Shown here piece by piece: positions 1 through 64,000 of a stretch of 64,000 nucleotides of DNA; within the stretch, counting starts at the first letter, position 1, and each line of letters starts with the position of its first letter. The notes under the pieces are model-generated. The model made no database searches and had not been told where the DNA came from. It saw only the letters and a program-made list of their open reading frames with translations. Made by a program: the position numbers and the translations under genes. Location of the stretch: assembly GCA_011389555.1 (NCBI GenBank), contig JAABUD010000278.1, positions 1-64,000 of the forward strand, written 5' to 3'. The stretch comes from Desulfotignum sp. GTDB taxonomy: Bacteria > Desulfobacterota > Desulfobacteria > Desulfobacterales > Desulfobacteraceae.

Positions 1-37
1 CATGTGACTATATCACCGTTACATTCTGCCCGCACTG

Positions 38-619
38 ATGCACCGGGTCTGCGCCCATCGTGACATCACTGACCAGCGGGAAAAGATCATCCCCCTGGCC
101 CGGGGAAAGGTTCTGGAAATCGGGATCGGGTCCGGTCTGAACCTGCCGTTCTACAACCCGAAGTCCGTCACGGGACTATGGGGCATCGATCCCAGCCGAA
201 TGTTGATGGATATGATCCCAGGATCCCCGGTCCGGATGCCGTTCCCCGTTCACCTGATGGCAGGCTCCGGAGAACAGATTCCCCTGGACCCCCACACTGC
301 CGACACCGTGGTGGTGACCTATACCCTGTGCTCCATTCCGGATATCCAACAGGCCCTGGCGGAGATGCGGCGGGTGTTGAAACCCTCGGGCAGGCTGATT
401 TTCTGTGAACACGGCCGGGCCCCTGACAGGGGTATCTCCCGGTGGCAGGACCGCCTGACCCCTTTGTGGAAGCCGATCTCGGGCGGGTGTCACCTGAACC
501 GCCCCATCCCCGACCTGATCCGGGAAAACGGATTCGCCATCCAAAAGATGGATGCCGGATATGTCAGCCCCATCCGCATATCCGGGTTCCACTACCGGGG
601 ATTTGCCGTGACCCGCTGA
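38..619 (+). CDS. class I SAM-dependent methyltransferase
   Basis: A small SAM-dependent methyltransferase of the type 11 (UbiE-like) family with unknown acceptor. The SAM site is visible as LEIGIGSGLNLPFY (residues about 26-39), and the post-motif strand is VVVTYTLCSI followed by EMRRVLKPSGRLIFCEHG near residue 110. About 193 residues is usual for this subfamily. The reading frame is open from base 8, and LYHRYILPAL just before the first ATG looks like the family's normal N-terminus. It directly follows a TGA at 5-7, so the true start is probably upstream or disturbed. No ribosome site was seen at the ATG at 38. It converges on the RACo-like pair. The family assignment is firm; the substrate is not inferable. 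Confidence 0.8.
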   Translation: MHRVCAHRDITDQREKIIPLARGKVLEIGIGSGLNLPFYNPKSVTGLWGIDPSRMLMDMIPGSPVRMPFPVHLMAGSGEQIPLDPHTADTVVVTYTLCSIPDIQQALAEMRRVLKPSGRLIFCEHGRAPDRGISRWQDRLTPLWKPISGGCHLNRPIPDLIRENGFAIQKMDAGYVSPIRISGFHYRGFAVTR

Positions 620-649
620 GCCACAGACATCAGGCCCACGGCCATGCAT

Positions 650-2215
650 TCAGCTATCTGACTTTGGTGACATCTGAATGGAACGCAGGGACGGGAACCG
701 GGAGGTATCTGTGTGGGGATAGAACTTGGCGCCGGAAAACAGATTCATGAAATCCTGGTTCACGTTCAATTCGATATAGGTGATGGTCTCTCTGATGGCC
801 ATGACCCGGTCAAATGCCTCCGGATCGATCAGCACCTGCTCCGCGCCTTGTAACGAAGTGTTGCCCAGCACCTGGAACCGGTCCACCGGAATATCCGGCA
901 GCATACCGATGGTGATGGCGGAGGTCGGGTCGATAAAGGAGCCGAAAGTACCGGCCACGTAAAACCGTTCCAGATCGGAAAAGGAAAGCCCGGCGGTCTG
1001 GGACACGATCACCTCCAGGATGGTGTACATGGCGGCTTTGGCACTGGTCAAAGAATCCAGGTCCACCTGGGACAGCCGGATGGGCCGGCCGGTTCCCGAA
1101 CCGGCGGCATCCACCAGATCAAAGGCCGGGATACCATTTTCATCCGTCAGACAGCCGCCACAGGTCCCGGACACCAGTTTTCCCCGGATATCGATGCGGC
1201 CGGACGTGAACAGGGCCGCGGCCAGATCGATCATGCCGGACCCGCAGATGCCCACGGGGGGGTGATCATCGATGGTGTGAATGATCAGCTCCCGGGTGGA
1301 CGGATCCACGCTCACCCGGTCGATCACCCCGGGTTTGGCCGTCATGCCCACCTGACTGACCCCGCTCTCCAGCGCCGGCCCGGCTGCGCCGGCACAGGCC
1401 ATGAGCCAGTCTCTGCTTCCCAGAACGATTTCCGCATTGGTGCCCACATCCACCATGATGCACGGAGAATCTTTTTGATCCAGATCCGCGGCCAGAATCC
1501 CGGCCAGCAGATCCCCGCCGAAATAGGATCCGATATTGGGAAACAGAAACACCTGTCCCCGGGGATGGATCTCCAGTCCCAGCTGTGTTGCGTCCAGGGT
1601 GTCGGGAATATTGGCACAGGGGATGTAGGGCTCCTGGATGATCCCGAATGCCGGCAACCCCAGAAACAGATGGGTCATGGCCGTGTTCCCGGCCCCGGCC
1701 AGCAGAAACACCCGGTCCGGGGACCGATCATTGTCTTTGCACATTCGGGCCAGATGCCGGTTGACCGCATCGATGGCCAGGTCCTGAAGTTCGCCCCTGC
1801 CCGCCGGGGTCTTTGCATGATGAATCCGGGTGAGCACATCCGGGCCGATATCCGCCTGGGGATTGTCCAGCCCGGTTTCCCCGATTTTTTTTCCAGTCTC
1901 CAGATCCATCAGCGAGATCACCATGCGGGTGGTGCCGATATCCACGGCCGCTCCCAGCACCGGGGCCGCATCGTTTGGGTCCAGCAGTGCCACCACCACA
2001 AAAGACCGGCGGTCCTTGAACAGCACCACCTTTGTCCGCCAGTCCCACTCCCGCAGCCGCACCGGCAGATCCTCGATCAAATGCCGGGGAATATGCACAT
2101 ATCCGGTTTTCAGTTCCTTTTTCAGTGCCTGTTCCAGACGCTGGACATCGGCCGTGTTGTTCCCCAGGGCCGGGGGAGTCAGCTCAATGGTGCGGACATA
2201 GCCTGAACCGCTCAT
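650..2215 (-). CDS. RACo-like ASKHA ATPase without ferredoxin domain
   Basis: An ATPase of the ASKHA (DUF4445) fold found in reductive activators of corrinoid proteins. VDIGTTRMVISLMDL (about residue 91) is the phosphate-1 loop. MVDVGTNAEIVLG, GICGSGMIDLAAAL and YVAGTFGSFIDP are the other conserved family blocks. At 521 residues it lacks the N-terminal 2Fe-2S ferredoxin domain of the gene before it, whose stop it overlaps by 4 bases (2212-2215), so the two are co-transcribed. A natural guess is that it pairs with, or regulates, the full-length activator, perhaps dimerising with it or serving a second corrinoid protein. No methyltransferase or corrinoid protein gene lies nearby to name the client. 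Confidence 0.8.
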   Translation of the reverse strand: MSGSGYVRTIELTPPALGNNTADVQRLEQALKKELKTGYVHIPRHLIEDLPVRLREWDWRTKVVLFKDRRSFVVVALLDPNDAAPVLGAAVDIGTTRMVISLMDLETGKKIGETGLDNPQADIGPDVLTRIHHAKTPAGRGELQDLAIDAVNRHLARMCKDNDRSPDRVFLLAGAGNTAMTHLFLGLPAFGIIQEPYIPCANIPDTLDATQLGLEIHPRGQVFLFPNIGSYFGGDLLAGILAADLDQKDSPCIMVDVGTNAEIVLGSRDWLMACAGAAGPALESGVSQVGMTAKPGVIDRVSVDPSTRELIIHTIDDHPPVGICGSGMIDLAAALFTSGRIDIRGKLVSGTCGGCLTDENGIPAFDLVDAAGSGTGRPIRLSQVDLDSLTSAKAAMYTILEVIVSQTAGLSFSDLERFYVAGTFGSFIDPTSAITIGMLPDIPVDRFQVLGNTSLQGAEQVLIDPEAFDRVMAIRETITYIELNVNQDFMNLFSGAKFYPHTDTSRFPSLRSIQMSPKSDS

Positions 2216-4146
2216 TTACGCAGGCCTTCCAGTTTTGCCTTGACCTTGGGGAAATAGTTGAGTTCCGTGTGGGGCAGAAACAGCGCGCCCATATAATGGT
2301 CCATATACGACGGGGTGGAAGCCAGCTCAAAATTGGTCATCATGTTCACCACCTGGGTCACCTGCTGCCGCAGGGAATTGGTCAGGCAGTTGATGCGGCA
2401 TCCCAGCAGGGACCCGTTGCCCAGATAGGTGACCTTTTCCGGCTCGATTTCGGGCAGAAGTCCAATGGTGATGGCCGAAGCCAGGTCCACATAAGACCCG
2501 AACCCGCCGGCCAGAATGATCCGCTCGATATCGCTCACCTTGAGGCCGATTTCGTCCAGAAGCGTCAGGGCTGCGGAATACATGGCGCCCTTGGCCCGGA
2601 TCAGATTGTCCAGATCCGGCTCCGTAATGGTGATGTCCCGCTCGATTTGGGTGTCCTTCTCATACACCAGCACATACTCCCAGATCTCATCGGTCTGACG
2701 GATTCTGGGGGTGTCCAGTTCCTGGTTGAACTTGCCCCGGGAATCGATGATCCCGGTTTCCAGCAGTCTCGCCGCCAGGGTGATGAGTCCGGACCCGCAG
2801 ATGCCTTTGGCTTTTTCATTGCCCACGGTGATGATCATGGGTTCGAACGTCTGTGGATTGATGGACACATCTTCGACGGCCCCTTTGGCGGCCCGCATGC
2901 CGAACTTGACGCCCCCGCCTTCAAAGGCCGGGCCGGCCGAGGCGGCCGTGCACACCATCCATTCCTGGTGCCCGATGGTGATTTCCGCGTTGGTACCGAT
3001 ATCCATGTACAGGGTCAGCTCCGGTGACCGGTACATGCCCGATGCCATGATACCTGAAATGATATCCCCGCCCACATACGACGAGACCCCCGGATACACC
3101 AGGGCCGTGGTATGGTCGGCCATGTCCAGGCCGATTTCCGTGGCATGAAACGGCGGGTACAGAATGGATGCGGGCACATAGGGATCTCTTCGGATATAAC
3201 TGGGATTGATCTTCAGCAGCAGCTGGGTCATGGTGGAGTTGCCGGCCAGGGTGATGGTGGAGACCTCATGTGTTTCAATCCCGGCTTTTTTGACGATCCC
3301 CTGGATGATCTTGTTGATGGTTTCCACCACTTTTTTGTGCAGGGTGGCCAGCCCGTCCCCTTTTTCCGAATACATGATCCGGGAGATCACATCCTCACCA
3401 TAGCTGATCTGGGCGTTGAACTCTCCCTGCTGGGCCAGGACCTCGCCCGTGTGCAGATCCATGACCTGGCCGAACACCGTGGTGGTGCCGATGTCCACGG
3501 CAATGGCATAATTTCGGTCTGTGGTGTCTCCGGGTTCGATATTGATGATCTCGTTCTTTCCATCCTCCCGCACGGGCCGTAAAATCGTGGCCGTGACCTT
3601 GAAATTTTCCTGCCGGATCATGTCGGGCACCCGGCGGATCAGGCCCAGGTCCAGGGTCAATCGATGTTCATCGTGATGAATCCGCAGATGGTTCATGATT
3701 CGGGCCACATCGGCCTGGTTGTCCCCTTCGGTGGCCGGATCCAATTCCAGATATATTTTTTCCACGGGCGGAATGAACAGCCCGTCCTGTTTGAGATCCT
3801 CCACATCCACGGTCATGGCCCGGGCTGTATGACGGTCCATGGTCTGGTCGAGCCGGCTGGTTTCCATTTCCGATTCCACGGGAATGCGCACGGTCACGTC
3901 GGATGCCACTGTAGCCAGACAGGCCAGGCGATATCCTTTTTCTTTGTCCTGTTCCGTGAGTTTTTCCGAAATCCCGCCGGACACCTCTCCGGATTCGATG
4001 AGGACCCGGCATTTACCGCATGTCCCGCCGCCGCCGCAGGAGGCATTGATATGGACCCCGGCCTCCATGGCGGCCCGGATCAGGCTCTCCCCTTCTGCCA
4101 CAGTGGCTTTTATATGATGGGGTAAAAATTCAATTGTATGGGTCAT
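2212..4146 (-). CDS. 2Fe-2S ferredoxin-ASKHA corrinoid activation protein (RACo-like)
   Basis: A full-length RACo-type protein. Such proteins use ATP and a low-potential 2Fe-2S cluster to re-reduce Co(II) of corrinoid methyl carriers after accidental oxidation. The N-terminal plant-type ferredoxin has C37-x5-C43-x2-C46 and C76. A linker of about 130 residues follows, then the ASKHA ATPase from about residue 213 (VDIGTTTVFGQVMD), with MDIGTNAEITIG, GICGSGLITLAARL and LAGGFGSYVDLASA further on. The length of 644 is normal. The start has an AGGGAGG site about 8 bases upstream, and a consensus promoter lies at 4239-4267. It is the first gene of a two-gene unit with the ferredoxin-less paralogue. 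The cognate corrinoid protein is not in the window. Confidence 0.88.
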   Translation of the reverse strand: MTHTIEFLPHHIKATVAEGESLIRAAMEAGVHINASCGGGGTCGKCRVLIESGEVSGGISEKLTEQDKEKGYRLACLATVASDVTVRIPVESEMETSRLDQTMDRHTARAMTVDVEDLKQDGLFIPPVEKIYLELDPATEGDNQADVARIMNHLRIHHDEHRLTLDLGLIRRVPDMIRQENFKVTATILRPVREDGKNEIINIEPGDTTDRNYAIAVDIGTTTVFGQVMDLHTGEVLAQQGEFNAQISYGEDVISRIMYSEKGDGLATLHKKVVETINKIIQGIVKKAGIETHEVSTITLAGNSTMTQLLLKINPSYIRRDPYVPASILYPPFHATEIGLDMADHTTALVYPGVSSYVGGDIISGIMASGMYRSPELTLYMDIGTNAEITIGHQEWMVCTAASAGPAFEGGGVKFGMRAAKGAVEDVSINPQTFEPMIITVGNEKAKGICGSGLITLAARLLETGIIDSRGKFNQELDTPRIRQTDEIWEYVLVYEKDTQIERDITITEPDLDNLIRAKGAMYSAALTLLDEIGLKVSDIERIILAGGFGSYVDLASAITIGLLPEIEPEKVTYLGNGSLLGCRINCLTNSLRQQVTQVVNMMTNFELASTPSYMDHYMGALFLPHTELNYFPKVKAKLEGLRK

Positions 4147-4238
4147 GGCAGCGCCCTCCCTTTGTCGCTTGTGTATTTCTCAATATAAAAAGCGGTCTTT
4201 ATTGAACAAAAACCGCTGCTCAGTCCTGACTGATAATG

Positions 4239-4267
4239 ATTATACCTGCTGCCGGTTCATTTGCCAA
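4239..4267 (-). promoter_or_regulatory. sigma70-type promoter for the RACo-like pair
   Basis: Read on the minus strand: TTGGCA (4267-4262), a 17-base spacer, then TATAAT (4244-4239), about 90 bases upstream of the start at 4146. Match and spacing are near consensus. No operator was recognised. Confidence 0.65.
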
Positions 4268-4287
4268 GGAACAAACCCAAAATAGCA

Positions 4288-4316
4288 TTGAATTTTACAC
4301 CTGTTTGTGAAATGAT
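4288..4316 (+). promoter_or_regulatory. possible promoter for the 2-hydroxyacid oxidase operon
   Basis: TTGAAT, a 17-base spacer and AATGAT end about 48 bases before the ATG at 4364. The match is weaker than that of the divergent promoter at 4239-4267. The two promoters are back to back, so a shared regulator between them is possible but no clear operator was seen. Confidence 0.35.
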
Positions 4317-4363
4317 GCAGGCATCGATATCGGCAACAAACGGTCATCAAAAGGGGACAGCCT

Positions 4364-5797
4364 ATGAAGACAGTTGATGAATCAAGACTAAGGGACATAT
4401 TCGGTGAGGCAAACATCAAGATGGACCCGTCGGATCTGTACGCATTCGGATCAGACTCCTCGGTTCATCATGCCATGCCCTGGGCAGTGGTCCGACCGGA
4501 CAACACCCGACAGGTCCAGCAATTGATGGCCTATGCCAACGAAGCGCTGATCCCTGTCATTCCCCGGGGCGGCGGTTCCGGCATGTGCGGCCAGACCGTG
4601 CCCGTCCACGGCGGCATTGTTCTGGACATGAAGCACATGAACCGGATTCTGGAGATCAACCTGCCGGATGTGTACTGCCGGGTGGAGCCCGGCGTGGTGG
4701 ACGATGATCTGAACCTGGCCCTCAAGCCCCATGGGATGTTTTATCCCCCGACCCCGGCATCCTCCCGCATTGCCACCGTCGGCGGCGAGATCGCCAACAA
4801 CGCCTCGGGCGTGCGATCCGTGAAATACGGGGCCACCCGGGACGCGGTGCTGGGCATGAAAGTGGTGCTGCCCAACGGGGAGCTGGTGACCCTGGGGGCC
4901 CACACCCGGGTGGAGGCATCCGGTTACCAGCTGCACAAGCTGATGGTGGGATCCGAAGGCACGCTAGGGGTGGTGGTGGAAGCCACGCTCAATTTTGTGC
5001 CCATCCCCGAATACCGGTGCATGGGGATCGCCAATTTCGACCAGCTGGCCCATGCCGGGGCCGCGGTCGGTTCCATCATGGCATCCGGTGCCATCCCGTC
5101 CATGCTGGAACTGGTGGATTCCGTGGCCATCAAGGCGGTGAACAAAACCATGAACCTGGGGCTCAAGGAGGTGGCTGCCTCCCTGATATTTGAAGCGGAC
5201 GGCATGGTCAAGGAAGCCGTGGACTATGAAATCAACAAAATGACCCAGATCTGCAAACAGCACCATGGCAGCGACATCAAGGCCAGTTACGATCCCAAGG
5301 AACGGGCCAAAATTTTTATGGGCCGCAAAAAACTGTTCCCGGCCCTGTCCAAATATGACGACCGCCTGTCGTCCACCTCCCTGGCAGACGACATGGCTGT
5401 GCCCTATTCCAAAATGGCGGACATGGCCGGCAAGATCCATGAAGTGGCCGAGAAAAACAATATCATCATGACCGCTTACGGCCACTGCGGGTCCGGGTGC
5501 ATGCACACCAAGATTCTCATGGACACCACGCAGCCCGAACAATGGGCATCGGCCCGGAAAGCCATCACGGAGATTTACGAGTTCGTGCGGTCCGTCAATG
5601 GCACCACCTCGGCGGAACATGGCATCGGCCTGTCCAAAGCCGCCTCTTTCAAAGTGGAAAAAGCGGATTCTCTGCGCCTGCTTCAAACCATCAAACAGGC
5701 CCTGGATCCCAACAATATCCTGAACCCGGGTAAACTCATGCAGGCCCCTGACGACTGGGTCACGGCCACCGGGTTGAGATATGCTGTGAACAACTGA
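4364..5797 (+). CDS. FAD-binding 2-hydroxyacid (D-lactate/glycolate) oxidase, GlcD-like
   Basis: A GlcD/Dld-type flavoprotein that oxidises a 2-hydroxyacid such as D-lactate or glycolate to the 2-oxoacid. The PCMH-type FAD-binding domain is in the N-terminal half: PRGGGSGMCGQTVPVHGGI (about residues 67-85), PPTPASSRIATVGGEIANNA and NASGVRSVKYG. The C-terminal cap has YGHCGSGCMHTKI, TSAEHGIGLSKA and LDPNNILNPGKL, as expected. The 477-residue length is typical. An AGGGGA ribosome site precedes the ATG. It heads a three-gene unit with a multi-cluster ferredoxin protein (19-base gap) and a LarA-like racemase, which favours D-lactate or a related acid. The natural electron acceptor is presumably the next gene product rather than oxygen. 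Confidence 0.9.
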   Translation: MKTVDESRLRDIFGEANIKMDPSDLYAFGSDSSVHHAMPWAVVRPDNTRQVQQLMAYANEALIPVIPRGGGSGMCGQTVPVHGGIVLDMKHMNRILEINLPDVYCRVEPGVVDDDLNLALKPHGMFYPPTPASSRIATVGGEIANNASGVRSVKYGATRDAVLGMKVVLPNGELVTLGAHTRVEASGYQLHKLMVGSEGTLGVVVEATLNFVPIPEYRCMGIANFDQLAHAGAAVGSIMASGAIPSMLELVDSVAIKAVNKTMNLGLKEVAASLIFEADGMVKEAVDYEINKMTQICKQHHGSDIKASYDPKERAKIFMGRKKLFPALSKYDDRLSSTSLADDMAVPYSKMADMAGKIHEVAEKNNIIMTAYGHCGSGCMHTKILMDTTQPEQWASARKAITEIYEFVRSVNGTTSAEHGIGLSKAASFKVEKADSLRLLQTIKQALDPNNILNPGKLMQAPDDWVTATGLRYAVNN

Positions 5798-5816
5798 TAA
5801 AATAAGGGATTGCCCT

Positions 5817-6770
5817 ATGGAAACAAAAAAATCCACCCGGTTCAATCATCTGAAAAAATGGGAATCCACCCTGGCGGCCTGCATCCGTTGCGGCTATTGT
5901 TTTGAGCATTGTCCGTTGTTCAAGTACACGGGATGGGAGTCGGATGCCCCCCGGGCCAAAATCATCACTGCGTTCGGGCTTTTGACCGGTGAACTGCAGC
6001 CGTCGGAAACTGCGGCGGACAAACTGTTCAACTGTTTTTACTGCAAACGCTGCGAGGCGGCCTGTTCGTCGGGCGTAACCCTGACCGACGTCTTCACGGA
6101 TGCCAAAAAAGATCTCGTGGAAATGGGATACACCGGTCCGGGCACCACTGCGGTCACAGACCTGACCTGTGCCCAGTGCCTGCTTTGTGTGACCGCCTGC
6201 CCCCATGAGGCCCGGTTCCACGGGGAAAACGGGATCGAAACCGATCCGGTGAAATGCCAGAGTTGCGGCACCTGCGTGTCGATCTGCCCGGCCAATGCGG
6301 TCCGGATCATGCACACGTTCGGCACGGGAACACAGGATCTGACCCGGGCTTCGGCCCGGTTTCTGGACACCCACACCTCGGCCAAAGCTGTCGTGTTCGC
6401 CTGCAACTGGTCCTATTATCCGGATCTTCAGGCCTCCCGGCTGCCGGAATCGGAAACCCATGACAAAGATTACGAAATCTATGTCAACATGTGTGCCGGA
6501 CGGCTGGAACCCGGCCTGCTCGTGGCCCCGTTTCTCAACCATGCCCGGGGCGTGCTGGTGGCCTGTTGTCCGGAAGATGACTGCCAGCACAAACACGGGG
6601 GCAAACGGGCAAAACAGCAGGTGAAGCGGATTCAATCCACCCTGGAAACCCTGAACATCGAACCGGACCGGATCCAGGTAGTCGAAATCCCCAACGGCGA
6701 CAAAACTCTGTTCCAGGCGGAAATCGACACCTTCATCGACCACCTCAATACCCTGGGCCCCATAAAATAA
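5817..6770 (+). CDS. poly-[4Fe-4S] protein with C-terminal MvhD domain
   Basis: An electron carrier probably serving the upstream oxidase. It has four CxxCxxCxxxC sets, at C22/25/28/32, C73/76/79/83, C118/121/124/128 and C147/150/153/157. The first two are spaced as in GlcF-type subunits and the last two form a bacterial ferredoxin. From about residue 190 comes a hydrogenase iron-sulfur subunit (MvhD/FlpD) domain with C196, C226, C250/C251 and C256 (VACCPEDDCQHKHGG). The cysteine-rich CCG domain of true GlcF is absent. MvhD domains normally hand electrons to HdrA-type flavoproteins, so this fusion suggests hydroxyacid electrons go to a heterodisulfide-reductase-like or bifurcating complex. 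That routing is inference. AAGGG lies 8 bases upstream of the ATG. Confidence 0.82.
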   Translation: METKKSTRFNHLKKWESTLAACIRCGYCFEHCPLFKYTGWESDAPRAKIITAFGLLTGELQPSETAADKLFNCFYCKRCEAACSSGVTLTDVFTDAKKDLVEMGYTGPGTTAVTDLTCAQCLLCVTACPHEARFHGENGIETDPVKCQSCGTCVSICPANAVRIMHTFGTGTQDLTRASARFLDTHTSAKAVVFACNWSYYPDLQASRLPESETHDKDYEIYVNMCAGRLEPGLLVAPFLNHARGVLVACCPEDDCQHKHGGKRAKQQVKRIQSTLETLNIEPDRIQVVEIPNGDKTLFQAEIDTFIDHLNTLGPIK

Positions 6771-6846
6771 CGCAAAAGCCAATACGTTATACCCAATACC
6801 GATCAACCACCACCCGAAACCCCGACAATAAGGAAACCCCGACCCC

Positions 6847-8085
6847 ATGAACATAATCGTTCCTTATGACAAACAAGACACCCTGACCGCAAAACTGGAT
6901 GATGACATTTCGGTCCGGTTTCTGGAGGCCAATGACGTCACCCTGCCCGATCAGGACCGGGTGATTGCCGATGCCGTGGCCCATCCCATCCAAAGCGCTC
7001 CATTTGACCAGTTCATCAAAGACGCCGGCAAAGTCCTGGTCATTGTCAACGACGCCACCCGGCCCACCCCCACGGCCAGGGTCCTGGACGTGATCTTTGA
7101 GCCGCTGTCACACACGGATTATCATTTCATCATTGCCACGGGCGTTCACCGGGGTCCCACGGAAGAAGAATTCATCCAGATTTTCGGCGACTTTTACGAG
7201 CGGGTCAAAGACCGGATCATTGTGCATGATGCCAGAAAAGACAAAGACATGGTCTACCTGGGCGACTCTTCCAACGGCACCCCCATGTATGTGAACAAGG
7301 CCGGGGTGGAAGCGGACAAAATCATCATCATCTCTTCCGTGGAGCCCCATTATTTTGCCGGATACACGGGCGGCAGAAAATCGTTTCTTCCGGGCATTGC
7401 CGGATATCAGACCGTCGAGCAGAACCACAAACTGGCACTGGTGCCCGAAGCCCGGGCCCTGGCTTTGGCCGGCAACCCCGTGCACGAGGACATGATGGAT
7501 GCCATCAAGACCGTGAAGCAGGAGATCTTTTCCATCATGACGGTGCTGGACAAGCACCACCAGATATACGCCGCATGCACCGGCCATATCCATGACTCGT
7601 TTCATGCGGCCATCGACCGGGCCAATGAGGTGTTTGCCGCGCCCATGGGGGAAAAGGCCGACATTGTAGTGTCCGTGGTGACCTTTCCCCAGGACATCGA
7701 CCTGTACCAGGCCCAGAAAGGCATTGACAACGCCAAGCTGGCGCTGAAGGAAAACGGGATCCTGATCCTGGTGGCCAAATGCCGGTGCGGCATCGGCGGC
7801 AAGGCGTTCGCCGACCTGCTGGGCTCCTGCGACACCCCCAGAGCGGCCCTGGAAAAAATCGAAAAAGGCTATGTCCTGGGCTATCACAAGGCCGCCAAAA
7901 TGGCGGAAATCGGGTTATGGGCACAGATGTGGGCAGTCACGGACGTACCGCCCGAAGAGATCTCTCCGCTGTTCATCACCCCGTTCAGCGATCTGCAGAC
8001 CGCCCTGGACCAGGCCCTGGATCAGAAAGGCAGACAGGCCACTGTCCTGTTTCTCATGGACGGCGGGCTGACGGTACCGATGTAG
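6847..8085 (+). CDS. LarA-family nickel-pincer racemase/epimerase (DUF2088)
   Basis: A lactate-racemase family protein (412 residues, usual about 420). NDATRPTPTARVLDVI is the N-terminal signature. H101 (TGVHRGPT), H168 (EPHYFAGYTGG), K178 (GGRKSFLPG) and H194 match in order and spacing the catalytic histidines, cofactor-linked lysine and nickel ligand known in Lactiplantibacillus plantarum LarA (H108, H174, K184, H200). Its place after a D-2-hydroxyacid oxidase suggests it converts the L-isomer so that the oxidase can use both. Other LarA relatives act on different hydroxyacids, so lactate is not proven. The cofactor-making larB, larC and larE are not in the window. AAGGA lies 11 bases upstream, 76 bases after the previous gene. 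Confidence 0.85.
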   Translation: MNIIVPYDKQDTLTAKLDDDISVRFLEANDVTLPDQDRVIADAVAHPIQSAPFDQFIKDAGKVLVIVNDATRPTPTARVLDVIFEPLSHTDYHFIIATGVHRGPTEEEFIQIFGDFYERVKDRIIVHDARKDKDMVYLGDSSNGTPMYVNKAGVEADKIIIISSVEPHYFAGYTGGRKSFLPGIAGYQTVEQNHKLALVPEARALALAGNPVHEDMMDAIKTVKQEIFSIMTVLDKHHQIYAACTGHIHDSFHAAIDRANEVFAAPMGEKADIVVSVVTFPQDIDLYQAQKGIDNAKLALKENGILILVAKCRCGIGGKAFADLLGSCDTPRAALEKIEKGYVLGYHKAAKMAEIGLWAQMWAVTDVPPEEISPLFITPFSDLQTALDQALDQKGRQATVLFLMDGGLTVPM

Positions 8086-8152
8086 CCCCCGATAAAAACT
8101 GCTGGCAGACAATGAGAAGTCCGGGAAGAAGACAGGTTTTACATTGAGAGAC

Positions 8153-8187
8153 AAAAAAAGGCCTCCAGCGCAATGCTGAAAGCCTTG
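8153..8187 (-). terminator. rho-independent terminator after the tRNA genes
   Basis: On the minus strand AAGGCTTTCAGC pairs with GCTGGAGGCCTT across a short loop and is followed by a run of seven T. It ends the tRNA-Lys/tRNA-Glu transcript just after the Glu gene. Confidence 0.75.
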
Positions 8188-8198
8188 ATTATGTTTGG

Positions 8199-8276
8199 TG
8201 GCGTCCCCAAGGGGATTCGAACCCCTGTCGCCGGCGTGAAAGGCCGGTGTCCTGGACCGGGCTAGACGATGGGGAC
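8199..8276 (-). tRNA. tRNA-Glu(TTC)
   Basis: A complete cloverleaf on the minus strand. The acceptor stem GTCCCCA pairs with TGGGGAC, with discriminator G and encoded CCA. The anticodon stem CCGGC/GCCGG closes a CTTTCAC loop with anticodon TTC. The T arm is AGGGGTTCGAATCCCCT. A second CCA triplet follows directly after the first (8196-8198). It lies 33 bases downstream of tRNA-Lys and is probably on the same transcript. Confidence 0.95.
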
Positions 8277-8309
8277 GCATTTGGTTTTCTGGTACCGGGT
8301 GCTCGTTGT

Positions 8310-8385
8310 TGGTGGGCCGTGCTGGGCTCGAACCAGCGACTCTCTGCTTAAAAGGCAGATACTCTGCCAACTGAGTTAACGGCCC
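8310..8385 (-). tRNA. tRNA-Lys(TTT)
   Basis: A complete cloverleaf of 76 bases with encoded CCA. The acceptor stem GGGCCGT pairs with ACGGCCC. The anticodon loop CTTTTAA carries TTT, the D arm has AGTTGGC, and the T arm is CTGGTTCGAGCCCAG. It is the first gene of the pair with tRNA-Glu. Confidence 0.96.
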
Positions 8386-8464
8386 GAGGGGCACTGCCAA
8401 AAAACAAGGGCGAATCTATATGTTTTTCCAAATATTGTCAACTCTTTTTTTGGAATTTTTTCAA

Positions 8465-10000
8465 TTATTCGGTTTCTTTGATTTGATCGACAATCCGGAA
8501 AAAAGCGTCCACGGCCTCCGGGTCGAACTGGGTACCTGAATTTTCACGAATGATCTTGAGCACCAGGGTTCTTTCCATTCGCTTCCGGTAGGGCCGGTTC
8601 GATGCCATGGCATCAAAACAGTCCGCCACCGACATGATCCGGGCCAGCCGGGGAATGGCATTTCCTGCCAGGCCATCCGGATATCCGTTTCCGTCGAACC
8701 GTTCATGGTGGTGCCGGATAATATCCACCTCCCGGTCCCACAAGCCCATATTGGTGATAATATCGGCCCCGATGGCCGGATGTTCCTTGATTTTTTCGAA
8801 TTCTTCATCCGTCAACCGGCCGGGCTTGAGCAGAATATCGTCCCGGATACCGATTTTACCGATATCATGAAGCATGCCGGCGACATTGATCAGATCCAGC
8901 TCCTCTTCACTGCATCCCATCTCCGTTGCAATCATACCGGCATATTCAGCCACCCGGGTGGAGTGCCGCCGGGTATAAAAATCCCGCACCTCCAGGGCGG
9001 TGACAAATGCAAACAGCGTAGCGAACAGATTGTCATAAATATTTTCATACAAGGCCACATTTTCAATGGCAGCCGCCGCTTTCTGGGTGATAAAGCTCAT
9101 GTAGTAAATGTCTTTTTCAGTGAATGCCCGGCCTTTTTCAAAAACAAACGCGGATGCCACACCAAACACATTTTCCCGAATCTTCAACGGCGCCATCATG
9201 AATGACTGAACCGCCGCATCCATTTGGCTGTTTCCAGCCGCATCCGGCATCAGGCAGGGAGTGGATGCGTTTGTCACATGTGTTTGGATATAGGATTTCA
9301 TCTGTTCCGGGATATCTGATGAAAACGCATCCGGCATCTGCACGTCGCGCTCCTTGGGGCAGGCACTGGCGACCTGTATCAGATCCAGTGTCTTTTCAGA
9401 AAAAATATGAAAAAAGACTTTGTCTGCGTGAAGTTCTTCCACCCCCGACTCCACCACTTTGTTGAAAATGCCGTGGCTGGAATCCGTGGACGAGAAGTCC
9501 TCCATGACCCGGTTCAGGGTATTGACCTCTTCCACCCGTTCCACCAGCTGCTCATTCAATTCCTTGAGTCTTGCCTGGCGGGCCATCTCTTCTTTGAGAA
9601 TCAAGTTTTCCACAAACAGTTCACGCTCCCGGAGAATCCGCCGGAGAGTCAATTCCATCTGCTCGAGGTTCACGGGTTTTATGAGAAAATCCACCACGCC
9701 GTTCTTGAGGGTCTGAATGGTATTTTCCAACGACGGATACCCGGTCATCACCACCACCGGAAGTGTGCTTTCAATCTGTCTTATTCTTTCCGCCAGTTCA
9801 AGACCGTCCATCACCGGCATATTGATATCTGTGAAAATACAGGCGAGACGGGGTTCCTCGTTTATGATATCCAATGCCTGGGCCCCGTTTTCCGCCGTAA
9901 AAACCTCATATCCCTTTCTCAAGAAATATCCCTCGGTTACGTCACGGATCCCTTCTTCATCATCTACCACCAAAAGTTTTATGGGTTCGTCCATCATCAT
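8465..10000 (-). CDS. response regulator with GAF and HD-GYP domains
   Basis: A likely cyclic-di-GMP phosphodiesterase under phosphorelay control. The receiver domain (residues 1-125) has acidic VVDDEEG and phospho-acceptor D58 (FTDINMPVMDG). A coiled segment and a GAF-like domain (about 190-330) follow, then the HD-GYP domain with GMLHDIGKIGI, the HHERFDGNGYPDGL motif and the closing FDPEAVDAFF. All HD and GYP residues are present. An upstream in-frame extension to 10129 exists, but the receiver fold begins at the ATG-ATG-ATG cluster at 10000/9997/9994, preceded by GGGAT, so I start there. The partner kinase is not adjacent. Cytoplasmic. Confidence 0.88.
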   Translation of the reverse strand: MMMDEPIKLLVVDDEEGIRDVTEGYFLRKGYEVFTAENGAQALDIINEEPRLACIFTDINMPVMDGLELAERIRQIESTLPVVVMTGYPSLENTIQTLKNGVVDFLIKPVNLEQMELTLRRILRERELFVENLILKEEMARQARLKELNEQLVERVEEVNTLNRVMEDFSSTDSSHGIFNKVVESGVEELHADKVFFHIFSEKTLDLIQVASACPKERDVQMPDAFSSDIPEQMKSYIQTHVTNASTPCLMPDAAGNSQMDAAVQSFMMAPLKIRENVFGVASAFVFEKGRAFTEKDIYYMSFITQKAAAAIENVALYENIYDNLFATLFAFVTALEVRDFYTRRHSTRVAEYAGMIATEMGCSEEELDLINVAGMLHDIGKIGIRDDILLKPGRLTDEEFEKIKEHPAIGADIITNMGLWDREVDIIRHHHERFDGNGYPDGLAGNAIPRLARIMSVADCFDAMASNRPYRKRMERTLVLKIIRENSGTQFDPEAVDAFFRIVDQIKETE

Positions 10001-10172
10001 ATCCCAAATCTGTCTGCTGAAATCTGCTGAGAAATTTTCAAACTGCCCTTTCTTTTTACCAATGTGTGCATATGAAAGCAACCATTTAATCAACCCAGAA
10101 CCAAAACCGGGGTTCACCCCCAATATCAATGAATATAATTCTTAAAATCAACACAAATAAGATCATTTATTC

Positions 10173-10201
10173 TTGACATAAACATAAAAACAAAATATTG
10201 T
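10173..10201 (+). promoter_or_regulatory. consensus promoter for the Lrp-like gene
   Basis: TTGACA, a 17-base A-rich spacer and TATTGT lie 37 bases before the ATG at 10238. The surrounding 100 bases are strongly A+T rich compared with neighbouring genes, which suits a promoter also bound by its own Lrp-type product; no repeat operator was resolved. Confidence 0.65.
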
Positions 10202-10237
10202 TTCTATTATTTTACACAGCCATTTTATAACGGAACC

Positions 10238-10702
10238 ATGCCCATGGATAAAATCGATGTACAAATCCTTCAGATTCTGCAGAAAAAAGCACGGATTCCC
10301 AATGTCGAAGTGGCCAGAACCATCGGCATGGCCCCTTCCGCCGTTCTGGAGCGCATCAAAAAGCTGGAAGCATCCGGGGTGATTCAGGGATATGAAGTTC
10401 GACTCAATCCGGATATGTTTCAATGCGCCCTGGTGGCGTTTGTCGAAATCAAGGTATCGGATCCGGGCAGTTTTCCGGAAATCGGCCGGAATCTGTCCGC
10501 CATCGATCAGGTTCAGGAGGTTCACTACCTGGCCGGGCAGGATTGTCTGATGGTCAAACTCCGGGTAAAAGACAACAAGGAGCTGGAAACCCTTCTTTTA
10601 CAAAGGATAAACAATATCCATGACGTGTCTGCCACCCGAACCCATATTGCCCTGTCCACTTTCAAGGAAAGCGCAAAAATTGTCATCAACACCCTTTCCT
10701 GA
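10238..10702 (+). CDS. Lrp/AsnC-family transcriptional regulator
   Basis: A feast-famine regulator of 154 residues, normal for the family. The N-terminal winged helix is DVQILQILQKKARIPN followed by VARTIGMAPSAVLERIKKLE with SGVIQGYEVRLN as wing. The C-terminal RAM ligand-binding domain (about 70-150) includes VQEVHYLAGQDCLMVKLRV. These proteins bind amino acids and usually control nearby amino-acid genes. The next gene, 73 bases on in the same direction, is a diaminopimelate-decarboxylase-like enzyme, so lysine or a related compound is a reasonable effector guess. A second ATG two codons in could be the start; no strong ribosome site decides between them. Confidence 0.9.
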   Translation: MPMDKIDVQILQILQKKARIPNVEVARTIGMAPSAVLERIKKLEASGVIQGYEVRLNPDMFQCALVAFVEIKVSDPGSFPEIGRNLSAIDQVQEVHYLAGQDCLMVKLRVKDNKELETLLLQRINNIHDVSATRTHIALSTFKESAKIVINTLS

Positions 10703-10775
10703 CCCCCCCCTGCACTGATTATGTTGTCTCATACCCCGATATCACCAACGATTCAGCGATTCAAGGAAACCGACC

Positions 10776-12038
10776 ATGCCCATGTCAGCCGCGTTTACTG
10801 ATAGACTGTCCCGAATACTGCCAAAGGTTGTCGATACGTTCGGCACACCGTTCCATATATATGATGAAGCCGGGATCTGTGATACCTGCGACCGTCTCAA
10901 TACTGCATTCTCATCCCTGGAAGGGTTCAGGGAATATTTTGCCGTCAAGGCCCTGCCGAACCCGGCGGTCATGACCCTGCTCAAGCAGAAGGGGTTCGGA
11001 TTCGACTGCAGCTCCGTTCCGGAACTGGTGCTGGCCAGAAACATCGGATCCACCGGCGATGACATCATGTTCACTTCCAACAACACCCGGATGGACCAGT
11101 TCCAGGCCGCCATGGATCACGGAGGATCGATTCTGAACCTGGATGATCTGTCTCTGATCCGGAAGCTGCCCGACGTCCCGGAACAGATCTGTTTCCGGTT
11201 CAACCCCGGTCCTGAGAGATCCGGCAATCATATCATCGGCAATCCGCTGGAAGCCAAATACGGACTCACCCGGGAACAGCTGCACACCGCGTATGGTGCC
11301 GCCATCCAAAAGGGAATCAACCGGTTCGGCATCCATACCATGCTGGCCTCCAACGAATTGAATCACACCTATATGGTGGAAACCGCGGACATGCTGTTAC
11401 ATGTCATTGCAGACCTTCACCGGAAACTGTCGATCCGATTCGAATTCATCAACATCGGCGGAGGACTGGGCATCCCCTATTCTCCCGGCGACACCCCGTT
11501 TGATCTTGCCGCCATGGCACAGGGCATCACCCGGTCGTTGAAGGAATTCAGACAGGCCCGGGGCTGGGTGCCTAAACTGTATATGGAAAGCGGGCGGTAT
11601 ATCACCGGTCCCCACGGCGCCCTGGTTACCACAGTCATCAATCACAAGCACATCTACCGGGATTATGTGGGCGTGGACGCGTCCATGTCCGCGCTGATGC
11701 GGCCCGGTATATACGGGGCCTACCACCATATCCACATCCACGGCAAAGAGCATCTGCCGGCAGCCGGACCGGTGGATGTGGCGGGCGGGTTGTGTGAGAA
11801 CAACGACAAATTCGCCATCCAGCGGTCCCTGCCGGAAACCCGGGAAGGTGATTTTCTGGTCATCCATGACACGGGGGCGCACGGTCAATCCATGGGATTC
11901 AACTACAACGGCCATTTGCGCCCCAAAGAACTGCTCCTGAAAAAAGACGGCAGCGTGGCCCTGATCCGCCGGGCGGAAACCATGGCCGATTATTTTGCCA
12001 CCCTGGATTTTGAGCCCCGGGTCCTGCCGGCACAGTGA
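10776..12038 (+). CDS. lysA: PLP-dependent fold-III decarboxylase, diaminopimelate decarboxylase-like
   Basis: A pyridoxal-phosphate amino-acid decarboxylase of the alanine-racemase fold. FAVKALPNPAVMTLL carries the PLP lysine K58, and GFDCSSVPEL and INIGGGLGIPY (phosphate-binding) follow. ESGRYITGPHGALV and GLCENNDKFA lie in the C-terminal barrel that forms the active site with the partner subunit. The family usually shows CESGD-type sequence at the last site; CENND is a variant, so another diamino acid is possible. If it is LysA it makes lysine from meso-diaminopimelate. 420 residues is typical. AAGGAA precedes the start. Co-directional with the Lrp-type gene. Confidence 0.72.
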   Translation: MPMSAAFTDRLSRILPKVVDTFGTPFHIYDEAGICDTCDRLNTAFSSLEGFREYFAVKALPNPAVMTLLKQKGFGFDCSSVPELVLARNIGSTGDDIMFTSNNTRMDQFQAAMDHGGSILNLDDLSLIRKLPDVPEQICFRFNPGPERSGNHIIGNPLEAKYGLTREQLHTAYGAAIQKGINRFGIHTMLASNELNHTYMVETADMLLHVIADLHRKLSIRFEFINIGGGLGIPYSPGDTPFDLAAMAQGITRSLKEFRQARGWVPKLYMESGRYITGPHGALVTTVINHKHIYRDYVGVDASMSALMRPGIYGAYHHIHIHGKEHLPAAGPVDVAGGLCENNDKFAIQRSLPETREGDFLVIHDTGAHGQSMGFNYNGHLRPKELLLKKDGSVALIRRAETMADYFATLDFEPRVLPAQ

Positions 12039-12063
12039 TCATCACTGTAACCCGGCAACCGGG

Positions 12064-12912
12064 CTATTCTGATATTTTTTTGTCCACCCAGGCCCTGGCT
12101 GCCACAGGATCCGCATCGATCACCCGGGCCTTTGCCAGGGCGTATTCCAGTGCTTTTTCCCTGTTTTTTTCTTTTACCGCGCACCAGAGCATGCCCGACA
12201 ATGCGCCCACCCCTTTGTCATTGAATGTCAGTGCCGCTTCAAAGCTTGATTTTGCCCGGGTGATTTCCTGATTTTTATACAATGCCCAGCCCTTGAGATC
12301 ATGGGCCAGATATGACCGGGGCGAGGCCGCCACGGCCCGGTTGAACCAGGTCAGATCGATCAAATTTCCAGCCCCCCCCTTTGGGGTTATATAGGTCTGA
12401 TACAGGGTTTCCAGCCCCCGGCCCAGGCAGTCCAGTCCCTTTGAGGTGATCCACTCAGGCCACAAAACAGTATCGGTCCGGGGAAAGGCGAGATCGACGG
12501 TATCCAGCCAGTCATGTAACCGGTGCCTGAATGCCCTCATACCGTCTCCCAGTGACAGCGGCAGCGTATTGTCATAAACAGGTCCCTGGATATCATGAAG
12601 GGTCATGGAGACCTGCACAATTTCACCTTCGGTCAGATACGTGCCTGTCAGCCAGTAACGGACTTTTTCCTGTTTTCCCAGTGCACAAATATCCGGCATT
12701 GGCGGAAGTCCCCGGCAACAGGCAGTAAAGGCCGTGTCCGTCGGAAATATTTTTTTCACCCGCCATCCGAACCAGCATTCCGTGAGTTTCGGGTGAACTC
12801 CGAACAGGTTTCCCAGCAAAAAGTGAATCCCCAACCCGGCACCGTCGAACGACTGATTCGAATCCGGTGCCAGCGGCATGACAATGAGCCGCGGCTTTTG
12901 AAACAGGTCCAT
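12064..12912 (-). CDS. uncharacterised protein with TPR-like C-terminus
   Basis: I do not recognise a family. The start at 12912 has an excellent AAGGAG eight bases upstream; the frame is open further up but has no better site. The first 120 residues are globular (MPLAPDSNQSFDGAGLGIHF, then VRYWLTGTYLTEGEIVQVSM), recalling the N-terminal domain that precedes TPRs in adenylate-cyclase and FlgO-like proteins that score relative abundance or combine system outputs. Residues about 200-280 look like two or three tetratricopeptide-type helix pairs (YLAHDLKGWALYKNQEITRA, NREKALEYALAKARVIDADP). There is no signal peptide, so it is probably cytoplasmic. It stands alone between convergent and divergent neighbours. 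Confidence 0.55.
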   Translation of the reverse strand: MDLFQKPRLIVMPLAPDSNQSFDGAGLGIHFLLGNLFGVHPKLTECWFGWRVKKIFPTDTAFTACCRGLPPMPDICALGKQEKVRYWLTGTYLTEGEIVQVSMTLHDIQGPVYDNTLPLSLGDGMRAFRHRLHDWLDTVDLAFPRTDTVLWPEWITSKGLDCLGRGLETLYQTYITPKGGAGNLIDLTWFNRAVAASPRSYLAHDLKGWALYKNQEITRAKSSFEAALTFNDKGVGALSGMLWCAVKEKNREKALEYALAKARVIDADPVAARAWVDKKISE

Positions 12913-13083
12913 CTTGATCTCCTTTTTTTCCAATCCAGGCAACCATATCCGATGAATTGAAAAACAGCAATACCCCTTGGAATGATTCCTCAGAAATCCC
13001 CCCTTTTTTCTGTACTTTGCCACAAAAGTATTTCATAATGACCAGCGTTGTGTTCAACGCCTTTTTTACAGGAGAAAAAATTC

Positions 13084-14940
13084 ATGAATCTCAGGGATGT
13101 CTGCCCGGAAAAACTCCTCACACCGGAAGAGAGTGTCAAAAAAATAAAAAACGGGAGCCGGGTATTTATCGGCACCGGCTGTGGAGAACCCCAGCAACTG
13201 ATCAAAGCCATGGTGGAAAACCAGAGTGCTCAGGACATTATCCTGTACCAGATGCTGTCATCCTCACTGTCGGAATATATTCATGATGAAAAGTTTCTGT
13301 CCCGGTTTTCGATCAAGCTGTTTTTTATTTCCCTGCTTATGCGGCAATCCGCTTTTGAAGGAAAAATTGATTATATCCCCGTGTACCTGTCCCAGATTCC
13401 CAAAATTTTCGAACACCGGGAAATCGGTTTGGATGTTGCGCTGATCCAGGTATGCCCCCCGGACAAACATGGGTTCTGCTCTCTGGGTATATCTGTGGAT
13501 ATCACGTTGTCAGGCATGAAAAACGCGGATCTGGTCATCGCCCAGATCAACCCGCAGATGCCCCGGACCTGGGGAGATTCCGTGGTACACATGGATGAAA
13601 TCGATTATATGGTGGAATATGACGAACCACTGCTGGAATCGCTTCCCAGTCAGAAAAACCAGAAAGTCATCGAGCGTATCGGGCATTACGTCAACATGCT
13701 GGTGGATGACGGCGCCACGTTGCAGATCGGATTCGGACATCTGCCCGATGCCGTGGTGCCGTATCTGTCCGACAAAAAAGACCTGGGAATCCACACCCAG
13801 GTCATCACGGATGGACTGCTGCCGTTGTTTCATAAAAAAGTGATCACCAACCGGAAAAAAAACTATCTGCCGGATCGGGTGGTAGCCTCGTTGTGCATGG
13901 GGTCCAGAGTGTTGTATGATTATGTGGACAACAATCCCATGTTCTATTTCAAATCATCGGAATTTGTCAATGACCCCAATGTGATTGCCAAAAACGACCG
14001 GCTGATCTCCATCAGTTCCGCTTTGGAGGTGGACCTGACCGGTCAGGTGTGCACGGATTCCAAGGGATATCTGTTTTACAGCGGCATCGGGGATCAGGTG
14101 GATTTCATCCGGGGGTCTGCCATGTCCGAAGGGGGATTCTCCATTATCATCATCCCGTCCACGGCTCAGAACGACACGGTTTCACGCATTGTGCCCCACT
14201 TGAGTGAAGGGGCCGGCGTGGCCACCACCCGGGGGGATATCGATATCATTGTCACGGAATACGGGATTGCGGAAATGCGGCGCAAAAGCATCTACCAGCG
14301 GGTCATGGAGCTGGCCCAGATCGCCCATCCCAAATTCAGAAAAGAGTTGATCGAAGAGGCCAAAAAGCGTCACTATATTTTTCCGGATCAGGTGCCGCCC
14401 ACCACCCAGGACCTGATATTTCTGGATTCCTACCACTACTCTTTGAAACTGGACAACGGCAAGGACATTCATTTCCGTCCTTTGCTGCCGTCCGATGAAT
14501 TCGAATCCCGGCATTTTTACTATTCATTACAGGAAGATTCCATCTATTACCGATTTTTCAACAAACGCAAGGTGTTTTCCAGGGAAATGCTCCAGCAGCA
14601 ATGGGCCGAGGTGGATTATCGACGGAACATGACGCTGCTCGGGGTCATGCAGGCCGGGCAGCGCAAACAGATCGTGGCCATCGGTTCCTATGCCGAAGCC
14701 ACGGAAAATGCCGCGGAGGTGGCTTTTCTGGTCAAAGAAAACCTGCACGGCATGGGCATCGCCTCTTTTCTGCTCAAAATCCTTGAAGAGATCGCAAAGG
14801 AAAACAATTACAACCGGTTCATTGCCACGGTGCTTGCGGAAAACCGAAAAATGATCAAAGTGTTCCAAAAACGGTATCCCAACGCCAAATTCGTCCGTTC
14901 CGGCAGCGGCGAGATCGAAGTGGAAATGCCCTTTGAATGA
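13084..14940 (+). CDS. acetyl-CoA hydrolase/CoA-transferase fused to GNAT acetyltransferase
   Basis: Residues 1-435 form a class I CoA-transferase/acetyl-CoA hydrolase like 4-hydroxybutyrate or succinyl-CoA:acetate CoA-transferase. Signs are VQVCPPDKHGFCSLGISVD, GATLQIGFGHLPDAV, and the C-terminal GGFSIIIIPSTA and IVTEYGIAEMRRKS. Residues about 460-618 form a GNAT domain with FRPLLPSDEFESRHFYY at its start and an acetyl-CoA loop KENLHGMGIASFLL (551-564). The fusion suggests protein-acetylation control linked to acyl-CoA level, which is inference. The start at 13084 has AGGAG nine bases upstream; the frame extends to 13048 without a better site. It converges with the acyl-CoA synthetase gene. 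Confidence 0.85.
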   Translation: MNLRDVCPEKLLTPEESVKKIKNGSRVFIGTGCGEPQQLIKAMVENQSAQDIILYQMLSSSLSEYIHDEKFLSRFSIKLFFISLLMRQSAFEGKIDYIPVYLSQIPKIFEHREIGLDVALIQVCPPDKHGFCSLGISVDITLSGMKNADLVIAQINPQMPRTWGDSVVHMDEIDYMVEYDEPLLESLPSQKNQKVIERIGHYVNMLVDDGATLQIGFGHLPDAVVPYLSDKKDLGIHTQVITDGLLPLFHKKVITNRKKNYLPDRVVASLCMGSRVLYDYVDNNPMFYFKSSEFVNDPNVIAKNDRLISISSALEVDLTGQVCTDSKGYLFYSGIGDQVDFIRGSAMSEGGFSIIIIPSTAQNDTVSRIVPHLSEGAGVATTRGDIDIIVTEYGIAEMRRKSIYQRVMELAQIAHPKFRKELIEEAKKRHYIFPDQVPPTTQDLIFLDSYHYSLKLDNGKDIHFRPLLPSDEFESRHFYYSLQEDSIYYRFFNKRKVFSREMLQQQWAEVDYRRNMTLLGVMQAGQRKQIVAIGSYAEATENAAEVAFLVKENLHGMGIASFLLKILEEIAKENNYNRFIATVLAENRKMIKVFQKRYPNAKFVRSGSGEIEVEMPFE

Positions 14941-14949
14941 GGAAGATGT

Positions 14950-16713
14950 CTATTTCCTGTTTTTGGAACTCAATTCCGGAAAATCCCAGTAAAAATATTC
15001 CTGAAACTGGCCGGACCCGGCCGGATCCGATTTCGACGCTGTCATTTCCCGCAGTTCGATGCGCCGAATTTTGCCGGAAATGGTCTTGGGCACTTCCGTC
15101 ACAAACTCGATAATTCTGGGGATCTTGAATTTTGCCAGAATATGGGTGGTATGCTTGAACAGATCCAGTGCCATGTCCCGGTTGCCGTCAACCCCGGGAT
15201 TCAGGATAACGTAGGCCTTGACCAGCTGGTACCGATGGGGATCCGGGGCCCCCACCACCGCGGCTTCGGCCACTGCCGGATGCTCGATCAGGGCGCTTTC
15301 CACTTCAAAAGGGCCGATCCGAAAATCCGATGATTTGATGACATCATCGGCTCTTCCCACAAACCACCAGTACCCATCCGCGTCAAACGAGGCCCGGTCT
15401 CCGGTATAATAGAAATTATCCACGAACACGGAACTCATTTTTTCCGGATTTCCGATATACTCGGAAAACAGGCCGATACCCCGCCATCGGTCCAGCTTGA
15501 TCACAATATGCCCCACGGTATCCGGTGTGGTGATCTCGTTGCCTTCATCATCGGCCAGGGCCAGATCATACATGAACGAAGGGATGCCGAATGATCCGGA
15601 CCGCATCTTGTCGACCATCCAGGGCGGATTGCCGATCATGGCCGTGGATTCGGTCTGCCCGTAAAAATCCCGGATCCGGGTGCCGGTATATTTTTCCCAC
15701 CGGTTGATCACATCCGGATTCAACGGCTCACCCGCGGATACAGACTGGCGCAACCCGGTCAACGGGATTCCGGACAGGTCGGAATTCACAAACATCCGCC
15801 AGGCCGTGGGCGGGGCGCAGAACGTCGTGACATGATGGGTTTCCAGTGCCTTGAGATACAGCCCCGGGTCCAGAGCGGAAAAAGAAAACGCGGTCACGGT
15901 GGCCCCCACATTAAAAGGCACGAAAAAAGAGGACCAGGACCATTTGGCCCAGCCGGGCGCACTCAGGTTGTGATGAATGTCCTCGGGCCTGACACCGATG
16001 ATGACACTGGTGGACAGATGTCCGACCGGGTAGGAAATGGCCGTATGTCCCACCCGTTTCGGAAGTCCGGTGGTGCCGGAGGTGAAAAAGCAGAACAAAA
16101 TGTCTTCGGCCCGGGTGGGCGCGGCCGGTGCTTCCATGGATTGACAGGACATCTCATCAAATCCGATCCAGCCCTCTCTGGTACCGAGTACCAGCTTGAT
16201 TTTGGGATGGATACCGGTCTGTTCGGCCGCCTGATCGATGAATTCGGCACTGGTTTCATCCGCCAGCACCACATCCGGCGAATAGGTTTCAAACCGGTAC
16301 TCCATTTCCCGGGGGGTCATGGTCGTGGCCGTGGGAACCGCCACGATACCGGCTTTGATGCAGGCAAGGCCGGCGAACCACATCTCGGGGACAACCGGGG
16401 CCATCATATACATGTTGTGTTTATGACCCACCCCGTTTTCCGCCAGAAAATTCACCAGCTGATTGGCTTTGTGTATCATTTCCAGATAGGTGAACGACCG
16501 GGTGTCACCGGTAGGGAGATCCTGCCAGACCAGCGCGGTTTTTTCAGGATGTTTTTTGACATGAAACCCTTCAAAAATCTGTGCCGCCCAGTTGAACTGA
16601 TCCGGCAGCGGCATCTGGTTCAAGGTGTTGAAAAAGGCTCTGACCCTGTCTTCTTTCCGGGAATCGTCCGCCATCTGGTTGATATGGATCAATTCCTGAT
16701 AAAGTTCTTTCAT
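14950..16713 (-). CDS. AMP-forming acyl-CoA synthetase (MACS-like)
   Basis: An ANL-superfamily ligase that activates a carboxylic acid to its CoA thioester with ATP. FFTSGTTGLPKRVGHT is the P-loop, YGQTESTAMIG the adenine motif, and YYTGDRASFDADGYWWFVG with RADDVIKSSDFRIGPFEVES the hinge. The catalytic lysine lies in KTISGKIRRIELRE near the C-terminus. About 587 residues and the overall pattern fit medium-chain or benzoate-type synthetases rather than acetyl-CoA synthetase. The start ATG at 16713 has AAGGAG upstream; a TTG seven codons earlier overlaps that site and is unlikely. It converges on the CoA-transferase-GNAT gene, so both may handle short or aromatic acids. Confidence 0.87.
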   Translation of the reverse strand: MKELYQELIHINQMADDSRKEDRVRAFFNTLNQMPLPDQFNWAAQIFEGFHVKKHPEKTALVWQDLPTGDTRSFTYLEMIHKANQLVNFLAENGVGHKHNMYMMAPVVPEMWFAGLACIKAGIVAVPTATTMTPREMEYRFETYSPDVVLADETSAEFIDQAAEQTGIHPKIKLVLGTREGWIGFDEMSCQSMEAPAAPTRAEDILFCFFTSGTTGLPKRVGHTAISYPVGHLSTSVIIGVRPEDIHHNLSAPGWAKWSWSSFFVPFNVGATVTAFSFSALDPGLYLKALETHHVTTFCAPPTAWRMFVNSDLSGIPLTGLRQSVSAGEPLNPDVINRWEKYTGTRIRDFYGQTESTAMIGNPPWMVDKMRSGSFGIPSFMYDLALADDEGNEITTPDTVGHIVIKLDRWRGIGLFSEYIGNPEKMSSVFVDNFYYTGDRASFDADGYWWFVGRADDVIKSSDFRIGPFEVESALIEHPAVAEAAVVGAPDPHRYQLVKAYVILNPGVDGNRDMALDLFKHTTHILAKFKIPRIIEFVTEVPKTISGKIRRIELREMTASKSDPAGSGQFQEYFYWDFPELSSKNRK

Positions 16714-16855
16714 ACCGGTAAACACTCCTTGCAATCCAATTAAATGTTATATATAGCATCAGACCGAAACAGACTGCTTCATCGCACATGGCCATGACCC
16801 TTGTCAAGGCTTTGATACAACTTGCAACAAAATTATGCGAAAGGGACGGCATTTG

Positions 16856-17821
16856 GTGACAACCAGCCATTTCACCCTGATCATGGCGCCGCTTCAGGGA
16901 TTTACAGATGTCACGTTCAGAAATGTATATGCCCGGCATTTTTCCGGTGTGGATGAAGCCCTGGCCCCGTTTCTCTCCACCATGGGGCACCAGCGCCTCA
17001 AACCATCCCGGATAAAGGATGTGGCCCCGCAGCACAACCGGGCCCTGCCGGTCTTCCCCCAGATTCTGGGCAATGCGGCAGATGATTTCATCTTTTTGGC
17101 CCGGCACCTGGCCGACATGGGGCATACACGGGTCAACTGGAACCTGGGATGCCCCCATTCCAAAATCGCCCAAAAAAAGCGCGGGTCCGGGCTGCTGATG
17201 TACCCGGAAATGATGGACGCGCTTCTGGAAAAAATTGTACCGCAGATCCCGGTACCGCTGTCCGTGAAAATCCGCCTGGGCCGGCAGAACAAAGAGGAGA
17301 TCCACGACCTGATCCAGGTATTGAACCGTTACCCGCTGGACCATGTGATCCTGCATCCCCGCACCGGGGTCCAGATGTACCGGGGCCGGGCAGATCTCGA
17401 TGCGTTCGAGGCGGCCATGAAAGCCAGTGTTCACCCGTTTGTGTACAACGGGGATATAACCGACACCGCCTTTTTTTCAATGGTGAAACACCGGTTTCCC
17501 GGTATCCGCGGGTTCATGATCGGCCGGGGCATTCTGGCCAATCCGTTTCTGCCCGAAGAGATCAAAGGCGTTTTATCGGACCCGGACCGTCGTTTGGCAC
17601 GGGTCCGAGCCTTTCACGATGATCTGGTGGCGGCCTATGCCGGCCGGTTTTCCGGTCCCGGCCATCTGACCGGTCGGATGAAAGGATTCTGGCACTATCT
17701 GGGGCCGTCTTTTACAAACCACCGAATGCCTGTGAAAAAAATCCTGAGATCCCCTGATTTTCAAACCTATTGCGCCCATGTGGCAGATTTCTTTGATTCC
17801 GGCCCGCGATTCTGCCCGTGA
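16856..17821 (+). CDS. tRNA-dihydrouridine synthase family protein
   Basis: An FMN TIM-barrel enzyme that reduces uridines in tRNA D-loops. The N-terminus LIMAPLQGFTDVTFRN is the FMN site. NWNLGCPHSKIAQKKRGSGL contains the catalytic cysteine, VKIRLG the barrel strand 5 lysine/arginine, ILHPRTGVQMYRG the substrate-phosphate histidine-arginine, and FMIGRGILANPFL the second phosphate grip. About 320 residues is normal. AAAGGGA at 16840-16846 fits a GTG start at 16856 (or TTG 16853); the ATG at 16835 has no ribosome site. It is the more divergent of two Dus genes here and nearest in feel to DusC-type enzymes, but the subclass is not certain. Confidence 0.82.
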   Translation: MTTSHFTLIMAPLQGFTDVTFRNVYARHFSGVDEALAPFLSTMGHQRLKPSRIKDVAPQHNRALPVFPQILGNAADDFIFLARHLADMGHTRVNWNLGCPHSKIAQKKRGSGLLMYPEMMDALLEKIVPQIPVPLSVKIRLGRQNKEEIHDLIQVLNRYPLDHVILHPRTGVQMYRGRADLDAFEAAMKASVHPFVYNGDITDTAFFSMVKHRFPGIRGFMIGRGILANPFLPEEIKGVLSDPDRRLARVRAFHDDLVAAYAGRFSGPGHLTGRMKGFWHYLGPSFTNHRMPVKKILRSPDFQTYCAHVADFFDSGPRFCP

Positions 17822-17845
17822 TGATGCTTGTGATCCTGCCCGGGT

Positions 17846-19846
17846 TCACACCCGGGCCCCGGCGGCAAATCCCTGGTGGATGGCATCAAATGCCGTCCCC
17901 ACGCGGGCGGCGTCACCCACCACTTCATAACGGAGACCGGTTTGTTTCACCTTTGTTTCAAGGGGGTTGTAAGGCACGGACCCGGCTGCCACCACCACGG
18001 TGTCCACAGACAACTCCCGGGTCTGGCCCCGGGTGTCAAACACCAGCCCCTCCGGCGTGATCCGGGTCACCGTTGCATGGCTCAGTGTTTCAATCCCGGA
18101 CCGGCCAAGATCCTGAAGCATGCCCCATCGAGTGGATTTGCCGATATCTGTGCCGATATGGTCCGTCATTTCCAAAAGGGTGATTGACGCGGTCCCGGTC
18201 ACTGCCATTTCAAACAGGGTTTCCGGGTCTTCGGCCCGGTTCACCAGAAGAAACTTCAGCACATCCGCAGGCAGGGTTCCCTGCTCCGCCAAAAACAGGG
18301 CGGTTTCCACCCCCACGGCATTGCCGCCCACCACGGCCACACGAAAGCCGGTCCGGACGTTGTTTTGCAACACATCCCAGGCCTGGACCACATGGGGCAG
18401 ATCCATGCCTTCCATGGCGGGCATGGCCGGTATCGCACCCGTGGCCAGTATCACGGCATCCGGATTTTCTGTGGCCATCACGTGTGAATCCAGATCCGTA
18501 TTGAGCATCACGGGAATTTTTTCTGCCGCCATCTGGGTTTCCAGATCTCTGGCCAGCCGGGCGAACAGCTCTCTGCCCGGTGGCGCCGCCGCCAGATACA
18601 ACTGTCCCCCCGGACGGCTTGTCCGTTCGTATACCACCACCCGGTGCCCCCGCCGGTGGGCAGTCAACGCCGCCATCATGCCCGCGGGTCCGGCACCGGC
18701 CACCAGAATTTTCCCGGGAGATCCGGTTTTTTCAATCTTGCGGTCGGCTTCATGGCCGGCCAAAGGATTGCAGAGGCATTCCACTGATTTGAGTTTGAAC
18801 AGGTTGTCAAAACACCCCTGGGCACAGCCGACACAGTGGACAATATCATTTTCCCGGCCCTGTTTCGCTTTTTCGGGAAGCATGGGGTCCGCGATCAGGC
18901 TTCTGCCCATGGCCACCATGTCACAATGCCCTTTTGCCAGAATATCCCTGGCAGTCTCCGGGTCACTGATGCGGTGAGAGGCGATCACAGGGATATTGAC
19001 CTGTTCCTTGATACCGGCGGCCAGGTAGGAATAGGCCCCTTCCGGCACCCGGGCCGTGATCTGGGGCACCCGGGCTTCGTGCCACCCCACGTTGATGCAC
19101 AGGGCATCCACCCCTGTTTTTGCCAAAGCTTGCGCATAGGTTTTGAGTTCCGCCCGGGTGTTGCCGCCGGGCATGAAATCATTGCCGTTCATGCGCACGA
19201 TCAAAGGAAACTCTGGACCCACCGCACGCCGCACCGCATCCATCACCTGAAGCCCGAACCGCATCCGGTTTTCCAGGCTGCCGCCGTATTCATCGGTGCG
19301 ATGGTTGGTCAAGGGAGACAGAAACTCACTGATGAGATAGCCGGTGCCGCTGAGAATCTCCACCGCGTCAAACCCCGCCTTTTTCACCCGCAGCGCGGCC
19401 TGGGCAAACCGGTCGATGGTCTGTTCGATTTCCTGGACCGTCATCTCTTTGGGCTCTTCTTTTGTCAGGCGCGAAGCAATGGCAGACGGGGCCACCGGCT
19501 GCCGCCCCTCCAGAAAAAAAGAAAAATTGTACCGGCCCGCATGATTGAGCTGGACCGCCCCTTTGGATCCATTGTCCTGAATGGCCGATGCCAGACGGGA
19601 CAATCCCGGAAGGAACCGGTCATCATGGGCCCCGATATTCTGGGTGTTGCCGGACCATTCATCCACGGTGGCAAATCCCACACAGATCAGGCCGGCCCCG
19701 CCTTTGGCCCGCTGTGTGTAAAAATCGATGATTGGATCTGTCACTTCGTATTCCACGCCCATTCCCAGATGCATGGCCGGCAGATAGATCCGGTTCTCCA
19801 GCGTCAGGGTGTTTATGGTAACGGGCTCAAACAGGGGATCTCTCAT
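17846..19846 (-). CDS. NADH:flavin oxidoreductase / 2,4-dienoyl-CoA reductase-like
   Basis: A three-domain flavo-iron-sulfur enzyme of 666 residues, the FadH/trimethylamine dehydrogenase plan. An old-yellow-enzyme FMN barrel comes first (PAMHLGMGVEYEVTD, with LNHAGRY and YGGSLENRMRF). A 4Fe-4S motif follows in HCVGCAQGC plus a later LCNP (C-x2-C-x3-C-x11-C). An FAD domain (LVAGAGPAGMMAALTAHRRG) with a nested NAD(P) domain (AVVGGNAVGVETALFLAEQ) ends the protein. It reduces an enoate or dienoyl-CoA with NAD(P)H. GGAGG lies 6 bases upstream of the ATG. The tiny membrane gene with an in-frame TGA sits 77 bases upstream on the same strand and may share the transcript. Confidence 0.87.
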   Translation of the reverse strand: MRDPLFEPVTINTLTLENRIYLPAMHLGMGVEYEVTDPIIDFYTQRAKGGAGLICVGFATVDEWSGNTQNIGAHDDRFLPGLSRLASAIQDNGSKGAVQLNHAGRYNFSFFLEGRQPVAPSAIASRLTKEEPKEMTVQEIEQTIDRFAQAALRVKKAGFDAVEILSGTGYLISEFLSPLTNHRTDEYGGSLENRMRFGLQVMDAVRRAVGPEFPLIVRMNGNDFMPGGNTRAELKTYAQALAKTGVDALCINVGWHEARVPQITARVPEGAYSYLAAGIKEQVNIPVIASHRISDPETARDILAKGHCDMVAMGRSLIADPMLPEKAKQGRENDIVHCVGCAQGCFDNLFKLKSVECLCNPLAGHEADRKIEKTGSPGKILVAGAGPAGMMAALTAHRRGHRVVVYERTSRPGGQLYLAAAPPGRELFARLARDLETQMAAEKIPVMLNTDLDSHVMATENPDAVILATGAIPAMPAMEGMDLPHVVQAWDVLQNNVRTGFRVAVVGGNAVGVETALFLAEQGTLPADVLKFLLVNRAEDPETLFEMAVTGTASITLLEMTDHIGTDIGKSTRWGMLQDLGRSGIETLSHATVTRITPEGLVFDTRGQTRELSVDTVVVAAGSVPYNPLETKVKQTGLRYEVVGDAARVGTAFDAIHQGFAAGARV

Positions 19847-19923
19847 ATGTACCTCCGGATCAACGGTTTTTCTGAATCAACATTCATAAATCGTTCCCAT
19901 TAAAACACCATTTGCATCCCCTG

Positions 19924-20115
19924 TCACTCTTTTTTGTCATTTCCGGACGGCGGGCGGAAATCGTTGATATTCGTGGTTTGTTTTGTTTCGGTTTTCTTGC
20001 CTGTCACCTGACAGGAATCCCGCATTCAGGTGGAAATTCCCATTTTGGGCAGAATATACATCTGCAGCAACAGATAAATGGCTACAAACCCGAGAATCCA
20101 CAGCATTTCTTTCAT
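19924..20115 (-). CDS. candidate small membrane selenoprotein (in-frame TGA at codon 30)
   Basis: Translation from an ATG with a perfect AAAAGGAGG site gives 29 residues: a short start (MKEM), one membrane helix (LWILGFVAIYLLLQMYIL, about residues 5-22) and PKMGIST. Then comes TGA at 20026-20028. The same frame stays open for 33 more codons beginning MRDSCQ and ending in a charged tail before a second TGA at 19924-19926. Reading the first TGA as selenocysteine gives a 63-residue protein with a U-x4-C pair (U30, C35) just after the helix. A hairpin with an AGGT loop lies 16 bases past the TGA, where a bacterial SECIS belongs. A good promoter is at 20148-20176. If the TGA is only a stop, the gene still encodes a 29-residue membrane peptide. 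The function is unknown; a membrane thiol/selenol redox role is a guess. Confidence 0.6.
20000..20028 (-). promoter_or_regulatory. SECIS-like hairpin downstream of the in-frame TGA
   Basis: On the minus strand the TGA (20028-20026) is followed by ten bases, then CCTGTC (20015-20010), loop AGGT (20009-20006) and GACAGG (20005-20000). This is a perfect 6-bp stem. In E. coli fdhF the SelB-binding loop also begins AGGT and lies about 18 bases past its TGA. Here the loop begins 17 bases past. Lower stem pairing is poor, so the call rests on loop, stem and distance. Confidence 0.5.
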
Positions 20116-20147
20116 GATTCCTCCTTTTAAAAAAATGGTCAGATTGT

Positions 20148-20176
20148 AACATAATCATAAACCCGGCTGGAATCAA
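20148..20176 (-). promoter_or_regulatory. promoter for the small TGA-containing gene
   Basis: Minus strand TTGATT (20176-20171), a 17-base spacer and TATGTT (20153-20148), 33 bases before the ATG at 20115. This gives the small gene its own transcript start, which argues that it is a real gene. Confidence 0.5.
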
Positions 20177-20269
20177 GCCGCAATAGATATCATGACACCG
20201 GGGGCAACCCGCCATGACGTTTGACAGGTGCTGTTCATGCCGGCTGAACAAAATCGGCAAACAAGAGAC

Positions 20270-20297
20270 TTGCAATACACTCATTTATGTATATGAT
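20270..20297 (+). promoter_or_regulatory. promoter for the universal stress protein gene
   Basis: TTGCAA, a 16-base spacer and TATGAT lie about 60 bases before the start at 20358. Between this and the minus-strand promoter at 20148-20176 I see no other feature. Confidence 0.4.
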
Positions 20298-20357
20298 AAG
20301 GGATAATTTGCAGCATTTTTGCCATTTTTACCCTCATAAATGAACGGGAGAGATCCA

Positions 20358-20882
20358 ATGACCAGAAAAATCCAGAATATTCTTTTTGCCTCTGACCTGT
20401 CCGTGGACATGAAACCGGTTTTTGAGCAAGCCGTTACCATGGCCACCTACACCGGCGCCAACCTGATCGTGCTTCACGTGATGGAAGACGCCAGCCCGGC
20501 CGCTCAACGACAGGTGAGAATGGCATTTGGTGAAAATCTTTACAAGGAAATCAGAGCCAAACATAAATCCGGTGCCCAGGATCTGCTCATCGGTAAGAAT
20601 GTGGATGCGTTGAGGATCCGCCAGGCCATTGCCGGATTTTTTGAAGACCGGGAAAATGCCCCGGCCGATGCGGCCTCTCCCATTAAAAAAATTCTGGTGG
20701 CAGAAGGCCATTCCATTGCCGATGGAATCGTTTCCTCTGCCGTGGAAGAAGATTGTGCCTTCATCGTCATGGGGTGCAGACAACAGGGTCTGGTTGCAAA
20801 AGCCATGGGAGACAAACTGGTTCGCAAAGTTTTGAAACGGTCCTCTGTGCCCGTATTTGTGGTCCCCCGGGACAGGGAATAA
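20358..20882 (+). CDS. universal stress protein (UspA family)
   Basis: A single UspA domain of 174 residues. It opens with IQNILFASDLSVDMKPVFEQ and ATYTGANLIVLHVMED. The C-terminal part has DCAFIVMGCRQQGLVAKAMG and VRKVLKRSSVPVFVV, which align with the family's ATP-binding G-x2-G-x9-G region, though the spacing is imperfect, so nucleotide binding is uncertain. There is an insert of about 50 residues in the middle (linked to KIRAKHKSG-like and GFFEDRE segments), as in many anaerobe Usp proteins. The start at 20358 follows GGGAGAG by 5 bases; the ATG at 20340 has no ribosome site. It converges with the MFS gene 2 bases away. Confidence 0.85.
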   Translation: MTRKIQNILFASDLSVDMKPVFEQAVTMATYTGANLIVLHVMEDASPAAQRQVRMAFGENLYKEIRAKHKSGAQDLLIGKNVDALRIRQAIAGFFEDRENAPADAASPIKKILVAEGHSIADGIVSSAVEEDCAFIVMGCRQQGLVAKAMGDKLVRKVLKRSSVPVFVVPRDRE

Positions 20883-20884
20883 TT

Positions 20885-22306
20885 TCAGGTCTGATCCGTT
20901 TTTTTTATTTTCTCACTTCCCCGGGAAAATGACACTGCAATACCGATGGCAGCCAGAACAGCACCGGCTGCCATCACATGCCTGAATCCCTCCATGAATG
21001 CCGGTGCCATGGCAGGAACGTACCTGTCCATTCCCGCCCCTTGAAACGTCAGAAAGGCGGAAAATATCGTTCCGGCCAGAGCCACCCCCAAGACCATGCC
21101 CAGGGTTCTGGCCGTGGCGGTTGCGCCGGAGGCAATCCCCCGCTGATGCACGGGCACCGCACCCATGATGGCGGTATTGTTGGGAGACACAAACATCGCT
21201 GTGCCGATACCGGCCAGAGCCATGCGCCAGACAATGGCAAAAATGCCCTGTTCCGGAGACAGGAAAATCAGAAAAAACAAGGACAGGCTCATGATTGTCA
21301 TGCCCAGCGTACACAGCATCCGGGATCCCAGCCGATCCGCCAGCATCCCGGATATGGGTGAAATGATCAGCAAAAACAAGAATGGAACAATCATGATCAC
21401 CCCGGTTTTCGAGGCGGTAAATCCACCGGGGTAGGTAAGGTAGAACGGCATCATGAAAACCAGGAGAAACAAACTGGCAAAAAGAACGGCCGTTGATATC
21501 AAAGGAAGAATGAACAGCCGGATCTTCATCAATCCCAGATCCAGCAGCGGATAGGCGCTGTTTGTTTCATTTATCACAAACCACCACCCGCTGATGACGG
21601 CTGTCGACAATCCCAGTCCGGTTTTCAAAGACACCATTCCCCAGTCCGGGAGTCTGGCCAGGGTCACAATCAGGCTGCACAAAAACACCATCAGCAGAAG
21701 ACTGCCGGTTTTGTCCAGGGGTTCCCGGCTGCCCTGACCGCCGGGCAGATCCTTGAGCACCAGAATACCGGCCGCCACGGCCATCACCCCGATGGGGATA
21801 TTGATGAAAAAAATCACGCGCCAGGAAAACCAGGCCAGGATCATCCCGCCGGCCAGAGGTCCCAGTGTCAGACCGGCTGCCACCACCGCCCCCATCATGC
21901 CCAGTGCTTTTCCCCGTTCCGTCTCGGGAAAGACATCCACCACCAGGGCCGGAGAACAGGCCATGAGCATGGATGCACCGATTCCCTGCAACACCCTGGC
22001 ACCCACCAGCATCCCGGATGTCCATGCCTGGCCGCACGCAAACGACCCCACCGTGAATACCAGAAATCCGATCACATAAATCTGCCGGCGCCCCCGGATG
22101 TCCGACAGTCTGCCGAACGTCAGCAGCAGTGAAGACACGGTGAGCAGATACACCACCATCACCCATTGTATGGTTCTCACATCGGAAGACAGGTCTTCCA
22201 TGATATATGGCAATGCCACATTCACGATACTGGAGTCCAGGGTGGACATGAAAATCGAAACGCCCACCAGCATGAACACCTGCCATTTTTTACTCCCGAC
22301 CCCCAT
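20885..22306 (-). CDS. MFS drug efflux transporter, DHA2 (14-TM) family
   Basis: A proton-drug antiporter of the EmrB/QacA type in the inner membrane. STLDSSIVNVALPYIMEDL is the signature of helix 1. GRLSDIRGRRQIY is motif A, and AVVAAGLTLGPLAGGMILA is antiporter motif C. Hydrophobicity shows about 14 helices over 473 residues. The frame is open back to 22612, but family homology begins at MGVGSKKWQVFML, with AGGGAG about 10 bases upstream of that ATG at 22306. No membrane-fusion (EmrA) or regulator gene is beside it. The substrate cannot be told. Confidence 0.85.
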   Translation of the reverse strand: MGVGSKKWQVFMLVGVSIFMSTLDSSIVNVALPYIMEDLSSDVRTIQWVMVVYLLTVSSLLLTFGRLSDIRGRRQIYVIGFLVFTVGSFACGQAWTSGMLVGARVLQGIGASMLMACSPALVVDVFPETERGKALGMMGAVVAAGLTLGPLAGGMILAWFSWRVIFFINIPIGVMAVAAGILVLKDLPGGQGSREPLDKTGSLLLMVFLCSLIVTLARLPDWGMVSLKTGLGLSTAVISGWWFVINETNSAYPLLDLGLMKIRLFILPLISTAVLFASLFLLVFMMPFYLTYPGGFTASKTGVIMIVPFLFLLIISPISGMLADRLGSRMLCTLGMTIMSLSLFFLIFLSPEQGIFAIVWRMALAGIGTAMFVSPNNTAIMGAVPVHQRGIASGATATARTLGMVLGVALAGTIFSAFLTFQGAGMDRYVPAMAPAFMEGFRHVMAAGAVLAAIGIAVSFSRGSEKIKKTDQT

Positions 22307-22387
22307 GTCCTTCCCACTCCCTTGTTTTGATTCGCCCAAGAATATGGTATATTGCCCTGAGAAACAAGACAAAAGAAAAGGAGTGTC

Positions 22388-22750
22388 ATGGCAACCCTCA
22401 ACGATGTGATATTGATTTACCTGGAAGATGCCCCCATTTCCTTTGCCCGGGTCGAGAGCATTCTGCCGGATCCGAAAAAAGGCTGGTTCCAGATGAAACT
22501 GCTCATGCTTCAAATCCCGCTGCAAACCGCCACCTGGATTTTGAAAGATGCGTATATCAACGGAGAAGAATTTCAGATGAACGGCAAACGGATGCGCCTG
22601 GAAACCATCCATGCCCCCAAGGACCCCCCGGATTATTTCCAGGACCCCGGTACCGAGGTTCGTGAAACAGCACCGTCACAGGAAAACACGGACAATGTCA
22701 TCTCATTTGCCGACCTGAAGAAAAAAAACAATGGCCCGACCCCTGACTGA
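22388..22750 (+). CDS. conserved-looking hypothetical protein upstream of dusB
   Basis: A 120-residue soluble protein of no family I can name. It has a compact N-terminal part (DVILIYLEDAPISFARVESI, then GWFQMKLLMLQIPLQTATWI and EEFQMNGKRMRLETI) that looks like a small beta barrel, and a polar tail ending ISFADLKKKN. AAAGGAG lies four bases before the ATG. Its last 20 bases overlap the start of dusB, so translation is probably coupled and the two products may work together, perhaps with RNA. That is inference. Confidence 0.65.
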   Translation: MATLNDVILIYLEDAPISFARVESILPDPKKGWFQMKLLMLQIPLQTATWILKDAYINGEEFQMNGKRMRLETIHAPKDPPDYFQDPGTEVRETAPSQENTDNVISFADLKKKNNGPTPD

Positions 22751-23756
22751 CCATATCTTTACAGTCGGGTCACCCGGTTCTTTGTCATTGAAAATCGGAA
22801 GCTTGCACATCCGGGGAAACACCTTTCTGGCACCTCTGGCCGGTATTACCAATCTGCCGTTTCGACGTCTGGTCAAAGAGTGCGGCGCTGCGGTCGTGTG
22901 TTCGGAAATGATCAGCGCCAAAGGCCTTTTTTACAATTCAGAAAAAACCCTGACCCTGCTGGCATCCTGCCCGGAAGAACGGCCACTGTCCGTTCAGGTT
23001 TTCGGTGCCGAGCCCGATATCATGGCCCGGGCTGCCGCAGAGATCAGCGCCATGGGGATTGCAGACATCCTTGACATCAATTTTGGATGCAGTGTCAAAA
23101 AAGTGCTCAAACAAGGGGCCGGGGCCGCCCTGATGAAACATCCGGCAATGAGCCGGACCATCCTGAAAGCCGTACGCCGTGCCACCTCTCTGCCATTGAC
23201 CATAAAAATTCGATCCGGATGGGATGGCTCCGGATCTCAGGCTTTTGCCCTGGCGGAGATGGCGGAACAAGAAGGGGTGGATGCGATTGTGTTTCACCCG
23301 CGCACGGCCACACAAGGATTCAAAGGTCATGCCGACCGGGACCTGATCCGGCGATTAACGCAACGAACCGCTTTGCCGGTGATCGGAAACGGCGATATCA
23401 CGACCCCGTCCGATGCACTGGCCATGCTGACACAGACCGGGTGTGACGCAGTCATGATCGGCCGGGGCGCCATGATCAATCCATTTCTTCCCGGGCAGGT
23501 GGAAGCGCTGATCGCACAAGGTGTCACCCGGCCGGTCACAGCATCGGATATTTTCAGAAAAATGGAACGGCTCATCGGGTTGTATGTCACCCATTTCGGA
23601 GAGACAACCGCATGCCGCATGCTCCGGGGCCGGCTTCCCTGGTTTGTCAAAGGAATGCCCGGATGCACGGAAGTCAGAATGGCGCTGTCCCGAATCCCTA
23701 CCACGGACCAGGCCATTGAGACGATCCAGGCGTATGAATATCGCCTCAGTTTGTAA
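22731..23756 (+). CDS. dusB: tRNA-dihydrouridine synthase B-like
   Basis: A DusB-type FMN enzyme that forms dihydrouridine in tRNA. The core begins NTFLAPLAGITNLPFRRLVK. DINFGCSVKKVLKQGAGAAL holds the catalytic cysteine (serine replaces the usual proline after it). LTIKIRSGWDG, VFHPRTATQGFKGHAD and IGNGDITTP complete the barrel, and MIGRGAMINPFL is the phosphate site. The C-terminal helical RNA-binding domain ends in RGRLPWFVKGMPG. 341 residues; the first about 25 residues before the FMN site are longer than usual, so a start at a later codon is possible. Overlaps the preceding hypothetical gene. Confidence 0.9.
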   Translation: MARPLTDHIFTVGSPGSLSLKIGSLHIRGNTFLAPLAGITNLPFRRLVKECGAAVVCSEMISAKGLFYNSEKTLTLLASCPEERPLSVQVFGAEPDIMARAAAEISAMGIADILDINFGCSVKKVLKQGAGAALMKHPAMSRTILKAVRRATSLPLTIKIRSGWDGSGSQAFALAEMAEQEGVDAIVFHPRTATQGFKGHADRDLIRRLTQRTALPVIGNGDITTPSDALAMLTQTGCDAVMIGRGAMINPFLPGQVEALIAQGVTRPVTASDIFRKMERLIGLYVTHFGETTACRMLRGRLPWFVKGMPGCTEVRMALSRIPTTDQAIETIQAYEYRLSL

Positions 23757-23813
23757 ATGCCGTTCATTTGAACGAAAATCCTGTTTGTCGCCGGTAAAAT
23801 TCGCAAAAACATC

Positions 23814-23844
23814 TTGACAAAAATCAAAAACAACCGCATATATA
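23814..23844 (+). promoter_or_regulatory. promoter upstream of the disordered-protein gene
   Basis: TTGACA followed by an A+C-rich spacer and CATATATA; the -10 element can be read as CATATA (17-base spacing) or TATATA (19). It lies about 135 bases upstream of the ATG at 23981, leaving a long leader in which I see no further motif. Confidence 0.45.
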
Positions 23845-23980
23845 AGGACATAAACACAGATTTACTGAACGCCAATATTCGGAATCTTATTCCGGGCCGA
23901 TTTCATAACAACCCAATTGAGATCTTTACTTACGAAAGTCAGGTCATCTTCATGACCGGAACACAATTTTCAAGGAGAAA

Positions 23981-24826
23981 ATGAACGAAATGAATGATTT
24001 TTTACACAGCCTGCGGAATGGACAGGTGGACAAACAGCGCTCCCCCAAAACCCGTAAAACCTACGACAACTCTTACCAATACAACAATACGTCCAGGTAT
24101 CATTCCTACAACAGCGGGTACCAGAATCCCAGGAATCCCAACATCAAGCGGCAGCCGGCCCCTCCGGGTCCCATGGGAAACCAGCTGCCGCCGGAAGATC
24201 CAGGCATCACCCTGCTTGCGGATGCCATCGAGAACCTGACACACCACGTTGAAATCCTGATCAAAAACCAGGAATACATGTCAGGCATCCAGGAACGGAC
24301 CGCCGATGTGATCGAACGACAGACCTTTGCCATCGAGCATATCGTACGACACCTGCGCCTGGATTCGGACCTGCCCCGGGAACCGGACCCAAGCGCTGCG
24401 CCCTCTTATGAAACCAAGGCTGACCCCCCTTATGAAACCATGCCGGAGACGGAACCGACACGGACCCCGTCCCCGGAGCCACCTCCGGCATCCATGCCCT
24501 CTGAAGCAATCCATCCGTCGTCATCTCTTTCCGGAACCGTTTCGGACCCGGCCCATGACACGGGTTTGAAAACCAAACGCCGGGTGATCCGAAAACCCGG
24601 GAAACCCGGAAAAAAAGGCCCTGAAAAAACCGCTGCCCCGGCTGGCACAGACCCTGCACCTCTGCTGCCCCGCGAGGAAGTCATGACCATTATTCACACC
24701 ATGAGAAATGAAGGGGCGACCTACGATCAAATCGCCAAACACCTGGTGGATCTTGGACAGCCCACGTTTTCAGGCCGGGGTGAATGGCATGCCCAGACCA
24801 TTCACCGGTTGTTCAGCAGGAAATAA
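23981..24826 (+). CDS. low-complexity protein with recombinase-like HTH at the C-terminus
   Basis: A 281-residue protein of unknown role. Residues 1-75 are rich in Asn, Tyr, Ser, Arg and Pro and look disordered. Residues 78-130 form a helix or coiled coil (DAIENLTHHVEILIKNQEYM). Residues 130-225 are Pro/Glu/Ser-rich and then Lys-rich (RKPGKPGKKGPEK). The last 50 residues fold like a helix-turn-helix: VMTIIHTMRNEGATYDQIAK, then QPTFSGRGEWHAQTIHRLF. This matches the pattern after the catalytic domain of large serine recombinases (IA..L...G.pT..G..W...TV..i). No recombinase catalytic part is present. It could be a DNA-binding structural or regulatory protein. AAGGAG sits just upstream of the ATG. 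Confidence 0.6.
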   Translation: MNEMNDFLHSLRNGQVDKQRSPKTRKTYDNSYQYNNTSRYHSYNSGYQNPRNPNIKRQPAPPGPMGNQLPPEDPGITLLADAIENLTHHVEILIKNQEYMSGIQERTADVIERQTFAIEHIVRHLRLDSDLPREPDPSAAPSYETKADPPYETMPETEPTRTPSPEPPPASMPSEAIHPSSSLSGTVSDPAHDTGLKTKRRVIRKPGKPGKKGPEKTAAPAGTDPAPLLPREEVMTIIHTMRNEGATYDQIAKHLVDLGQPTFSGRGEWHAQTIHRLFSRK

Positions 24827-24846
24827 TCCGGTCCAGATCAACGTCA

Positions 24847-24896
24847 CAAGGCATCGAATCGTGTCGTTTTGTTGTTTTCGATGCCTTGTTTTTTTT
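24847..24896 (+). terminator. strong rho-independent terminator
   Basis: CAAGGCATCGAA pairs perfectly with TTCGATGCCTTG (12 bp), with an 18-base loop, followed by eight T. It ends the plus-strand gene at 24826. The HNH gene on the other strand ends right beside it, so the stem may serve both strands. Confidence 0.85.
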
Positions 24897-25191
24897 ACGG
24901 CTTCGGCTTGAGCCGGTCCAGATACACATCCCATTCCCAGGGAAGCATCTGCTGTTTTCTGGAATTACACTCTTTACAGCAGGGCACCAGATTGAATTTC
25001 TCCGATTTCCCTCCCCGAACCAGCGGAATCAGATGGTCCATGGTCAACTCTGCCGGCAAAAATTTCCGGCCGCAATAATGACAGATCCCCTCGGCCCGTC
25101 TGCGTTTCCACCACTGGCTGTTTCGGAGTTTTCTGGCTTTGGCCCGTTCTTTTTTCACTATTGTGTCATCCATGAAAAAATCCGGTGCCAT
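24895..25191 (-). CDS. HNH endonuclease domain protein
   Basis: A stand-alone HNH nuclease of 98 residues. CHYCGRKFLPAELTMDHLIP and NLVPCCKECNSRKQ give the two CxxC zinc knuckles flanking the DH...N...H core. These small proteins are usually orphan DNases of uncertain duty rather than parts of restriction systems. The start has AGGGGACGG directly upstream. It is the last gene of the hisI-to-era run, 12 bases after era, so it probably shares that transcript. Confidence 0.85.
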   Translation of the reverse strand: MAPDFFMDDTIVKKERAKARKLRNSQWWKRRRAEGICHYCGRKFLPAELTMDHLIPLVRGGKSEKFNLVPCCKECNSRKQQMLPWEWDVYLDRLKPKP

Positions 25192-25203
25192 CCGTCCCCT
25201 CCC

Positions 25204-26088
25204 TCAATACCCGAATTCGTTGAGCATCCGCTGATTGCTCACCCAGTCTTTCGTGACTTTCACAAACAGTTTGAGCAGCACTTTTCTGCCCAGCATTTTT
25301 TCCATATCCAGCCGGGCCCGGGTGCCGATGGCAGACAGCATGGCCCCTTTTTTTCCGATGATGATCCCTTTTTGTGAATTCCGGACCACATGAATGCTGG
25401 CATGGATCACAATATATTTTTTCTCCACCTCAAAGGCATCCACGGTCACGGCCGATGAATAGGGGATTTCCATGCCGGTGAGGCGAAACACCTTTTCCCG
25501 GATAATCTCTTTGACCAGAAATTTCTCGGTGACATCGGTAAACGTGTCTTCCGGGTACAGGTGAGGCCCGAAAGGCAGGTGGGTTTCAATCTCATCCATC
25601 AACCGGTCCACCTGGATGTTCTGCCGGGCGGATATGGGGACCACTGCCGCGAATTCAAACGATGGGGCCAGGGCGTTTGTCCGTTCGAACACAGATTGCT
25701 TTCCAGCCAGATCGATCTTGTTCAGAACCAGGATCACTGGCTTGCCTGCCTGTTTCAGCCGGGACAGAATCATGTTTTCCGCCGCATGGTTGCAGGAGAC
25801 CGCATCCACCATGAACAGTACCAGATCCACATCTTCCACCGCCTGCAGGGCCTGGTCCACGATCCGCTGGTTGAGCAGGGTCCCGCTTTTGTGGATGCCG
25901 GGGGTGTCCACAAACACAATCTGGGATCCGGACCGGTTCACGATACCCAGGATCCGATCCCGGGTGGTCTGGGGTTTTTTGGAGGTGATGGAAATTTTCT
26001 GTCCCAGCACCTGATTGAGCAGCGTGGATTTCCCGGCATTGGGGGCCCCGATGATGGCGGCAAAACCGGATCGGAATTCCTGGTGCAT
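25204..26088 (-). CDS. era: GTPase Era
   Basis: The ribosome-assembly GTPase that binds the 3' end of 16S rRNA. G1 is GAPNAGKST, G2 contains PQTTRDRILGIV, G3 is DTPGIHK and G4 is NKID. The C-terminal KH domain has IIIGKKGAMLSAIGTRARLD, as in all Era proteins. At 294 residues it is standard. The stop of engB and the start ATG share bases (TGATG), indicating translational coupling. Confidence 0.96.
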   Translation of the reverse strand: MHQEFRSGFAAIIGAPNAGKSTLLNQVLGQKISITSKKPQTTRDRILGIVNRSGSQIVFVDTPGIHKSGTLLNQRIVDQALQAVEDVDLVLFMVDAVSCNHAAENMILSRLKQAGKPVILVLNKIDLAGKQSVFERTNALAPSFEFAAVVPISARQNIQVDRLMDEIETHLPFGPHLYPEDTFTDVTEKFLVKEIIREKVFRLTGMEIPYSSAVTVDAFEVEKKYIVIHASIHVVRNSQKGIIIGKKGAMLSAIGTRARLDMEKMLGRKVLLKLFVKVTKDWVSNQRMLNEFGY

Positions 26089-26699
26089 CAGTCGGTGTCC
26101 TCCGTGCCGCCCTCATACCATGTGATCAGATTGTCGATTTCATCCAGTATGGCTTCCCGGCCCACCCGGGTTTTGGCGGAAAACAAAATGACTTCCCCGC
26201 TGTTCCGGTTCATCTGGGAGCTGATGGCCCCCGCCCGTTTCTGCTGCTGGGTTTTGGACAGTTTGTCCGCCTTGGTGAGCACCACCAGAAACGGCATATT
26301 GTGGGATATCAGCCATCGGGCCAGATTGCGTTCTTCTTCCCGGGGATCCCGGCGGATATCGATGATCAGCACCAGGCCCAGCAGGTTGGAACGATGGGTC
26401 AGATAATTTTCCACCATGGGCTGCCAGGCGGCCCGGATCTTTTTGGATACTTTGGCATATCCATATCCGGGAAGATCCACAAAAGACACGGTTTCATCGA
26501 TCAGAAAAAAGTTGATCAACTGGGTGCACCCCGGCCGGGAACTGGTCTTCACCAGGTCTTTTCGCTGGATCAGGGTATTGATCATGGAACTTTTCCCCAC
26601 ATTGGACCGACCGGCAAACGCGATTTCAGGCACTGCGTAATCCGGATACTGATCCGGTTTCACCGCACTTTTCACAAATTGAACGTCACGGATCTTCAT
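26088..26699 (-). CDS. engB: ribosome biogenesis GTP-binding protein EngB/YsxC
   Basis: A small TRAFAC GTPase needed for large-subunit assembly. G1 is AGRSNVGKSSMINTL, G3 DLPGYGYAKV, G4 LTKADKL and G5 FSAKTRVG. 203 residues, normal. It overlaps the aminotransferase stop by 4 bases and era by 1, in a tightly packed operon. Confidence 0.95.
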   Translation of the reverse strand: MKIRDVQFVKSAVKPDQYPDYAVPEIAFAGRSNVGKSSMINTLIQRKDLVKTSSRPGCTQLINFFLIDETVSFVDLPGYGYAKVSKKIRAAWQPMVENYLTHRSNLLGLVLIIDIRRDPREEERNLARWLISHNMPFLVVLTKADKLSKTQQQKRAGAISSQMNRNSGEVILFSAKTRVGREAILDEIDNLITWYEGGTEDTD

Positions 26700-27853
26700 G
26701 ACACGGTCGCAAGATAGGCCGCCATCCGGTCCATGCCCCGGGTCAGATTTTCCATGGAATTGGCGTAGGAAAATCTGAGATACCCTTCCCCGTTGGCCCC
26801 GAAATCGATTCCCGGTGTCACCCCGATATGCGCTTTTTCCAGAATATCGAATGCCAGGGCATAGGAATCCGTGGAAATATGCTTCACATTCACAAAAATA
26901 TAAAACGCGCCGGTGGGGGGCACCTGGACCCCAAGCCCCATGTCATCGAGGCGCTGCAGCATATACAGCCGCCGACGGTTGTAAACCGCTTTCATCTGCC
27001 GGGTGTCTTTGTCCGCCTCTTCAAGGGCTGCCACCCCGGCCAGCTGGGTCACGGAATTGGCACAGATGAAAAAATTCTGCTGAAGCACCTGCAGGGCCCG
27101 GACAAATACCGGTGGCGCGATCAGATATCCCAGGCGCAGGCCGGTCATGGCAAACAGTTTGGAAAATCCATTGAGCACAAACGCATTGGACGTGTACTCC
27201 AGGATGGAATGTTCTTTGCCCTCATAGACCAGCCCATGGTAGATTTCATCGGAAATGATGCACACGCCATGTTTCCGGGCAACCGCCACAATTTCTTTCA
27301 TCCGGTCCTCCGAAATCACGTTTCCGGTGGGATTGGACGGGGAATTGATGAAGATGGCCCGGGTTTTCGGTGTGATCCTGGCCTCGATGGCCTCCGGGGT
27401 GAACACGAATCCCTCATCTTCTGACACCGGAACAAGCACCGGCACCCCCTGGACATAATGGATGAAATTGGCATAGCAGGCATAATGGGGATCCGACACA
27501 ATGACTTCATCGCCGGGGTTCACCAGGGCCGAAAACAGCAGCAGCATGGCCGGCGAAGTTCCGGAGGTCACCAGGACCTGTCCCGGATCCACTGACGTGC
27601 CGTAGATATCTTTGTGATACCGGGCGATGGCTTCCCGCAGCCGGATATCGCCTAAGCTGTGGGTATAGCTGGTGGCATGACAGTCCAGGGCCGCCCGGGT
27701 CGCGCGATTCACACATTCAGGCACGTCAAAGTCCGGCTCTCCGATCTCCATGTGAATCACATCGATCCCGGCCGCCTCCATCTGATGGATCTTCTCCATC
27801 ACGTCCATGACAATGAACGGTTTGATCTGTTCACACCGTGTGGCAGGTTTCAT
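26696..27853 (-). CDS. class I/II aminotransferase (aspartate/aromatic type)
   Basis: A fold-I PLP aminotransferase of 385 residues. Signs are HMEIGEPDFDVPECV, YTHSLGDIRLREAIA, INSPSNPTGNVIS (PLP-binding Asn), SDEIYHGLVYEG (Asp/Tyr pairing with PLP), NGFSKLFAMTGLRLGYL (PLP lysine in SK) and LRFSYANS (substrate-carboxylate Arg). It belongs to the AspB/PatA group; the exact donor is open. Its place just after hisI-hisG raises histidinol-phosphate aminotransferase as a possibility, but the sequence looks more like aspartate or LL-DAP aminotransferases. Ends 4 bases into engB. Confidence 0.85.
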   Translation of the reverse strand: MKPATRCEQIKPFIVMDVMEKIHQMEAAGIDVIHMEIGEPDFDVPECVNRATRAALDCHATSYTHSLGDIRLREAIARYHKDIYGTSVDPGQVLVTSGTSPAMLLLFSALVNPGDEVIVSDPHYACYANFIHYVQGVPVLVPVSEDEGFVFTPEAIEARITPKTRAIFINSPSNPTGNVISEDRMKEIVAVARKHGVCIISDEIYHGLVYEGKEHSILEYTSNAFVLNGFSKLFAMTGLRLGYLIAPPVFVRALQVLQQNFFICANSVTQLAGVAALEEADKDTRQMKAVYNRRRLYMLQRLDDMGLGVQVPPTGAFYIFVNVKHISTDSYALAFDILEKAHIGVTPGIDFGANGEGYLRFSYANSMENLTRGMDRMAAYLATVS

Positions 27854-27854
27854 G

Positions 27855-28733
27855 TTACAACACCTTGTTCAAGGGATATTCGATAATGCCTTCCGCCCCC
27901 TGCTTGAGCAGCTGGGGAATCAGGTCTCTGACATACCGGGTATCGATGATGCTCTCCACCGAAAACCAGTCGGACTGGTACAATGTGGCAATGGTCGGGG
28001 CATTGAGGCTGGGCAGCAGGGATACAATTTCGGCGATCTTATTTTCCGGCACATTCATCTTGATTCCCACCATCCGGTCCGCCACCAGCGCCCCCTGGAG
28101 CAGCTGGGCAATCTGCTCGATTTTTTCTCTTTTAGCGGGATTCTGCCAGGCGGTTTTGTTGGCAATGAGCTGGGTATTGGTTTCCATGACCTCATGGATC
28201 ACCTTGAGGTTGTGGGCCCGAATCGTACTTTCGGTTTCCGTGATCTCCACAATGGCATCGGCCAGGCCGGACACGATTTTGGCCTCTGTGGCACCCCAGG
28301 AGAATTTCACGGTGACATCGATATTTTTTTCCTTGAAAAACCGCCGGGTGAACTTCACCAGTTCCGTGGAAATGGTCGCACCTTCCAGGTCGGCCAGGGT
28401 CTTGACCGGCGAATCATTGGCCACGGCCACCACCCACCGGGCCGGCCGGGCGCTCACCTTGGAGTACACCAGGTCGGTGACCACATGGACATCGGATTCA
28501 TGTTCCGCCACCCAGTCCAGACCGGTGAGACCGGCATCGATGACCCCGGTCTCCACATTGATGGACATCTCCTGGGCCCGGCACAGGGCACACTCGATGG
28601 TGTCGTCATTGATGTCGGGAAAATAGCTTCGACCCTCGACATTGATTTTCCATCCAGACCGTCGGAACAGGTCGATGGTCGCATTCTGCAAACTCCCCTT
28701 GGGGATGCCCAGTTTCAATATTTTTTCCATCAT
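27855..28733 (-). CDS. hisG: ATP phosphoribosyltransferase (long form)
   Basis: First enzyme of histidine synthesis, joining ATP and [24 protein letters not shown] is the N-terminus of the catalytic part, with [12 protein letters not shown] and [20 protein letters not shown]. At 292 residues it is the long form. The C-terminal about 75 residues ([20 protein letters not shown]) are the regulatory HisG_C domain, so it should be hexameric and feedback-inhibited by histidine without HisZ. Overlaps the hisI stop by 4 bases. Confidence 0.95.
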
Positions 28734-29104
28734 TTGTATACCTTTTCGGGATCAAACACCTGCGGATCCACGATCTTGAGATCCTCGCCTTGCACAGCCC
28801 GGTAAAAACAACTTTCATAGCCTTTGTGACAGGCCCCTTTTCCTGTCTGTTCCACTTGTAAAACCAGGGTGTCCTGATCGCAGTCCACCCGGATTTCTCT
28901 GACATGCTGCACATGCCCGGACGTTTCTCCCTTGGTCCACAATGCGTTGCGAGAACGGCTGTAATAGGTGGCTTTTTTTGTCTGAAGGGTCTTTTCGAAT
29001 GCGGCCGGATTCATATAGGCCAGCATCAATATCCGGCCGGTGCCGGCATCCTGGACAATGGCAGGAATCAGGCCCCCGGATTTTTCAAAATCAAGCTGAA
29101 TCAT
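28730..29104 (-). CDS. hisI: phosphoribosyl-AMP cyclohydrolase
   Basis: Third step of histidine synthesis. [31 protein letters not shown] and [19 protein letters not shown] are the family blocks, with metal-binding Asp and Cys residues in the last. The 124-residue length means there is no fused HisE. It is the first gene of the his-to-HNH operon, with a consensus promoter about 50 bases upstream. Confidence 0.95.
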
Positions 29105-29151
29105 GGGGTTATGTTTTGTCCCTTTTGTTATGAGTTACGTTCAACCGGTTC

Positions 29152-29180
29152 TATTTAATCAAAATTCCCTAAAATGTCAA
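29152..29180 (-). promoter_or_regulatory. consensus promoter of the hisI operon
   Basis: Minus strand TTGACA (29180-29175), exactly 17 bases, then TAAATA (29157-29152). It is 48 bases before the hisI ATG. No T-box or attenuator hairpin was seen in the short leader. Confidence 0.7.
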
Positions 29181-29339
29181 TTTATAAAGAGATGCGTGTC
29201 CTGGTTGATGTTATGCAAAAAAAAAGATATGATCCACAATCGGCTGTCACAGTTTGAATGATCCCCTCACAGGGAGGCGGTTTCAAGATTCAGCCGGGAA
29301 ACTGACAAAAACCAAAAAAAATTATGTGTACTGACCATC

Positions 29340-31742
29340 ATGACCAGCAAAAAAACCAGATCTGAGATTCTGAAAAAACGACACAAAAAAGAAACCCGAT
29401 GGATGCGCTCTTTCGTCAAATGGGGCATGATTTCTGTCATCATTTGCCTGCTGCTGACGGCCGGCGGACTGGTCGGTCTCTATGCGTATCTGAGCCAGGA
29501 TTTGCCTAAAATCAACACACTGGAAGATTATCAGCCGGCCACGGTGTCATATGTATATTCCGATGACGGCAGAAAAATCGGTGAATTCTACAACGAACGC
29601 CGGGTTGTCATCCCTTTGTCCGACATGCCCGACAACCTGATCAATGCGTTTGTGGCAGCGGAAGATTCCCGGTTCCGGGAACATCCGGGAATTGACATTC
29701 AATCCATTTTCCGGGCGTTTATCAAAAATTTTCAGGCCGGCACCATCACCCAGGGGGGGAGCACCATTACCCAGCAGGTCACCAAATCCTTTCTTTTAAC
29801 ACCGGAAAGAACCTATGAACGAAAACTCAAAGAAGCGATTCTGGCCTACCGGATTGAAAAGAAATTCACCAAGGATCAGATTCTATATCTGTATTTGAAC
29901 CAGATTTACCTGGGCCATGGTGCCCATGGGGTCGAATCGGCGGCGGAAAATTATTTCGGCAAACACGCACGAGAGTTGAACCTGGCTGAATGCGCCATGC
30001 TCGCGGGTCTTCCCCAGGCCCCCAGCCGGTACTCTCCGTTTCAATTTCCCGAACGGGCCAAACAGCGGCAGATCTATACCTTGAACCGGATGAAAGAAGA
30101 AGGCATGATCTCCAATATGGAGGTCACCGAGGCCATTGACATGCCCCTGGATATCAAACCCCGGAAAAACTGGTTCATCGAGCGGGTGCCTTTTTACGCG
30201 GAACATGTCAGACGATATGTCGAAAAAAAATACGGCCCGGACGCGCTGTACAACCAGGGGCTTCAAATCCATACGGCCGTGAATATCGAATTTCAGAAAA
30301 TGGCGCGGAGTGCTGTCCGGAAAGGCTTGTTGGATCTGGATCGCCGCATGGGATACCGGGGCCCGTCCGGACAGATTCCCCTTTCTGAAATCGAAGCGTT
30401 CTGCATCGATCAAGCCCAGAAAATCCCGGAAAACCTGCTGACTTCCGGAGATATTCATACGGGTGTGGTCCTGGATGTGGATGATCCGAACCAAAAAGCC
30501 GTTGTCCGTGTCGGCAGTTTCAAGGGCATCATCCGGCTTGACACCATGACATGGGCGCGCCGGCCGAACCCGGAAATCGCGTATTATGAATCCAAAATCA
30601 CAGCACCCTCCCAGGTTTTAACCGCCGGGGATATCATTCAGGTTCAGGTCGCATCCGTGTCACAAGACAAGGATACGTATGAATTCACCCTGTTTCAGGA
30701 ACCCGTGGCCCAGTCCGCACTGCTGAGCATCGAGGCGGAAACCGGCCATGTCAAAGCCATGATCGGGGGACGGAATTTCCGGGACAGCCAGTTCAACCGG
30801 GCCTATCAATCCCTGCGGCAGCCCGGTTCCGCGTTCAAGCCCGTTATTTACGCCGCAGCCCTGGACAAGGGCTACACCCCTGCCACCATGATCATGGACT
30901 CGCCCGTGGTATACGACGATGCTGAAAGAGATTTCACCTGGAAACCCCAGAACTATGCAGAGACATTTTATGGGCCCACCCTGTTCCGGGAAGCCCTGGT
31001 GCATTCCCGGAATGTGGTTACCATCAAACTTCTCCAGGATATCGGCATTTCTTATGCAATCGATTATGCCCGAAAACTGGGGATTACATCGGATATCAGC
31101 CAGGATCTGTCCATTGCCCTGGGCTCTTCCGGTGTTTCCCTGCTGGAAATGGTCAATGCCTATGCCGTGTTTTCCAATCTCGGATATTTTATCGAACCCG
31201 TGTTTATCACCAAAATATTCGACCGGCACGGCAATCTGCTGGAAACCTCCCAGCTGGTACGAAAAAAAGTCATCGACATGAGTACTGCCTACATCATGAC
31301 CCATCTTCTGGAAAGTGTCGTCACATCCGGCACGGGTAAGCGGGTCCGGGCGTTGAAGCGGCCCGTGGCCGGAAAGACCGGTACCACCAACAACCTGATT
31401 GATGCCTGGTTTCTGGGATATACGCCGAGATACACCACCGGCGTCTGGGTGGGGCTGGATCAGGGCGGCTCGCTGGGGAAAGGGGAAACCGGTTCCAGGA
31501 CCGCCAGCCCCATATGGCTGGATTACATGCAGCAGGCGCTGGAAGGAAAACCCGCCAGAGCATTCACTGTTCCGGACGGGGTGGTCTTTGCCAAAATCGA
31601 TGCCGAAACCGGTTTGCTGCCCATCGAAGAGTCGGAAAAAACCATTTTTGAATGTTTCAAAGAAGGAACGGTTCCCACGGAATATACGCCGAAACCCGAC
31701 GCAGTCATCGACACGGACGATCTGTTCAAGCAGGAATTCTGA
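29340..31742 (+). CDS. mrcA: penicillin-binding protein 1A (bifunctional)
   Basis: A class A PBP that polymerises and cross-links peptidoglycan. After a basic cytoplasmic start there is one membrane helix (about 28-52). The GT51 glycosyltransferase has AAEDSRFREHPGID and QGGSTITQQVTKSFLL. An OB-like insert lies about 330-450. The transpeptidase has the serine motif PGSAFKPVIY (SxxK), SRN in LVHSRNVVTIKLL and KTGT in AGKTGTTNNLIDAW. 800 residues is typical of PBP1A. The start has no clear ribosome site. Its last 17 bases overlap the convergent radical SAM gene. Confidence 0.93.
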   Translation: MTSKKTRSEILKKRHKKETRWMRSFVKWGMISVIICLLLTAGGLVGLYAYLSQDLPKINTLEDYQPATVSYVYSDDGRKIGEFYNERRVVIPLSDMPDNLINAFVAAEDSRFREHPGIDIQSIFRAFIKNFQAGTITQGGSTITQQVTKSFLLTPERTYERKLKEAILAYRIEKKFTKDQILYLYLNQIYLGHGAHGVESAAENYFGKHARELNLAECAMLAGLPQAPSRYSPFQFPERAKQRQIYTLNRMKEEGMISNMEVTEAIDMPLDIKPRKNWFIERVPFYAEHVRRYVEKKYGPDALYNQGLQIHTAVNIEFQKMARSAVRKGLLDLDRRMGYRGPSGQIPLSEIEAFCIDQAQKIPENLLTSGDIHTGVVLDVDDPNQKAVVRVGSFKGIIRLDTMTWARRPNPEIAYYESKITAPSQVLTAGDIIQVQVASVSQDKDTYEFTLFQEPVAQSALLSIEAETGHVKAMIGGRNFRDSQFNRAYQSLRQPGSAFKPVIYAAALDKGYTPATMIMDSPVVYDDAERDFTWKPQNYAETFYGPTLFREALVHSRNVVTIKLLQDIGISYAIDYARKLGITSDISQDLSIALGSSGVSLLEMVNAYAVFSNLGYFIEPVFITKIFDRHGNLLETSQLVRKKVIDMSTAYIMTHLLESVVTSGTGKRVRALKRPVAGKTGTTNNLIDAWFLGYTPRYTTGVWVGLDQGGSLGKGETGSRTASPIWLDYMQQALEGKPARAFTVPDGVVFAKIDAETGLLPIEESEKTIFECFKEGTVPTEYTPKPDAVIDTDDLFKQEF

Positions 31743-32754
31743 CGATGTTTATCTGATCCGGTGCCAGGGTCGGATCCGGGCATACGCAAAATTCAATGCC
31801 GGGAAATGTTTTTTTCACCCGGAGCAGGTTGCGGTTCCCGTCCCCCCGCAAGCGGGATTCCCGGGAAGGATGAATGCGAATCTGAATGCGTCCCGGCAGA
31901 CGGGTCGCCTGGAATGCTTGAATTTTTTCCACCGTTTTCCAGTATAAAATCCGAGACAGCACCTGATGTCCAAACGCAGGATGCCAGGGGCCGGCCAGGA
32001 CCGATTCCATTTCCGGGTCCGACACGTGCACCCCCATGCGGATCACTGCCACGCCGGCTTGATTGAAAATTCGATATGACCGGCTGGTGACATCCACTGC
32101 CTGATCCAGAGATAACGGCCGATAGATCCCGCGTTGATACCATCGGGCCAGCCGGGTGTTTTTCAGAACCAGAACCGGGTAAATCCGGGCGGTCTCCGGA
32201 TGCATGTCCGCCAGGATCCGCGTGGTCTGGATCACGCCTTCCCGGGTATCTCCGGGAAGCCCCGCCATGATCTGGACCCCGGCGTTCATGTTGTACGCGT
32301 CCAGCAGATCCATGGCCCGGCAGGTATCCTCCCGGGTATGGCCCCGGTCCGCCTTTGACAGGACCCGGTCATCCATGGATTGAACCCCCAGTTCCACCAG
32401 GCGGACCGGATATGCTGCAACCGGTTTCAACCGGTCTTTTGTCACGGTATCGGGACGTGTGGAAAACCGGATGCCATGAACCCTGCCGCTGTCGAGAAAC
32501 GGCCGGACGCTTTCCAGCAGGGCCGACATCCGTCCGGGTGGCAGCCCCATAAAATTGCCGCCGAAAAACGCCACTTCCACCCGGGATCTGGGCCGGGACC
32601 GGGTCAGACAGGTCTGGATAATCTCAGCCACCCGGCCGGCATCCGGCAGGGACGATTTTTGGCCGGTAATGGCTTTCTGGTTGCAGAACACACATCGGTG
32701 AGGGCACCCGGAATGAGGAATGAATACCGGAATGACCAGGGGCGCGCCGGTCAT
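31726..32754 (-). CDS. radical SAM protein (Elp3-like, no acetyltransferase domain)
   Basis: A 342-residue radical SAM enzyme. SGCPHRCVFCNQKAITG holds the CxxxCxxC cluster site, and SAM-binding VEVAFFGGNFMGL follows. AYPVRLVELGVQSMDDRVL and GLPGDTREG are typical of the Elp3/oxygen-independent coproporphyrinogen oxidase branch. The GNAT domain of true Elp3 is absent. It lies 4 bases after the RNase III fusion gene, and similar genes next to rnc are known in other anaerobes, which hints at an RNA-related role. The substrate is unknown. Its 3' end overlaps the PBP1A gene tail-to-tail. Confidence 0.82.
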   Translation of the reverse strand: MTGAPLVIPVFIPHSGCPHRCVFCNQKAITGQKSSLPDAGRVAEIIQTCLTRSRPRSRVEVAFFGGNFMGLPPGRMSALLESVRPFLDSGRVHGIRFSTRPDTVTKDRLKPVAAYPVRLVELGVQSMDDRVLSKADRGHTREDTCRAMDLLDAYNMNAGVQIMAGLPGDTREGVIQTTRILADMHPETARIYPVLVLKNTRLARWYQRGIYRPLSLDQAVDVTSRSYRIFNQAGVAVIRMGVHVSDPEMESVLAGPWHPAFGHQVLSRILYWKTVEKIQAFQATRLPGRIQIRIHPSRESRLRGDGNRNLLRVKKTFPGIEFCVCPDPTLAPDQINIVRIPA

Positions 32755-32758
32755 CGGG

Positions 32759-34315
32759 TCAACATTTTTTCAGCAGCTTCAAGGCTTTTCCCGCGGCATC
32801 CTGTTCCGCTGCTTTTTTGGATTTGCCGACCCCCCGGGTGTGAACATGGGCCAGCTCCAGGCAGATTTCAAAGGTTTTGTCATGGTCCGGCCCGAACTCC
32901 CGGGTCACCGTATACTCCGGGGCCCGGGAAAACACCTCCTGGGCATACTCCTGGATACGGCTCTTGTAGTCCACGGAATGGTCTTTGGCCAGCACCTTGT
33001 CCACGACATCTTCAAACAGGTGCTGCATCAGATCACAGGTGACATCGAACCCGGCATCCAGGAATATGGCCGCCACCACCGCTTCAAACGTATCGGAAAG
33101 AATGGAATTCTTGTCCGCACCACCGGACCCGGATTCTCCTTTTCCCAACCGGATGAATCGGCCCAGATCGATGAATCGGCCCATGTCCGCCAGAGACGGT
33201 TCACTCACCAGGGTGGACCGGAGCCGGGACAATTCTCCTTCCTTGCTGTCCGGGCTCTGCTGCATGAGAATATGTCCCACGCACAGGCCCAGCACCGCGT
33301 CTCCGAGAAACTCCAGCCGTTCATTGTCTGAATCGCACACCGTCTGATTCTCGTTTAAAAAAGACCGGTGGCAAAGCGCGGTCTGAAGCAGGGACCGATC
33401 AACGAACCGATGGCCCAGATGGGTTTCCAGAATATCCAGGCGATCATGAAGATTGCGCATGGCCGTCACCCGGTCGGTCAATGCCTTGAAACAGGTATAG
33501 GGAACCCGGATATTGTCTTTTCCCCGGCCCAGGTGCACCCCCGGGTTGAAACTGCCGTGAAAATCCGACCCCCCGGTGGCCAGTAATTTCTTTTTTCGGG
33601 CCAGATTCTTGAAATATGCGGTTTTCCGGGCGTCATGGTCAGTATAGAACACTTCCACTCCCTGGAGCCCAACCCCCACCAGAAAATCCACCAGCCGTTC
33701 CAGGTCGTTGGTGGTCTGGAATGACAACAGCCCGGGATGGGCCAGCACCGGCACCCCGCCGGCATCCAGAATCGTCTGGATGGCTGTGTCACAAGGTATT
33801 TTGTACTTTTCCACATACGCGGGGCATCCATTGCCCAGAAACTGATCAAACGCGGCGTTGAATGATGGCACCACCCCTTTTCTCACCATCATTTCGGCAA
33901 TGTGGGGCCGGCCGATCTGACGGGTCTTGAAATGGGCCGTAATTTCCGCCATGGTGATGTCCAGCCCCAACTGCTGCAACTGCTGAATAATTTTCGGATT
34001 CCGCTGCTTTCGCGCGATTTTCGCTGCGGCCAGGGCCTGGTTCAGCTGCCGGTCATACAGGGAAAAGCCGTATCCCAGCAGGTGAACACTTCCGATCTTG
34101 TCAAACCCTTTCGGCGGTTCACAGGAGATCTCCACCCCGGTGATGAAATCCACGGGAAAGGCATGCAGATGCGCCAGGATATCATGAATCCCGTCAATGG
34201 TATCATGATCGGTCAGAGAAATCGCCCGGACACCCGTGTCCCGGGCAAGCCCGAGAATCTCATACGCAGACAGGGACCCGTCCGAGGCCGTGGAGTGTAT
34301 GTGAAGATCAATCAA
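32759..34315 (-). CDS. PHP phosphoesterase-ribonuclease III fusion
   Basis: Two complete enzymes in one frame. Residues 1-283 are a PHP-type phosphoesterase like TrpH/RNase AM, with DLHIHSTASDGS, LTDHDTIDG, VPVLAHPG and GGSDFHG carrying the metal ligands. Residues 290-518 are RNase III. NERLEFLGDAVLGL (331-344) and SDTFEAVVAAIFLDAG (407-422) supply the acidic catalytic residues, and a double-stranded-RNA-binding domain spans about 450-517. Nothing looks broken, so the fusion should be active: RNase III cuts duplex RNA and PHP relatives of this type trim 5' ends or 3',5'-bisphosphates. An internal ATG at 33460 (Met286), with GGGTG 9 bases ahead, could give a separate 233-residue RNase III. Confidence 0.9.
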   Translation of the reverse strand: MIDLHIHSTASDGSLSAYEILGLARDTGVRAISLTDHDTIDGIHDILAHLHAFPVDFITGVEISCEPPKGFDKIGSVHLLGYGFSLYDRQLNQALAAAKIARKQRNPKIIQQLQQLGLDITMAEITAHFKTRQIGRPHIAEMMVRKGVVPSFNAAFDQFLGNGCPAYVEKYKIPCDTAIQTILDAGGVPVLAHPGLLSFQTTNDLERLVDFLVGVGLQGVEVFYTDHDARKTAYFKNLARKKKLLATGGSDFHGSFNPGVHLGRGKDNIRVPYTCFKALTDRVTAMRNLHDRLDILETHLGHRFVDRSLLQTALCHRSFLNENQTVCDSDNERLEFLGDAVLGLCVGHILMQQSPDSKEGELSRLRSTLVSEPSLADMGRFIDLGRFIRLGKGESGSGGADKNSILSDTFEAVVAAIFLDAGFDVTCDLMQHLFEDVVDKVLAKDHSVDYKSRIQEYAQEVFSRAPEYTVTREFGPDHDKTFEICLELAHVHTRGVGKSKKAAEQDAAGKALKLLKKC

Positions 34316-34327
34316 TGGCAGTACCGG

Positions 34328-34690
34328 TCAAAGCCCCAGGGCATTTTCCATGTCCTCTTCACGGGTTTTGCACTCGATGCACTGGGTGGTCACGGGCCGG
34401 GCTTTCAACCGTTCAATGGAGATCTCTTCCTCACAGGCTTCACACTGCCCGAAGGTCCCGTTCTCGATCCGGTCCAGGGCTTTTTTGATTTTTTTGATCA
34501 ATTTATGCTCCCGATCACGGATCCGCAGCTCAAAGCTTCGTTCCGCTTCATGGGAGGCCCGGTCCGTGGGATCGGCAAAGTTCTCCTTGGGCTGGGTCAT
34601 TCCGGTCACTGTGCTGTCGGCATGCTTCAGCAGTTCATTGAGCCGTTCGGTCAGCAGGGTATGGAAATATTCCAGATCTTCTTGTTTCAT
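34328..34690 (-). CDS. DksA/TraR C4-type zinc-finger protein
   Basis: A transcription factor that enters the RNA polymerase secondary channel. The N-terminal helical hairpin (ERLNELLKHADSTV ... RASHEAERSFELRIRDRE) is followed by the four-cysteine finger CEACEEEI ... CIECK (C-x2-C-x17-C-x2-C). About 120 residues, slightly short of E. coli DksA. AGGA is 8 bases upstream of the ATG at 34690; the ATG three codons earlier has no spacing for a ribosome site. It is 12 bases ahead of the PHP-RNase III gene, so both are probably co-transcribed. Confidence 0.9.
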   Translation of the reverse strand: MKQEDLEYFHTLLTERLNELLKHADSTVTGMTQPKENFADPTDRASHEAERSFELRIRDREHKLIKKIKKALDRIENGTFGQCEACEEEISIERLKARPVTTQCIECKTREEDMENALGL

Positions 34691-34772
34691 GGTGTCCATC
34701 CTAAAATAAGGGTCAAAGGTCCAGGAACATTAAATTGCGTATTATATCAGGACCTGCTCACTTGTAAAGATT

Positions 34773-36050
34773 TTATTGATTTTCCAGCATGTCCAGGTTG
34801 AACAGCTGCCTGGCCACATTCAGATACAATGAATCATCCCGGTGCCCGCCCGTATGTTTCAAAAACAGGATGGGATCGTGAATCGCCCGGGTCGCAATGG
34901 CCCGGGTCATCCGTCGGATGGCATCCTTGTCCGGTTCGGCCAGGTGGGGTAAATGGGACAGGGTCTTGTCACATTCCATTTCCACGATGGCCGTCATCTT
35001 GTCGTTGAGCGCCTTGATGGTGGGCACGATGGCCAGACTGTCCAGCCATTGCCGGAACTTGATCACGGCTTCGGAGACAAGCCGTTCCGCCTTGACGGTT
35101 TCCTGTTCCCGCTGCTGAATATTGGATGACACAACGGTTTTGAGATCATCGATGTCATACACATACACATTGGACAATTGATTGATTTTCGGATCGATGT
35201 CTCTGGGCACGGCAATATCGATAAAAAACAGGGTCCGGTATTTTCGTTTTTTCATGGCTTTTTTGACCTGATCCGCAGTGATCACATAGTCGGTGGCACC
35301 CGTGGATGAAATGATGATATCCACTTCGGTCAGGGCATCCACCCGTTCTTCAAATCCCAGTGCCCGGCCTTTGAACCGCTCGGCCAGGGAAACGGCATTT
35401 TCAAAGGTCCGGTTGGACACCCGAATCTGGCTCACGTTATGGGAAATCAGATGCTCCACGGCCAGTTCCGCCATCTCTCCGGCTCCCAGCAGCATCACGG
35501 TTTTGTTGGACAAATCGCTGAAGATCTTGTTGGCCAGCTCGATGGCCGCATAGCTGATGGACACGGCATTGTCTCCGATCCCGGTTTCCTTGCGGACTTT
35601 TTTGGCCAGGGAAAACGACTTGTGCATCATCCGGTTGAGCAGGACCCTGGACGTGCCGGCTTTTACGGCGGTTCGATACGCCTGTTTGATCTGTCCCAGG
35701 ATCTGGGGTTCTCCCACCATCATGGAATCCAGGCTGGCAGCCACACGGAACAGATGGCGGATCGCTTCATCTTTGCGAAGGATGTATAACGCAGGCACAA
35801 ATTCAGACGGAGGAATTTTTTTACTCCCGGAAAGAAAAGTGATCAGTGTATCCACGGTGCCGCTGCGGGTGGCCACATACAAAATTTCCGTCCGGTTGCA
35901 GGTGGAGAAAATCAGAATTTCTTTGATACCCGGATGCTGATTGAGGGTTTCCAGGGCCGACAGGATTTCCTCTTCGGAAAACGAGAGTTTTTCCCGAAGC
36001 GCCACGGGCGCGGTTTTATGGTTGATACCGATGAGGATAATATTTGGCAT
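34773..36050 (-). CDS. hemA: glutamyl-tRNA reductase
   Basis: Makes glutamate-1-semialdehyde from Glu-tRNA, the first step of C5 tetrapyrrole synthesis. IGINHKTAPVALREKLSF begins the protein. Catalytic C51 sits in FSTCNRTEIL. MLLGAGEMAELAVEHLI is the NADPH domain, and a C-terminal dimerisation helix bundle follows. 425 residues from the ATG at 36050. The frame runs further up into the ccsA gene but family homology starts here. It is the last gene of met8-ccsA-hemA. The same substrate type, tRNA-Glu, is encoded at 8199-8276. Confidence 0.95.
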   Translation of the reverse strand: MPNIILIGINHKTAPVALREKLSFSEEEILSALETLNQHPGIKEILIFSTCNRTEILYVATRSGTVDTLITFLSGSKKIPPSEFVPALYILRKDEAIRHLFRVAASLDSMMVGEPQILGQIKQAYRTAVKAGTSRVLLNRMMHKSFSLAKKVRKETGIGDNAVSISYAAIELANKIFSDLSNKTVMLLGAGEMAELAVEHLISHNVSQIRVSNRTFENAVSLAERFKGRALGFEERVDALTEVDIIISSTGATDYVITADQVKKAMKKRKYRTLFFIDIAVPRDIDPKINQLSNVYVYDIDDLKTVVSSNIQQREQETVKAERLVSEAVIKFRQWLDSLAIVPTIKALNDKMTAIVEMECDKTLSHLPHLAEPDKDAIRRMTRAIATRAIHDPILFLKHTGGHRDDSLYLNVARQLFNLDMLENQ

Positions 36051-36060
36051 GGGTTTTCCG

Positions 36061-36894
36061 CTATTTGGTAAATTCCTGGTGATGCCCGCCCAGAAACAGA
36101 TTGACGCCCAGAAAGGTAAAAACGATGATGCCGAATCCCACAATGGTCATAATGGCGGATTTTCTTCCCCGCCAGCCTCCATAAAGCCGCAGATGAAGCA
36201 GCACGGCATAGACAAACCAGGCCCCCATGGAAAAGAATTCCTTGAAATCCCAGCTCCAGAACTTCCCCCACAGCACTTTGGCGTACACGAACCCGGTGAT
36301 CAGGCCCAGGGTCAGCAGAAAAAATCCCGTGGTAATACAGGCATGACTGACATCATCCAGAAAATCCAAAGAGGGCAGGCGTTTGAAAAAGAATCCCGGA
36401 TTTCTGGCTTTGATGCCCTTTTCCTGGAGCAGGTACAGGATACCGGCACCACAGGCCAGCCCCAGGGTGGCATCACCGGCAAAAATCAAAATAATGTGAC
36501 AATAGAACCAGACCCCGGTAAAGGCATCGTTGGGGGGTGCCTGGGTATCGGGCAGCAGCAGGACCGCCAGCAGGGTGACCGATAAAATCAGGGCCGTGAA
36601 CAATCCCAGCATCTTGAGATTGAATTGATACTGCACATACAAAAACATGGCCCCCAGGGCCAGGGCCGCCATGGACAGATTCTGCACCAGGTTTTGAACC
36701 GGCAGACTGTTGATTGCCACGCCCAGGGCCGCCATACCGGCAAAATGAACGGTTATGCCGATGGCAATGAGGTGAAAAGAAATTTTTTGAATCCATTCTT
36801 TCTGACGGACCAGAAAAAACAGGTATCCGGCCAGGCTTGACACATAAAGCACAAATGCGATCTGCAGCAGGGTATTTCCGGTTTGTATTCCCAT
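36061..36894 (-). CDS. CcsA/HemX-type membrane protein for cytochrome c biogenesis
   Basis: A membrane protein of 277 residues with about eight helices. LWGKFWSWDFKEFFSMGAW is the tryptophan-rich WWD-type motif of the heme-handling CcsA/CcmC/HemX superfamily, and conserved histidines lie in HFAGMAALG and WFYCHIILI. It sits 13 bases after met8 and 10 bases before hemA, the usual setting of HemX-type proteins. It may export or hold heme for c-type cytochromes, of which sulfate reducers have many. A HemX role in tuning HemA is the alternative. Confidence 0.85.
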   Translation of the reverse strand: MGIQTGNTLLQIAFVLYVSSLAGYLFFLVRQKEWIQKISFHLIAIGITVHFAGMAALGVAINSLPVQNLVQNLSMAALALGAMFLYVQYQFNLKMLGLFTALILSVTLLAVLLLPDTQAPPNDAFTGVWFYCHIILIFAGDATLGLACGAGILYLLQEKGIKARNPGFFFKRLPSLDFLDDVSHACITTGFFLLTLGLITGFVYAKVLWGKFWSWDFKEFFSMGAWFVYAVLLHLRLYGGWRGRKSAIMTIVGFGIIVFTFLGVNLFLGGHHQEFTK

Positions 36895-36907
36895 AAACGG
36901 CTCCTGA

Positions 36908-37558
36908 TTATTGCGGTATCAGATCTTTCATTGTAAATCCGCTGCCAAGCATTTCATGCAGGATGGCATCGATGGCAGGAATATCTTTGGCGGCCAGCAG
37001 ACCCGGCAGGTTTTTTTCCATCATGGTTCTGAAAACCTGTCGATGGCCCTCCGGATCATGGCCCGATGCCAGCAGTTGTTCCCGGATTGCTTTCATGAGC
37101 ACCAGGAATGCGGCATATTCCGGGCCATAGGCCTCATCCAGATCCATTCGGATTTTTCTGGCCAAAGCAGGACTCGCCCCGCAGGTGGACACCGCACAGA
37201 TCAGATCGCCCCGGTTCATGACCGCCGGCAGAATAAAATCACCCTGATCCGGCGCATCCGCACTGTTGCACAACACCCCGGCTTTTCCGGCCTCCACCTG
37301 AATCGCCTGGTTTACCGCGGCATTCGCTGTCGCGGCAAATACCAGAAACATCCCGTCCAGATCTCTGGGTGCAAAGGCACGTTTTTTTTTGTGAATCCCG
37401 GGCATTTTGGCCAGGGGATCACAAATTTCAGGGGACACCACGGTCACTGCGGCCCCGGCAGATACAAGGGTGGCCGTTTTTCTTGCCCCGACCCGACCGC
37501 CCCCTGCCACCAGGCACGGCCGGTCTTTGACACTGAGAAAAATCGGATAATATTTCAT
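36908..37558 (-). CDS. precorrin-2 dehydrogenase/sirohydrochlorin ferrochelatase (Met8/CysG-N)
   Basis: Makes siroheme, the cofactor of dissimilatory sulfite reductase, from precorrin-2. PIFLSVKDRPCLVAGGGRVG and ARKTATLVSAGAAVTVV form the NAD(H) Rossmann fold. FVFAATANAAVNQAIQ-type and LCNSADAPDQGDFILPA segments match the family. The C-terminal helical domain has SPALARKIRMDLDEAYG. 216 residues from the ATG at 37558 with AGGGAA upstream, normal for a stand-alone Met8-type enzyme. First gene of the tetrapyrrole unit. Confidence 0.9.
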   Translation of the reverse strand: MKYYPIFLSVKDRPCLVAGGGRVGARKTATLVSAGAAVTVVSPEICDPLAKMPGIHKKKRAFAPRDLDGMFLVFAATANAAVNQAIQVEAGKAGVLCNSADAPDQGDFILPAVMNRGDLICAVSTCGASPALARKIRMDLDEAYGPEYAAFLVLMKAIREQLLASGHDPEGHRQVFRTMMEKNLPGLLAAKDIPAIDAILHEMLGSGFTMKDLIPQ

Positions 37559-37650
37559 CGTTTTCCCTGGATTCACCCCTTGTGTGTGTAAATCAGATAC
37601 TATATATTGACAGCACTTTTTTTTCAATACCCATTCATGAAGGAAAGACC

Positions 37651-38490
37651 ATGATCATCGATACCCATACCCATCTGTTCCCGGATGCCTTTATACAGGA
37701 CCGGTCCATGCTTTTTGCCCATGAACCGGAATTTACACTGCTGTATGAAAACCCCAGATCCCGGATGGCCACGGGTGACCAGTTGATGGACGACATGGAC
37801 CGCCATGGGGTGGATATTGCCTGCGCCAGCGGGTTTCCCTGGCGGAACCCGGATCATGCCCGGAAAAACAATGACTATATTATCGAGTGTGTTGCCCGGT
37901 GGCCGGACCGGATCCGGGGACTGGCCTGTTTTGACACGGCCTGGCACGGGGCCGCGGATGAAGCCGTGCGATGCATCGATGCCGGACTGTCCGGGGTGGG
38001 AGAGCTGGCCTTTTACCTGTCTGGCATTGACGACAATGCCCTGGACACGCTCACCGATATCATGGCCGTACTGCGGGAAAAAGGCAACCTGCCCTGCATG
38101 ATTCACACCAACGAACCCGTGGGCCATGCCTATCCCGGCAAAACCCCGGTGACCCTGGAACAGATTCAGAAACTGGCGGCCACGTTTCCTGACAACCGCA
38201 TTATTCTGGCCCACTGGGGCGGCGGCATCTTTTTTTATCACATCATGAAAAAACAGCTCAAGCAGACCCTGAAAAACATCTGGTATGACACGGCTGCCTC
38301 ACCGTTTCTGTATGACCCGGCCGTCTATGACATGGCGGTGCAGGCAGGCGTACTGGACAAGGTGCTGCTGGGAACCGATTTCCCGCTGTTGTCCCCGGAC
38401 CGTTACTACCGGGATCTGGATGCATCCGGCCTGAAAAAAGAGGAGAAACAGGCGGTTTTAGGAGACAATGCCGTCCGGTTCTATGCCTGA
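37651..38490 (+). CDS. amidohydrolase-2 family metal-dependent hydrolase
   Basis: A TIM-barrel amidohydrolase of 279 residues. IIDTHTHLFPDAF gives the HxH metal site. IHTNEPVGHAYPG, IILAHWGGG and LLGTDFPLLSP supply further histidines and the final aspartate. The closest groups are ACMSD-like decarboxylases and TatD-like or lactone hydrolases. The substrate is unknown. AAGGAAAG precedes the ATG at 37651; the frame extends upstream without a ribosome site. It stands alone, divergent from met8 and converging with phoR, whose stop it overlaps by 10 bases. Confidence 0.8.
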   Translation: MIIDTHTHLFPDAFIQDRSMLFAHEPEFTLLYENPRSRMATGDQLMDDMDRHGVDIACASGFPWRNPDHARKNNDYIIECVARWPDRIRGLACFDTAWHGAADEAVRCIDAGLSGVGELAFYLSGIDDNALDTLTDIMAVLREKGNLPCMIHTNEPVGHAYPGKTPVTLEQIQKLAATFPDNRIILAHWGGGIFFYHIMKKQLKQTLKNIWYDTAASPFLYDPAVYDMAVQAGVLDKVLLGTDFPLLSPDRYYRDLDASGLKKEEKQAVLGDNAVRFYA

Positions 38491-40262
38491 GACGGCAGAC
38501 GGATATGAACGGTGGTGCCTTTGCCTTTCACGGATGACACCGTGATCTGGCCGTTGTGGTACTGGATGATGTGTTTCACGATGGCAAGTCCGAGTCCGGT
38601 GCCCCCCTCGAGGCGACTCCGGCCCCTGTCCACCCGGTAGAACCGGTTGAATATCTTGGGCAGGTGCTCTTTGGCAATACCGGTACCGGCATCTTTGACA
38701 TCGATCTCGATATCCCTGCCATTGCCGCGGGCAAAAATTTCGACCTGTGCGCTTTTGGCACTGTATTTCACGGCATTTTCCACCAGATTGACAATGGCCT
38801 GTTCCATCAGAACCGGGTCCACCCGGACGGTCAGATCCTCCGGACAGGTTGTCTGGATCTGGATCTGTTTTTTTTCCGCCAATGGCTCACAGGCGGTCAC
38901 AGCCCCTTGAATCAAAACGGACAACTGGTTTTCAGCAAACCGGACCCCCGTGCCTTCCAGTCGCTCCAGACGGGACAAAGACAGCAGATCATTGACCAGT
39001 TCAATCATCCGGTTGACATTTTTTTCCAGAATTTTCAAAAATCCGGACCGGTCATCCGATGGGCTGTCCGGCATTTCCTGGAGGGTCTCGATGAATCCCT
39101 TGATGGTGGTCAGCGGGGTTTTGAGTTCATGGGACACATTGGCGGCAAAATCCTTATGCATCTTTTCCAGGCGCCGGATGCGGGTGATGTCATGAAAAAT
39201 GATCAACGTTCCCATCCGGTGGTCCCGGCTGTCCCACAACGCGCTGGAATGAATATTGAGAATCAGGTCTTTGTTCTGATGAATCAGGATGTCATCTTCC
39301 ACGGGTTCATGGGTGGAGAGGGCGGTGTGAATGAAATTTTGAAGTTCATAATTTCTGGCCATTTCCAGGACATTCTTGTTTTTCAACGCAGATGCGGGAA
39401 AATTGAACACCCGGGCCGCCGCTTCATTGATGGTGATGATTTTTTCCTGGTTATCGATGGCAATCACGCCTTCCTGCATACTGCAATGGACCGCTTCCAG
39501 CTCCCGCCGCCGGTTCAGGGCCTCCTGGATCCGGTTCGCCAGATTTTCCGCCATCTGGTTCATGGATCTGGCCAGCTCCGACAGCTCTTCCGTATCCGGC
39601 ACGGCCAGTCGATTGCTCAGATCTCCTCTGGCAAAGGCCTGAGCCCCTTTTTTGATCTCTTCCAGAGGATGAATGATTTTCCGGGTCACATACCAGGAAA
39701 CACCGGCGGCAGCGATCACGGTGAATATCAGAAAACCGAACACCTTGTTCCGGGTGGACCGGATATTTTTTTCAATGGCCGTCAGGGGAAGCGCGGTGCG
39801 AATCACGGCCACGATACCGTTGTTTTCTTCTACGGGCAACGCAATGTACATCATGTTCTGATCCAGTGTGCTGCTGTATCGAACGGCCACACCTTTTTTT
39901 CCGGTGAGTGCGGTTTGAATTTCCGGCCGGTTTTTGTGATTCTCCATGGTCGACGTCCGGGCAAGCGAATCTGCGATCACCACTCCGGACGGGTCGATAA
40001 CGGTCACCCGGGTCTGAATGGATTCACCAATCCCCTTGCAAAGATCATTGATTTTTTGACGCTGGACCGGTTTTTCGGACAAAATTTCAGCGATCTTGAA
40101 TTCAATCAGCTGAGCCCGGACAATCAACTCCTTTTCCGTGTTTTCCAGAAAAAACTGCCGGGAATGGCGGTTGAAATACCAGGCTTCCAGGGACAGGGAA
40201 ACGATGATAATCACCAGAAATAACGGAAATATCTGCCAGATCAGTTTTTGTTTTCTCATCAT
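38481..40262 (-). CDS. phoR: phosphate-regulon-type sensor histidine kinase PhoR
   Basis: A membrane sensor kinase of 593 residues. Helix 1 is at about 8-28, a periplasmic Cache-like domain of about 140 residues follows, then helix 2 near 172-192 and a HAMP linker. A PAS domain (about 255-365) precedes the HisKA box FAANVSHELKTPLTTIKGF and an ATPase domain with NLVENAVKYSAKS, DAGTGIAKEHLPKIFNRFY and GTGLGLAIVKHII. The long periplasmic part is unlike E. coli PhoR but common in this lineage. It overlaps phoB by 4 bases in a phoU-phoB-phoR unit. Confidence 0.9.
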   Translation of the reverse strand: MMRKQKLIWQIFPLFLVIIIVSLSLEAWYFNRHSRQFFLENTEKELIVRAQLIEFKIAEILSEKPVQRQKINDLCKGIGESIQTRVTVIDPSGVVIADSLARTSTMENHKNRPEIQTALTGKKGVAVRYSSTLDQNMMYIALPVEENNGIVAVIRTALPLTAIEKNIRSTRNKVFGFLIFTVIAAAGVSWYVTRKIIHPLEEIKKGAQAFARGDLSNRLAVPDTEELSELARSMNQMAENLANRIQEALNRRRELEAVHCSMQEGVIAIDNQEKIITINEAAARVFNFPASALKNKNVLEMARNYELQNFIHTALSTHEPVEDDILIHQNKDLILNIHSSALWDSRDHRMGTLIIFHDITRIRRLEKMHKDFAANVSHELKTPLTTIKGFIETLQEMPDSPSDDRSGFLKILEKNVNRMIELVNDLLSLSRLERLEGTGVRFAENQLSVLIQGAVTACEPLAEKKQIQIQTTCPEDLTVRVDPVLMEQAIVNLVENAVKYSAKSAQVEIFARGNGRDIEIDVKDAGTGIAKEHLPKIFNRFYRVDRGRSRLEGGTGLGLAIVKHIIQYHNGQITVSSVKGKGTTVHIRLPSQA

Positions 40263-40954
40263 GATTCTTTGAATCGGTATCCAACCCCCCGGACGGTTTC
40301 TATACAGGCACTATGGACTTTCAATTTTTTTCTCAGTCCGACAATGATGACATCGATGCTTCGTTCCGTCACCGCATAATTTTCTCCATGAATGGCATCC
40401 ATGATCTGGCCCCGGGTGAACACCCAGCCCTTTTTGTCCGCCAGAAAAGACAGCAGTTCAAATTCCGACAGGGTCAGGTCCACGGATTCCCCCTGAATGG
40501 TCACCACATGCCGGGCCCGGTCGATGACCATGTCCCCCACCTGGCGGATGCCGGATGGGGTCTCATTGTCACCGGGTTTTCTCCGGCGCCGCAGAATGGC
40601 ACGGATTCGGGCCACCAGTTCCCGGGGACTGAACGGTTTGGAAATATAATCATTGGCCCCGAGTTCCAGTCCGGTGACCACATCGGATTCCTCTCCTTTG
40701 GCCGTGACCATGACAATGGGAATATCCGCGGTCGAGTCATTTTTTTTCAGGTGCCGGGTGACTTCCAGGCCATCGATGCCCGGCAGCATCAGATCCAGAA
40801 CGATCAGATCCGGCAAAGACTGTTTGGCCGTCTTGATGGCCTGCTCCCCCGTACCGGCCGAAAGAATGATATACCCTTCGGTTTTCAGATTGTACTTAAT
40901 GAGTTCGATGATATCTTCTTCATCATCGACGATCAAAATGGTTTCCCTGGGCAT
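40259..40954 (-). CDS. phoB: PhoB-type response regulator
   Basis: An OmpR/PhoB-family regulator of 231 residues. The receiver has VDDEEDIIELIKYNL, phospho-acceptor D54 (IVLDLMLPGIDG) and the switch lysine in MVTAKGEE. The winged-helix DNA-binding domain has LTLSEFELLSFLADKKGWVF, RGQIMDAIHGENY and RSIDVIIVGLRKKL. It is 55 bases after phoU and overlaps phoR. No clear Pho box was found in front of the operon. Confidence 0.92.
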   Translation of the reverse strand: MPRETILIVDDEEDIIELIKYNLKTEGYIILSAGTGEQAIKTAKQSLPDLIVLDLMLPGIDGLEVTRHLKKNDSTADIPIVMVTAKGEESDVVTGLELGANDYISKPFSPRELVARIRAILRRRRKPGDNETPSGIRQVGDMVIDRARHVVTIQGESVDLTLSEFELLSFLADKKGWVFTRGQIMDAIHGENYAVTERSIDVIIVGLRKKLKVHSACIETVRGVGYRFKES

Positions 40955-41009
40955 CTGGTATCTCTTTTTTGTTTGTGTTCAGTGCGGTTGCTCAAACGCC
41001 ATGTCCATA

Positions 41010-41657
41010 TCAGGTATGGCGGACAATATCCCCTTCGATCAGATAGATCACTTCTTCCGCGATGTTGGTGGTGTGGTCTCCGATCCGTTCGATATGCCGG
41101 GAAATGAGATACATATTGATAATTTCCGCCACCATGTCCGGATGGGCCCGTATGTCGGCTTTCATGGTCCGATAGGCATCATCGCGCATGATATTGACCT
41201 CCTGATCCATTTCCAGGACATGATAGGCGGTCGCCACTTCCATACCCACCAGTGCGTCCAGGCTCAGTTTCAGCATATTGATCGCCTGATCCGCCATGGC
41301 TGTGTAGTCATATTTGAATTTGCCGGGATCATCTGCCGAGGTGATGAACCGCCGGGCAATATTTCCCGCATAATCGGCAATCCGTTCCAGGTCATTGTTG
41401 ATCTTGATCACGGCCACGATCAGCCGCAGATCCGTGGCCACCGGCTGATACAGGGCCAGTATCTTGAGGCACTCTTCTTCCACTTCGATTTCCCGGTCAT
41501 CCACTTCATAATCGGAATCGATGACCCACTGTGCCAGATCCAGATCCTGGGTGCGGACCGCCTGGATGGATTTTCTGAACCGGTCTTCCACCAGCGCGCC
41601 CAGCGCGAGAATCTCTCTTTTAATTTTGTCCATTGCCCGATGCAAATGGATTGCCAT
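41010..41657 (-). CDS. phoU: phosphate signalling protein PhoU
   Basis: A soluble six-helix protein of two PhoU repeats (about residues 15-105 and 120-205) that links the phosphate transporter to PhoR. Metal-binding blocks IVAVIKINNDLERIADYAGN and SRHIERIGDHTTNIAEEV are intact. 215 residues. AAGGAGG lies 7 bases before the ATG at 41657. First gene of phoU-phoB-phoR. The pstSCAB transporter that normally adjoins phoU is not in this window. Confidence 0.93.
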   Translation of the reverse strand: MAIHLHRAMDKIKREILALGALVEDRFRKSIQAVRTQDLDLAQWVIDSDYEVDDREIEVEEECLKILALYQPVATDLRLIVAVIKINNDLERIADYAGNIARRFITSADDPGKFKYDYTAMADQAINMLKLSLDALVGMEVATAYHVLEMDQEVNIMRDDAYRTMKADIRAHPDMVAEIINMYLISRHIERIGDHTTNIAEEVIYLIEGDIVRHT

Positions 41658-41900
41658 GCTGCCTCCTTGAATACAATAAAAACCGACATGTTGCCTAAAA
41701 AAGGGAGTCATCTCCCCACATGCTGTCCATGCATGTTCCCATCGGATTTGTTTTTTTATCTTTTTTTTGCTAGAATCATATTAGGGCATTGTTACCCAAC
41801 CATTAAATCAGATGAAATATATTTGTCAAGGCTTGCTTCATCCGCCATATCAGGCTAAAAAGACCGGCATATTCAAAAAAAAAGAACCCGAGGAGATGCC

Positions 41901-42149
41901 ATGAAAAAAGACACCCATGAATTCATACACACCTACCAGGGGCTCGGGGCCTTTGGCATGGACAGAGAAACCGATGAGCAGACCATCATGTTCTATCTGC
42001 AGAAATTCTCCGAAGACACGTTCATGAAAACCTTCATTCCCCGGCTGTCAGACGATGAACTGGAAAAAATTTATCAAAGCATTCATGCGTTTCTCAAACA
42101 GCACATCTCTGAAGATGAATATCATGACCTGTTTTTAAAAGACCGTTGA
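41901..42149 (+). CDS. small hypothetical protein
   Basis: An 82-residue acidic helical protein (DEQTIMFYLQKFSEDTFMKT, then LSDDELEKIYQSIHAFLKQH) with no recognised domain, signal peptide or membrane segment. GAGGAG lies 6 bases before the ATG, so it is well translated. A weak TTGTCA element 17 bases from CATATC (41823-41851) may be its promoter. It precedes the tungstate permease by 71 bases and could be co-transcribed. I cannot assign a function. Confidence 0.65.
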   Translation: MKKDTHEFIHTYQGLGAFGMDRETDEQTIMFYLQKFSEDTFMKTFIPRLSDDELEKIYQSIHAFLKQHISEDEYHDLFLKDR

Positions 42150-42220
42150 CAAACAACCAGAGAGGTCAGGTCCATGATTTTTTCGGATACATCATCACGC
42201 GTCAACGATCCCGGTGACTG

Positions 42221-42907
42221 ATGGATTATATTCTTGAAGGGTTCATCAAGGCGGTTTTTCTGCTGATTCATCTGGACCCGGCCACCATATCCGCCATCAC
42301 GGCCACGCTCAAGGTGTCCACCATCGCCATGGGCATCAGCCTGGCCATTGGATTGCCCCTGGGGTTTGTGCTGGGATATTTTGATTTTCCCGGCAAGCGC
42401 CATGTCAAAACACTGGTGGACACCCTTCTGGCCCTGCCCACGGTCTGCATCGGCCTGATCGTGTATGCCCTGATTTCCACCCAGGGCCCCCTGGGTGGAT
42501 GGAACCTGCTGTTCACCCTCACCGGGATTGCCATGGGTCTGACCGTGCTGGCGCTGCCCATTGTCATCGCCATCACCGCGGCCACCGTGGAAAACATCGA
42601 TTCCGAACTGAAACTGACCCTGGTGTCTCTGGGAGCGGGCAGACAACATATTCTGCGCACCTGCCTGTGGGAGGTGCGGTACGGAATTCTGGCCGGCGTG
42701 GTCACGGCCTATGGCCGGGTTCTCACGGAAGTGGGCATTGCCATGATGGTGGGGGGCAATATCAAATATCATACCCGCACCATGACCACGGCCATTGCCC
42801 TGGAAACCAGCAAAGGCCAGTTTGCCGACGGCATCGCTTTGGGGATCGTTCTCATGGCCATTGCCCTGGGTGTCAATATCTGCCTGTCTTTTCTGAGGAA
42901 GCAATGA
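42221..42907 (+). CDS. tupB: tungstate ABC transporter permease TupB
   Basis: An inner-membrane permease of 228 residues with about five helices. It resembles TupB rather than ModB. ATLKVSTIAMGISLAIGLPL and LPTVCIGLIVYALI are in the helices, and SLGAGRQHILRTCLWEVRYG is the EAA loop that meets the ATPase. GRVLTEVGIAMMVGGNIKYH is characteristic of TupB. The ribosome site is weak. It overlaps the ATPase gene by 4 bases. The binding protein TupA is missing here and must be encoded elsewhere. Nearby molybdopterin genes fit a role in supplying W for formate dehydrogenases or aldehyde oxidoreductases. Confidence 0.88.
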   Translation: MDYILEGFIKAVFLLIHLDPATISAITATLKVSTIAMGISLAIGLPLGFVLGYFDFPGKRHVKTLVDTLLALPTVCIGLIVYALISTQGPLGGWNLLFTLTGIAMGLTVLALPIVIAITAATVENIDSELKLTLVSLGAGRQHILRTCLWEVRYGILAGVVTAYGRVLTEVGIAMMVGGNIKYHTRTMTTAIALETSKGQFADGIALGIVLMAIALGVNICLSFLRKQ

Positions 42908-43938
42908 CACCGGCCTCTTCCATATACCGCCTGGACGGGGTGGCCCATTTTTACGGGGACAAACAGGTGCTGGACATTGCAGACCTGGAAATCCCGAAAG
43001 GGTCCATCACCGGACTGATGGGACCCAACGGATCCGGGAAAAGCACCCTGCTCAAGATTCTGGCCTTTGCCATGCGCCCGTCCCGGGGCCGCGTCTGGTT
43101 CAACGGCACACCGCAACATCCGTTTTCTCAAGAAATTCAGGGCCACGTCACCCTGGTCACCCAGAAACCCTACCTGCTCAAACGATCCGTGTTCGACAAC
43201 ATCGCGTATGGTCTGAAAATCCGGCAGACCCCCCGGGATCTGAAGCAGCGTGTGTACCGGTCCATGGCGGATGTGGGGCTGGATTTCGACCGGTTCGCGT
43301 ACCGCCAGTGGCATGAACTGTCCGGGGGGGAAGCCCAGCGGGTCGCCCTGGCCGCCCGTCTCGTTCTCCGGCCCGAGGTGCTGCTGCTGGATGAACCCGT
43401 GGCCAGTGTGGATGCCCGAAGTGCGGCCCTGATCCGGAAAGCGTCTCTGGCCGCCCGGCAGAACCGGGGTACCACCCTGATCATCACCAGCCATGATCTG
43501 CCCTGGCTGTTCACGTGCAGTGACACCCAGCTGTCCCTCAACAACGGGACCCTGTTTGCCACGGGCCAGGAGATCATCATTCCCGGCCCTTACACCCGGC
43601 CCCACCCGGACAACCCAAAATGGACCCGGCACCTGGAGGACGGGCAGATCATCCAGTTGCCGCCAGCGGTATCGACAGGAAAAACCGCCGTGATCCAGCG
43701 GAAACATATCCGGGTGATCCGGGCGGAAAGAACCGGTTCAACCGCAGACAACCAGGTCCGTGGGCAGGTGCAGTCCATGTACATGACCGGGCGGCACCGG
43801 GAGTTCATGACCACCATCGATGCCGGCGGTATCGCCTTCATGCTGAGCATGACACCCGATCCGGCGGCCCGGTTGAATCTCCAGCCGGGCACCCCCGTCA
43901 CGCTGGCATTTTCTTCCAGCGACATCCTGTGGCAATGA
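42904..43938 (+). CDS. tupC: tungstate ABC transporter ATPase TupC with C-terminal extra domain
   Basis: ATPase partner of TupB. Walker A is GPNGSGKST, the signature ELSGGEAQRVALAARL, Walker B VLLLDEPVAS, with a Q-loop in VTQKPYLLK and an H-loop in TSHDLP. The 344 residues exceed a bare ATPase. The last about 70 residues (VRGQVQSMYMTG ... PGTPVTLAFSSSDILW) look like a TOBE/MOP-type oxyanion domain, which could give transport feedback by bound tungstate or molybdate. The start is the ATG within the ATGA overlap with tupB; the frame is open further up but that part is a shadow of tupB. Confidence 0.88.
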   Translation: MTPASSIYRLDGVAHFYGDKQVLDIADLEIPKGSITGLMGPNGSGKSTLLKILAFAMRPSRGRVWFNGTPQHPFSQEIQGHVTLVTQKPYLLKRSVFDNIAYGLKIRQTPRDLKQRVYRSMADVGLDFDRFAYRQWHELSGGEAQRVALAARLVLRPEVLLLDEPVASVDARSAALIRKASLAARQNRGTTLIITSHDLPWLFTCSDTQLSLNNGTLFATGQEIIIPGPYTRPHPDNPKWTRHLEDGQIIQLPPAVSTGKTAVIQRKHIRVIRAERTGSTADNQVRGQVQSMYMTGRHREFMTTIDAGGIAFMLSMTPDPAARLNLQPGTPVTLAFSSSDILWQ

Positions 43939-43977
43939 TGACCCCTTGATTTTTTGGGTGATGGCTCTTTGGACATT

Positions 43978-45243
43978 TTATTTCATCACCAGAAAATACA
44001 AGTTTCCTCTCACATTCATGTGACCGGCCGTGAACCGGGCATAGTCATCACTGCCGCAGAACAGATCTGCCCGGGCCGGACCCCGGATGGCGCCGCCCGT
44101 GTCCTGATTCATGACAAACAGGGAAACAGGCGGCCAGGATTCCGGATTCCCTCCATCTTCGGCTCCGGTCAAACCGCTGGAAGACAGATCCGGCAACCGG
44201 GTTTCGATAAAGCCGGGCGCACCTTTGGGAAATATCCGATAATCCGTGGCCATGGCCCGCAACGGGGTCAACGTCACGTTGATATTGCCGAAAGGACCGC
44301 CGGAACCGATTTTGAAAAAAACGACACTGTCATTGTAATGAAGGACCTCGTCCACCCGATGGGGATTGGCTTCCAGCCATTGCCGGATGGCCTGCATGGA
44401 CATCTGTTCCTGATCGATCTCCTGAAGGTCGATCAGGTACCGGCCGATGGAACGATACGCATGGCCGTTGGTGCCGGCATACTGGATCCGCACGATCTCG
44501 TCTTTTGGCGTCTGAATCCGGCCGGATCCCTGAATCTCCAGAAAAAACCGGTCCACCCGGTTCTCCAGCCAGGCCACGGGCGGGGCCTGCAAGTGAAAAT
44601 CGGCCATCTGGTTGATCTGTTTTCTGGAATAATACGGCACCACCTGGTTTCCCTTTACCCGTCCGCGAAGCCGGTCGTGTCCCTGATACTGATCGGAAAA
44701 CCGTGCCAGATCGATTTCCACAAGATTTCCGGGAACCGGATAAAGCGGATATTGAAACTGCTCATCCCTGGACAGACTGCCGCTGTAGGTGGGTTCGAAA
44801 TATCCGGTAAACAGCACCTGCCGGTCGTCATTGGCCGTGCTGGCATACACATGAAACCGATCCCGGATAAACCGGTTCACAGCCGATGCCGGCGGGTCGG
44901 TCTCCAGAAACGCTTGAAGGAGGTTCAGGGACGCCATCATATGGCGCACCGTGTACGGATCCGGTCCGAACTCAACGATCCGGTCACCCGGTAATCGGCC
45001 ATAATAGACCCGGCTCTGGTTCAACGCCGTGAGAAACCCTGAAAAATCCAGGCTGTCTGAAAAATCCGGATATCGGGCTGTTGTCAGCTTTTCCAGGGCC
45101 GGTTTCCGGATTTCGACCTGCTCCTTGTCGGTCAAGATCCCGCATCCGGCCAGGTTCATCAGCACAAGAACCCAAATGATTTTCCCCAGATCCCGGCATT
45201 GTCTTTGCATTCGACCGGGCCGGCTGGGTGTCTTATTCTTCAC
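43978..45243 (-). CDS. mltA: membrane-bound lytic murein transglycosylase A (MltA)
   Basis: An outer-membrane lipoprotein that cleaves peptidoglycan with 1,6-anhydro bond formation. A signal peptide ends in the lipobox LAGC (VLVLMNLAGCGILTD). VLFTGYFEPTYSGS, RLRGRVKGNQVVPYYSR, FFLEIQGSGRIQ and a 3D domain ending in MNQDTGGAIRGPARADLFCG follow. The catalytic aspartate lies in the last (QDTGGAIRG). 421 residues from a GTG with AAAGG 8 bases ahead; an ATG 11 codons later also leaves an intact signal peptide. Overlaps the end of rmuC. Confidence 0.9.
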   Translation of the reverse strand: MKNKTPSRPGRMQRQCRDLGKIIWVLVLMNLAGCGILTDKEQVEIRKPALEKLTTARYPDFSDSLDFSGFLTALNQSRVYYGRLPGDRIVEFGPDPYTVRHMMASLNLLQAFLETDPPASAVNRFIRDRFHVYASTANDDRQVLFTGYFEPTYSGSLSRDEQFQYPLYPVPGNLVEIDLARFSDQYQGHDRLRGRVKGNQVVPYYSRKQINQMADFHLQAPPVAWLENRVDRFFLEIQGSGRIQTPKDEIVRIQYAGTNGHAYRSIGRYLIDLQEIDQEQMSMQAIRQWLEANPHRVDEVLHYNDSVVFFKIGSGGPFGNINVTLTPLRAMATDYRIFPKGAPGFIETRLPDLSSSGLTGAEDGGNPESWPPVSLFVMNQDTGGAIRGPARADLFCGSDDYARFTAGHMNVRGNLYFLVMK

Positions 45244-46420
45244 GATCAGGCCTTTCTTTGAACAAACTTTCGCCGGTATCCGGCGGATCGATGGATGTGA
45301 TATCCGGCATTTTCCGGGAAGCCACTCCCAGACATTCCAGGTCCCGGGCCGGGGGCACCACCTGTTTTTCCATGACGTTCACGGTGCGGTTGAAGCTTCT
45401 GACACAGGTGTCAATGTCTTTTCCCAGGCGGTTCATGCTCTCTGCCATGGCACACAGGCGACGGTACAGGGTCATTCCGGATGTGCGGATCTTTTCTGCA
45501 TTTTCAATCCCTTCTTTCTGCTGCCAGGCATAGGCCACGGATTTCAACAGGGCGATCAGCGTGGTGGGGGTCGCCAGGATCACCCCTTTTTCCACGCCCT
45601 GTTCGATGAGGCTGGGCTGCTGGCTCAAGGCCGCGGAAAAAAAATTCTCCCCCGGAATAAACAGCACCACAAATTCCGGAGACGGGGAAAACGCGGCCGC
45701 ATACTCTTTGGATGCCAGCTGATGGATATGGGCCGCCACCTGACGGGCATGGTCGGCCATGCGGGACTGTTTTTCCGCGTCATTGTCCGATTCCAGCGCA
45801 TCCAGGTACGCCATGAGCGGGACTTTGGCATCCACCACGATCCGGCGGTTCGACGGCAGGGTCACCACCATGTCCGGCCGCAGGGCCCCTTTTCCCTTTC
45901 CTTTGACCGGCTGCTCCTGAAAGTCGCAATACCGGGCCATGCCGGCCAGCTCCGCCACCTTTCTCAGGGTGATCTCTCCCCATCGGCCCCGGACATGGGG
46001 CAGACGCAGGGCCTTGACCAGGTTCCCGGTTTCCAGATGCAGCTGATGCTGGACTCTTCCCATCTGGGCCAGCTGTTCAAAAACCGCGCCATTGGCCCGT
46101 TCCCTGGATGCTTCCATGGCCTGCAACCGGGTTTCATACTGGTCCAGGGCCTGGCGCACCGGCCCCATGGTCTGGCGGAGCGCTTCCCCCTGGATGGAAA
46201 AATCTTTTTTCGCCTCCCGGACATAGCCTTTGAAATAGCGGTCCGCCATCTCCATGAACCGGGTGGCATGCTGATACAGCGCCTGATCCGACACCTCTTT
46301 CACCCGGGTGGCGGCCAGCGCCCCGCTGATCCGGACCAGGAGGGCGCACACCAGCACTCCCAGGACAAACCCCGCCCCCAGATATCCTACATTCTCCAGG
46401 GAGATCATCATGCCTGTCAC
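45233..46420 (-). CDS. rmuC: DNA recombination protein RmuC
   Basis: An RmuC-family protein (395 residues) thought to limit DNA inversions, with a nuclease-like core. An N-terminal membrane helix (VGYLGAGFVLGVLVCALLV) is followed by a coiled coil (about 40-125). The core has VRGRWGEITLRKVAELAGM, PDMVVTLPSNRRIVVDAKVP and PEFVVLFIPGENFFSAAL; D-x-K in VVDAKVP is the PD-(D/E)XK-like site. Start is a GTG in a GTGA overlap with moaC; ATGs at 46411 and 46408 are alternatives. Confidence 0.9.
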   Translation of the reverse strand: MTGMMISLENVGYLGAGFVLGVLVCALLVRISGALAATRVKEVSDQALYQHATRFMEMADRYFKGYVREAKKDFSIQGEALRQTMGPVRQALDQYETRLQAMEASRERANGAVFEQLAQMGRVQHQLHLETGNLVKALRLPHVRGRWGEITLRKVAELAGMARYCDFQEQPVKGKGKGALRPDMVVTLPSNRRIVVDAKVPLMAYLDALESDNDAEKQSRMADHARQVAAHIHQLASKEYAAAFSPSPEFVVLFIPGENFFSAALSQQPSLIEQGVEKGVILATPTTLIALLKSVAYAWQQKEGIENAEKIRTSGMTLYRRLCAMAESMNRLGKDIDTCVRSFNRTVNVMEKQVVPPARDLECLGVASRKMPDITSIDPPDTGESLFKERPDREE

Positions 46421-46923
46421 GCCGGGGACGTCTTGTTTTCCGGTATCTCGTCCGCCTGCCAGGCCCCGCTTTTTCCCCCGGATTTGGAAATCAGACGAAG
46501 GGTGGTTATCACCATGCCTTTATCATAGGATTTGCACATATCGTAGATGGTGAGTCCGGCCACGGAAACCGCGGTCAATGCCTCCATCTCCACCCCGGTC
46601 CGGCCGGTCAGCGACACCGTGGCCTGAATCCGGATGGCATGCGTTTCCGGTTTGAAAAAAAAATCGATCCCGGCATGGGTGATGTTCAGGGGATGACACA
46701 TGGGGACAAGGTCCGCGGTTTTCTTGGCAGCCATGATCCCGGCAATGCGGGCGGCTTCCAGGACATTGCCTTTTTTCACCTTTTCATCCATGATCCGGGC
46801 AAGCGTGTCCGGCTGCATGACAATCATCCCTTCGGCCACAGCGGTTCTCACTGTCTGCTCTTTTTGTCCCACATCCACCATGCGCACACGGCCCTGGCTG
46901 TCCAGGTGGGTAAAATCCGTCAT
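46417..46923 (-). CDS. moaC: cyclic pyranopterin monophosphate synthase MoaC
   Basis: Second step of molybdopterin (Moco/Wco) synthesis. MVDVGQKEQTVRTAVAEG, AAKKTADLVPMCHPLNITHA and TGVEMEALTAVSVAGLTIYD with a final SGGKSG are the family motifs; the active-site Lys and His/Asp are present. 168 residues from the ATG at 46923, which has AAAGGA ahead. Sits between moaE and rmuC in one transcript. MoaA, the radical SAM first step, is not in the window. Confidence 0.95.
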   Translation of the reverse strand: MTDFTHLDSQGRVRMVDVGQKEQTVRTAVAEGMIVMQPDTLARIMDEKVKKGNVLEAARIAGIMAAKKTADLVPMCHPLNITHAGIDFFFKPETHAIRIQATVSLTGRTGVEMEALTAVSVAGLTIYDMCKSYDKGMVITTLRLISKSGGKSGAWQADEIPENKTSPA

Positions 46924-46949
46924 AACTGTTTTCCTTTGGGGCAGGTTCA

Positions 46950-47339
46950 TTATTCAAAAAACTGGGTTTTCCGGGTCGCGCCCGCCTTGATCTGGTTGAG
47001 GGTGTCGGTCAACGCGGCAATCACATTTTCCCGGATATTGCCGGCCACCACCAGAAACATCACATCATCCCCGACCGAAAGCGGCTGGTTTCCCCGGATA
47101 TGCACCTGGATATCCAGGATACCGGGACGGGTCCGCTCCTTTGCCAGAATCTGTTCGAGCCGGTCATGATCCACGTCAATCTCCAGCCCGGTCACAGGCT
47201 TTCCGTCTCTGGTGGTCTCCCGAACCACCCCGTTATGGGCCAGAATCATTCCGGCTTCGGAAAACCGGGGATGGGCCTTGACGTCTGCCACCATCTTCTC
47301 CAGGGTCACGGGACTGTCTGTTCTATTTTTTTCCACCAT
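46950..47339 (-). CDS. MoaE-like molybdopterin synthase large subunit (divergent)
   Basis: Resembles MoaE, which moves sulfur from MoaD to precursor Z. GMILAHNGVVRETTRDGKPV, then VHIRGNQPLSVGDDVMFLVV and NIRENVIAALTDTLNQIKAG follow the MoaE order. At 129 residues it is short. The usual FWKKE ending is replaced by TRKTQFFE and the two catalytic lysines are spaced by six rather than seven, so activity needs checking. AAAGGAAAG precedes the ATG. No moaD is adjacent. It is the gene after mobA, with a perfect palindrome in the space between them. Confidence 0.72.
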   Translation of the reverse strand: MVEKNRTDSPVTLEKMVADVKAHPRFSEAGMILAHNGVVRETTRDGKPVTGLEIDVDHDRLEQILAKERTRPGILDIQVHIRGNQPLSVGDDVMFLVVAGNIRENVIAALTDTLNQIKAGATRKTQFFE

Positions 47340-47357
47340 CCATCTTTCCTTTCATGG

Positions 47358-47423
47358 TGGGGTCAGGCCTTGTCTTTTTGACGTTTTTGAGTAAAAACGT
47401 CAAAAAGACAAGGCCTGACCCCA
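47358..47423. repeat. 31-bp perfect inverted repeat with 4-base loop
   Basis: The arms 47358-47388 and 47393-47423 are exact reverse complements around GAGT. The outer ends read TGGGGTCAGGCC. It begins inside the last 20 codons of mobA and gives its stop codon, and ends 18 bases before moaE. As RNA it would be a very stable hairpin on either strand, with an internal U5 at the tip. It resembles REP-type palindromes left by IS200-like/RAYT transposases, but I saw no second copy in this window. Confidence 0.85.
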
Positions 47424-48019
47424 TTTAGGGCCATCTGTCTGGCTTTTTCCAGATCAGCCGGCGTGTTCACATTGAAAATAAACTCCATGTCCGGATCCAG
47501 CCGTCTCAACACCGACATGGGCACCTCTCTGACATGTTTTTTTTGATAGAACTTCTTGATCATGAATACATTGTTTTTCAGGTTTTCTTCGATCAGGGGA
47601 ATACACTTTCTGGAATACACGGCGGACAGCGGTTCCAACCCGTCATCCGTGCGGGGGATGACCACATGATCTCCGGGCCCGACCCGGTCCACCAGGTGCC
47701 GGATCACGGCCTCACTGGCAAAGGGAATGTCACAGGCCGTCACATACGCATACGGGTATGAGGCATAGAACAGTCCGGCATGCAGCCCTGCCAGCACGCA
47801 CCGGGCCGGAATGATATCGGTTGCCACCATCATGTCCAGACCGATAAACGCTTTGGGTTCATTCACCACGATGATGGTTTCCTTGAACAATTTCGAAAAA
47901 AGCATACACAGCCTTTCCAGTATGCTCATCTCTCCTATCCGGTGAAAGGTCTTTTTTTTTCCCGGAAGCCGGCTGTTTTTCCCACCGGCCAGAATCACTC
48001 CTGTGCAGTCCAGTTCCAT
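47363..48019 (-). CDS. mobA: molybdenum cofactor guanylyltransferase MobA-like
   Basis: Attaches GMP to molybdopterin to make the guanine dinucleotide cofactor used by DMSO-reductase-family enzymes such as formate dehydrogenase. GVILAGGKNSRLPGKKK is the GTP loop, and VTACDIPFAS and NVNTPADLEKA are the other sites. 218 residues from the ATG at 48019, with AAGGA ahead. The last 19 residues (from GVRPCLFDVF) and the stop are encoded by the palindrome at 47358-47423, so the natural C-terminus was probably replaced. First gene of mobA-moaE-moaC-rmuC-mltA. Confidence 0.87.
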   Translation of the reverse strand: MELDCTGVILAGGKNSRLPGKKKTFHRIGEMSILERLCMLFSKLFKETIIVVNEPKAFIGLDMMVATDIIPARCVLAGLHAGLFYASYPYAYVTACDIPFASEAVIRHLVDRVGPGDHVVIPRTDDGLEPLSAVYSRKCIPLIEENLKNNVFMIKKFYQKKHVREVPMSVLRRLDPDMEFIFNVNTPADLEKARQMALNGVRPCLFDVFTQKRQKDKA

Positions 48020-48159
48020 GGGCGGTTTTCCTTGGCAATGATCATCCATGCGGGTGCATTATATCCGACTTCCCCTGAAAATCAAGGTATTGCTCCCGGA
48101 CGCAAAAGGTGGTACATATTTTTTTGTTGGTGTAACCCCTTTGTAATGAAAGGCAGTCC

Positions 48160-48699
48160 ATGAAACAGACGCGACCCATTCTCAATGCCCCGGATTTCAA
48201 ACGCATTCTGTCCCGAATCGCCCACGAAATCATTGAAAAACATCAGGGTGCGGAAAATCTCGCCCTGGTGGGGATTCAGACCCGGGGGGATTTTCTGGCC
48301 CATCGCCTGGCCGACCGGATTCAAAGAATTGAGGAGCTCACGGTGCCTGTAGGCAGCATGGATATCAACATGTACCGGGATGACTGGACAAAAATCAGTC
48401 ATCAGCCGGTTGTCAGGCCGTCGGATATCCCGTTCAGCGTGAACGACACCAATATCGTTCTGGTGGATGACGTGCTGTACACCGGCAGAACCATCCGGGC
48501 TGCCATGGAGGCACTCATGGATTTCGGCCGTCCCGCCCGCATCGAACTGGCCATCCTCGTGGACAGAGGACACCGGGAACTGCCCATTCAGGCGGATTAC
48601 AAAGGCATTTTCGTGGACACGGATCACCAGGATACCATCCAGGTGCATGTGTCCGAACATGACAACCAGGATCTGGTATTCAGGGAAATCAATTCATGA
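48160..48699 (+). CDS. pyrR: PyrR bifunctional pyrimidine regulator/uracil phosphoribosyltransferase
   Basis: A PRTase-fold protein of 179 residues. The PRPP loop is IVLVDDVLYTGRTIRAA. GIQTRGDFLAHRLADRI, GSMDINMYRDDWTK and LAILVDRGHRELPIQADY match PyrR. In Gram-positives it attenuates pyr mRNA; in this group it may act mainly as an enzyme. AAAGG stands 7 bases before the ATG. No pyr gene adjoins; moaB overlaps its end by 4 bases. Confidence 0.92.
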   Translation: MKQTRPILNAPDFKRILSRIAHEIIEKHQGAENLALVGIQTRGDFLAHRLADRIQRIEELTVPVGSMDINMYRDDWTKISHQPVVRPSDIPFSVNDTNIVLVDDVLYTGRTIRAAMEALMDFGRPARIELAILVDRGHRELPIQADYKGIFVDTDHQDTIQVHVSEHDNQDLVFREINS

Positions 48700-49199
48700 G
48701 CACGGAGGAACACAGGAAAAAAGCGGTCCAGCATATCCGGATTGCGGTGATCAGCATATCCACCACCCGGAAGCTGCAAGATGACAAAAGCGGGGCCTGG
48801 ATCAAAAAACAGAGTAAAAAAGAAGGGCATGAAGTGGTGATTCACCAGGTGGTCAAAGACGACATCACCGACATCCGGAATCTGTTGACCCATTTGGTGG
48901 AAAAAATAACCCCCCATGCCGTGATCATGACCGGCGGCACCGGCCTCAGCCCCAAAGATGTCACCATTGAAGCGGTGCAGCCGTTTTTCGACAAGACATT
49001 GACCGCTTTTGGCCCGGTGTTTGCCCAGCTCTCTTTTGAAGAGATCGATGCCGCCGCCATCGGTTCCCGGGCCACGGCCGGTATTATCAGAAACATCCTG
49101 GTGTTCTGCATTCCCGGCAGTCTCAAAGCCTGCAAACTGGCCTGCAACGCATTGATTTTTCCGGAAATCGGACACCTGCTCACACATATGAGGGAATAA
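48696..49199 (+). CDS. moaB: molybdenum cofactor biosynthesis protein MoaB/MogA family
   Basis: Adenylylates molybdopterin before metal insertion. ISTTRKLQDDKSGAWIKKQ begins the domain. PHAVIMTGGTGLSPKDVT is the MPT/AMP-binding motif, and EIDAAAIGSRATAGI follows. 167 residues with a short polar N-terminal lead. It starts within the pyrR stop (ATGA overlap). It completes the local set of Moco/Wco genes (moaC, moaE-like, mobA, moaB, tupBC). Confidence 0.9.
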   Translation: MSTEEHRKKAVQHIRIAVISISTTRKLQDDKSGAWIKKQSKKEGHEVVIHQVVKDDITDIRNLLTHLVEKITPHAVIMTGGTGLSPKDVTIEAVQPFFDKTLTAFGPVFAQLSFEEIDAAAIGSRATAGIIRNILVFCIPGSLKACKLACNALIFPEIGHLLTHMRE

Positions 49200-49203
49200 A
49201 ACG

Positions 49204-49611
49204 ATGACAACAGAACTGAACCCATTCCTTTCAGAATGGAAAGACAACGATACCCGGATCAAACAGGCGTTTGAAGAACTTTTGGCCCACTTGAACACCC
49301 TGGACAAAACCGGGCTGGAATTTGTGGCCCGGCCCACGGTCAGCTATTCGGTCCGCCCCGGACATGATCTCCAGAAAAAGCGCTCACTGTTCGCCATGGT
49401 GGATGTCATCGATGATGATCCGGACAACCGCTGGCTGTCTGTGTGCTTTTACGGAGAGATGATCACGGACCCGGAGGAAAAAGGGGACCTGATTCCCGAA
49501 GGGCTGCTGGGCGAGGACGGCTATTGTTTTGATCTGGATGAATACGATCCGGCAGACATGGCGTACCTGAAACAGCGGCTCACCGAAGCCCACGATAACG
49601 CACCGGAATAA
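49204..49611 (+). CDS. hypothetical protein
   Basis: A 135-residue acidic, soluble protein of unknown family (FEELLAHLNTLDKTGLEFVA, SLFAMVDVIDDDPDNRWLS, GEDGYCFDLDEYDPADMAYL). Its pattern of a short helical start and mixed sheet core resembles small nuclease-fold or DUF5655-like proteins, but I cannot identify it. GAGGGAA lies 7 bases before the ATG, and it follows moaB by only 4 bases, so it is on the pyrR-moaB transcript. A strong hairpin follows. Confidence 0.65.
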   Translation: MTTELNPFLSEWKDNDTRIKQAFEELLAHLNTLDKTGLEFVARPTVSYSVRPGHDLQKKRSLFAMVDVIDDDPDNRWLSVCFYGEMITDPEEKGDLIPEGLLGEDGYCFDLDEYDPADMAYLKQRLTEAHDNAPE

Positions 49612-49618
49612 CCGGTTG

Positions 49619-49653
49619 CTCCGGGGCGGTTTTATCAAAAAACCGCCCCGGAG
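49619..49653. terminator. strong hairpin between convergent genes
   Basis: CTCCGGGGCGGTTTT pairs perfectly with AAAACCGCCCCGGAG (15 bp, loop ATCAA). It sits between the 135-aa protein gene and ychF, which converge. Neither side is followed by a T run, but the A/T-rich stem top and its position suggest a two-way terminator or mRNA end stabiliser. Confidence 0.55.
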
Positions 49654-49678
49654 AATATAAAAAAAAGCGTTTCAGCGG

Positions 49679-50749
49679 TTACACGGAAAACCGGATGTTT
49701 AAAATATCCCCGTCCTTGACCGGGTATGTCTTGCCTTCCACAAAAAACCGTCCGGCTTTTTTCAGCTCCGCTTCAGAGCCCAGAGAGATCAGGTCATCAT
49801 AGGAAAACACCTCCGCCCTGATAAACCCTCTTTCCAGATCTGAATGGATCACACCGGCGGCCCGGGGCGCGGTGCTTCCCTGCCGTACCAGCCATTGGCG
49901 CACCTCGTCTTTGCCCACGGTGAAAAATGAGATCAGGTTCAACGACCGCAGACACAGTCGGGTCAGCATTTCAAGTGCGGTTTCTTCAATACCCAGCGCG
50001 TCCAGAAATTCCTGTTTTTCCGATGCCGTGTCCAGCAAGGCGATTTCCGCTTCCACCTTGGCGGATACCAGCATGGCTTCGATGGCCTGGGCCTGACAGG
50101 CCGGTTCAAACCGGGCCGGCAGATCCTGGTTTCCCAGATCCTCTTCCGCCACGTTCACGGCAATCACCATTTTTTTCCGGGTGATGAACGGATAGCTGCG
50201 GATCATTTTGTCCTCGTCCGATGTCAGTGCCATCAACCGCAATGGAGTTTCCTGCTCCAGATGCTGCTGAATGCGCTGCATCAGGGCCAGTTCTTTCTGC
50301 CGGGCCTCATCCTTGATTTTTTTCACCTCATCCGTCAGCCGCTCCATCCGTTTTTCCGCAAAAATCTGATCATGCATCAGCAGCTCGGCATTCACACTTT
50401 CAAAATCCCGCCAGGCATCCACGGATCCGGCCGCATGATACACCGCATCATCTTCAAACGCCCGGATCACATGACAGATGGCATCCATGTCCGCAATATC
50501 CCGGAAGATGTCCCCGCCGGCAATGGTTTCGGCTTCGAGTTTGGGCAGCAGCACCAGATCCAGCCGGGCCCGGACCTGTTTTTTGGGCGCATACATATCC
50601 ACCAGGGTATTGAACCGGGAATCCAGTATATCTGCGGCACCGGGCACGGGTTTGTTCGCCTTTGCCGGGTCCAGTGCCGCATTTCCCGTCAAGATCTGAA
50701 ACAGCGTTTTCTTGCCTGTCTGGGGCAGGCCGATAATACCGACTTTCAT
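49679..50749 (-). CDS. ychF: YchF/Ola1-family ATPase
   Basis: A ribosome-associated P-loop NTPase of the Obg family. GIIGLPQTGKKTLFQILTG is the P-loop, and NVAEED replaces NKxD, the hallmark of ATP preference. A coiled coil (about 130-200) and the C-terminal TGS domain (GVIHSDLERGFIRAEVFSYD) follow. 356 residues from MKVGIIG at 50749. The frame extends into the yhbY region without homology. Just downstream of yhbY on the same strand. Confidence 0.92.
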   Translation of the reverse strand: MKVGIIGLPQTGKKTLFQILTGNAALDPAKANKPVPGAADILDSRFNTLVDMYAPKKQVRARLDLVLLPKLEAETIAGGDIFRDIADMDAICHVIRAFEDDAVYHAAGSVDAWRDFESVNAELLMHDQIFAEKRMERLTDEVKKIKDEARQKELALMQRIQQHLEQETPLRLMALTSDEDKMIRSYPFITRKKMVIAVNVAEEDLGNQDLPARFEPACQAQAIEAMLVSAKVEAEIALLDTASEKQEFLDALGIEETALEMLTRLCLRSLNLISFFTVGKDEVRQWLVRQGSTAPRAAGVIHSDLERGFIRAEVFSYDDLISLGSEAELKKAGRFFVEGKTYPVKDGDILNIRFSV

Positions 50750-50807
50750 AGGTTTGGGTCTATCCTTGGATGGGTTGAATGAATAATCCGGCCCTGTACA
50801 CACGCGG

Positions 50808-51116
50808 TCAAGGCAGGTGAATCCGTCGTTTCTCCGGATGGCTGTGGGGCCGGTAGAGCACGGCCACATGCCCCACCATGCCGGCAACCGCCGCTTGGGT
50901 CTGCCGGGAAATATCATCGAGCAGATCGGTTTTGATCTCTTTGTCCTTGTGGTCCACAAATTTGATCTTGATCAGTTCCGCCCCGTTCAGGGCGGTTTCG
51001 ATCTCATCCACCAGGGCCCGGGTCACCCCTTTGGCGCCCACGAACGCTGCGGGGTTCAAATGATGGGCCAGGCCCCGCAGATATTTGCGCTGACCGCCGG
51101 TCAACTGTATCACCAT
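50808..51116 (-). CDS. yhbY: YhbY-family (CRM domain) RNA-binding protein
   Basis: A single CRS1-YhbY domain of 102 residues associated with pre-50S ribosomes. LTGGQRKYLRGLAHHLNPAA and FVGAKGVTRALVDEIETAL include the GxxG-type RNA loop (GAKG). ELIKIKFVDHKDKE continues the fold and VAVLYRPHSHPEKRRIHLP ends it. AAGGAAGAT lies before the ATG at 51116. Pairs with ychF as a ribosome-linked unit. Confidence 0.93.
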   Translation of the reverse strand: MVIQLTGGQRKYLRGLAHHLNPAAFVGAKGVTRALVDEIETALNGAELIKIKFVDHKDKEIKTDLLDDISRQTQAAVAGMVGHVAVLYRPHSHPEKRRIHLP

Positions 51117-51222
51117 CTTGATCTTCCTTAATCCTGAATTCATGTAAAACTGAACTTATATCACAGGTCGGAATGTTTGAACAGACCGTGGAAAAACCCG
51201 GGGGTAATTTTTAAAATTTTTC

Positions 51223-51251
51223 TTGTGTATATTGCCGATTAATTTTATAAG
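51223..51251 (+). promoter_or_regulatory. promoter for the pyrophosphatase gene
   Basis: TTGTGT, a 17-base spacer and TATAAG lie about 62 bases before the ATG at 51314, in an A+T-rich stretch. The remaining leader holds only the AGGAGG ribosome site. Confidence 0.55.
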
Positions 51252-51313
51252 ATACTCTGATTTTAACAGGATCTGTGTAGTACCATGACATTAATCAGTT
51301 AGGAGGTTTTTTT

Positions 51314-52234
51314 ATGACAACTTTGGTATTTGGCCACAAAAATCCGGATACAGATTCTGTCTGTGCCGCCATTGCACTGGCAGATCTCAAGAAAAAACTG
51401 GGCGAGGATATCGCTTCCGCGGTTCAGGGAGAGCTCAATCCGGAATCCAAATTCGTTCTGGACAAATTCGGCGTTGCCGCTCCAAAAGTGGTGACCCGCT
51501 ATGCCGGCAAAGACGTGTACCTGGTGGACCATTCCGATCTGGCCCAGAGCCCGGACGACCTGAAAGAAGCCAACATCTTAGGGATTGTGGATCATCACAA
51601 ACTCGGGGACGTGACCACGGGTCAGCCCCTGGAATGCTGGATCTGGCCGGTGGGCTGCACCTGCACCGTCATCTCCCGCATGTACAAGTACCTGGGCGTG
51701 GAAATCCCCAAAGACATCGCCGGCATCATGCTGTGCGCCATCCTGTCCGACACCGTGATTTTCAAGTCCGCCACCTGCACGGATGAAGACAAGGCAGTAT
51801 GTGCCGAACTTTCCGGGATCTGCGGTGAATCCAACCTGGAAGCTTTGGGCATCGAGATGTTCAAGGTCAAATCCGCTGTGGAAGGCACCCCCATCCGGGA
51901 GCTGGTGTTCCGGGACTACAAGGATTTCAACATGAACGGCAAGGGTGTGGGCGTGGGCCAGCTGGAACTGGTGGACCTGTCCATTGTAGACGGCATCAAG
52001 GCGGATCTGGAAAAGGATATCCAGGACCTGAAAGCGGAAAAAGGACATCACTCTGTGCTGCTGATGCTCACCGACATCATGAAGGAAGGCACGGAGCTGC
52101 TGGTGGCATCGGATGACGAATCAATCGTGGAAAAAGCATTCGGCGTGGCTCCCAAAGACGGCAAAGCCTGGCTGCCCGGCATCATGAGCCGGAAAAAACA
52201 GATTGTACCGGACCTGGAAAAAGCGTTCAGCTGA
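51314..52234 (+). CDS. ppaC: manganese-dependent inorganic pyrophosphatase (family II)
   Basis: A DHH-superfamily pyrophosphatase. FGHKNPDTDSVCAAIALADL carries the metal-binding H and DxD, IVDHHKLGDV is the DHH motif, and the C-terminal DHHA2 domain ends LPGIMSRKKQIVPDLEKAF with the substrate-binding SRKKQ. 306 residues, with no regulatory CBS insert. A perfect AGGAGG precedes the ATG and a strong terminator follows, so it is a single-gene, probably highly expressed unit. Removal of PPi matters in sulfate activation by ATP sulfurylase. Confidence 0.96.
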   Translation: MTTLVFGHKNPDTDSVCAAIALADLKKKLGEDIASAVQGELNPESKFVLDKFGVAAPKVVTRYAGKDVYLVDHSDLAQSPDDLKEANILGIVDHHKLGDVTTGQPLECWIWPVGCTCTVISRMYKYLGVEIPKDIAGIMLCAILSDTVIFKSATCTDEDKAVCAELSGICGESNLEALGIEMFKVKSAVEGTPIRELVFRDYKDFNMNGKGVGVGQLELVDLSIVDGIKADLEKDIQDLKAEKGHHSVLLMLTDIMKEGTELLVASDDESIVEKAFGVAPKDGKAWLPGIMSRKKQIVPDLEKAFS

Positions 52235-52265
52235 TTTCAGAAACCAGCCAACCGGCATGAATCAC

Positions 52266-52316
52266 AAGGGGGCCGGCATCGTATAGACTTCAGATGCCGG
52301 TCCCCTTATTTTTTTT
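52266..52316 (+). terminator. terminator of the pyrophosphatase gene
   Basis: AAGGGGGCCGGCATC pairs with GATGCCGGTCCCCTT (one G-T pair), with an 11-base loop, followed by ATTTTTTTT. A classic rho-independent terminator. Confidence 0.9.
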
Positions 52317-52344
52317 GAGTTTTTTACATCCAGCTCACATATCA

Positions 52345-54381
52345 TCAAGCCGTCTGTTTTTCATAACAGATCAGTCCGCACTGCAAGCACCGGTTCGCTT
52401 CTTTGCGGGCATTTTCCTCGGAAAATCCCGTGGCCGCAGCCACGGGGTGGGCCAGATCATCCCAGGTGGTTTTGGGGCTGGTTTCCACATGCTCGATTTC
52501 AGAGATATTCTGGATCCGGCTGTATTGGGTGATCACCCGTTCCGGGTCCTGAAATTCCAGCCCATACATGAAATGGTGAACGGCTGCCGCCGCCTTTCGA
52601 CCCCCATTGATGGCCGCCACGGCAGACGGATATTCAGAGATCACATCCTGTTTTGACAACAGGCCGATTTGAGACGGGACATCCGGTTTTTTGGGCAGTT
52701 CAAGCCCCTCCCAGGTCAGGGCACCTGCGGCACTGGTAATGATTTCACCGGTTTCATCGGTTTCTTTCACCGGCACGAACACCAGTTCCGGAAACCGCCC
52801 GGCACCGAGGATCACTGTGTCTGCTGCGATCTTTTGTTTTTCACCGGAACCCAGATCCACGGCTTCCACCCCGGTCAGGGTCTCTTCCCGGCCCATCACT
52901 TTTGTGATACCGGCATGGTACATCACGGTCACGGCCTGAGCCGCGTCATCATCCAGACTCGTGAGATCCACATCCGGGTCGTCTTCCGGTTTTCTGGACA
53001 CCACGGTCACGGTTTCCACCCCTTTTGCCAGCAGGGTTTCGACAGCTGTTGCCAGATATTTCCCGCCCCCTGCGATCACGGCATGTTTACCGCAATCCAC
53101 CTGGATTTTATCGTCCCGGCCGCTGCGCACCAGATCGATGAGCAGAGAAGCGCCGGGAAACAGCGGTGTGGGGTTGTCCCCTTCGTTTCTGGCCATGCGG
53201 GAATCCCATCCCCCCGTGGCGATGAACACGGCATCGAAGCCTTCTTCTGCCAGCAGGTGCGGAATGGTGACGTCGGTTCCCGCGGATACGCCGGTCTGGA
53301 TGGTGACCCCCAGGTCCTGAATTCCTTCAATATCCCAGTCCAGCAGATCCATGGTCAGGCGGTCTCTGGCAATGGCCGTGCGCAGGATGCCGCCCAGTAC
53401 GTCGGTTTTTTCGAAAACCGTGGGGGCATGGCCGAGGCGCGCCATGAAATACGCGGCAGACAATCCTTCCACACCGCCGCCGATCACGGCCACGGTCTTG
53501 TCCGTGGCCGGGGCTTTATAGGGCTGAATCCGTTCCGGCTGCTTTCTCTCGTAATCGCAGACAAACCGCTTCAGATCGTTGATGGCAACCGTTTCATCCT
53601 GGAGCAGCCGGCGGCAGTCAAATTCGCACAGCTGCGGACAGATCCGGGAGATAACCGCGGGGAAAGGCATTCTTTCCTTGATCACGGCCAGAGAACCGGC
53701 ATAGTCCCCTTCCTGGATCCGTCCCACATATTTTCTGATGTCCAGGCCGGAAGGACAGGCCCGCTGACAGGGCGTGGTACAGTCTTCCACGGTGTATTCC
53801 CGGATGATCCGCCGGGTCACGGATGTGAGACGGATGATGTTTTTGGGACAGATCTTTTCACAGGCCCCGCATCCGGTGCAGTTTTCTTCATTCACCACGG
53901 GCAGCCCGTCCGGCCCCATGGACAGGGCGTTGAACATACAGGCGGTCACGCAGGTGCCCAGACCCAGGCAGCCGATATGACAGACTTTCATGCCTCCCAG
54001 AAGCATGGCCGCGGCCCGGCAGTCTCTGATTCCCTGATAGGCATAAGCCAGGTCTGCCTTGTTGTTGCCATAGTAACAGCCCGGGGCGGCAAACTCCGGT
54101 TCCGTGTCGGTCACCGTCACCCCCATGATGCCGGCAATGGCCTGGGCCACATCATCCCCGGCTGCCACACAGGAATTGACACTGGCTTTTCCCTCCACAA
54201 TGGCCTGGGCATTGGCCGTGCACCCGGGCAGTCCGCATCCCCCGCAGTTGGCGCCGGGCAGTACATCGTCAATAGCCAGAACCTTGGGATCCTCATACAC
54301 ATAAAACGCCTTGGACGCGATCACCAGGGCCGTGCCGATGACGACCCCCAGTCCCCCCATCATCAGAATCGATTGAATCAT
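52345..54381 (-). CDS. RnfB-like ferredoxin fused to GltD-type NAD(P) oxidoreductase
   Basis: A 678-residue fusion. Residues 1-27 form a membrane helix. Residues 28-100 are the RnfB 4Fe-4S domain with C46/C49/C54/C71 (GANCGGCGLPGC). Two ferredoxin clusters follow (CVTACMF region and NCTGCGACEKICPKNI). From about residue 195 a GltD-type module starts with its own cysteines (CTTPCQRACPSG, ICPQLCEFDCRR). It has an FAD fold VAVIGGGVEGLSAAYFMARL and a nested NAD(P) fold, and ends with RCLQCGLIC. It could pass electrons between ferredoxin and NAD(P)H at the membrane. The partner genes rnfC, D, G, E and A are absent here. GAGGAT precedes the ATG. Confidence 0.87.
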   Translation of the reverse strand: MIQSILMMGGLGVVIGTALVIASKAFYVYEDPKVLAIDDVLPGANCGGCGLPGCTANAQAIVEGKASVNSCVAAGDDVAQAIAGIMGVTVTDTEPEFAAPGCYYGNNKADLAYAYQGIRDCRAAAMLLGGMKVCHIGCLGLGTCVTACMFNALSMGPDGLPVVNEENCTGCGACEKICPKNIIRLTSVTRRIIREYTVEDCTTPCQRACPSGLDIRKYVGRIQEGDYAGSLAVIKERMPFPAVISRICPQLCEFDCRRLLQDETVAINDLKRFVCDYERKQPERIQPYKAPATDKTVAVIGGGVEGLSAAYFMARLGHAPTVFEKTDVLGGILRTAIARDRLTMDLLDWDIEGIQDLGVTIQTGVSAGTDVTIPHLLAEEGFDAVFIATGGWDSRMARNEGDNPTPLFPGASLLIDLVRSGRDDKIQVDCGKHAVIAGGGKYLATAVETLLAKGVETVTVVSRKPEDDPDVDLTSLDDDAAQAVTVMYHAGITKVMGREETLTGVEAVDLGSGEKQKIAADTVILGAGRFPELVFVPVKETDETGEIITSAAGALTWEGLELPKKPDVPSQIGLLSKQDVISEYPSAVAAINGGRKAAAAVHHFMYGLEFQDPERVITQYSRIQNISEIEHVETSPKTTWDDLAHPVAAATGFSEENARKEANRCLQCGLICYEKQTA

Positions 54382-54618
54382 GCCGTATCCTCTATGGTTT
54401 TTTTTGTGTTATTTTCCGATACCGGCCGGTTGCGCCGGAATAATCCTGTACTGTATAACCATCTGCGGGCCGAAATGTCAACCATATCCCTGAATTTGAT
54501 TGATTATTTCGGCAGCAGGAGCACCGTCACTCTCCCGGCAAAACCAGGGATTTCACCGCAGACATATACAAATCCAGGCCCCGCATGAAAATTTCGTTGT
54601 GACCGGCTCCGGCAATTT

Positions 54619-56111
54619 TCACCCGTTTTTTTCCAGCAGGCCCGCCTTTGCCGGAATCTGTGACACCCGGTTCAGCATACCGGCCAGGCCCCACCGGACC
54701 GCGGCCCTGAACACCGGCCGTACCGCCAGCACCCTGAGCAGCACGTGAGCTGTGCGGTGAAACGATTTCCGGTTGGCTGCCGTATTGAACAAAGCCACCA
54801 TCAACGCGTCATGGTCCCGGTCTTCTTTTTGCAGCCGAAGGGTGCTGCGCTTCAGCAGGACCTGGTCCACATAATCGGCCCGGATATGCCCGTCTTTCAT
54901 GACCCGCTCATACAGCGGGGTACCTGGATAGTACATCAGTTTGTGGTCATAGATTTTCACGGGCCGTTCAATGGGATGCCCGGGAATCCGCTTCAGAATA
55001 TCCAGGTAGAACCGCAGCACCGCATATTTGTCGTCCAGGGTGTCATAGGGGTTGTCCGAGATCACATCGATCATCACCCGGATGCCCCGGGCCATGACCA
55101 TTTCCAGTTTGTCCAGGTACGCGCGCCGGTCCAGGGAACGGTTGAATATCTCCCGGCTGATCCGGGTGCTGCCGGACTGCAGCCCGATCTTCAGGTACCG
55201 CAGATCCAGGCCGCTGTTCACCAGAATATCCAGCTTTCTTCGGGTAATCTGCCGGGTGTTGGCCTGGACATAGAACACCGGCAGATCGATCTGATCCATG
55301 TACTGTGCAAGAAACCGGGTCATCCGGTCTTCTGAATTGAGAAAAAAATCATCATCATCGACGATAATCCGCTTCAAATGGGGAATATGGTCCTTTGCCC
55401 ACGCCAGCTCCTCGATGACCCGGTCCACGGCTACCTTGCGGACATAGGGGCCTTTGCCCTCAAACAGGGTCATGAGCCGGCTGTTCAGGCAGTAGGCACA
55501 TCCGTAGGGGCATCCTCTGACCATCAGCACGCTGTATGTGGACAAAGAGGCCGGGATCTGTTGTTTCATGGACGTCAGGCCCGATTCGGTCAGCACCCGC
55601 CCGTTCTCCAGATCCACCCGGGGGATGGGCAGTTCGTTGACATCCAGCATGGGCGGCAGGGGATTGATGACCGGATCACCGTCCGGCGACACAAACCCCA
55701 GGCCCGGTATCTGCTCAACCGGCACATGATTGAGCAGCTGTTCCATGACAGTTTCTCCTTCACCGGCGCACACCAGGTCCGCATCCTCCAGAAACTGAAC
55801 CGGATCGGCAATGACGGGGGGCCGCCCCAGATCACCGGGGCCGGAATCCGGTCTTTCAGGTATTGGGAGATCTGACGGCACCGGGGTATCAGATGGGTGG
55901 TCAGAATCGTGATGCCCACCAGGTCGCAATCCTGGCAGTATTTGGCCAGGATCTCGAGGGCCCGGGCCGGCATCGGCTCAAACACGGCCTCTTTGCGGCT
56001 TTCGTAATGGATGATGGACACCCGGAACCCCCGAAAGGTCAGGTACGCCCCCAGATGTCTGACACTGAAATTTTCAATATGGGCATTGTTGATGAGCACG
56101 GCATGTTTCAT
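54619..56111 (-). pseudogene. radical SAM/B12-binding-domain protein, frameshifted
   Basis: The N-terminal part (MKHAVLINNAHIENFSVRHL ... YLKDRIPAPVIWGGP) is a B12-binding-like domain. It is read from 56111 to a run of six C at 55816-55821. From there homology continues in another frame: PVIADPVQFLEDADLVCAGE, the radical SAM motif RGCPYGCAYC (CxxxCxxC), LRYLKIGLQSGSTRISREI and a C-terminal helical part ending at 54619. One extra C would restore a protein of about 497 residues. This is a broken gene, a sequencing error or a slippage-controlled gene. Members of this group modify lipids, tetrapyrroles or natural products; the substrate is unknown. It follows the glutamate-synthase-like gene and the methyltransferase remnant on the same strand. 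Confidence 0.75.
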
Positions 56112-56144
56112 AACCCCGTGATGTACCAGAAGCCGCAGAATTTC

Positions 56145-56279
56145 TCAAGCCGTATGATGGATGGTTTCCGGGGTGATGCCGCAGCATCCGCCAATGACGT
56201 CAACGCCCGGGTCCCGGATTTTTTTCATGCCCTCAGCGAACAGGGTATCGCTTTGTGGATAAACCATTGATTTTCCATC
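56145..56279 (-). pseudogene. C-terminal remnant of a homocysteine S-methyltransferase
   Basis: Forty-four codons and a stop, in a different frame from the overlapping glutamate-synthase tail, read DGKSMVYPQSDTLFAEGMKK and then IRDPGVDVIGGCCGITPETI. GGCCG with a following TPE-I is the zinc-binding end of MetH/BHMT-type homocysteine methyltransferases, and the preceding part also matches the family (DGK..Y......FAEG.KK). There is no start, barrel or first zinc cysteine. The rest was evidently lost in a deletion that joined this tail to the upstream gene. Confidence 0.7.
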
Positions 56280-57775
56280 AGCGCCCTTGCTTCAGATGTC
56301 AGAGGAATGAGATCGCTTTTATCCAGAAGATCCAGATTGAATTTCCGGTTCAAGGCGGCAAAATGCTGTAACCCGAATGCAATCTTGTTGAGATAGGAAA
56401 AAACCCCGATGGCCCCCGTGGAAAATTGATTGGCCCGGGTGCCGTATAGGGCCCGCAGATCCGGCAGATCGCAGAATATTTCCTCGATAGTGGACCCATA
56501 GGACTTGAATCGTTCCGGCACCTGGCCGTTTCTGATCTGCTCCCCAATGGTTTTCCCGGTCATGGCAGCGGCCATGGAGGCCCGGCACAGCCCGATTCCC
56601 CGCACATGACCCTCCCCGTACGCCAGGCCCTTGAACACCTGATCCTCACTGGCAAACCCGCCGGTCATCACCATGGCGGGCAGGCGGCATCCTTCCGACT
56701 GAAGCTTGTTGCAGATGCGTACCACGGCATCTTCCAGGCAGATGGTGGGCAGTGACCATTCGTTCATCATTTTTGATGGACTGTAACCGGACCCGCCGCC
56801 GGCCCCGTCAAACGTGATCATGTCCACTTTGGCTTCACACGCGATGCGGATCACCTGCTCAATGTCTGCCCGGTCATATCCTGCCATCTTGAAATAAATA
56901 TTTTTTGCCCCCATATCCCGTAACATGGCAATATGGTCTGTCAGGGAGGTTTCAGTCCACAGCGGCAGCCGGCCATAGGTGTAAAAATTGGGACACACCC
57001 CATCTTCATAGGCTTTTTGAACCCCCGGGTCCCCCGGGTCCGGATACACCAGGTTCCCCTGCTGCTGTCTGGCCAGCGCGGCGTCAAGTCCTTTGACCCG
57101 GATGACCGGCTGGGTGCCTTTGGCCCCCTGCCCGAATTTGATCTCAATGGCTTTGGCCCCGTATTTTTTTATGGCGATTTTGGGCACACCCATCAGATCA
57201 TCATCCACGTTGCATTGCAGAACAATCTGCCCATACCCTCTGTCATATCTGGCAAAGCAGCCCAGGGTTCTTTCCAGCAACGGGAAATCCGTCACCTGTC
57301 CATGATCGATTTTCAAATCCGGTTCATTGTTTCGGGCATGTTCCCCGATCACACAGGTCACACCGGCCATGGCCGCTGCGGCAAAGTAGTCTTCCCAGTT
57401 CAGCTTGATCAACGCCGGCAGGATCACCGGCATGGTCATCTTGATCGGGTTGAAAAAACCATACGTCTGTTCCAGGTCAACATTGAAGATAGTGGCATCA
57501 TCACCGGTTTCAGAGACACCCTGAGCACCGAACACGCGACCATTGATATTGAAATGAGAAAAATCAATGGGATACTCTTTTTCCGATGCAATCTGATTGT
57601 TCCCTGTGGTGGTCGGGTACACGGTCTGGGCTCCCAGCACGGCCGCCTGGGCGATCTCGCAGGTGCCGTTGCAGTCTTCGGTGCAAAATGAACACATTCC
57701 CGACTGCGGAGAGACAAAAGCGCTCCGGTTTTTCGCAAACGTAAATCCGGAACTTGATTTTGGTGAATAGGACAT
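56225..57775 (-). CDS. FMN-binding glutamate synthase-like protein with altered C-terminus
   Basis: A GltB-type FMN barrel without the glutaminase domain. The N-terminus has a four-cysteine motif CSFCTEDCNGTC (C28/31/35/39), probably an Fe-S cluster. AIEIKFGQGAKGTQPVIR, ITFDGAGGGSGYSPSKMMNE, GGFASEDQVFKGLAYG and GIGLCRASMAAAMTG are the FMN/Fe-S region of glutamate synthases. Homology seems to end near SDLIPLTSEARAL; the last 17 residues (from MENQWF) are an out-of-frame reading of the methyltransferase remnant. Activity may survive because only the tail is lost. It may be an amide or methylamine-related synthase rather than a true GltB; the gene partners do not settle it. Confidence 0.8.
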   Translation of the reverse strand: MSYSPKSSSGFTFAKNRSAFVSPQSGMCSFCTEDCNGTCEIAQAAVLGAQTVYPTTTGNNQIASEKEYPIDFSHFNINGRVFGAQGVSETGDDATIFNVDLEQTYGFFNPIKMTMPVILPALIKLNWEDYFAAAAMAGVTCVIGEHARNNEPDLKIDHGQVTDFPLLERTLGCFARYDRGYGQIVLQCNVDDDLMGVPKIAIKKYGAKAIEIKFGQGAKGTQPVIRVKGLDAALARQQQGNLVYPDPGDPGVQKAYEDGVCPNFYTYGRLPLWTETSLTDHIAMLRDMGAKNIYFKMAGYDRADIEQVIRIACEAKVDMITFDGAGGGSGYSPSKMMNEWSLPTICLEDAVVRICNKLQSEGCRLPAMVMTGGFASEDQVFKGLAYGEGHVRGIGLCRASMAAAMTGKTIGEQIRNGQVPERFKSYGSTIEEIFCDLPDLRALYGTRANQFSTGAIGVFSYLNKIAFGLQHFAALNRKFNLDLLDKSDLIPLTSEARALMENQWFIHKAIPCSLRA

Positions 57776-57825
57776 GGGATTATAGGACCTCTTTGTAGTT
57801 ACGTAACATTTCTATGATATCGTTT

Positions 57826-59418
57826 CTACCCATCATTTTCTCTGTCTCCATCCGCAGACAGCCGCGGCAGATAAATGTTGAAGGTGGTGCCCTGGCCGGG
57901 TTCACTGTATACATGGATAAAGCCGTTATTCTGGTTCACAATGCCATGCACGGTGGCAAGCCCCATGCCGGCGCTTTTGCCAAACTCCCTGGTGGTGAAA
58001 AACGGTTCGAACAAATTGTCCAGGATGTGCTTGTCCATGCCGCAGCCATTGTCACTGACCGCCAGCAGCACATACTCACCCGGGCGGGTATCTGAATGGC
58101 GGCTGCAATATTGCGCGTCAAATGATTTTTTTTCTGTTTTTATAAAGATCCTGCCCGTGCCCGCGATGGCGTTTTGGGCATTGGCACAGAGATTGACAAG
58201 AATCTGGTCGATCTGAATCGGATCCATTTTCACGGGCCACACGTTCGTGGACGGCTTCCAGATCAGGTCGATGTCTTCTCCAATGAGGCGGCGCAGCATA
58301 TTGAGCATGCTTTCCACGGTATCGTTCAAATCCAGCTGTCTGGGGGAAATGGTCTGTTTTCTGGCAAAAGCCAGCAATTTTTTTGTGATATCCGCCGATC
58401 GCTGGGCGGCTTTTTGAATCTCTTTCAGGGTCGAGTACAGATCGTGATTTTCATCTGACTGCAACAATGCCAGTTCTGTGTGCCCCAGGATCACCCCCAG
58501 CATATTGTTGAAATCATGGGCCACGCCGCCGGCCAGACGGCCTACGGATTCCATCTTCTGGGCCTGGAGGAGCTGGGTCTGGAGTTTTTTATTTTCCGTG
58601 ATGTCCTGAACCGTCGAAATCATGAGTTTCTGTTCATGCACAGGAATGTTCTTGGCGGAGACAAACCGTTTTTCACCATCCTGCCTGGTGATTTCCATCC
58701 CTTCCCAGATCATTCTTTCAGGGTCTCCGGATTCAATGTCCCCAAGAACCTTCCCCATAATTTTCTTCCGATATTCCGGGTCCGGATATGCCTTGTGAAA
58801 AAACGTGTCAATGTTTTTGAGATCCTGTTCGGGCCAGCCATAGATTTCTTCGAATTTCTTGTTGAGGTATACGGCTTTTTCTTCCTCAGTGGAATTGACC
58901 GCCAGTCCGATGGGCAGATTGTCCAGAATCGTCTGAATAAAATGATTTTGTTTTTCAAGGTCCTTCTGATATTTCTGTCTCGATTCTTCCGCCTGTCTGC
59001 GCTCAGTGATGTCCGTCACGACACCCATGGTGCCGATAAATTCACCACTTTGTTTGTCAAACCGAGGTCCGGCGCCGATCATTACCGGAAATTGCTGCCC
59101 CTCTTTATGGTGCAGAACAATTTCATACCGGTCCGTATGTCCCCGGGCGCGCCTGGCTTCCGCCGCCTGAGCAACCGCCTGCTGTTGGGCCGGTACCATA
59201 TCCAGCCAGCTTTTCCCGATGATCTCTTCGGGCGGATATCCCAGCATTTCCGACAGCCGCTGATTGATGAACGTGACCGTCCCCTGCGTATCGGTCAGGA
59301 CAAGGCCTTCGGTCATGTATGTCATGATTTCTTCCGTCAGGAACCGGGCATCGTGCAGTTTTTTTTCCAGTTCCTGAACCCGTCTTTCCAGTTCTTCACA
59401 AGCAGGATTTTGTTTCAT
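57826..59418 (-). CDS. soluble PAS-PAS sensor histidine kinase
   Basis: A 530-residue cytoplasmic kinase with no membrane helix. A short coiled coil comes first ([18 protein letters not shown]). PAS 1 is about 28-150 ([20 protein letters not shown]) and PAS 2 about 155-285 ([17 protein letters not shown]). The HisKA box is [20 protein letters not shown], the type common in NtrB-like and hybrid kinases. The ATPase has [34 protein letters not shown] and [14 protein letters not shown]. No regulator is adjacent. It precedes a zone of gene debris. Confidence 0.88.
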
Positions 59419-59476
59419 ACCGGTTCTCTTTCCATGCCCATCGCAGGCAATTGTTTTATTTTATGGATATTTTCCA

Positions 59477-59734
59477 TCACAAAACCTTCCCAGCTTTGAA
59501 TAATTCACGGGTTCCCCCCTGACGCGCTCCAAGCAGTGCGACCGCAGGTACTTGTTCGATTTTCCTTTTTATGTCATTTGTCATCCATCGAGAAATCATA
59601 CCCTGCAATGTAAGATATCTATTCCGAAATAACAAGGCATATACTGCAAACCGGACTTCTGGCTGATCCTCCTCAAACAGTGACACCTCCCGGCTCTTTG
59701 ACAAACCCGGGTCCGGACATCGTTTCAATACCAT
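59477..59734 (-). pseudogene. fragment resembling the N-terminus of a DUF4143 AAA-type ATPase
   Basis: The last 40 codons (ISRWMTNDIKRKIEQVPAVA followed by LLGARQGG and a stop) look like the start of the ATPases that open R.L...I...L...PAVALLGPRQVGKT. The P-loop lysine-threonine is lost (GARQGGTREL). The first 45 residues are of no known kind. No ribosome site or continuation was found, so I read this as debris. Confidence 0.35.
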
Positions 59735-59743
59735 TTGCCGAAA

Positions 59744-59896
59744 ATGGCAGCGTTGCCAAATTCGGCAAATGCCGATTTATCCCGGGAATTCACTGTTGCA
59801 CAGGTGGCGCAAAAGCACGGCCGGTCTGATCCCATGTTCTGGTCTCTGGCCCTGGAAGACAAGGAAGACTTACTTGTTTCCTGCCTGACCCTTTGA
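59744..59896 (+). pseudogene. fragment resembling the N-terminus of a DNA methylase-associated protein
   Basis: Fifty codons on the plus strand: MAALPNSANADLSREFTVAQ, then VAQKHGRSDPMFWSLALEDK and a stop soon after. The block VAxKxGxxxPMxWSLALExKxD is, to my memory, found near the start of certain DNA methyltransferases of this phylum, which go on for several hundred residues. Here it breaks off. No ribosome site. With the fragment beside it, it suggests that an accessory insertion was once here and has decayed. Confidence 0.35.
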
Positions 59897-59903
59897 GCGC
59901 CGT

Positions 59904-61049
59904 TCACACCCCCTGGTCCGGCAAAAGATCCAGTGGCAGAAAAATCGTGAACGTCGTGCCCCGGCGCTTGACCGATTCCACGGTGATGGTTCCCTGGTGC
60001 TGGGTGATGATGTTTCTTGCGATGAACAGGCCGAATCCCGTGCCCTTGACCTGTTTGGAAGAAAAGAACAGATCAAAGATCCTGGCTTTGGTTTCCACGT
60101 CCATGCCGCACCCGTCATCCTGGATACGGATCACCAGCTGATCACCCTTTTCTTCGATGGTCAGGCGGATGATGTGACCGGTCTGGTCTTTGTCTTCCAC
60201 ACAGGCATCCACGGCATTATCCAGCATATTCACCAGCGCGGACATCATGGAAGACGGATCCAGGTTCAGGGTGGCCGGGGCGTTGTCCGATTCCACCTGA
60301 AAATCGATGGGATGGCTGGCCAGTTTCATTTTCATGGTTTCCTGAATGTCTTTGATAAACTGTTCCAGGGGCACGGACTGAATATCCATGGACCGTTCCT
60401 TGGAATACAGCAGGATATCCATGATCAGCTGCTTGATTTTTTCCACGGCCTGGGACAGCAGATCCATGCCTTCGGCAATATCGTCAAAATTCTTTTTTTT
60501 CAGGCCGGACCGGGCGATGAACAACCCGCCGTCCAGGTTGGTGAGCAGGCCTTTGATGTTATGGGATACCGTGCCCAGCATCAGGCCCAAAGAGGATAAA
60601 TGATCCGTGAGTTTGGATTTTTCCAGCACCAGCAGTTCCAGTTTCTGGGTATATTCCACCAGTTTCTGCTGGGCAATGAGCTGATCCACGGCCTTGGTCA
60701 CGGCGATTTCCAGGATGTCCACGTTCACGGGTTTGGTAATGAAATCCGTGGCCCCGAATTTCAGGCTGTCAATGGTGAGATCCATGTCCCCGTGTCCGGT
60801 GATCATGATCACCTGGGTGTCCGGAGACCGGCGTTTCACCTGTTTGAGCAGTTCAATGCCGCCCATGACCGGCATTTTGATATCCGTGATCACAATGGAG
60901 GGATGATGGTCTTCAAACAGTTCCAGGGCTTTTTTACCGTCCGGGGCCAAAAGCACTTCATGCCCCATGTCCATGAGTGCGATCTCAAGCACCTCTCTGA
61001 TATCTTCTTCATCGTCCACGATCAGAATGGTGAAGGGTGTCTTGTCCAT
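59904..61049 (-). CDS. hybrid response regulator-histidine kinase
   Basis: A receiver domain at the N-terminus (LIVDDEEDIREVLEIALMDM, phospho-acceptor D56 in ITDIKMPVMGG, lysine in ITKPVNVD) is joined by a helix to a kinase core with H-box GTVSHNIKGLLTNLDGG. The ATPase has LVNMLDNAVDACVED, IQDDGCGMDVETKARIFDL and GTGFGLFIARNII. 381 residues, cytoplasmic. Such proteins usually take phosphate from a membrane kinase; the gene 12 bases upstream in the same operon encodes just that, so the two form a likely relay. Confidence 0.9.
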   Translation of the reverse strand: MDKTPFTILIVDDEEDIREVLEIALMDMGHEVLLAPDGKKALELFEDHHPSIVITDIKMPVMGGIELLKQVKRRSPDTQVIMITGHGDMDLTIDSLKFGATDFITKPVNVDILEIAVTKAVDQLIAQQKLVEYTQKLELLVLEKSKLTDHLSSLGLMLGTVSHNIKGLLTNLDGGLFIARSGLKKKNFDDIAEGMDLLSQAVEKIKQLIMDILLYSKERSMDIQSVPLEQFIKDIQETMKMKLASHPIDFQVESDNAPATLNLDPSSMMSALVNMLDNAVDACVEDKDQTGHIIRLTIEEKGDQLVIRIQDDGCGMDVETKARIFDLFFSSKQVKGTGFGLFIARNIITQHQGTITVESVKRRGTTFTIFLPLDLLPDQGV

Positions 61050-61061
61050 GAACGCCTCCTT

Positions 61062-63362
61062 TCAGGCATAGTCTATGTCCTCGTCCGTTTCCTCGGGAAC
61101 CGGAAAAACCAGGGTGAATTTCGCGCCGCCATCCCGACGGGTGCCCACCTGGATATCTCCTTTGCAGTCCTTGACGATGCCATAGGAGATGGACAGACCC
61201 AGGCCCGTTCCCTTGCCCACTTCCTTGGTGGTGAAAAACGGTTCGAACAGACGGTCTTTTGCCTCTTTTTTAATCCCGATGCCTGTGTCGCTCACCTGGA
61301 CGACCACCTTGTCATCCGCCACAAAGGTGTGGATGACAATCCGGTCCGTGCCGTCATCCCCCGTTCCCCGGGCGGCCCATTTGGCTTCGATGGCATCCTT
61401 GGCATTCATCACCAGGTTGATGAACACCTGTTCCAGGCGGTCGGGATCGGCCAGGATGTCGGGCAGCGCGTCGTTTTTCTCCCATAGTACCTGGATTCCC
61501 CGGATTTTCAACTGTTGATTGAGCATGTCAAAGGTCTGCTGGATCACGTCATTGATCCGGGTTCTCACCAGCCGGACATCTGATTTTCTGGCGAACTGGC
61601 GCATGTGCTGGATGATTTTGTCGGCCCGGTCCACATTGATGTCGATTTTTCCGATCAGTTTGTGAAAAATCTCTTCCGTGACAGGTTCCTGGTTATGGAT
61701 CTTTTTCAGGCAGAAGCTGGCGGATGATTTGATGACGGACAACGGCTGGTTCAACTCATGGGCGATGCCCGTGGACATCTCGCCCAGAGTGGCCATCTTG
61801 CTGGCATGGAGCAGGTGCTGTTCGGTTTCCAGGCGCTGGGTGATGTCATTGATGGTGATCAGAAACACGTTCTGGCCCGAGTATTCCGCCGGTGCCACCC
61901 ACATGTCCACATCGATTTTCCTGCCGTCCGCCTTGATGTGCTGGACCTTGGAGATCTCTTTTCTGGATTTGACCTGCCGGATCATGTCCGCCTGATCCTC
62001 CTGGGGGAAAAAATCACTGAACCATTTTCCCGTCAGGGTTTTTTTGCCCGTATGATACAGTTCCATGGCCTTGATATTGCAGTCCAGAATCTGAAGCGTC
62101 TTTTGATCCACCACAAACACGGGATTGAAAATATTGTTGAAAATGGCATGGTATTTTTCTTCCGATTTTTTCAGGTCCTGCTCCAGGTGCCTTCGCTCCG
62201 TGATATCGATACTCATTTCCATGCCTGCCACAATAGTGCCGTTTTCATCCCGCATGGGGGCCGTGATGAATATCCAGTGTTTTTTCCGGCCATTGCGGCC
62301 GATGCCTTCGGACTCCCCATAATGGGATTGACCATCGGCAAAGGTTTTTTCCACGGGGCAGTCCGGGCATCGATGGTCCAGCCCTTTATAGGCCCGGTAG
62401 CAGTAATCTCCGGGCTGCGGATCGAACCGTTCCTTGAACGCCCGGTTGTACTGGATCAGCCGGAAATTTTTGTCCTGCACGGCAATCATGCAGGGTGCAT
62501 TGTCAAACAATGACTGATACTCATTTTTCTGTTTTTTCAACGCAGCCTGGTGGGCCCCGATCTTTTTACCCATCTGCCGGATCGCTTTTCCCAGGGGCTG
62601 AATTTCATGGTCCCGGCCGATATCGATATCTGCCTCGTAATCCCCGCTGGCAATGCGGCGGGTGCCTTCCACCAGTCGGATGATGGGTTTTTTCACAAAA
62701 AACAATGTGGTCAAAAAGATGATGACCGATGTGATCAGAATCGTGAAAAACGCCAGGCTGAGCACACCCTGTTCCATTTTCACCACCCGGGCGTCCGTCT
62801 CCTTCAACGACACCACCACATCCAGGGCCCCTAAAATGGTCTGATCCTCGGGATGAAAATGGCAGTCGCTGGAAGCGCACCCGGGATCATTGCAGATGGG
62901 CTGAACAATCCCTAGCAACCGGTGTCCGTCCGGTGATTGAAAGATCCGGGTCCGCTCCTCCAGGGAAATATCCGAGGGGGGCGGGTCCAGTTTGTGGCAG
63001 ATATCACAGGCCACGGCCTTGATATCCACGTACTGCTCCACCTCATGGGGCTGATTGGTGAATTTGATCTGGCCTTCCTTGTTGTAGATGCGGATGTTTT
63101 CGATTCCCGGCTGGCGGGCGATATTGTTGATGATCTGATTGATGTCGTCCCGGGAATTGAGCATCATGGCATAATGGGTGCCCAGTTTGATGGAATTGCT
63201 CAGCCGGTCCGTGGATGCGATATGGGTTTCCATGTTCCGGGCCTTGAAATTCCGGACATTGACAAACGCCCACAACGAAATGGACAACACCACGGTCAGG
63301 CTTACAATGAAAATAAGCCGGAACACCAGGCTGTGCCGGAAATATTCCAACAGACGAGTCAT
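61062..63362 (-). CDS. membrane sensor histidine kinase with periplasmic heme-binding motif
   Basis: A 766-residue kinase. Helix 1 (about 13-33) and helix 2 (about 200-223) flank a periplasmic domain that holds C119-D-I-C122-H123, a c-type heme motif, and a second cysteine group CNDPGCASSDCHFHP. HAMP (224-275) follows. PAS 1 (about 280-395) has its own cysteines (CYRAYKGLDHRCPDCPVEKT), then PAS 2 (about 400-515), HisKA STGIAHELNQPLSVIKSSA and the ATPase (FINLVMNAKDAIEAKW, GTGLGLSISYGIVKD). It probably senses redox state or a gas ligand via heme. It overlaps the HdrB-like gene by 4 bases, so the signal may relate to that redox enzyme. Confidence 0.88.
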   Translation of the reverse strand: MTRLLEYFRHSLVFRLIFIVSLTVVLSISLWAFVNVRNFKARNMETHIASTDRLSNSIKLGTHYAMMLNSRDDINQIINNIARQPGIENIRIYNKEGQIKFTNQPHEVEQYVDIKAVACDICHKLDPPPSDISLEERTRIFQSPDGHRLLGIVQPICNDPGCASSDCHFHPEDQTILGALDVVVSLKETDARVVKMEQGVLSLAFFTILITSVIIFLTTLFFVKKPIIRLVEGTRRIASGDYEADIDIGRDHEIQPLGKAIRQMGKKIGAHQAALKKQKNEYQSLFDNAPCMIAVQDKNFRLIQYNRAFKERFDPQPGDYCYRAYKGLDHRCPDCPVEKTFADGQSHYGESEGIGRNGRKKHWIFITAPMRDENGTIVAGMEMSIDITERRHLEQDLKKSEEKYHAIFNNIFNPVFVVDQKTLQILDCNIKAMELYHTGKKTLTGKWFSDFFPQEDQADMIRQVKSRKEISKVQHIKADGRKIDVDMWVAPAEYSGQNVFLITINDITQRLETEQHLLHASKMATLGEMSTGIAHELNQPLSVIKSSASFCLKKIHNQEPVTEEIFHKLIGKIDINVDRADKIIQHMRQFARKSDVRLVRTRINDVIQQTFDMLNQQLKIRGIQVLWEKNDALPDILADPDRLEQVFINLVMNAKDAIEAKWAARGTGDDGTDRIVIHTFVADDKVVVQVSDTGIGIKKEAKDRLFEPFFTTKEVGKGTGLGLSISYGIVKDCKGDIQVGTRRDGGAKFTLVFPVPEETDEDIDYA

Positions 63363-64000
63363 GGTACCACCCGGGACAGCACGGGCGTGAGATCGGACAG
63401 GTTCATGTCACAGCCCAGCGATTCGGCCGGCATCCCCAGCGCCAGTCCCAGAAACTGGGGCAGATACAGGACCGGTACCGGCCGGGGCTGAAACTGCTCC
63501 AGGTTCATCTGGCACATGGGACACACCGTCACCACGGCATGGGCGGTCGCTGCCTGGTCCAGGATCCGTCCCACCAGGGTTTTTCCCACCCCGGGTTTGG
63601 TGGTGGCCGTGGAGGCCCCGCAGCACACCCCCCCCATGTCCCATGCCAGCACATCGGCCCCGGTGGCACGGATCAGGGCATCCATGGACCGGGGATGTTC
63701 CGGATCATCGAATGTGGCATAGGGCCGCAGGCATTGACACCCGTAATAAGGCGCGATCACGAGCCCTTTCATGCGGTTTTCAGAAAGCTGCGCCACCCGG
63801 TCCACGGCCCCGTCCCGGTTCAGCACATCCAGCAGGTGCCGGACCGGCACGGATGTATGGACGGCCAGACCGTCTTTTTCCAGAACCCGGTTGACCCGAT
63901 CCTGCAGGACAGGATCCCCGAGAATCTCTTCCCTGGCTTTTTTCAGGTTCAGGTAACACGCACTGCAGGGCACCAGCACATCCTGCCCCGTCTGTGTTTG
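63359..64000 (-). CDS. HdrB-like heterodisulfide reductase subunit, partial at window edge
   Basis: The frame is open to the end of the window, so the 5' part is missing. The visible 213 residues begin with the end of a first CCG domain (VLVPCSACYLNLKKA). A second CCG domain follows: YYGCQCLRP, GGVCCGAS and TVCPMCQMNLEQF, the noncubane 4Fe-4S cysteine sets of HdrB. In sulfate reducers such proteins belong to Hdr-like or QmoC/DsrK-linked electron complexes. It overlaps the heme sensor kinase gene by 4 bases and probably leads that operon. Which Hdr complex it belongs to cannot be told without the upstream genes. Confidence 0.87.
   Translation of the reverse strand, partial: QTQTGQDVLVPCSACYLNLKKAREEILGDPVLQDRVNRVLEKDGLAVHTSVPVRHLLDVLNRDGAVDRVAQLSENRMKGLVIAPYYGCQCLRPYATFDDPEHPRSMDALIRATGADVLAWDMGGVCCGASTATTKPGVGKTLVGRILDQAATAHAVVTVCPMCQMNLEQFQPRPVPVLYLPQFLGLALGMPAESLGCDMNLSDLTPVLSRVVP

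Follow-up and report, generated by a model that had tools for sequence, protein, structure and literature searches.

A probable family of small membrane-anchored selenoproteins, apparently uncatalogued, in Desulfotignum and across its phylum

Introduction

The locus considered here raises two questions, namely whether a TGA codon in the middle of a very short gene of a Desulfotignum genome is read as selenocysteine (Sec, U) and, if so, what a membrane peptide of this size would use it for. A preliminary description of the same DNA had proposed that the TGA encodes Sec and forms a redox site with a nearby Cys. Based on comparison with relatives from the same family, order, and phylum, we conclude that the gene almost certainly represents a selenoprotein family, and very probably one that combines this identity with the predicted membrane anchoring. 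The reading of UGA codon 30 as Sec appears strongly supported, and the mid-gene “stop” codon, almost certainly a Sec codon, has kept the gene hidden. More tentatively, we propose that the product may act as a redox peptide at the membrane surface, using Sec30 together with Cys35.

The gene and its parts

The gene is encoded on the minus strand of the window, i.e. the whole 64-kb stretch of DNA analysed; a plus-strand reading of 19924-20115 gave nothing of interest. The preliminary description, which named no strand, had listed a strong ribosome site, a 29-codon peptide, an in-frame TGA, and 33 further codons, and each of these is present on the minus strand, the ribosome site being AGGAGG. The Cys that it placed five residues past the TGA is encoded by the TGT at 20013-20011 (position U+5), and its 6-bp hairpin with an AGGU loop was recovered at 20015-20000, with the stem starting at base 11 and the loop at base 17 after the TGA. 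The reading frame runs from the ATG through 28 more sense codons, the TGA, and 33 sense codons to a final TGA. The predicted peptide is MKEMLWILGFVAIYLLLQMYILPKMGIST-U-MRDSCQVTGKKTETKQTTNINDFRPPSGNDKKE, in which codons 1-29 correspond to MKEMLWILGFVAIYLLLQMYILPKMGIST and U to codon 30; it begins with MKEM, reads GISTUMRDSC around Sec, and ends in KKE. The features are:

19924..20115, minus strand: probable selenoprotein coding sequence, ATG at 20115, 63 residues, final TGA at 19926-19924
20120..20125, minus strand: ribosome-binding site AGGAGG, 4 nt upstream of the ATG, seen in the sequence
20044..20112, minus strand: codons 2-24, single hydrophobic helix and presumed membrane span with the conserved Leu22-Pro23 inside (AlphaFold2 and Pro conservation)
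20026..20028, minus strand: TGA codon 30, almost certainly read as selenocysteine (TGA in 112/112, 109/109 further members, and 19/19 weak-match genomes)
20011..20013, minus strand: TGT codon of Cys35 (U+5), candidate resolving thiol (Cys at U+5 in 106/112)
20000..20015, minus strand: putative SECIS hairpin with a stem of 6 bp (CCUGUC/GACAGG) and an AGGU loop that lies 16 nt from the UGA (stem covariation among distant members)
17846..19846, minus strand (same as the gene): downstream neighbour, NADH:flavin oxidoreductase of the Old Yellow Enzyme type (PF00724), context only, not conserved across the phylum
20340..20882, plus strand: divergent upstream neighbour, universal stress protein (PF00582), context only

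Rfam matches in the window were limited to two tRNAs. Elsewhere in the window, a radical-SAM-like protein (recognized by eye) appears to be divided between two ORFs that overlap in different frames (54619-56111, minus strand), reflecting either an assembly error or a real frameshift, and a 678-residue protein (52345-54381, minus strand) looks, by eye, like the fusion of an RnfB-like iron-sulfur domain with an FAD/NAD oxidoreductase.

Distribution of the family

Within the GTDB family of the source genome, 72 of the 86 genomes contain a match at E<=1, of which 68 reach E<=1.4e-6. Every match better than 1e-5 spans the in-frame TGA, and the four weaker genomes (E above 1.4e-6) probably represent chance matches. 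For the order and the phylum, we used profile A1 (43 members) and the broader profile A2 (63 members), with a Cys placed at the Sec column in both. Profile A1 retrieved the gene from 302 of the 389 order genomes at E<=0.01. These cover 129 of the 150 genera and, counting good-quality genomes only, 167 of 201, with a TGA in every row among the matches listed. In the phylum sample, the gene was found at E<=0.001 in 152 of 395 genomes with A1 and in 168 of 395 with A2 (142 of the 327 good-quality genomes for the latter). Judging from their names and taxonomy, we take the order and phylum searched to be sulfate-reducer groups (Desulfobacterota). The gene thus appears to belong to a family spread through the phylum that, apparently, has not been catalogued as a selenoprotein family. 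Two gene copies per genome occur in G048, G061, G081, and G084 (own-family search) and in G547 (phylum search).

A scan of genome contigs with short patterns taken solely from the window protein yielded two relatives, in a SeepSRB2 genome and in Desulfamplus. Among viral contigs, one unconfirmed stretch fits the pattern, the plasmids searched contained no relative, and the PDB search returned a single meaningless match (E 0.33).

Detailed counts refer to a non-random set of 112 members, composed of 72 loci (70 own-family matches and two named loci) and 40 distant loci. Two of its members, L010 and L033, are identical in sequence, and three own-family matches with E<1e-5 (in G032, G035, and the second one in G038) were left out. 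Members of this set are 46-76 residues long, with a median of 52. A second set of 109 members comprises loci fetched after the hairpin test described below had been fixed and played no part in devising it. The A2 listing for the phylum (150 rows, 149 genomes) is made up of the source genome, the 40 distant loci, and these 109 loci; the other 19 genomes, with weak matches, were read separately.

Searches of protein family databases returned nothing convincing. The window protein had no match in NCBIfam release 20.0 at E<=10, and in Pfam it matched only DUF4418 (E 0.06), at 14.1 bits below the cut-off of 27. At E<=0.1, the 63 members of A2 matched 8 NCBIfam and 14 Pfam families, with at most six members matching any one of them and 0.0021 as the best E overall. 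Among these weak matches was the peroxiredoxin PrxQ model NF053650 (NCBIfam), found in 6 of the 63 members with a best E of 0.0076, which we took for chance. Table 1 of the 119-family selenoprotein catalogue of 2026 (PMC13188914) lists no matching family, although supplementary tables may mention one. In the literature covered, supplementary tables aside, the family appears to be new. According to PMC12013277, Cys homologues now appear to exist for every known selenoprotein, and the deep-Sep filter may drop those without. As prediction filters on Cys homologues, this may plausibly explain why the family is missing from the 119-family catalogue, NCBIfam, and Pfam.

Selenocysteine machinery

All three machinery genes that the preliminary description had named as a check, selA, selB, and selC (tRNA-Sec), were found in the source genome, with scores of 593 bits for SelA, 335 bits for SelB, and 76.9 bits for tRNA-Sec, each above the cut-off of its family. 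In the phylum sample, 353 of the 395 genomes encode tRNA-Sec, including 157 of the 168 gene-positive genomes, and the other 11 gene-positive genomes encode SelB. SelB was sought in 24 of the 42 genomes without a tRNA-Sec match, namely these 11 and 13 of the 31 gene-negative ones. Six of the 24 lack both tRNA-Sec and SelB, and none of the six contains the gene. Conversely, many genomes with the Sec machinery lack the gene, so that the machinery is not a predictor of its presence.

The codon at the selenocysteine position

The DNA behind all 168 gene-positive phylum genomes was read, and TGA was found at the Sec position in every one of them, with no case of Cys, TAA, or TAG. The same codon occupies this position in all 112 members of the first set, all 109 further members, and all 19 weak-match genomes. 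For the 109 loci, all three stop codons were treated as neutral in translation, giving TGA no advantage over TAA or TAG. In 108 of them, TGA falls exactly in the Sec column; in L273, the column holds GGG and the TGA follows one codon later, after a one-residue insertion. Two rows of the first phylum search without a stop (G718 and G713) were alignments that merely ended before the TGA position. At their ends, these genes use all three stop codons, with 53 TGA, 42 TAA, and 17 TAG in the 112 members and 35, 36, and 38, respectively, in the 109 further members, and the invariance of TGA at the Sec codon is therefore not a stop-codon preference.

The preliminary description had named a lack of Cys homologues at position 30 as an outcome that would refute it, and this outcome did occur, as none was found in the 168 phylum genomes. 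Both profiles carried Cys at the Sec column and so would have scored any Cys form no lower. Cys homologues are usual for selenoproteins, although they do not strictly define them, and with the position invariant (TGA in 112/112 and 109/109), their lack is not evidence against Sec here. The family is apparently Sec-only, with no Cys-for-Sec form within the phylum searched by profile. In four loci of the weak-match set (L160, L161, L163, and L164; family f146, genus g291), two in-frame TGA codons make the products candidate double selenoproteins, with PSUGAP at the family Sec position and PTUDGP or PTUDGQ, followed by Ser/Thr and Cys, near the C terminus.

A SECIS-type hairpin behind the TGA

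The hairpin was assessed across the family with a strict test that demanded a contiguous stem of at least 5 bp and a loop of 3-6 nt with G and then G/U at its start, located 14-26 nt from the UGA, without an energy limit. It is passed by 104 of the 112 members, compared to a mean of 20.1 and a maximum of 34 in 200 synonymous resamplings, and by 151 of 2240 other TGAs in the loci of the 112. For the 40 distant members, 32 pass (4.8 expected, maximum 10), and among the 109 further members, for which the test was left unchanged, 88 do so (mean 13.6, maximum 23; other TGAs 115 of 1322). This leaves 8 of 112 and 21 of 109 members that fail.

The position of the loop varies among the passing members. 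It lies 16 nt from the UGA in 76 of the 104 and in 19 of the 88, and 23 nt from it in 14 of the 104 and 38 of the 88. RNAalifold found no consensus for a set of 13 hairpins, because it mixed registers with different loop-UGA distances, and the 23-nt class was then counted alone. In its 14 members from the first set, hardly any of the stem sequence is retained, yet 98% of the stem cells pair and 35 cells are double-changed; the percentage paired is partly selected because the strict test had pre-selected these members. Fairer measures are the pass rates of 32/40 and 88/109 and the slid controls, in which the covariation score dropped from 0.929 to 0.057-0.284.

The preliminary description had called the hairpin SECIS-like. 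The bacterial SECIS model, as given in PMC13188914, describes a loop of 3-9 nt with G in its first two bases, a stem of 4-16 bp, a distance of 16-37 nt from the UGA, and a folding energy of <= -7.5 kcal/mol. With its 4-nt loop AGGU, 6 bp, 16 nt, and -8.5 kcal/mol, the hairpin in the window lies within all of these limits; in the family, 104/112 and 88/109 members pass the strict test. Allowing looser stems without an energy limit, 111 of the 112 members pass compared to 308 of 560 controls, and with the published limit of -7.5 kcal/mol, only 72 of the 112 pass compared to 143 of 560. Folded alone and compared with shuffles, the window hairpin is unremarkable (z -1.95 for 51 nt, z -0.69 for 39 nt). 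The case for a SECIS-type function is carried by the comparative evidence and not by single-sequence folding.

Conservation and predicted architecture

The family shares the motif LP(K/R)xG(I/V)xT-U-Mxx(A/S)C between the helix and a charged tail. In the 112 members, Pro at U-7 is invariant (112; 108 of the 109 further members), followed by Gly at U-4 (111), Thr at U-1 (108), Cys at U+5 (106, encoded by 77 TGT and 29 TGC), and Met at U+1 (94). Conservation past the TGA, on which the preliminary description had made its proposal depend, is evident in that 110 of 112 and 104 of 109 members have a Cys between U+4 and U+6. This Cys is missing from 2 of the 112 (L144 and L145) and 5 of the 109, and in the weak-match set it is shifted, later, or absent in several. 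Given these exceptions, a U-x4-C mechanism cannot apply to every member; what stays constant in the site is Sec, whereas Cys is usual but not universal. Members without Cys at U+5 include L145 and L155 of family f101, with UGMP/UGVP forms, and L144, L159, L263, and L269 of family f107, with ULIPQNRQ, ULAPVNRQ, ULVPMNRQ, and ULMPNRQ forms.

Within the genus, codons +1 to +12 show 114 non-synonymous and 47 synonymous differences, unlike the helix with 178 and 260, respectively. This excess of non-synonymous changes suggests that selection on the protein sequence of the tail is weak beyond its first residues.

AlphaFold2 predicts one helix, residues 2-24 (mean pLDDT 91 for residues 1-10 and 88 for 11-20), and no secondary structure in the remainder. 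Confidence is low past the helix, and overall the model has a mean pLDDT of 66.9 and a pTM of 0.38. Neither this model nor the Pfam search revealed a thioredoxin-like domain. The predicted helix agrees with the preliminary placement of Sec just outside the membrane helix, and with its one hydrophobic helix, some 20 residues long and flanked by charges, the peptide has the predicted features of a single-span membrane protein. The net charge around and after Sec (up to 32 residues) averages +2.6 in the 112 members, compared to -0.4 for the first four residues, and the Sec-side stretch is more positive than the N terminus in 101 of them. By the positive-inside rule, Sec and the tail would thus lie on the cytoplasmic face.

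Alternatives to selenocysteine

Could the TGA be an ordinary stop, with the 29-residue helix as a complete peptide and the downstream part translated as a second ORF by termination-reinitiation at TGA-ATG? An ATG directly follows the TGA in 94 of the 112 members and in 67 of the 109 further ones, and another start-like codon does so in 9 and 15, respectively, as reinitiation would require. Nonetheless, 9 of the 112 and 27 of the 109 members have a codon there that is unable to start translation (e.g. GCT, GGC, CTC, or ATC), and an ordinary stop would not explain why all members use TGA when TAA and TAG are freely used as final stops in the same genes. It would also need neither a covarying SECIS-type hairpin nor a restriction to genomes with the Sec machinery, and we regard this explanation as scarcely credible. 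Only slightly better is the prospect that the hairpin is an RNA regulatory element, such as an attenuator or a binding site, with the protein conservation after the TGA as a by-product of the RNA. Codons +1 to +12 do show fewer third-position differences per codon within the genus than the helix (87 in 12 codons vs. 341 in 29), and their mostly non-synonymous changes are expected where RNA structure matters. However, in the 14 members of the 23-nt class, the Cys codon lies outside the stem, yet 13 of them retain Cys at U+5 and the remaining one at U+6, and in the family this residue persists across TGT/TGC changes (77/29). Moreover, the hairpin shifts and changes its sequence, but its loop G and a spacing within the bacterial SECIS range stay, making a purely regulatory element very improbable. 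We therefore retain the reading of UGA 30 as Sec that the preliminary description had put forward, for which the invariance of the TGA, the conservation past it, the SECIS-type hairpin, and the Sec machinery all argue.

Possible function and gene context

According to our model, SelB with Sec-tRNA would decode UGA 30 as Sec, guided by a hairpin whose G-containing loop lies between 16 and about 26 nt downstream of the UGA. The product would consist of the helix (residues 2-24), the motif, and a charged, apparently unstructured tail at the cytoplasmic face; of the functions considered, that of a surface-anchored redox switch or reductase seems the likeliest. The Cys four residues beyond Sec (U-x4-C) suggests a selenenylsulfide couple: Sec30 would attack an oxidised substrate at the membrane, Cys35 would resolve it via a selenenylsulfide, and thioredoxin or another thiol donor would reduce the latter.

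Neighbouring genes differ among loci and are not conserved across the phylum. In the own family, a thioredoxin gene adjoins the selenoprotein gene in 15 loci, divergently oriented in all but L060, where both share a strand. It immediately precedes the selenoprotein gene, with the same orientation, in L113 and L127 (family f103) as well as in L117 (f105), where the genes have a 4-base overlap. Loci with thioredoxin next to the gene thus span three GTDB families (f1, f103, and f105). In L116, a pyridine-nucleotide-disulfide reductase is encoded upstream, with one small ORF between. Although the association is eye-catching, thioredoxin is not significantly enriched near the gene among the distant loci (3 of 117 nearby ORFs vs. 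4 of 283 farther ones, p 0.42), and its proximity is a weak lead towards thioredoxin-fed redox chemistry. In L118, L120, L128, and L129 (families f119, f167, and f98), two convergent genes, named by eye and clustering, follow at a distance of two to three genes from the selenoprotein gene and encode a membrane protein resembling CcdA and a TlpA-like thioredoxin lipoprotein.

A selenoprotein of this kind may also work without redox chemistry, as part of a larger membrane complex, be it a small subunit or a regulator, with Sec serving there as a metal ligand or in a structural role. Sec is never swapped for Cys in the 168 phylum genomes read, an unusual trait for a thiol redox protein, the conservation of Cys35 is not strict, and the peptide is too small for an obvious substrate pocket. 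Set against this are the lack of a conserved partner gene across the phylum and the proximity of Sec and Cys, the usual layout of a redox pair, and we consider a subunit role less likely than a redox one, albeit worth keeping in mind. We see much less reason to favour a selenium-status switch, in which the 63-residue form would be made with enough selenium and the 29-residue helix without, their ratio acting as a signal at the membrane. Although the helix is complete before the TGA and each mRNA could yield two products depending on the Sec-tRNA supply, the same is true of any selenoprotein with a late TGA, and nothing points to a function of the short form, so that such a switch seems improbable.

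Returning to the proposed surface redox peptide, the family may, as a tentative overall picture, represent a membrane peptide that is ancestral in the phylum and selenium-obligate, has no Cys version, and ranks among the smallest known selenoprotein families. Its Sec-Cys pair at the cytoplasmic surface might carry out a reaction beyond the reach of sulfur, and it would probably have been missed through the Cys-homologue filter. The family is common (302/389 order genomes, 168/395 phylum genomes), yet absent from the 119 families in Table 1 of PMC13188914 and from the NCBIfam scans. It offers a compact natural system for studying what selenium, and not sulfur, can do, with a peptide small enough for synthesis.

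Comparison with known systems

Compared to bacterial SelB/SECIS selenoproteins, the family shares the conserved in-frame TGA, a downstream hairpin as in the published model (G in the first two loop bases, 16-37 nt; PMC13188914), and tRNA-Sec, SelB, and SelA in the genome. It differs from them in that no Cys homologue was found, and in its architecture of one helix and a short tail without a thioredoxin fold. The UxxC/CxxU redox selenoproteins catalogued in PMC13188914 (Table 1; thioredoxin-like, SelW-like, DsrE-like, and other types) likewise combine Sec with a nearby Cys and probable redox chemistry, whereas the present family has a U-x4-C spacing, a single helix in place of a thioredoxin-like domain, and no convincing NCBIfam or Pfam match. 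Other small or uncharacterised selenoproteins, the “Dual CXXC motif small protein” OS_HP3/DW (NF041197) and the hypothetical proteins DG (NF049953) and DF (NF049942), come, according to Table 1 of PMC13188914 and to PMC12013277, from Desulfosarcina and Desulfosediminicola. Their Sec motifs differ (RxU/GxU and GUxG, with none given for the last), and DG, DW, and DF have Cys homologues according to the latter source (PMC12013277). None of the three models was among the matches of the 63 family members at E<=0.1.

Eukaryotic SELENOK and SELENOS offer an analogy in the way they may work, with one membrane helix and Sec on a short flexible stretch. In SELENOS, Sec188 reportedly forms a bond with Cys174, a proposed selenenylsulfide. 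The Sec position, the decoding signal, and the domain of life are different, and the likeness drawn here to the present family is one of layout.
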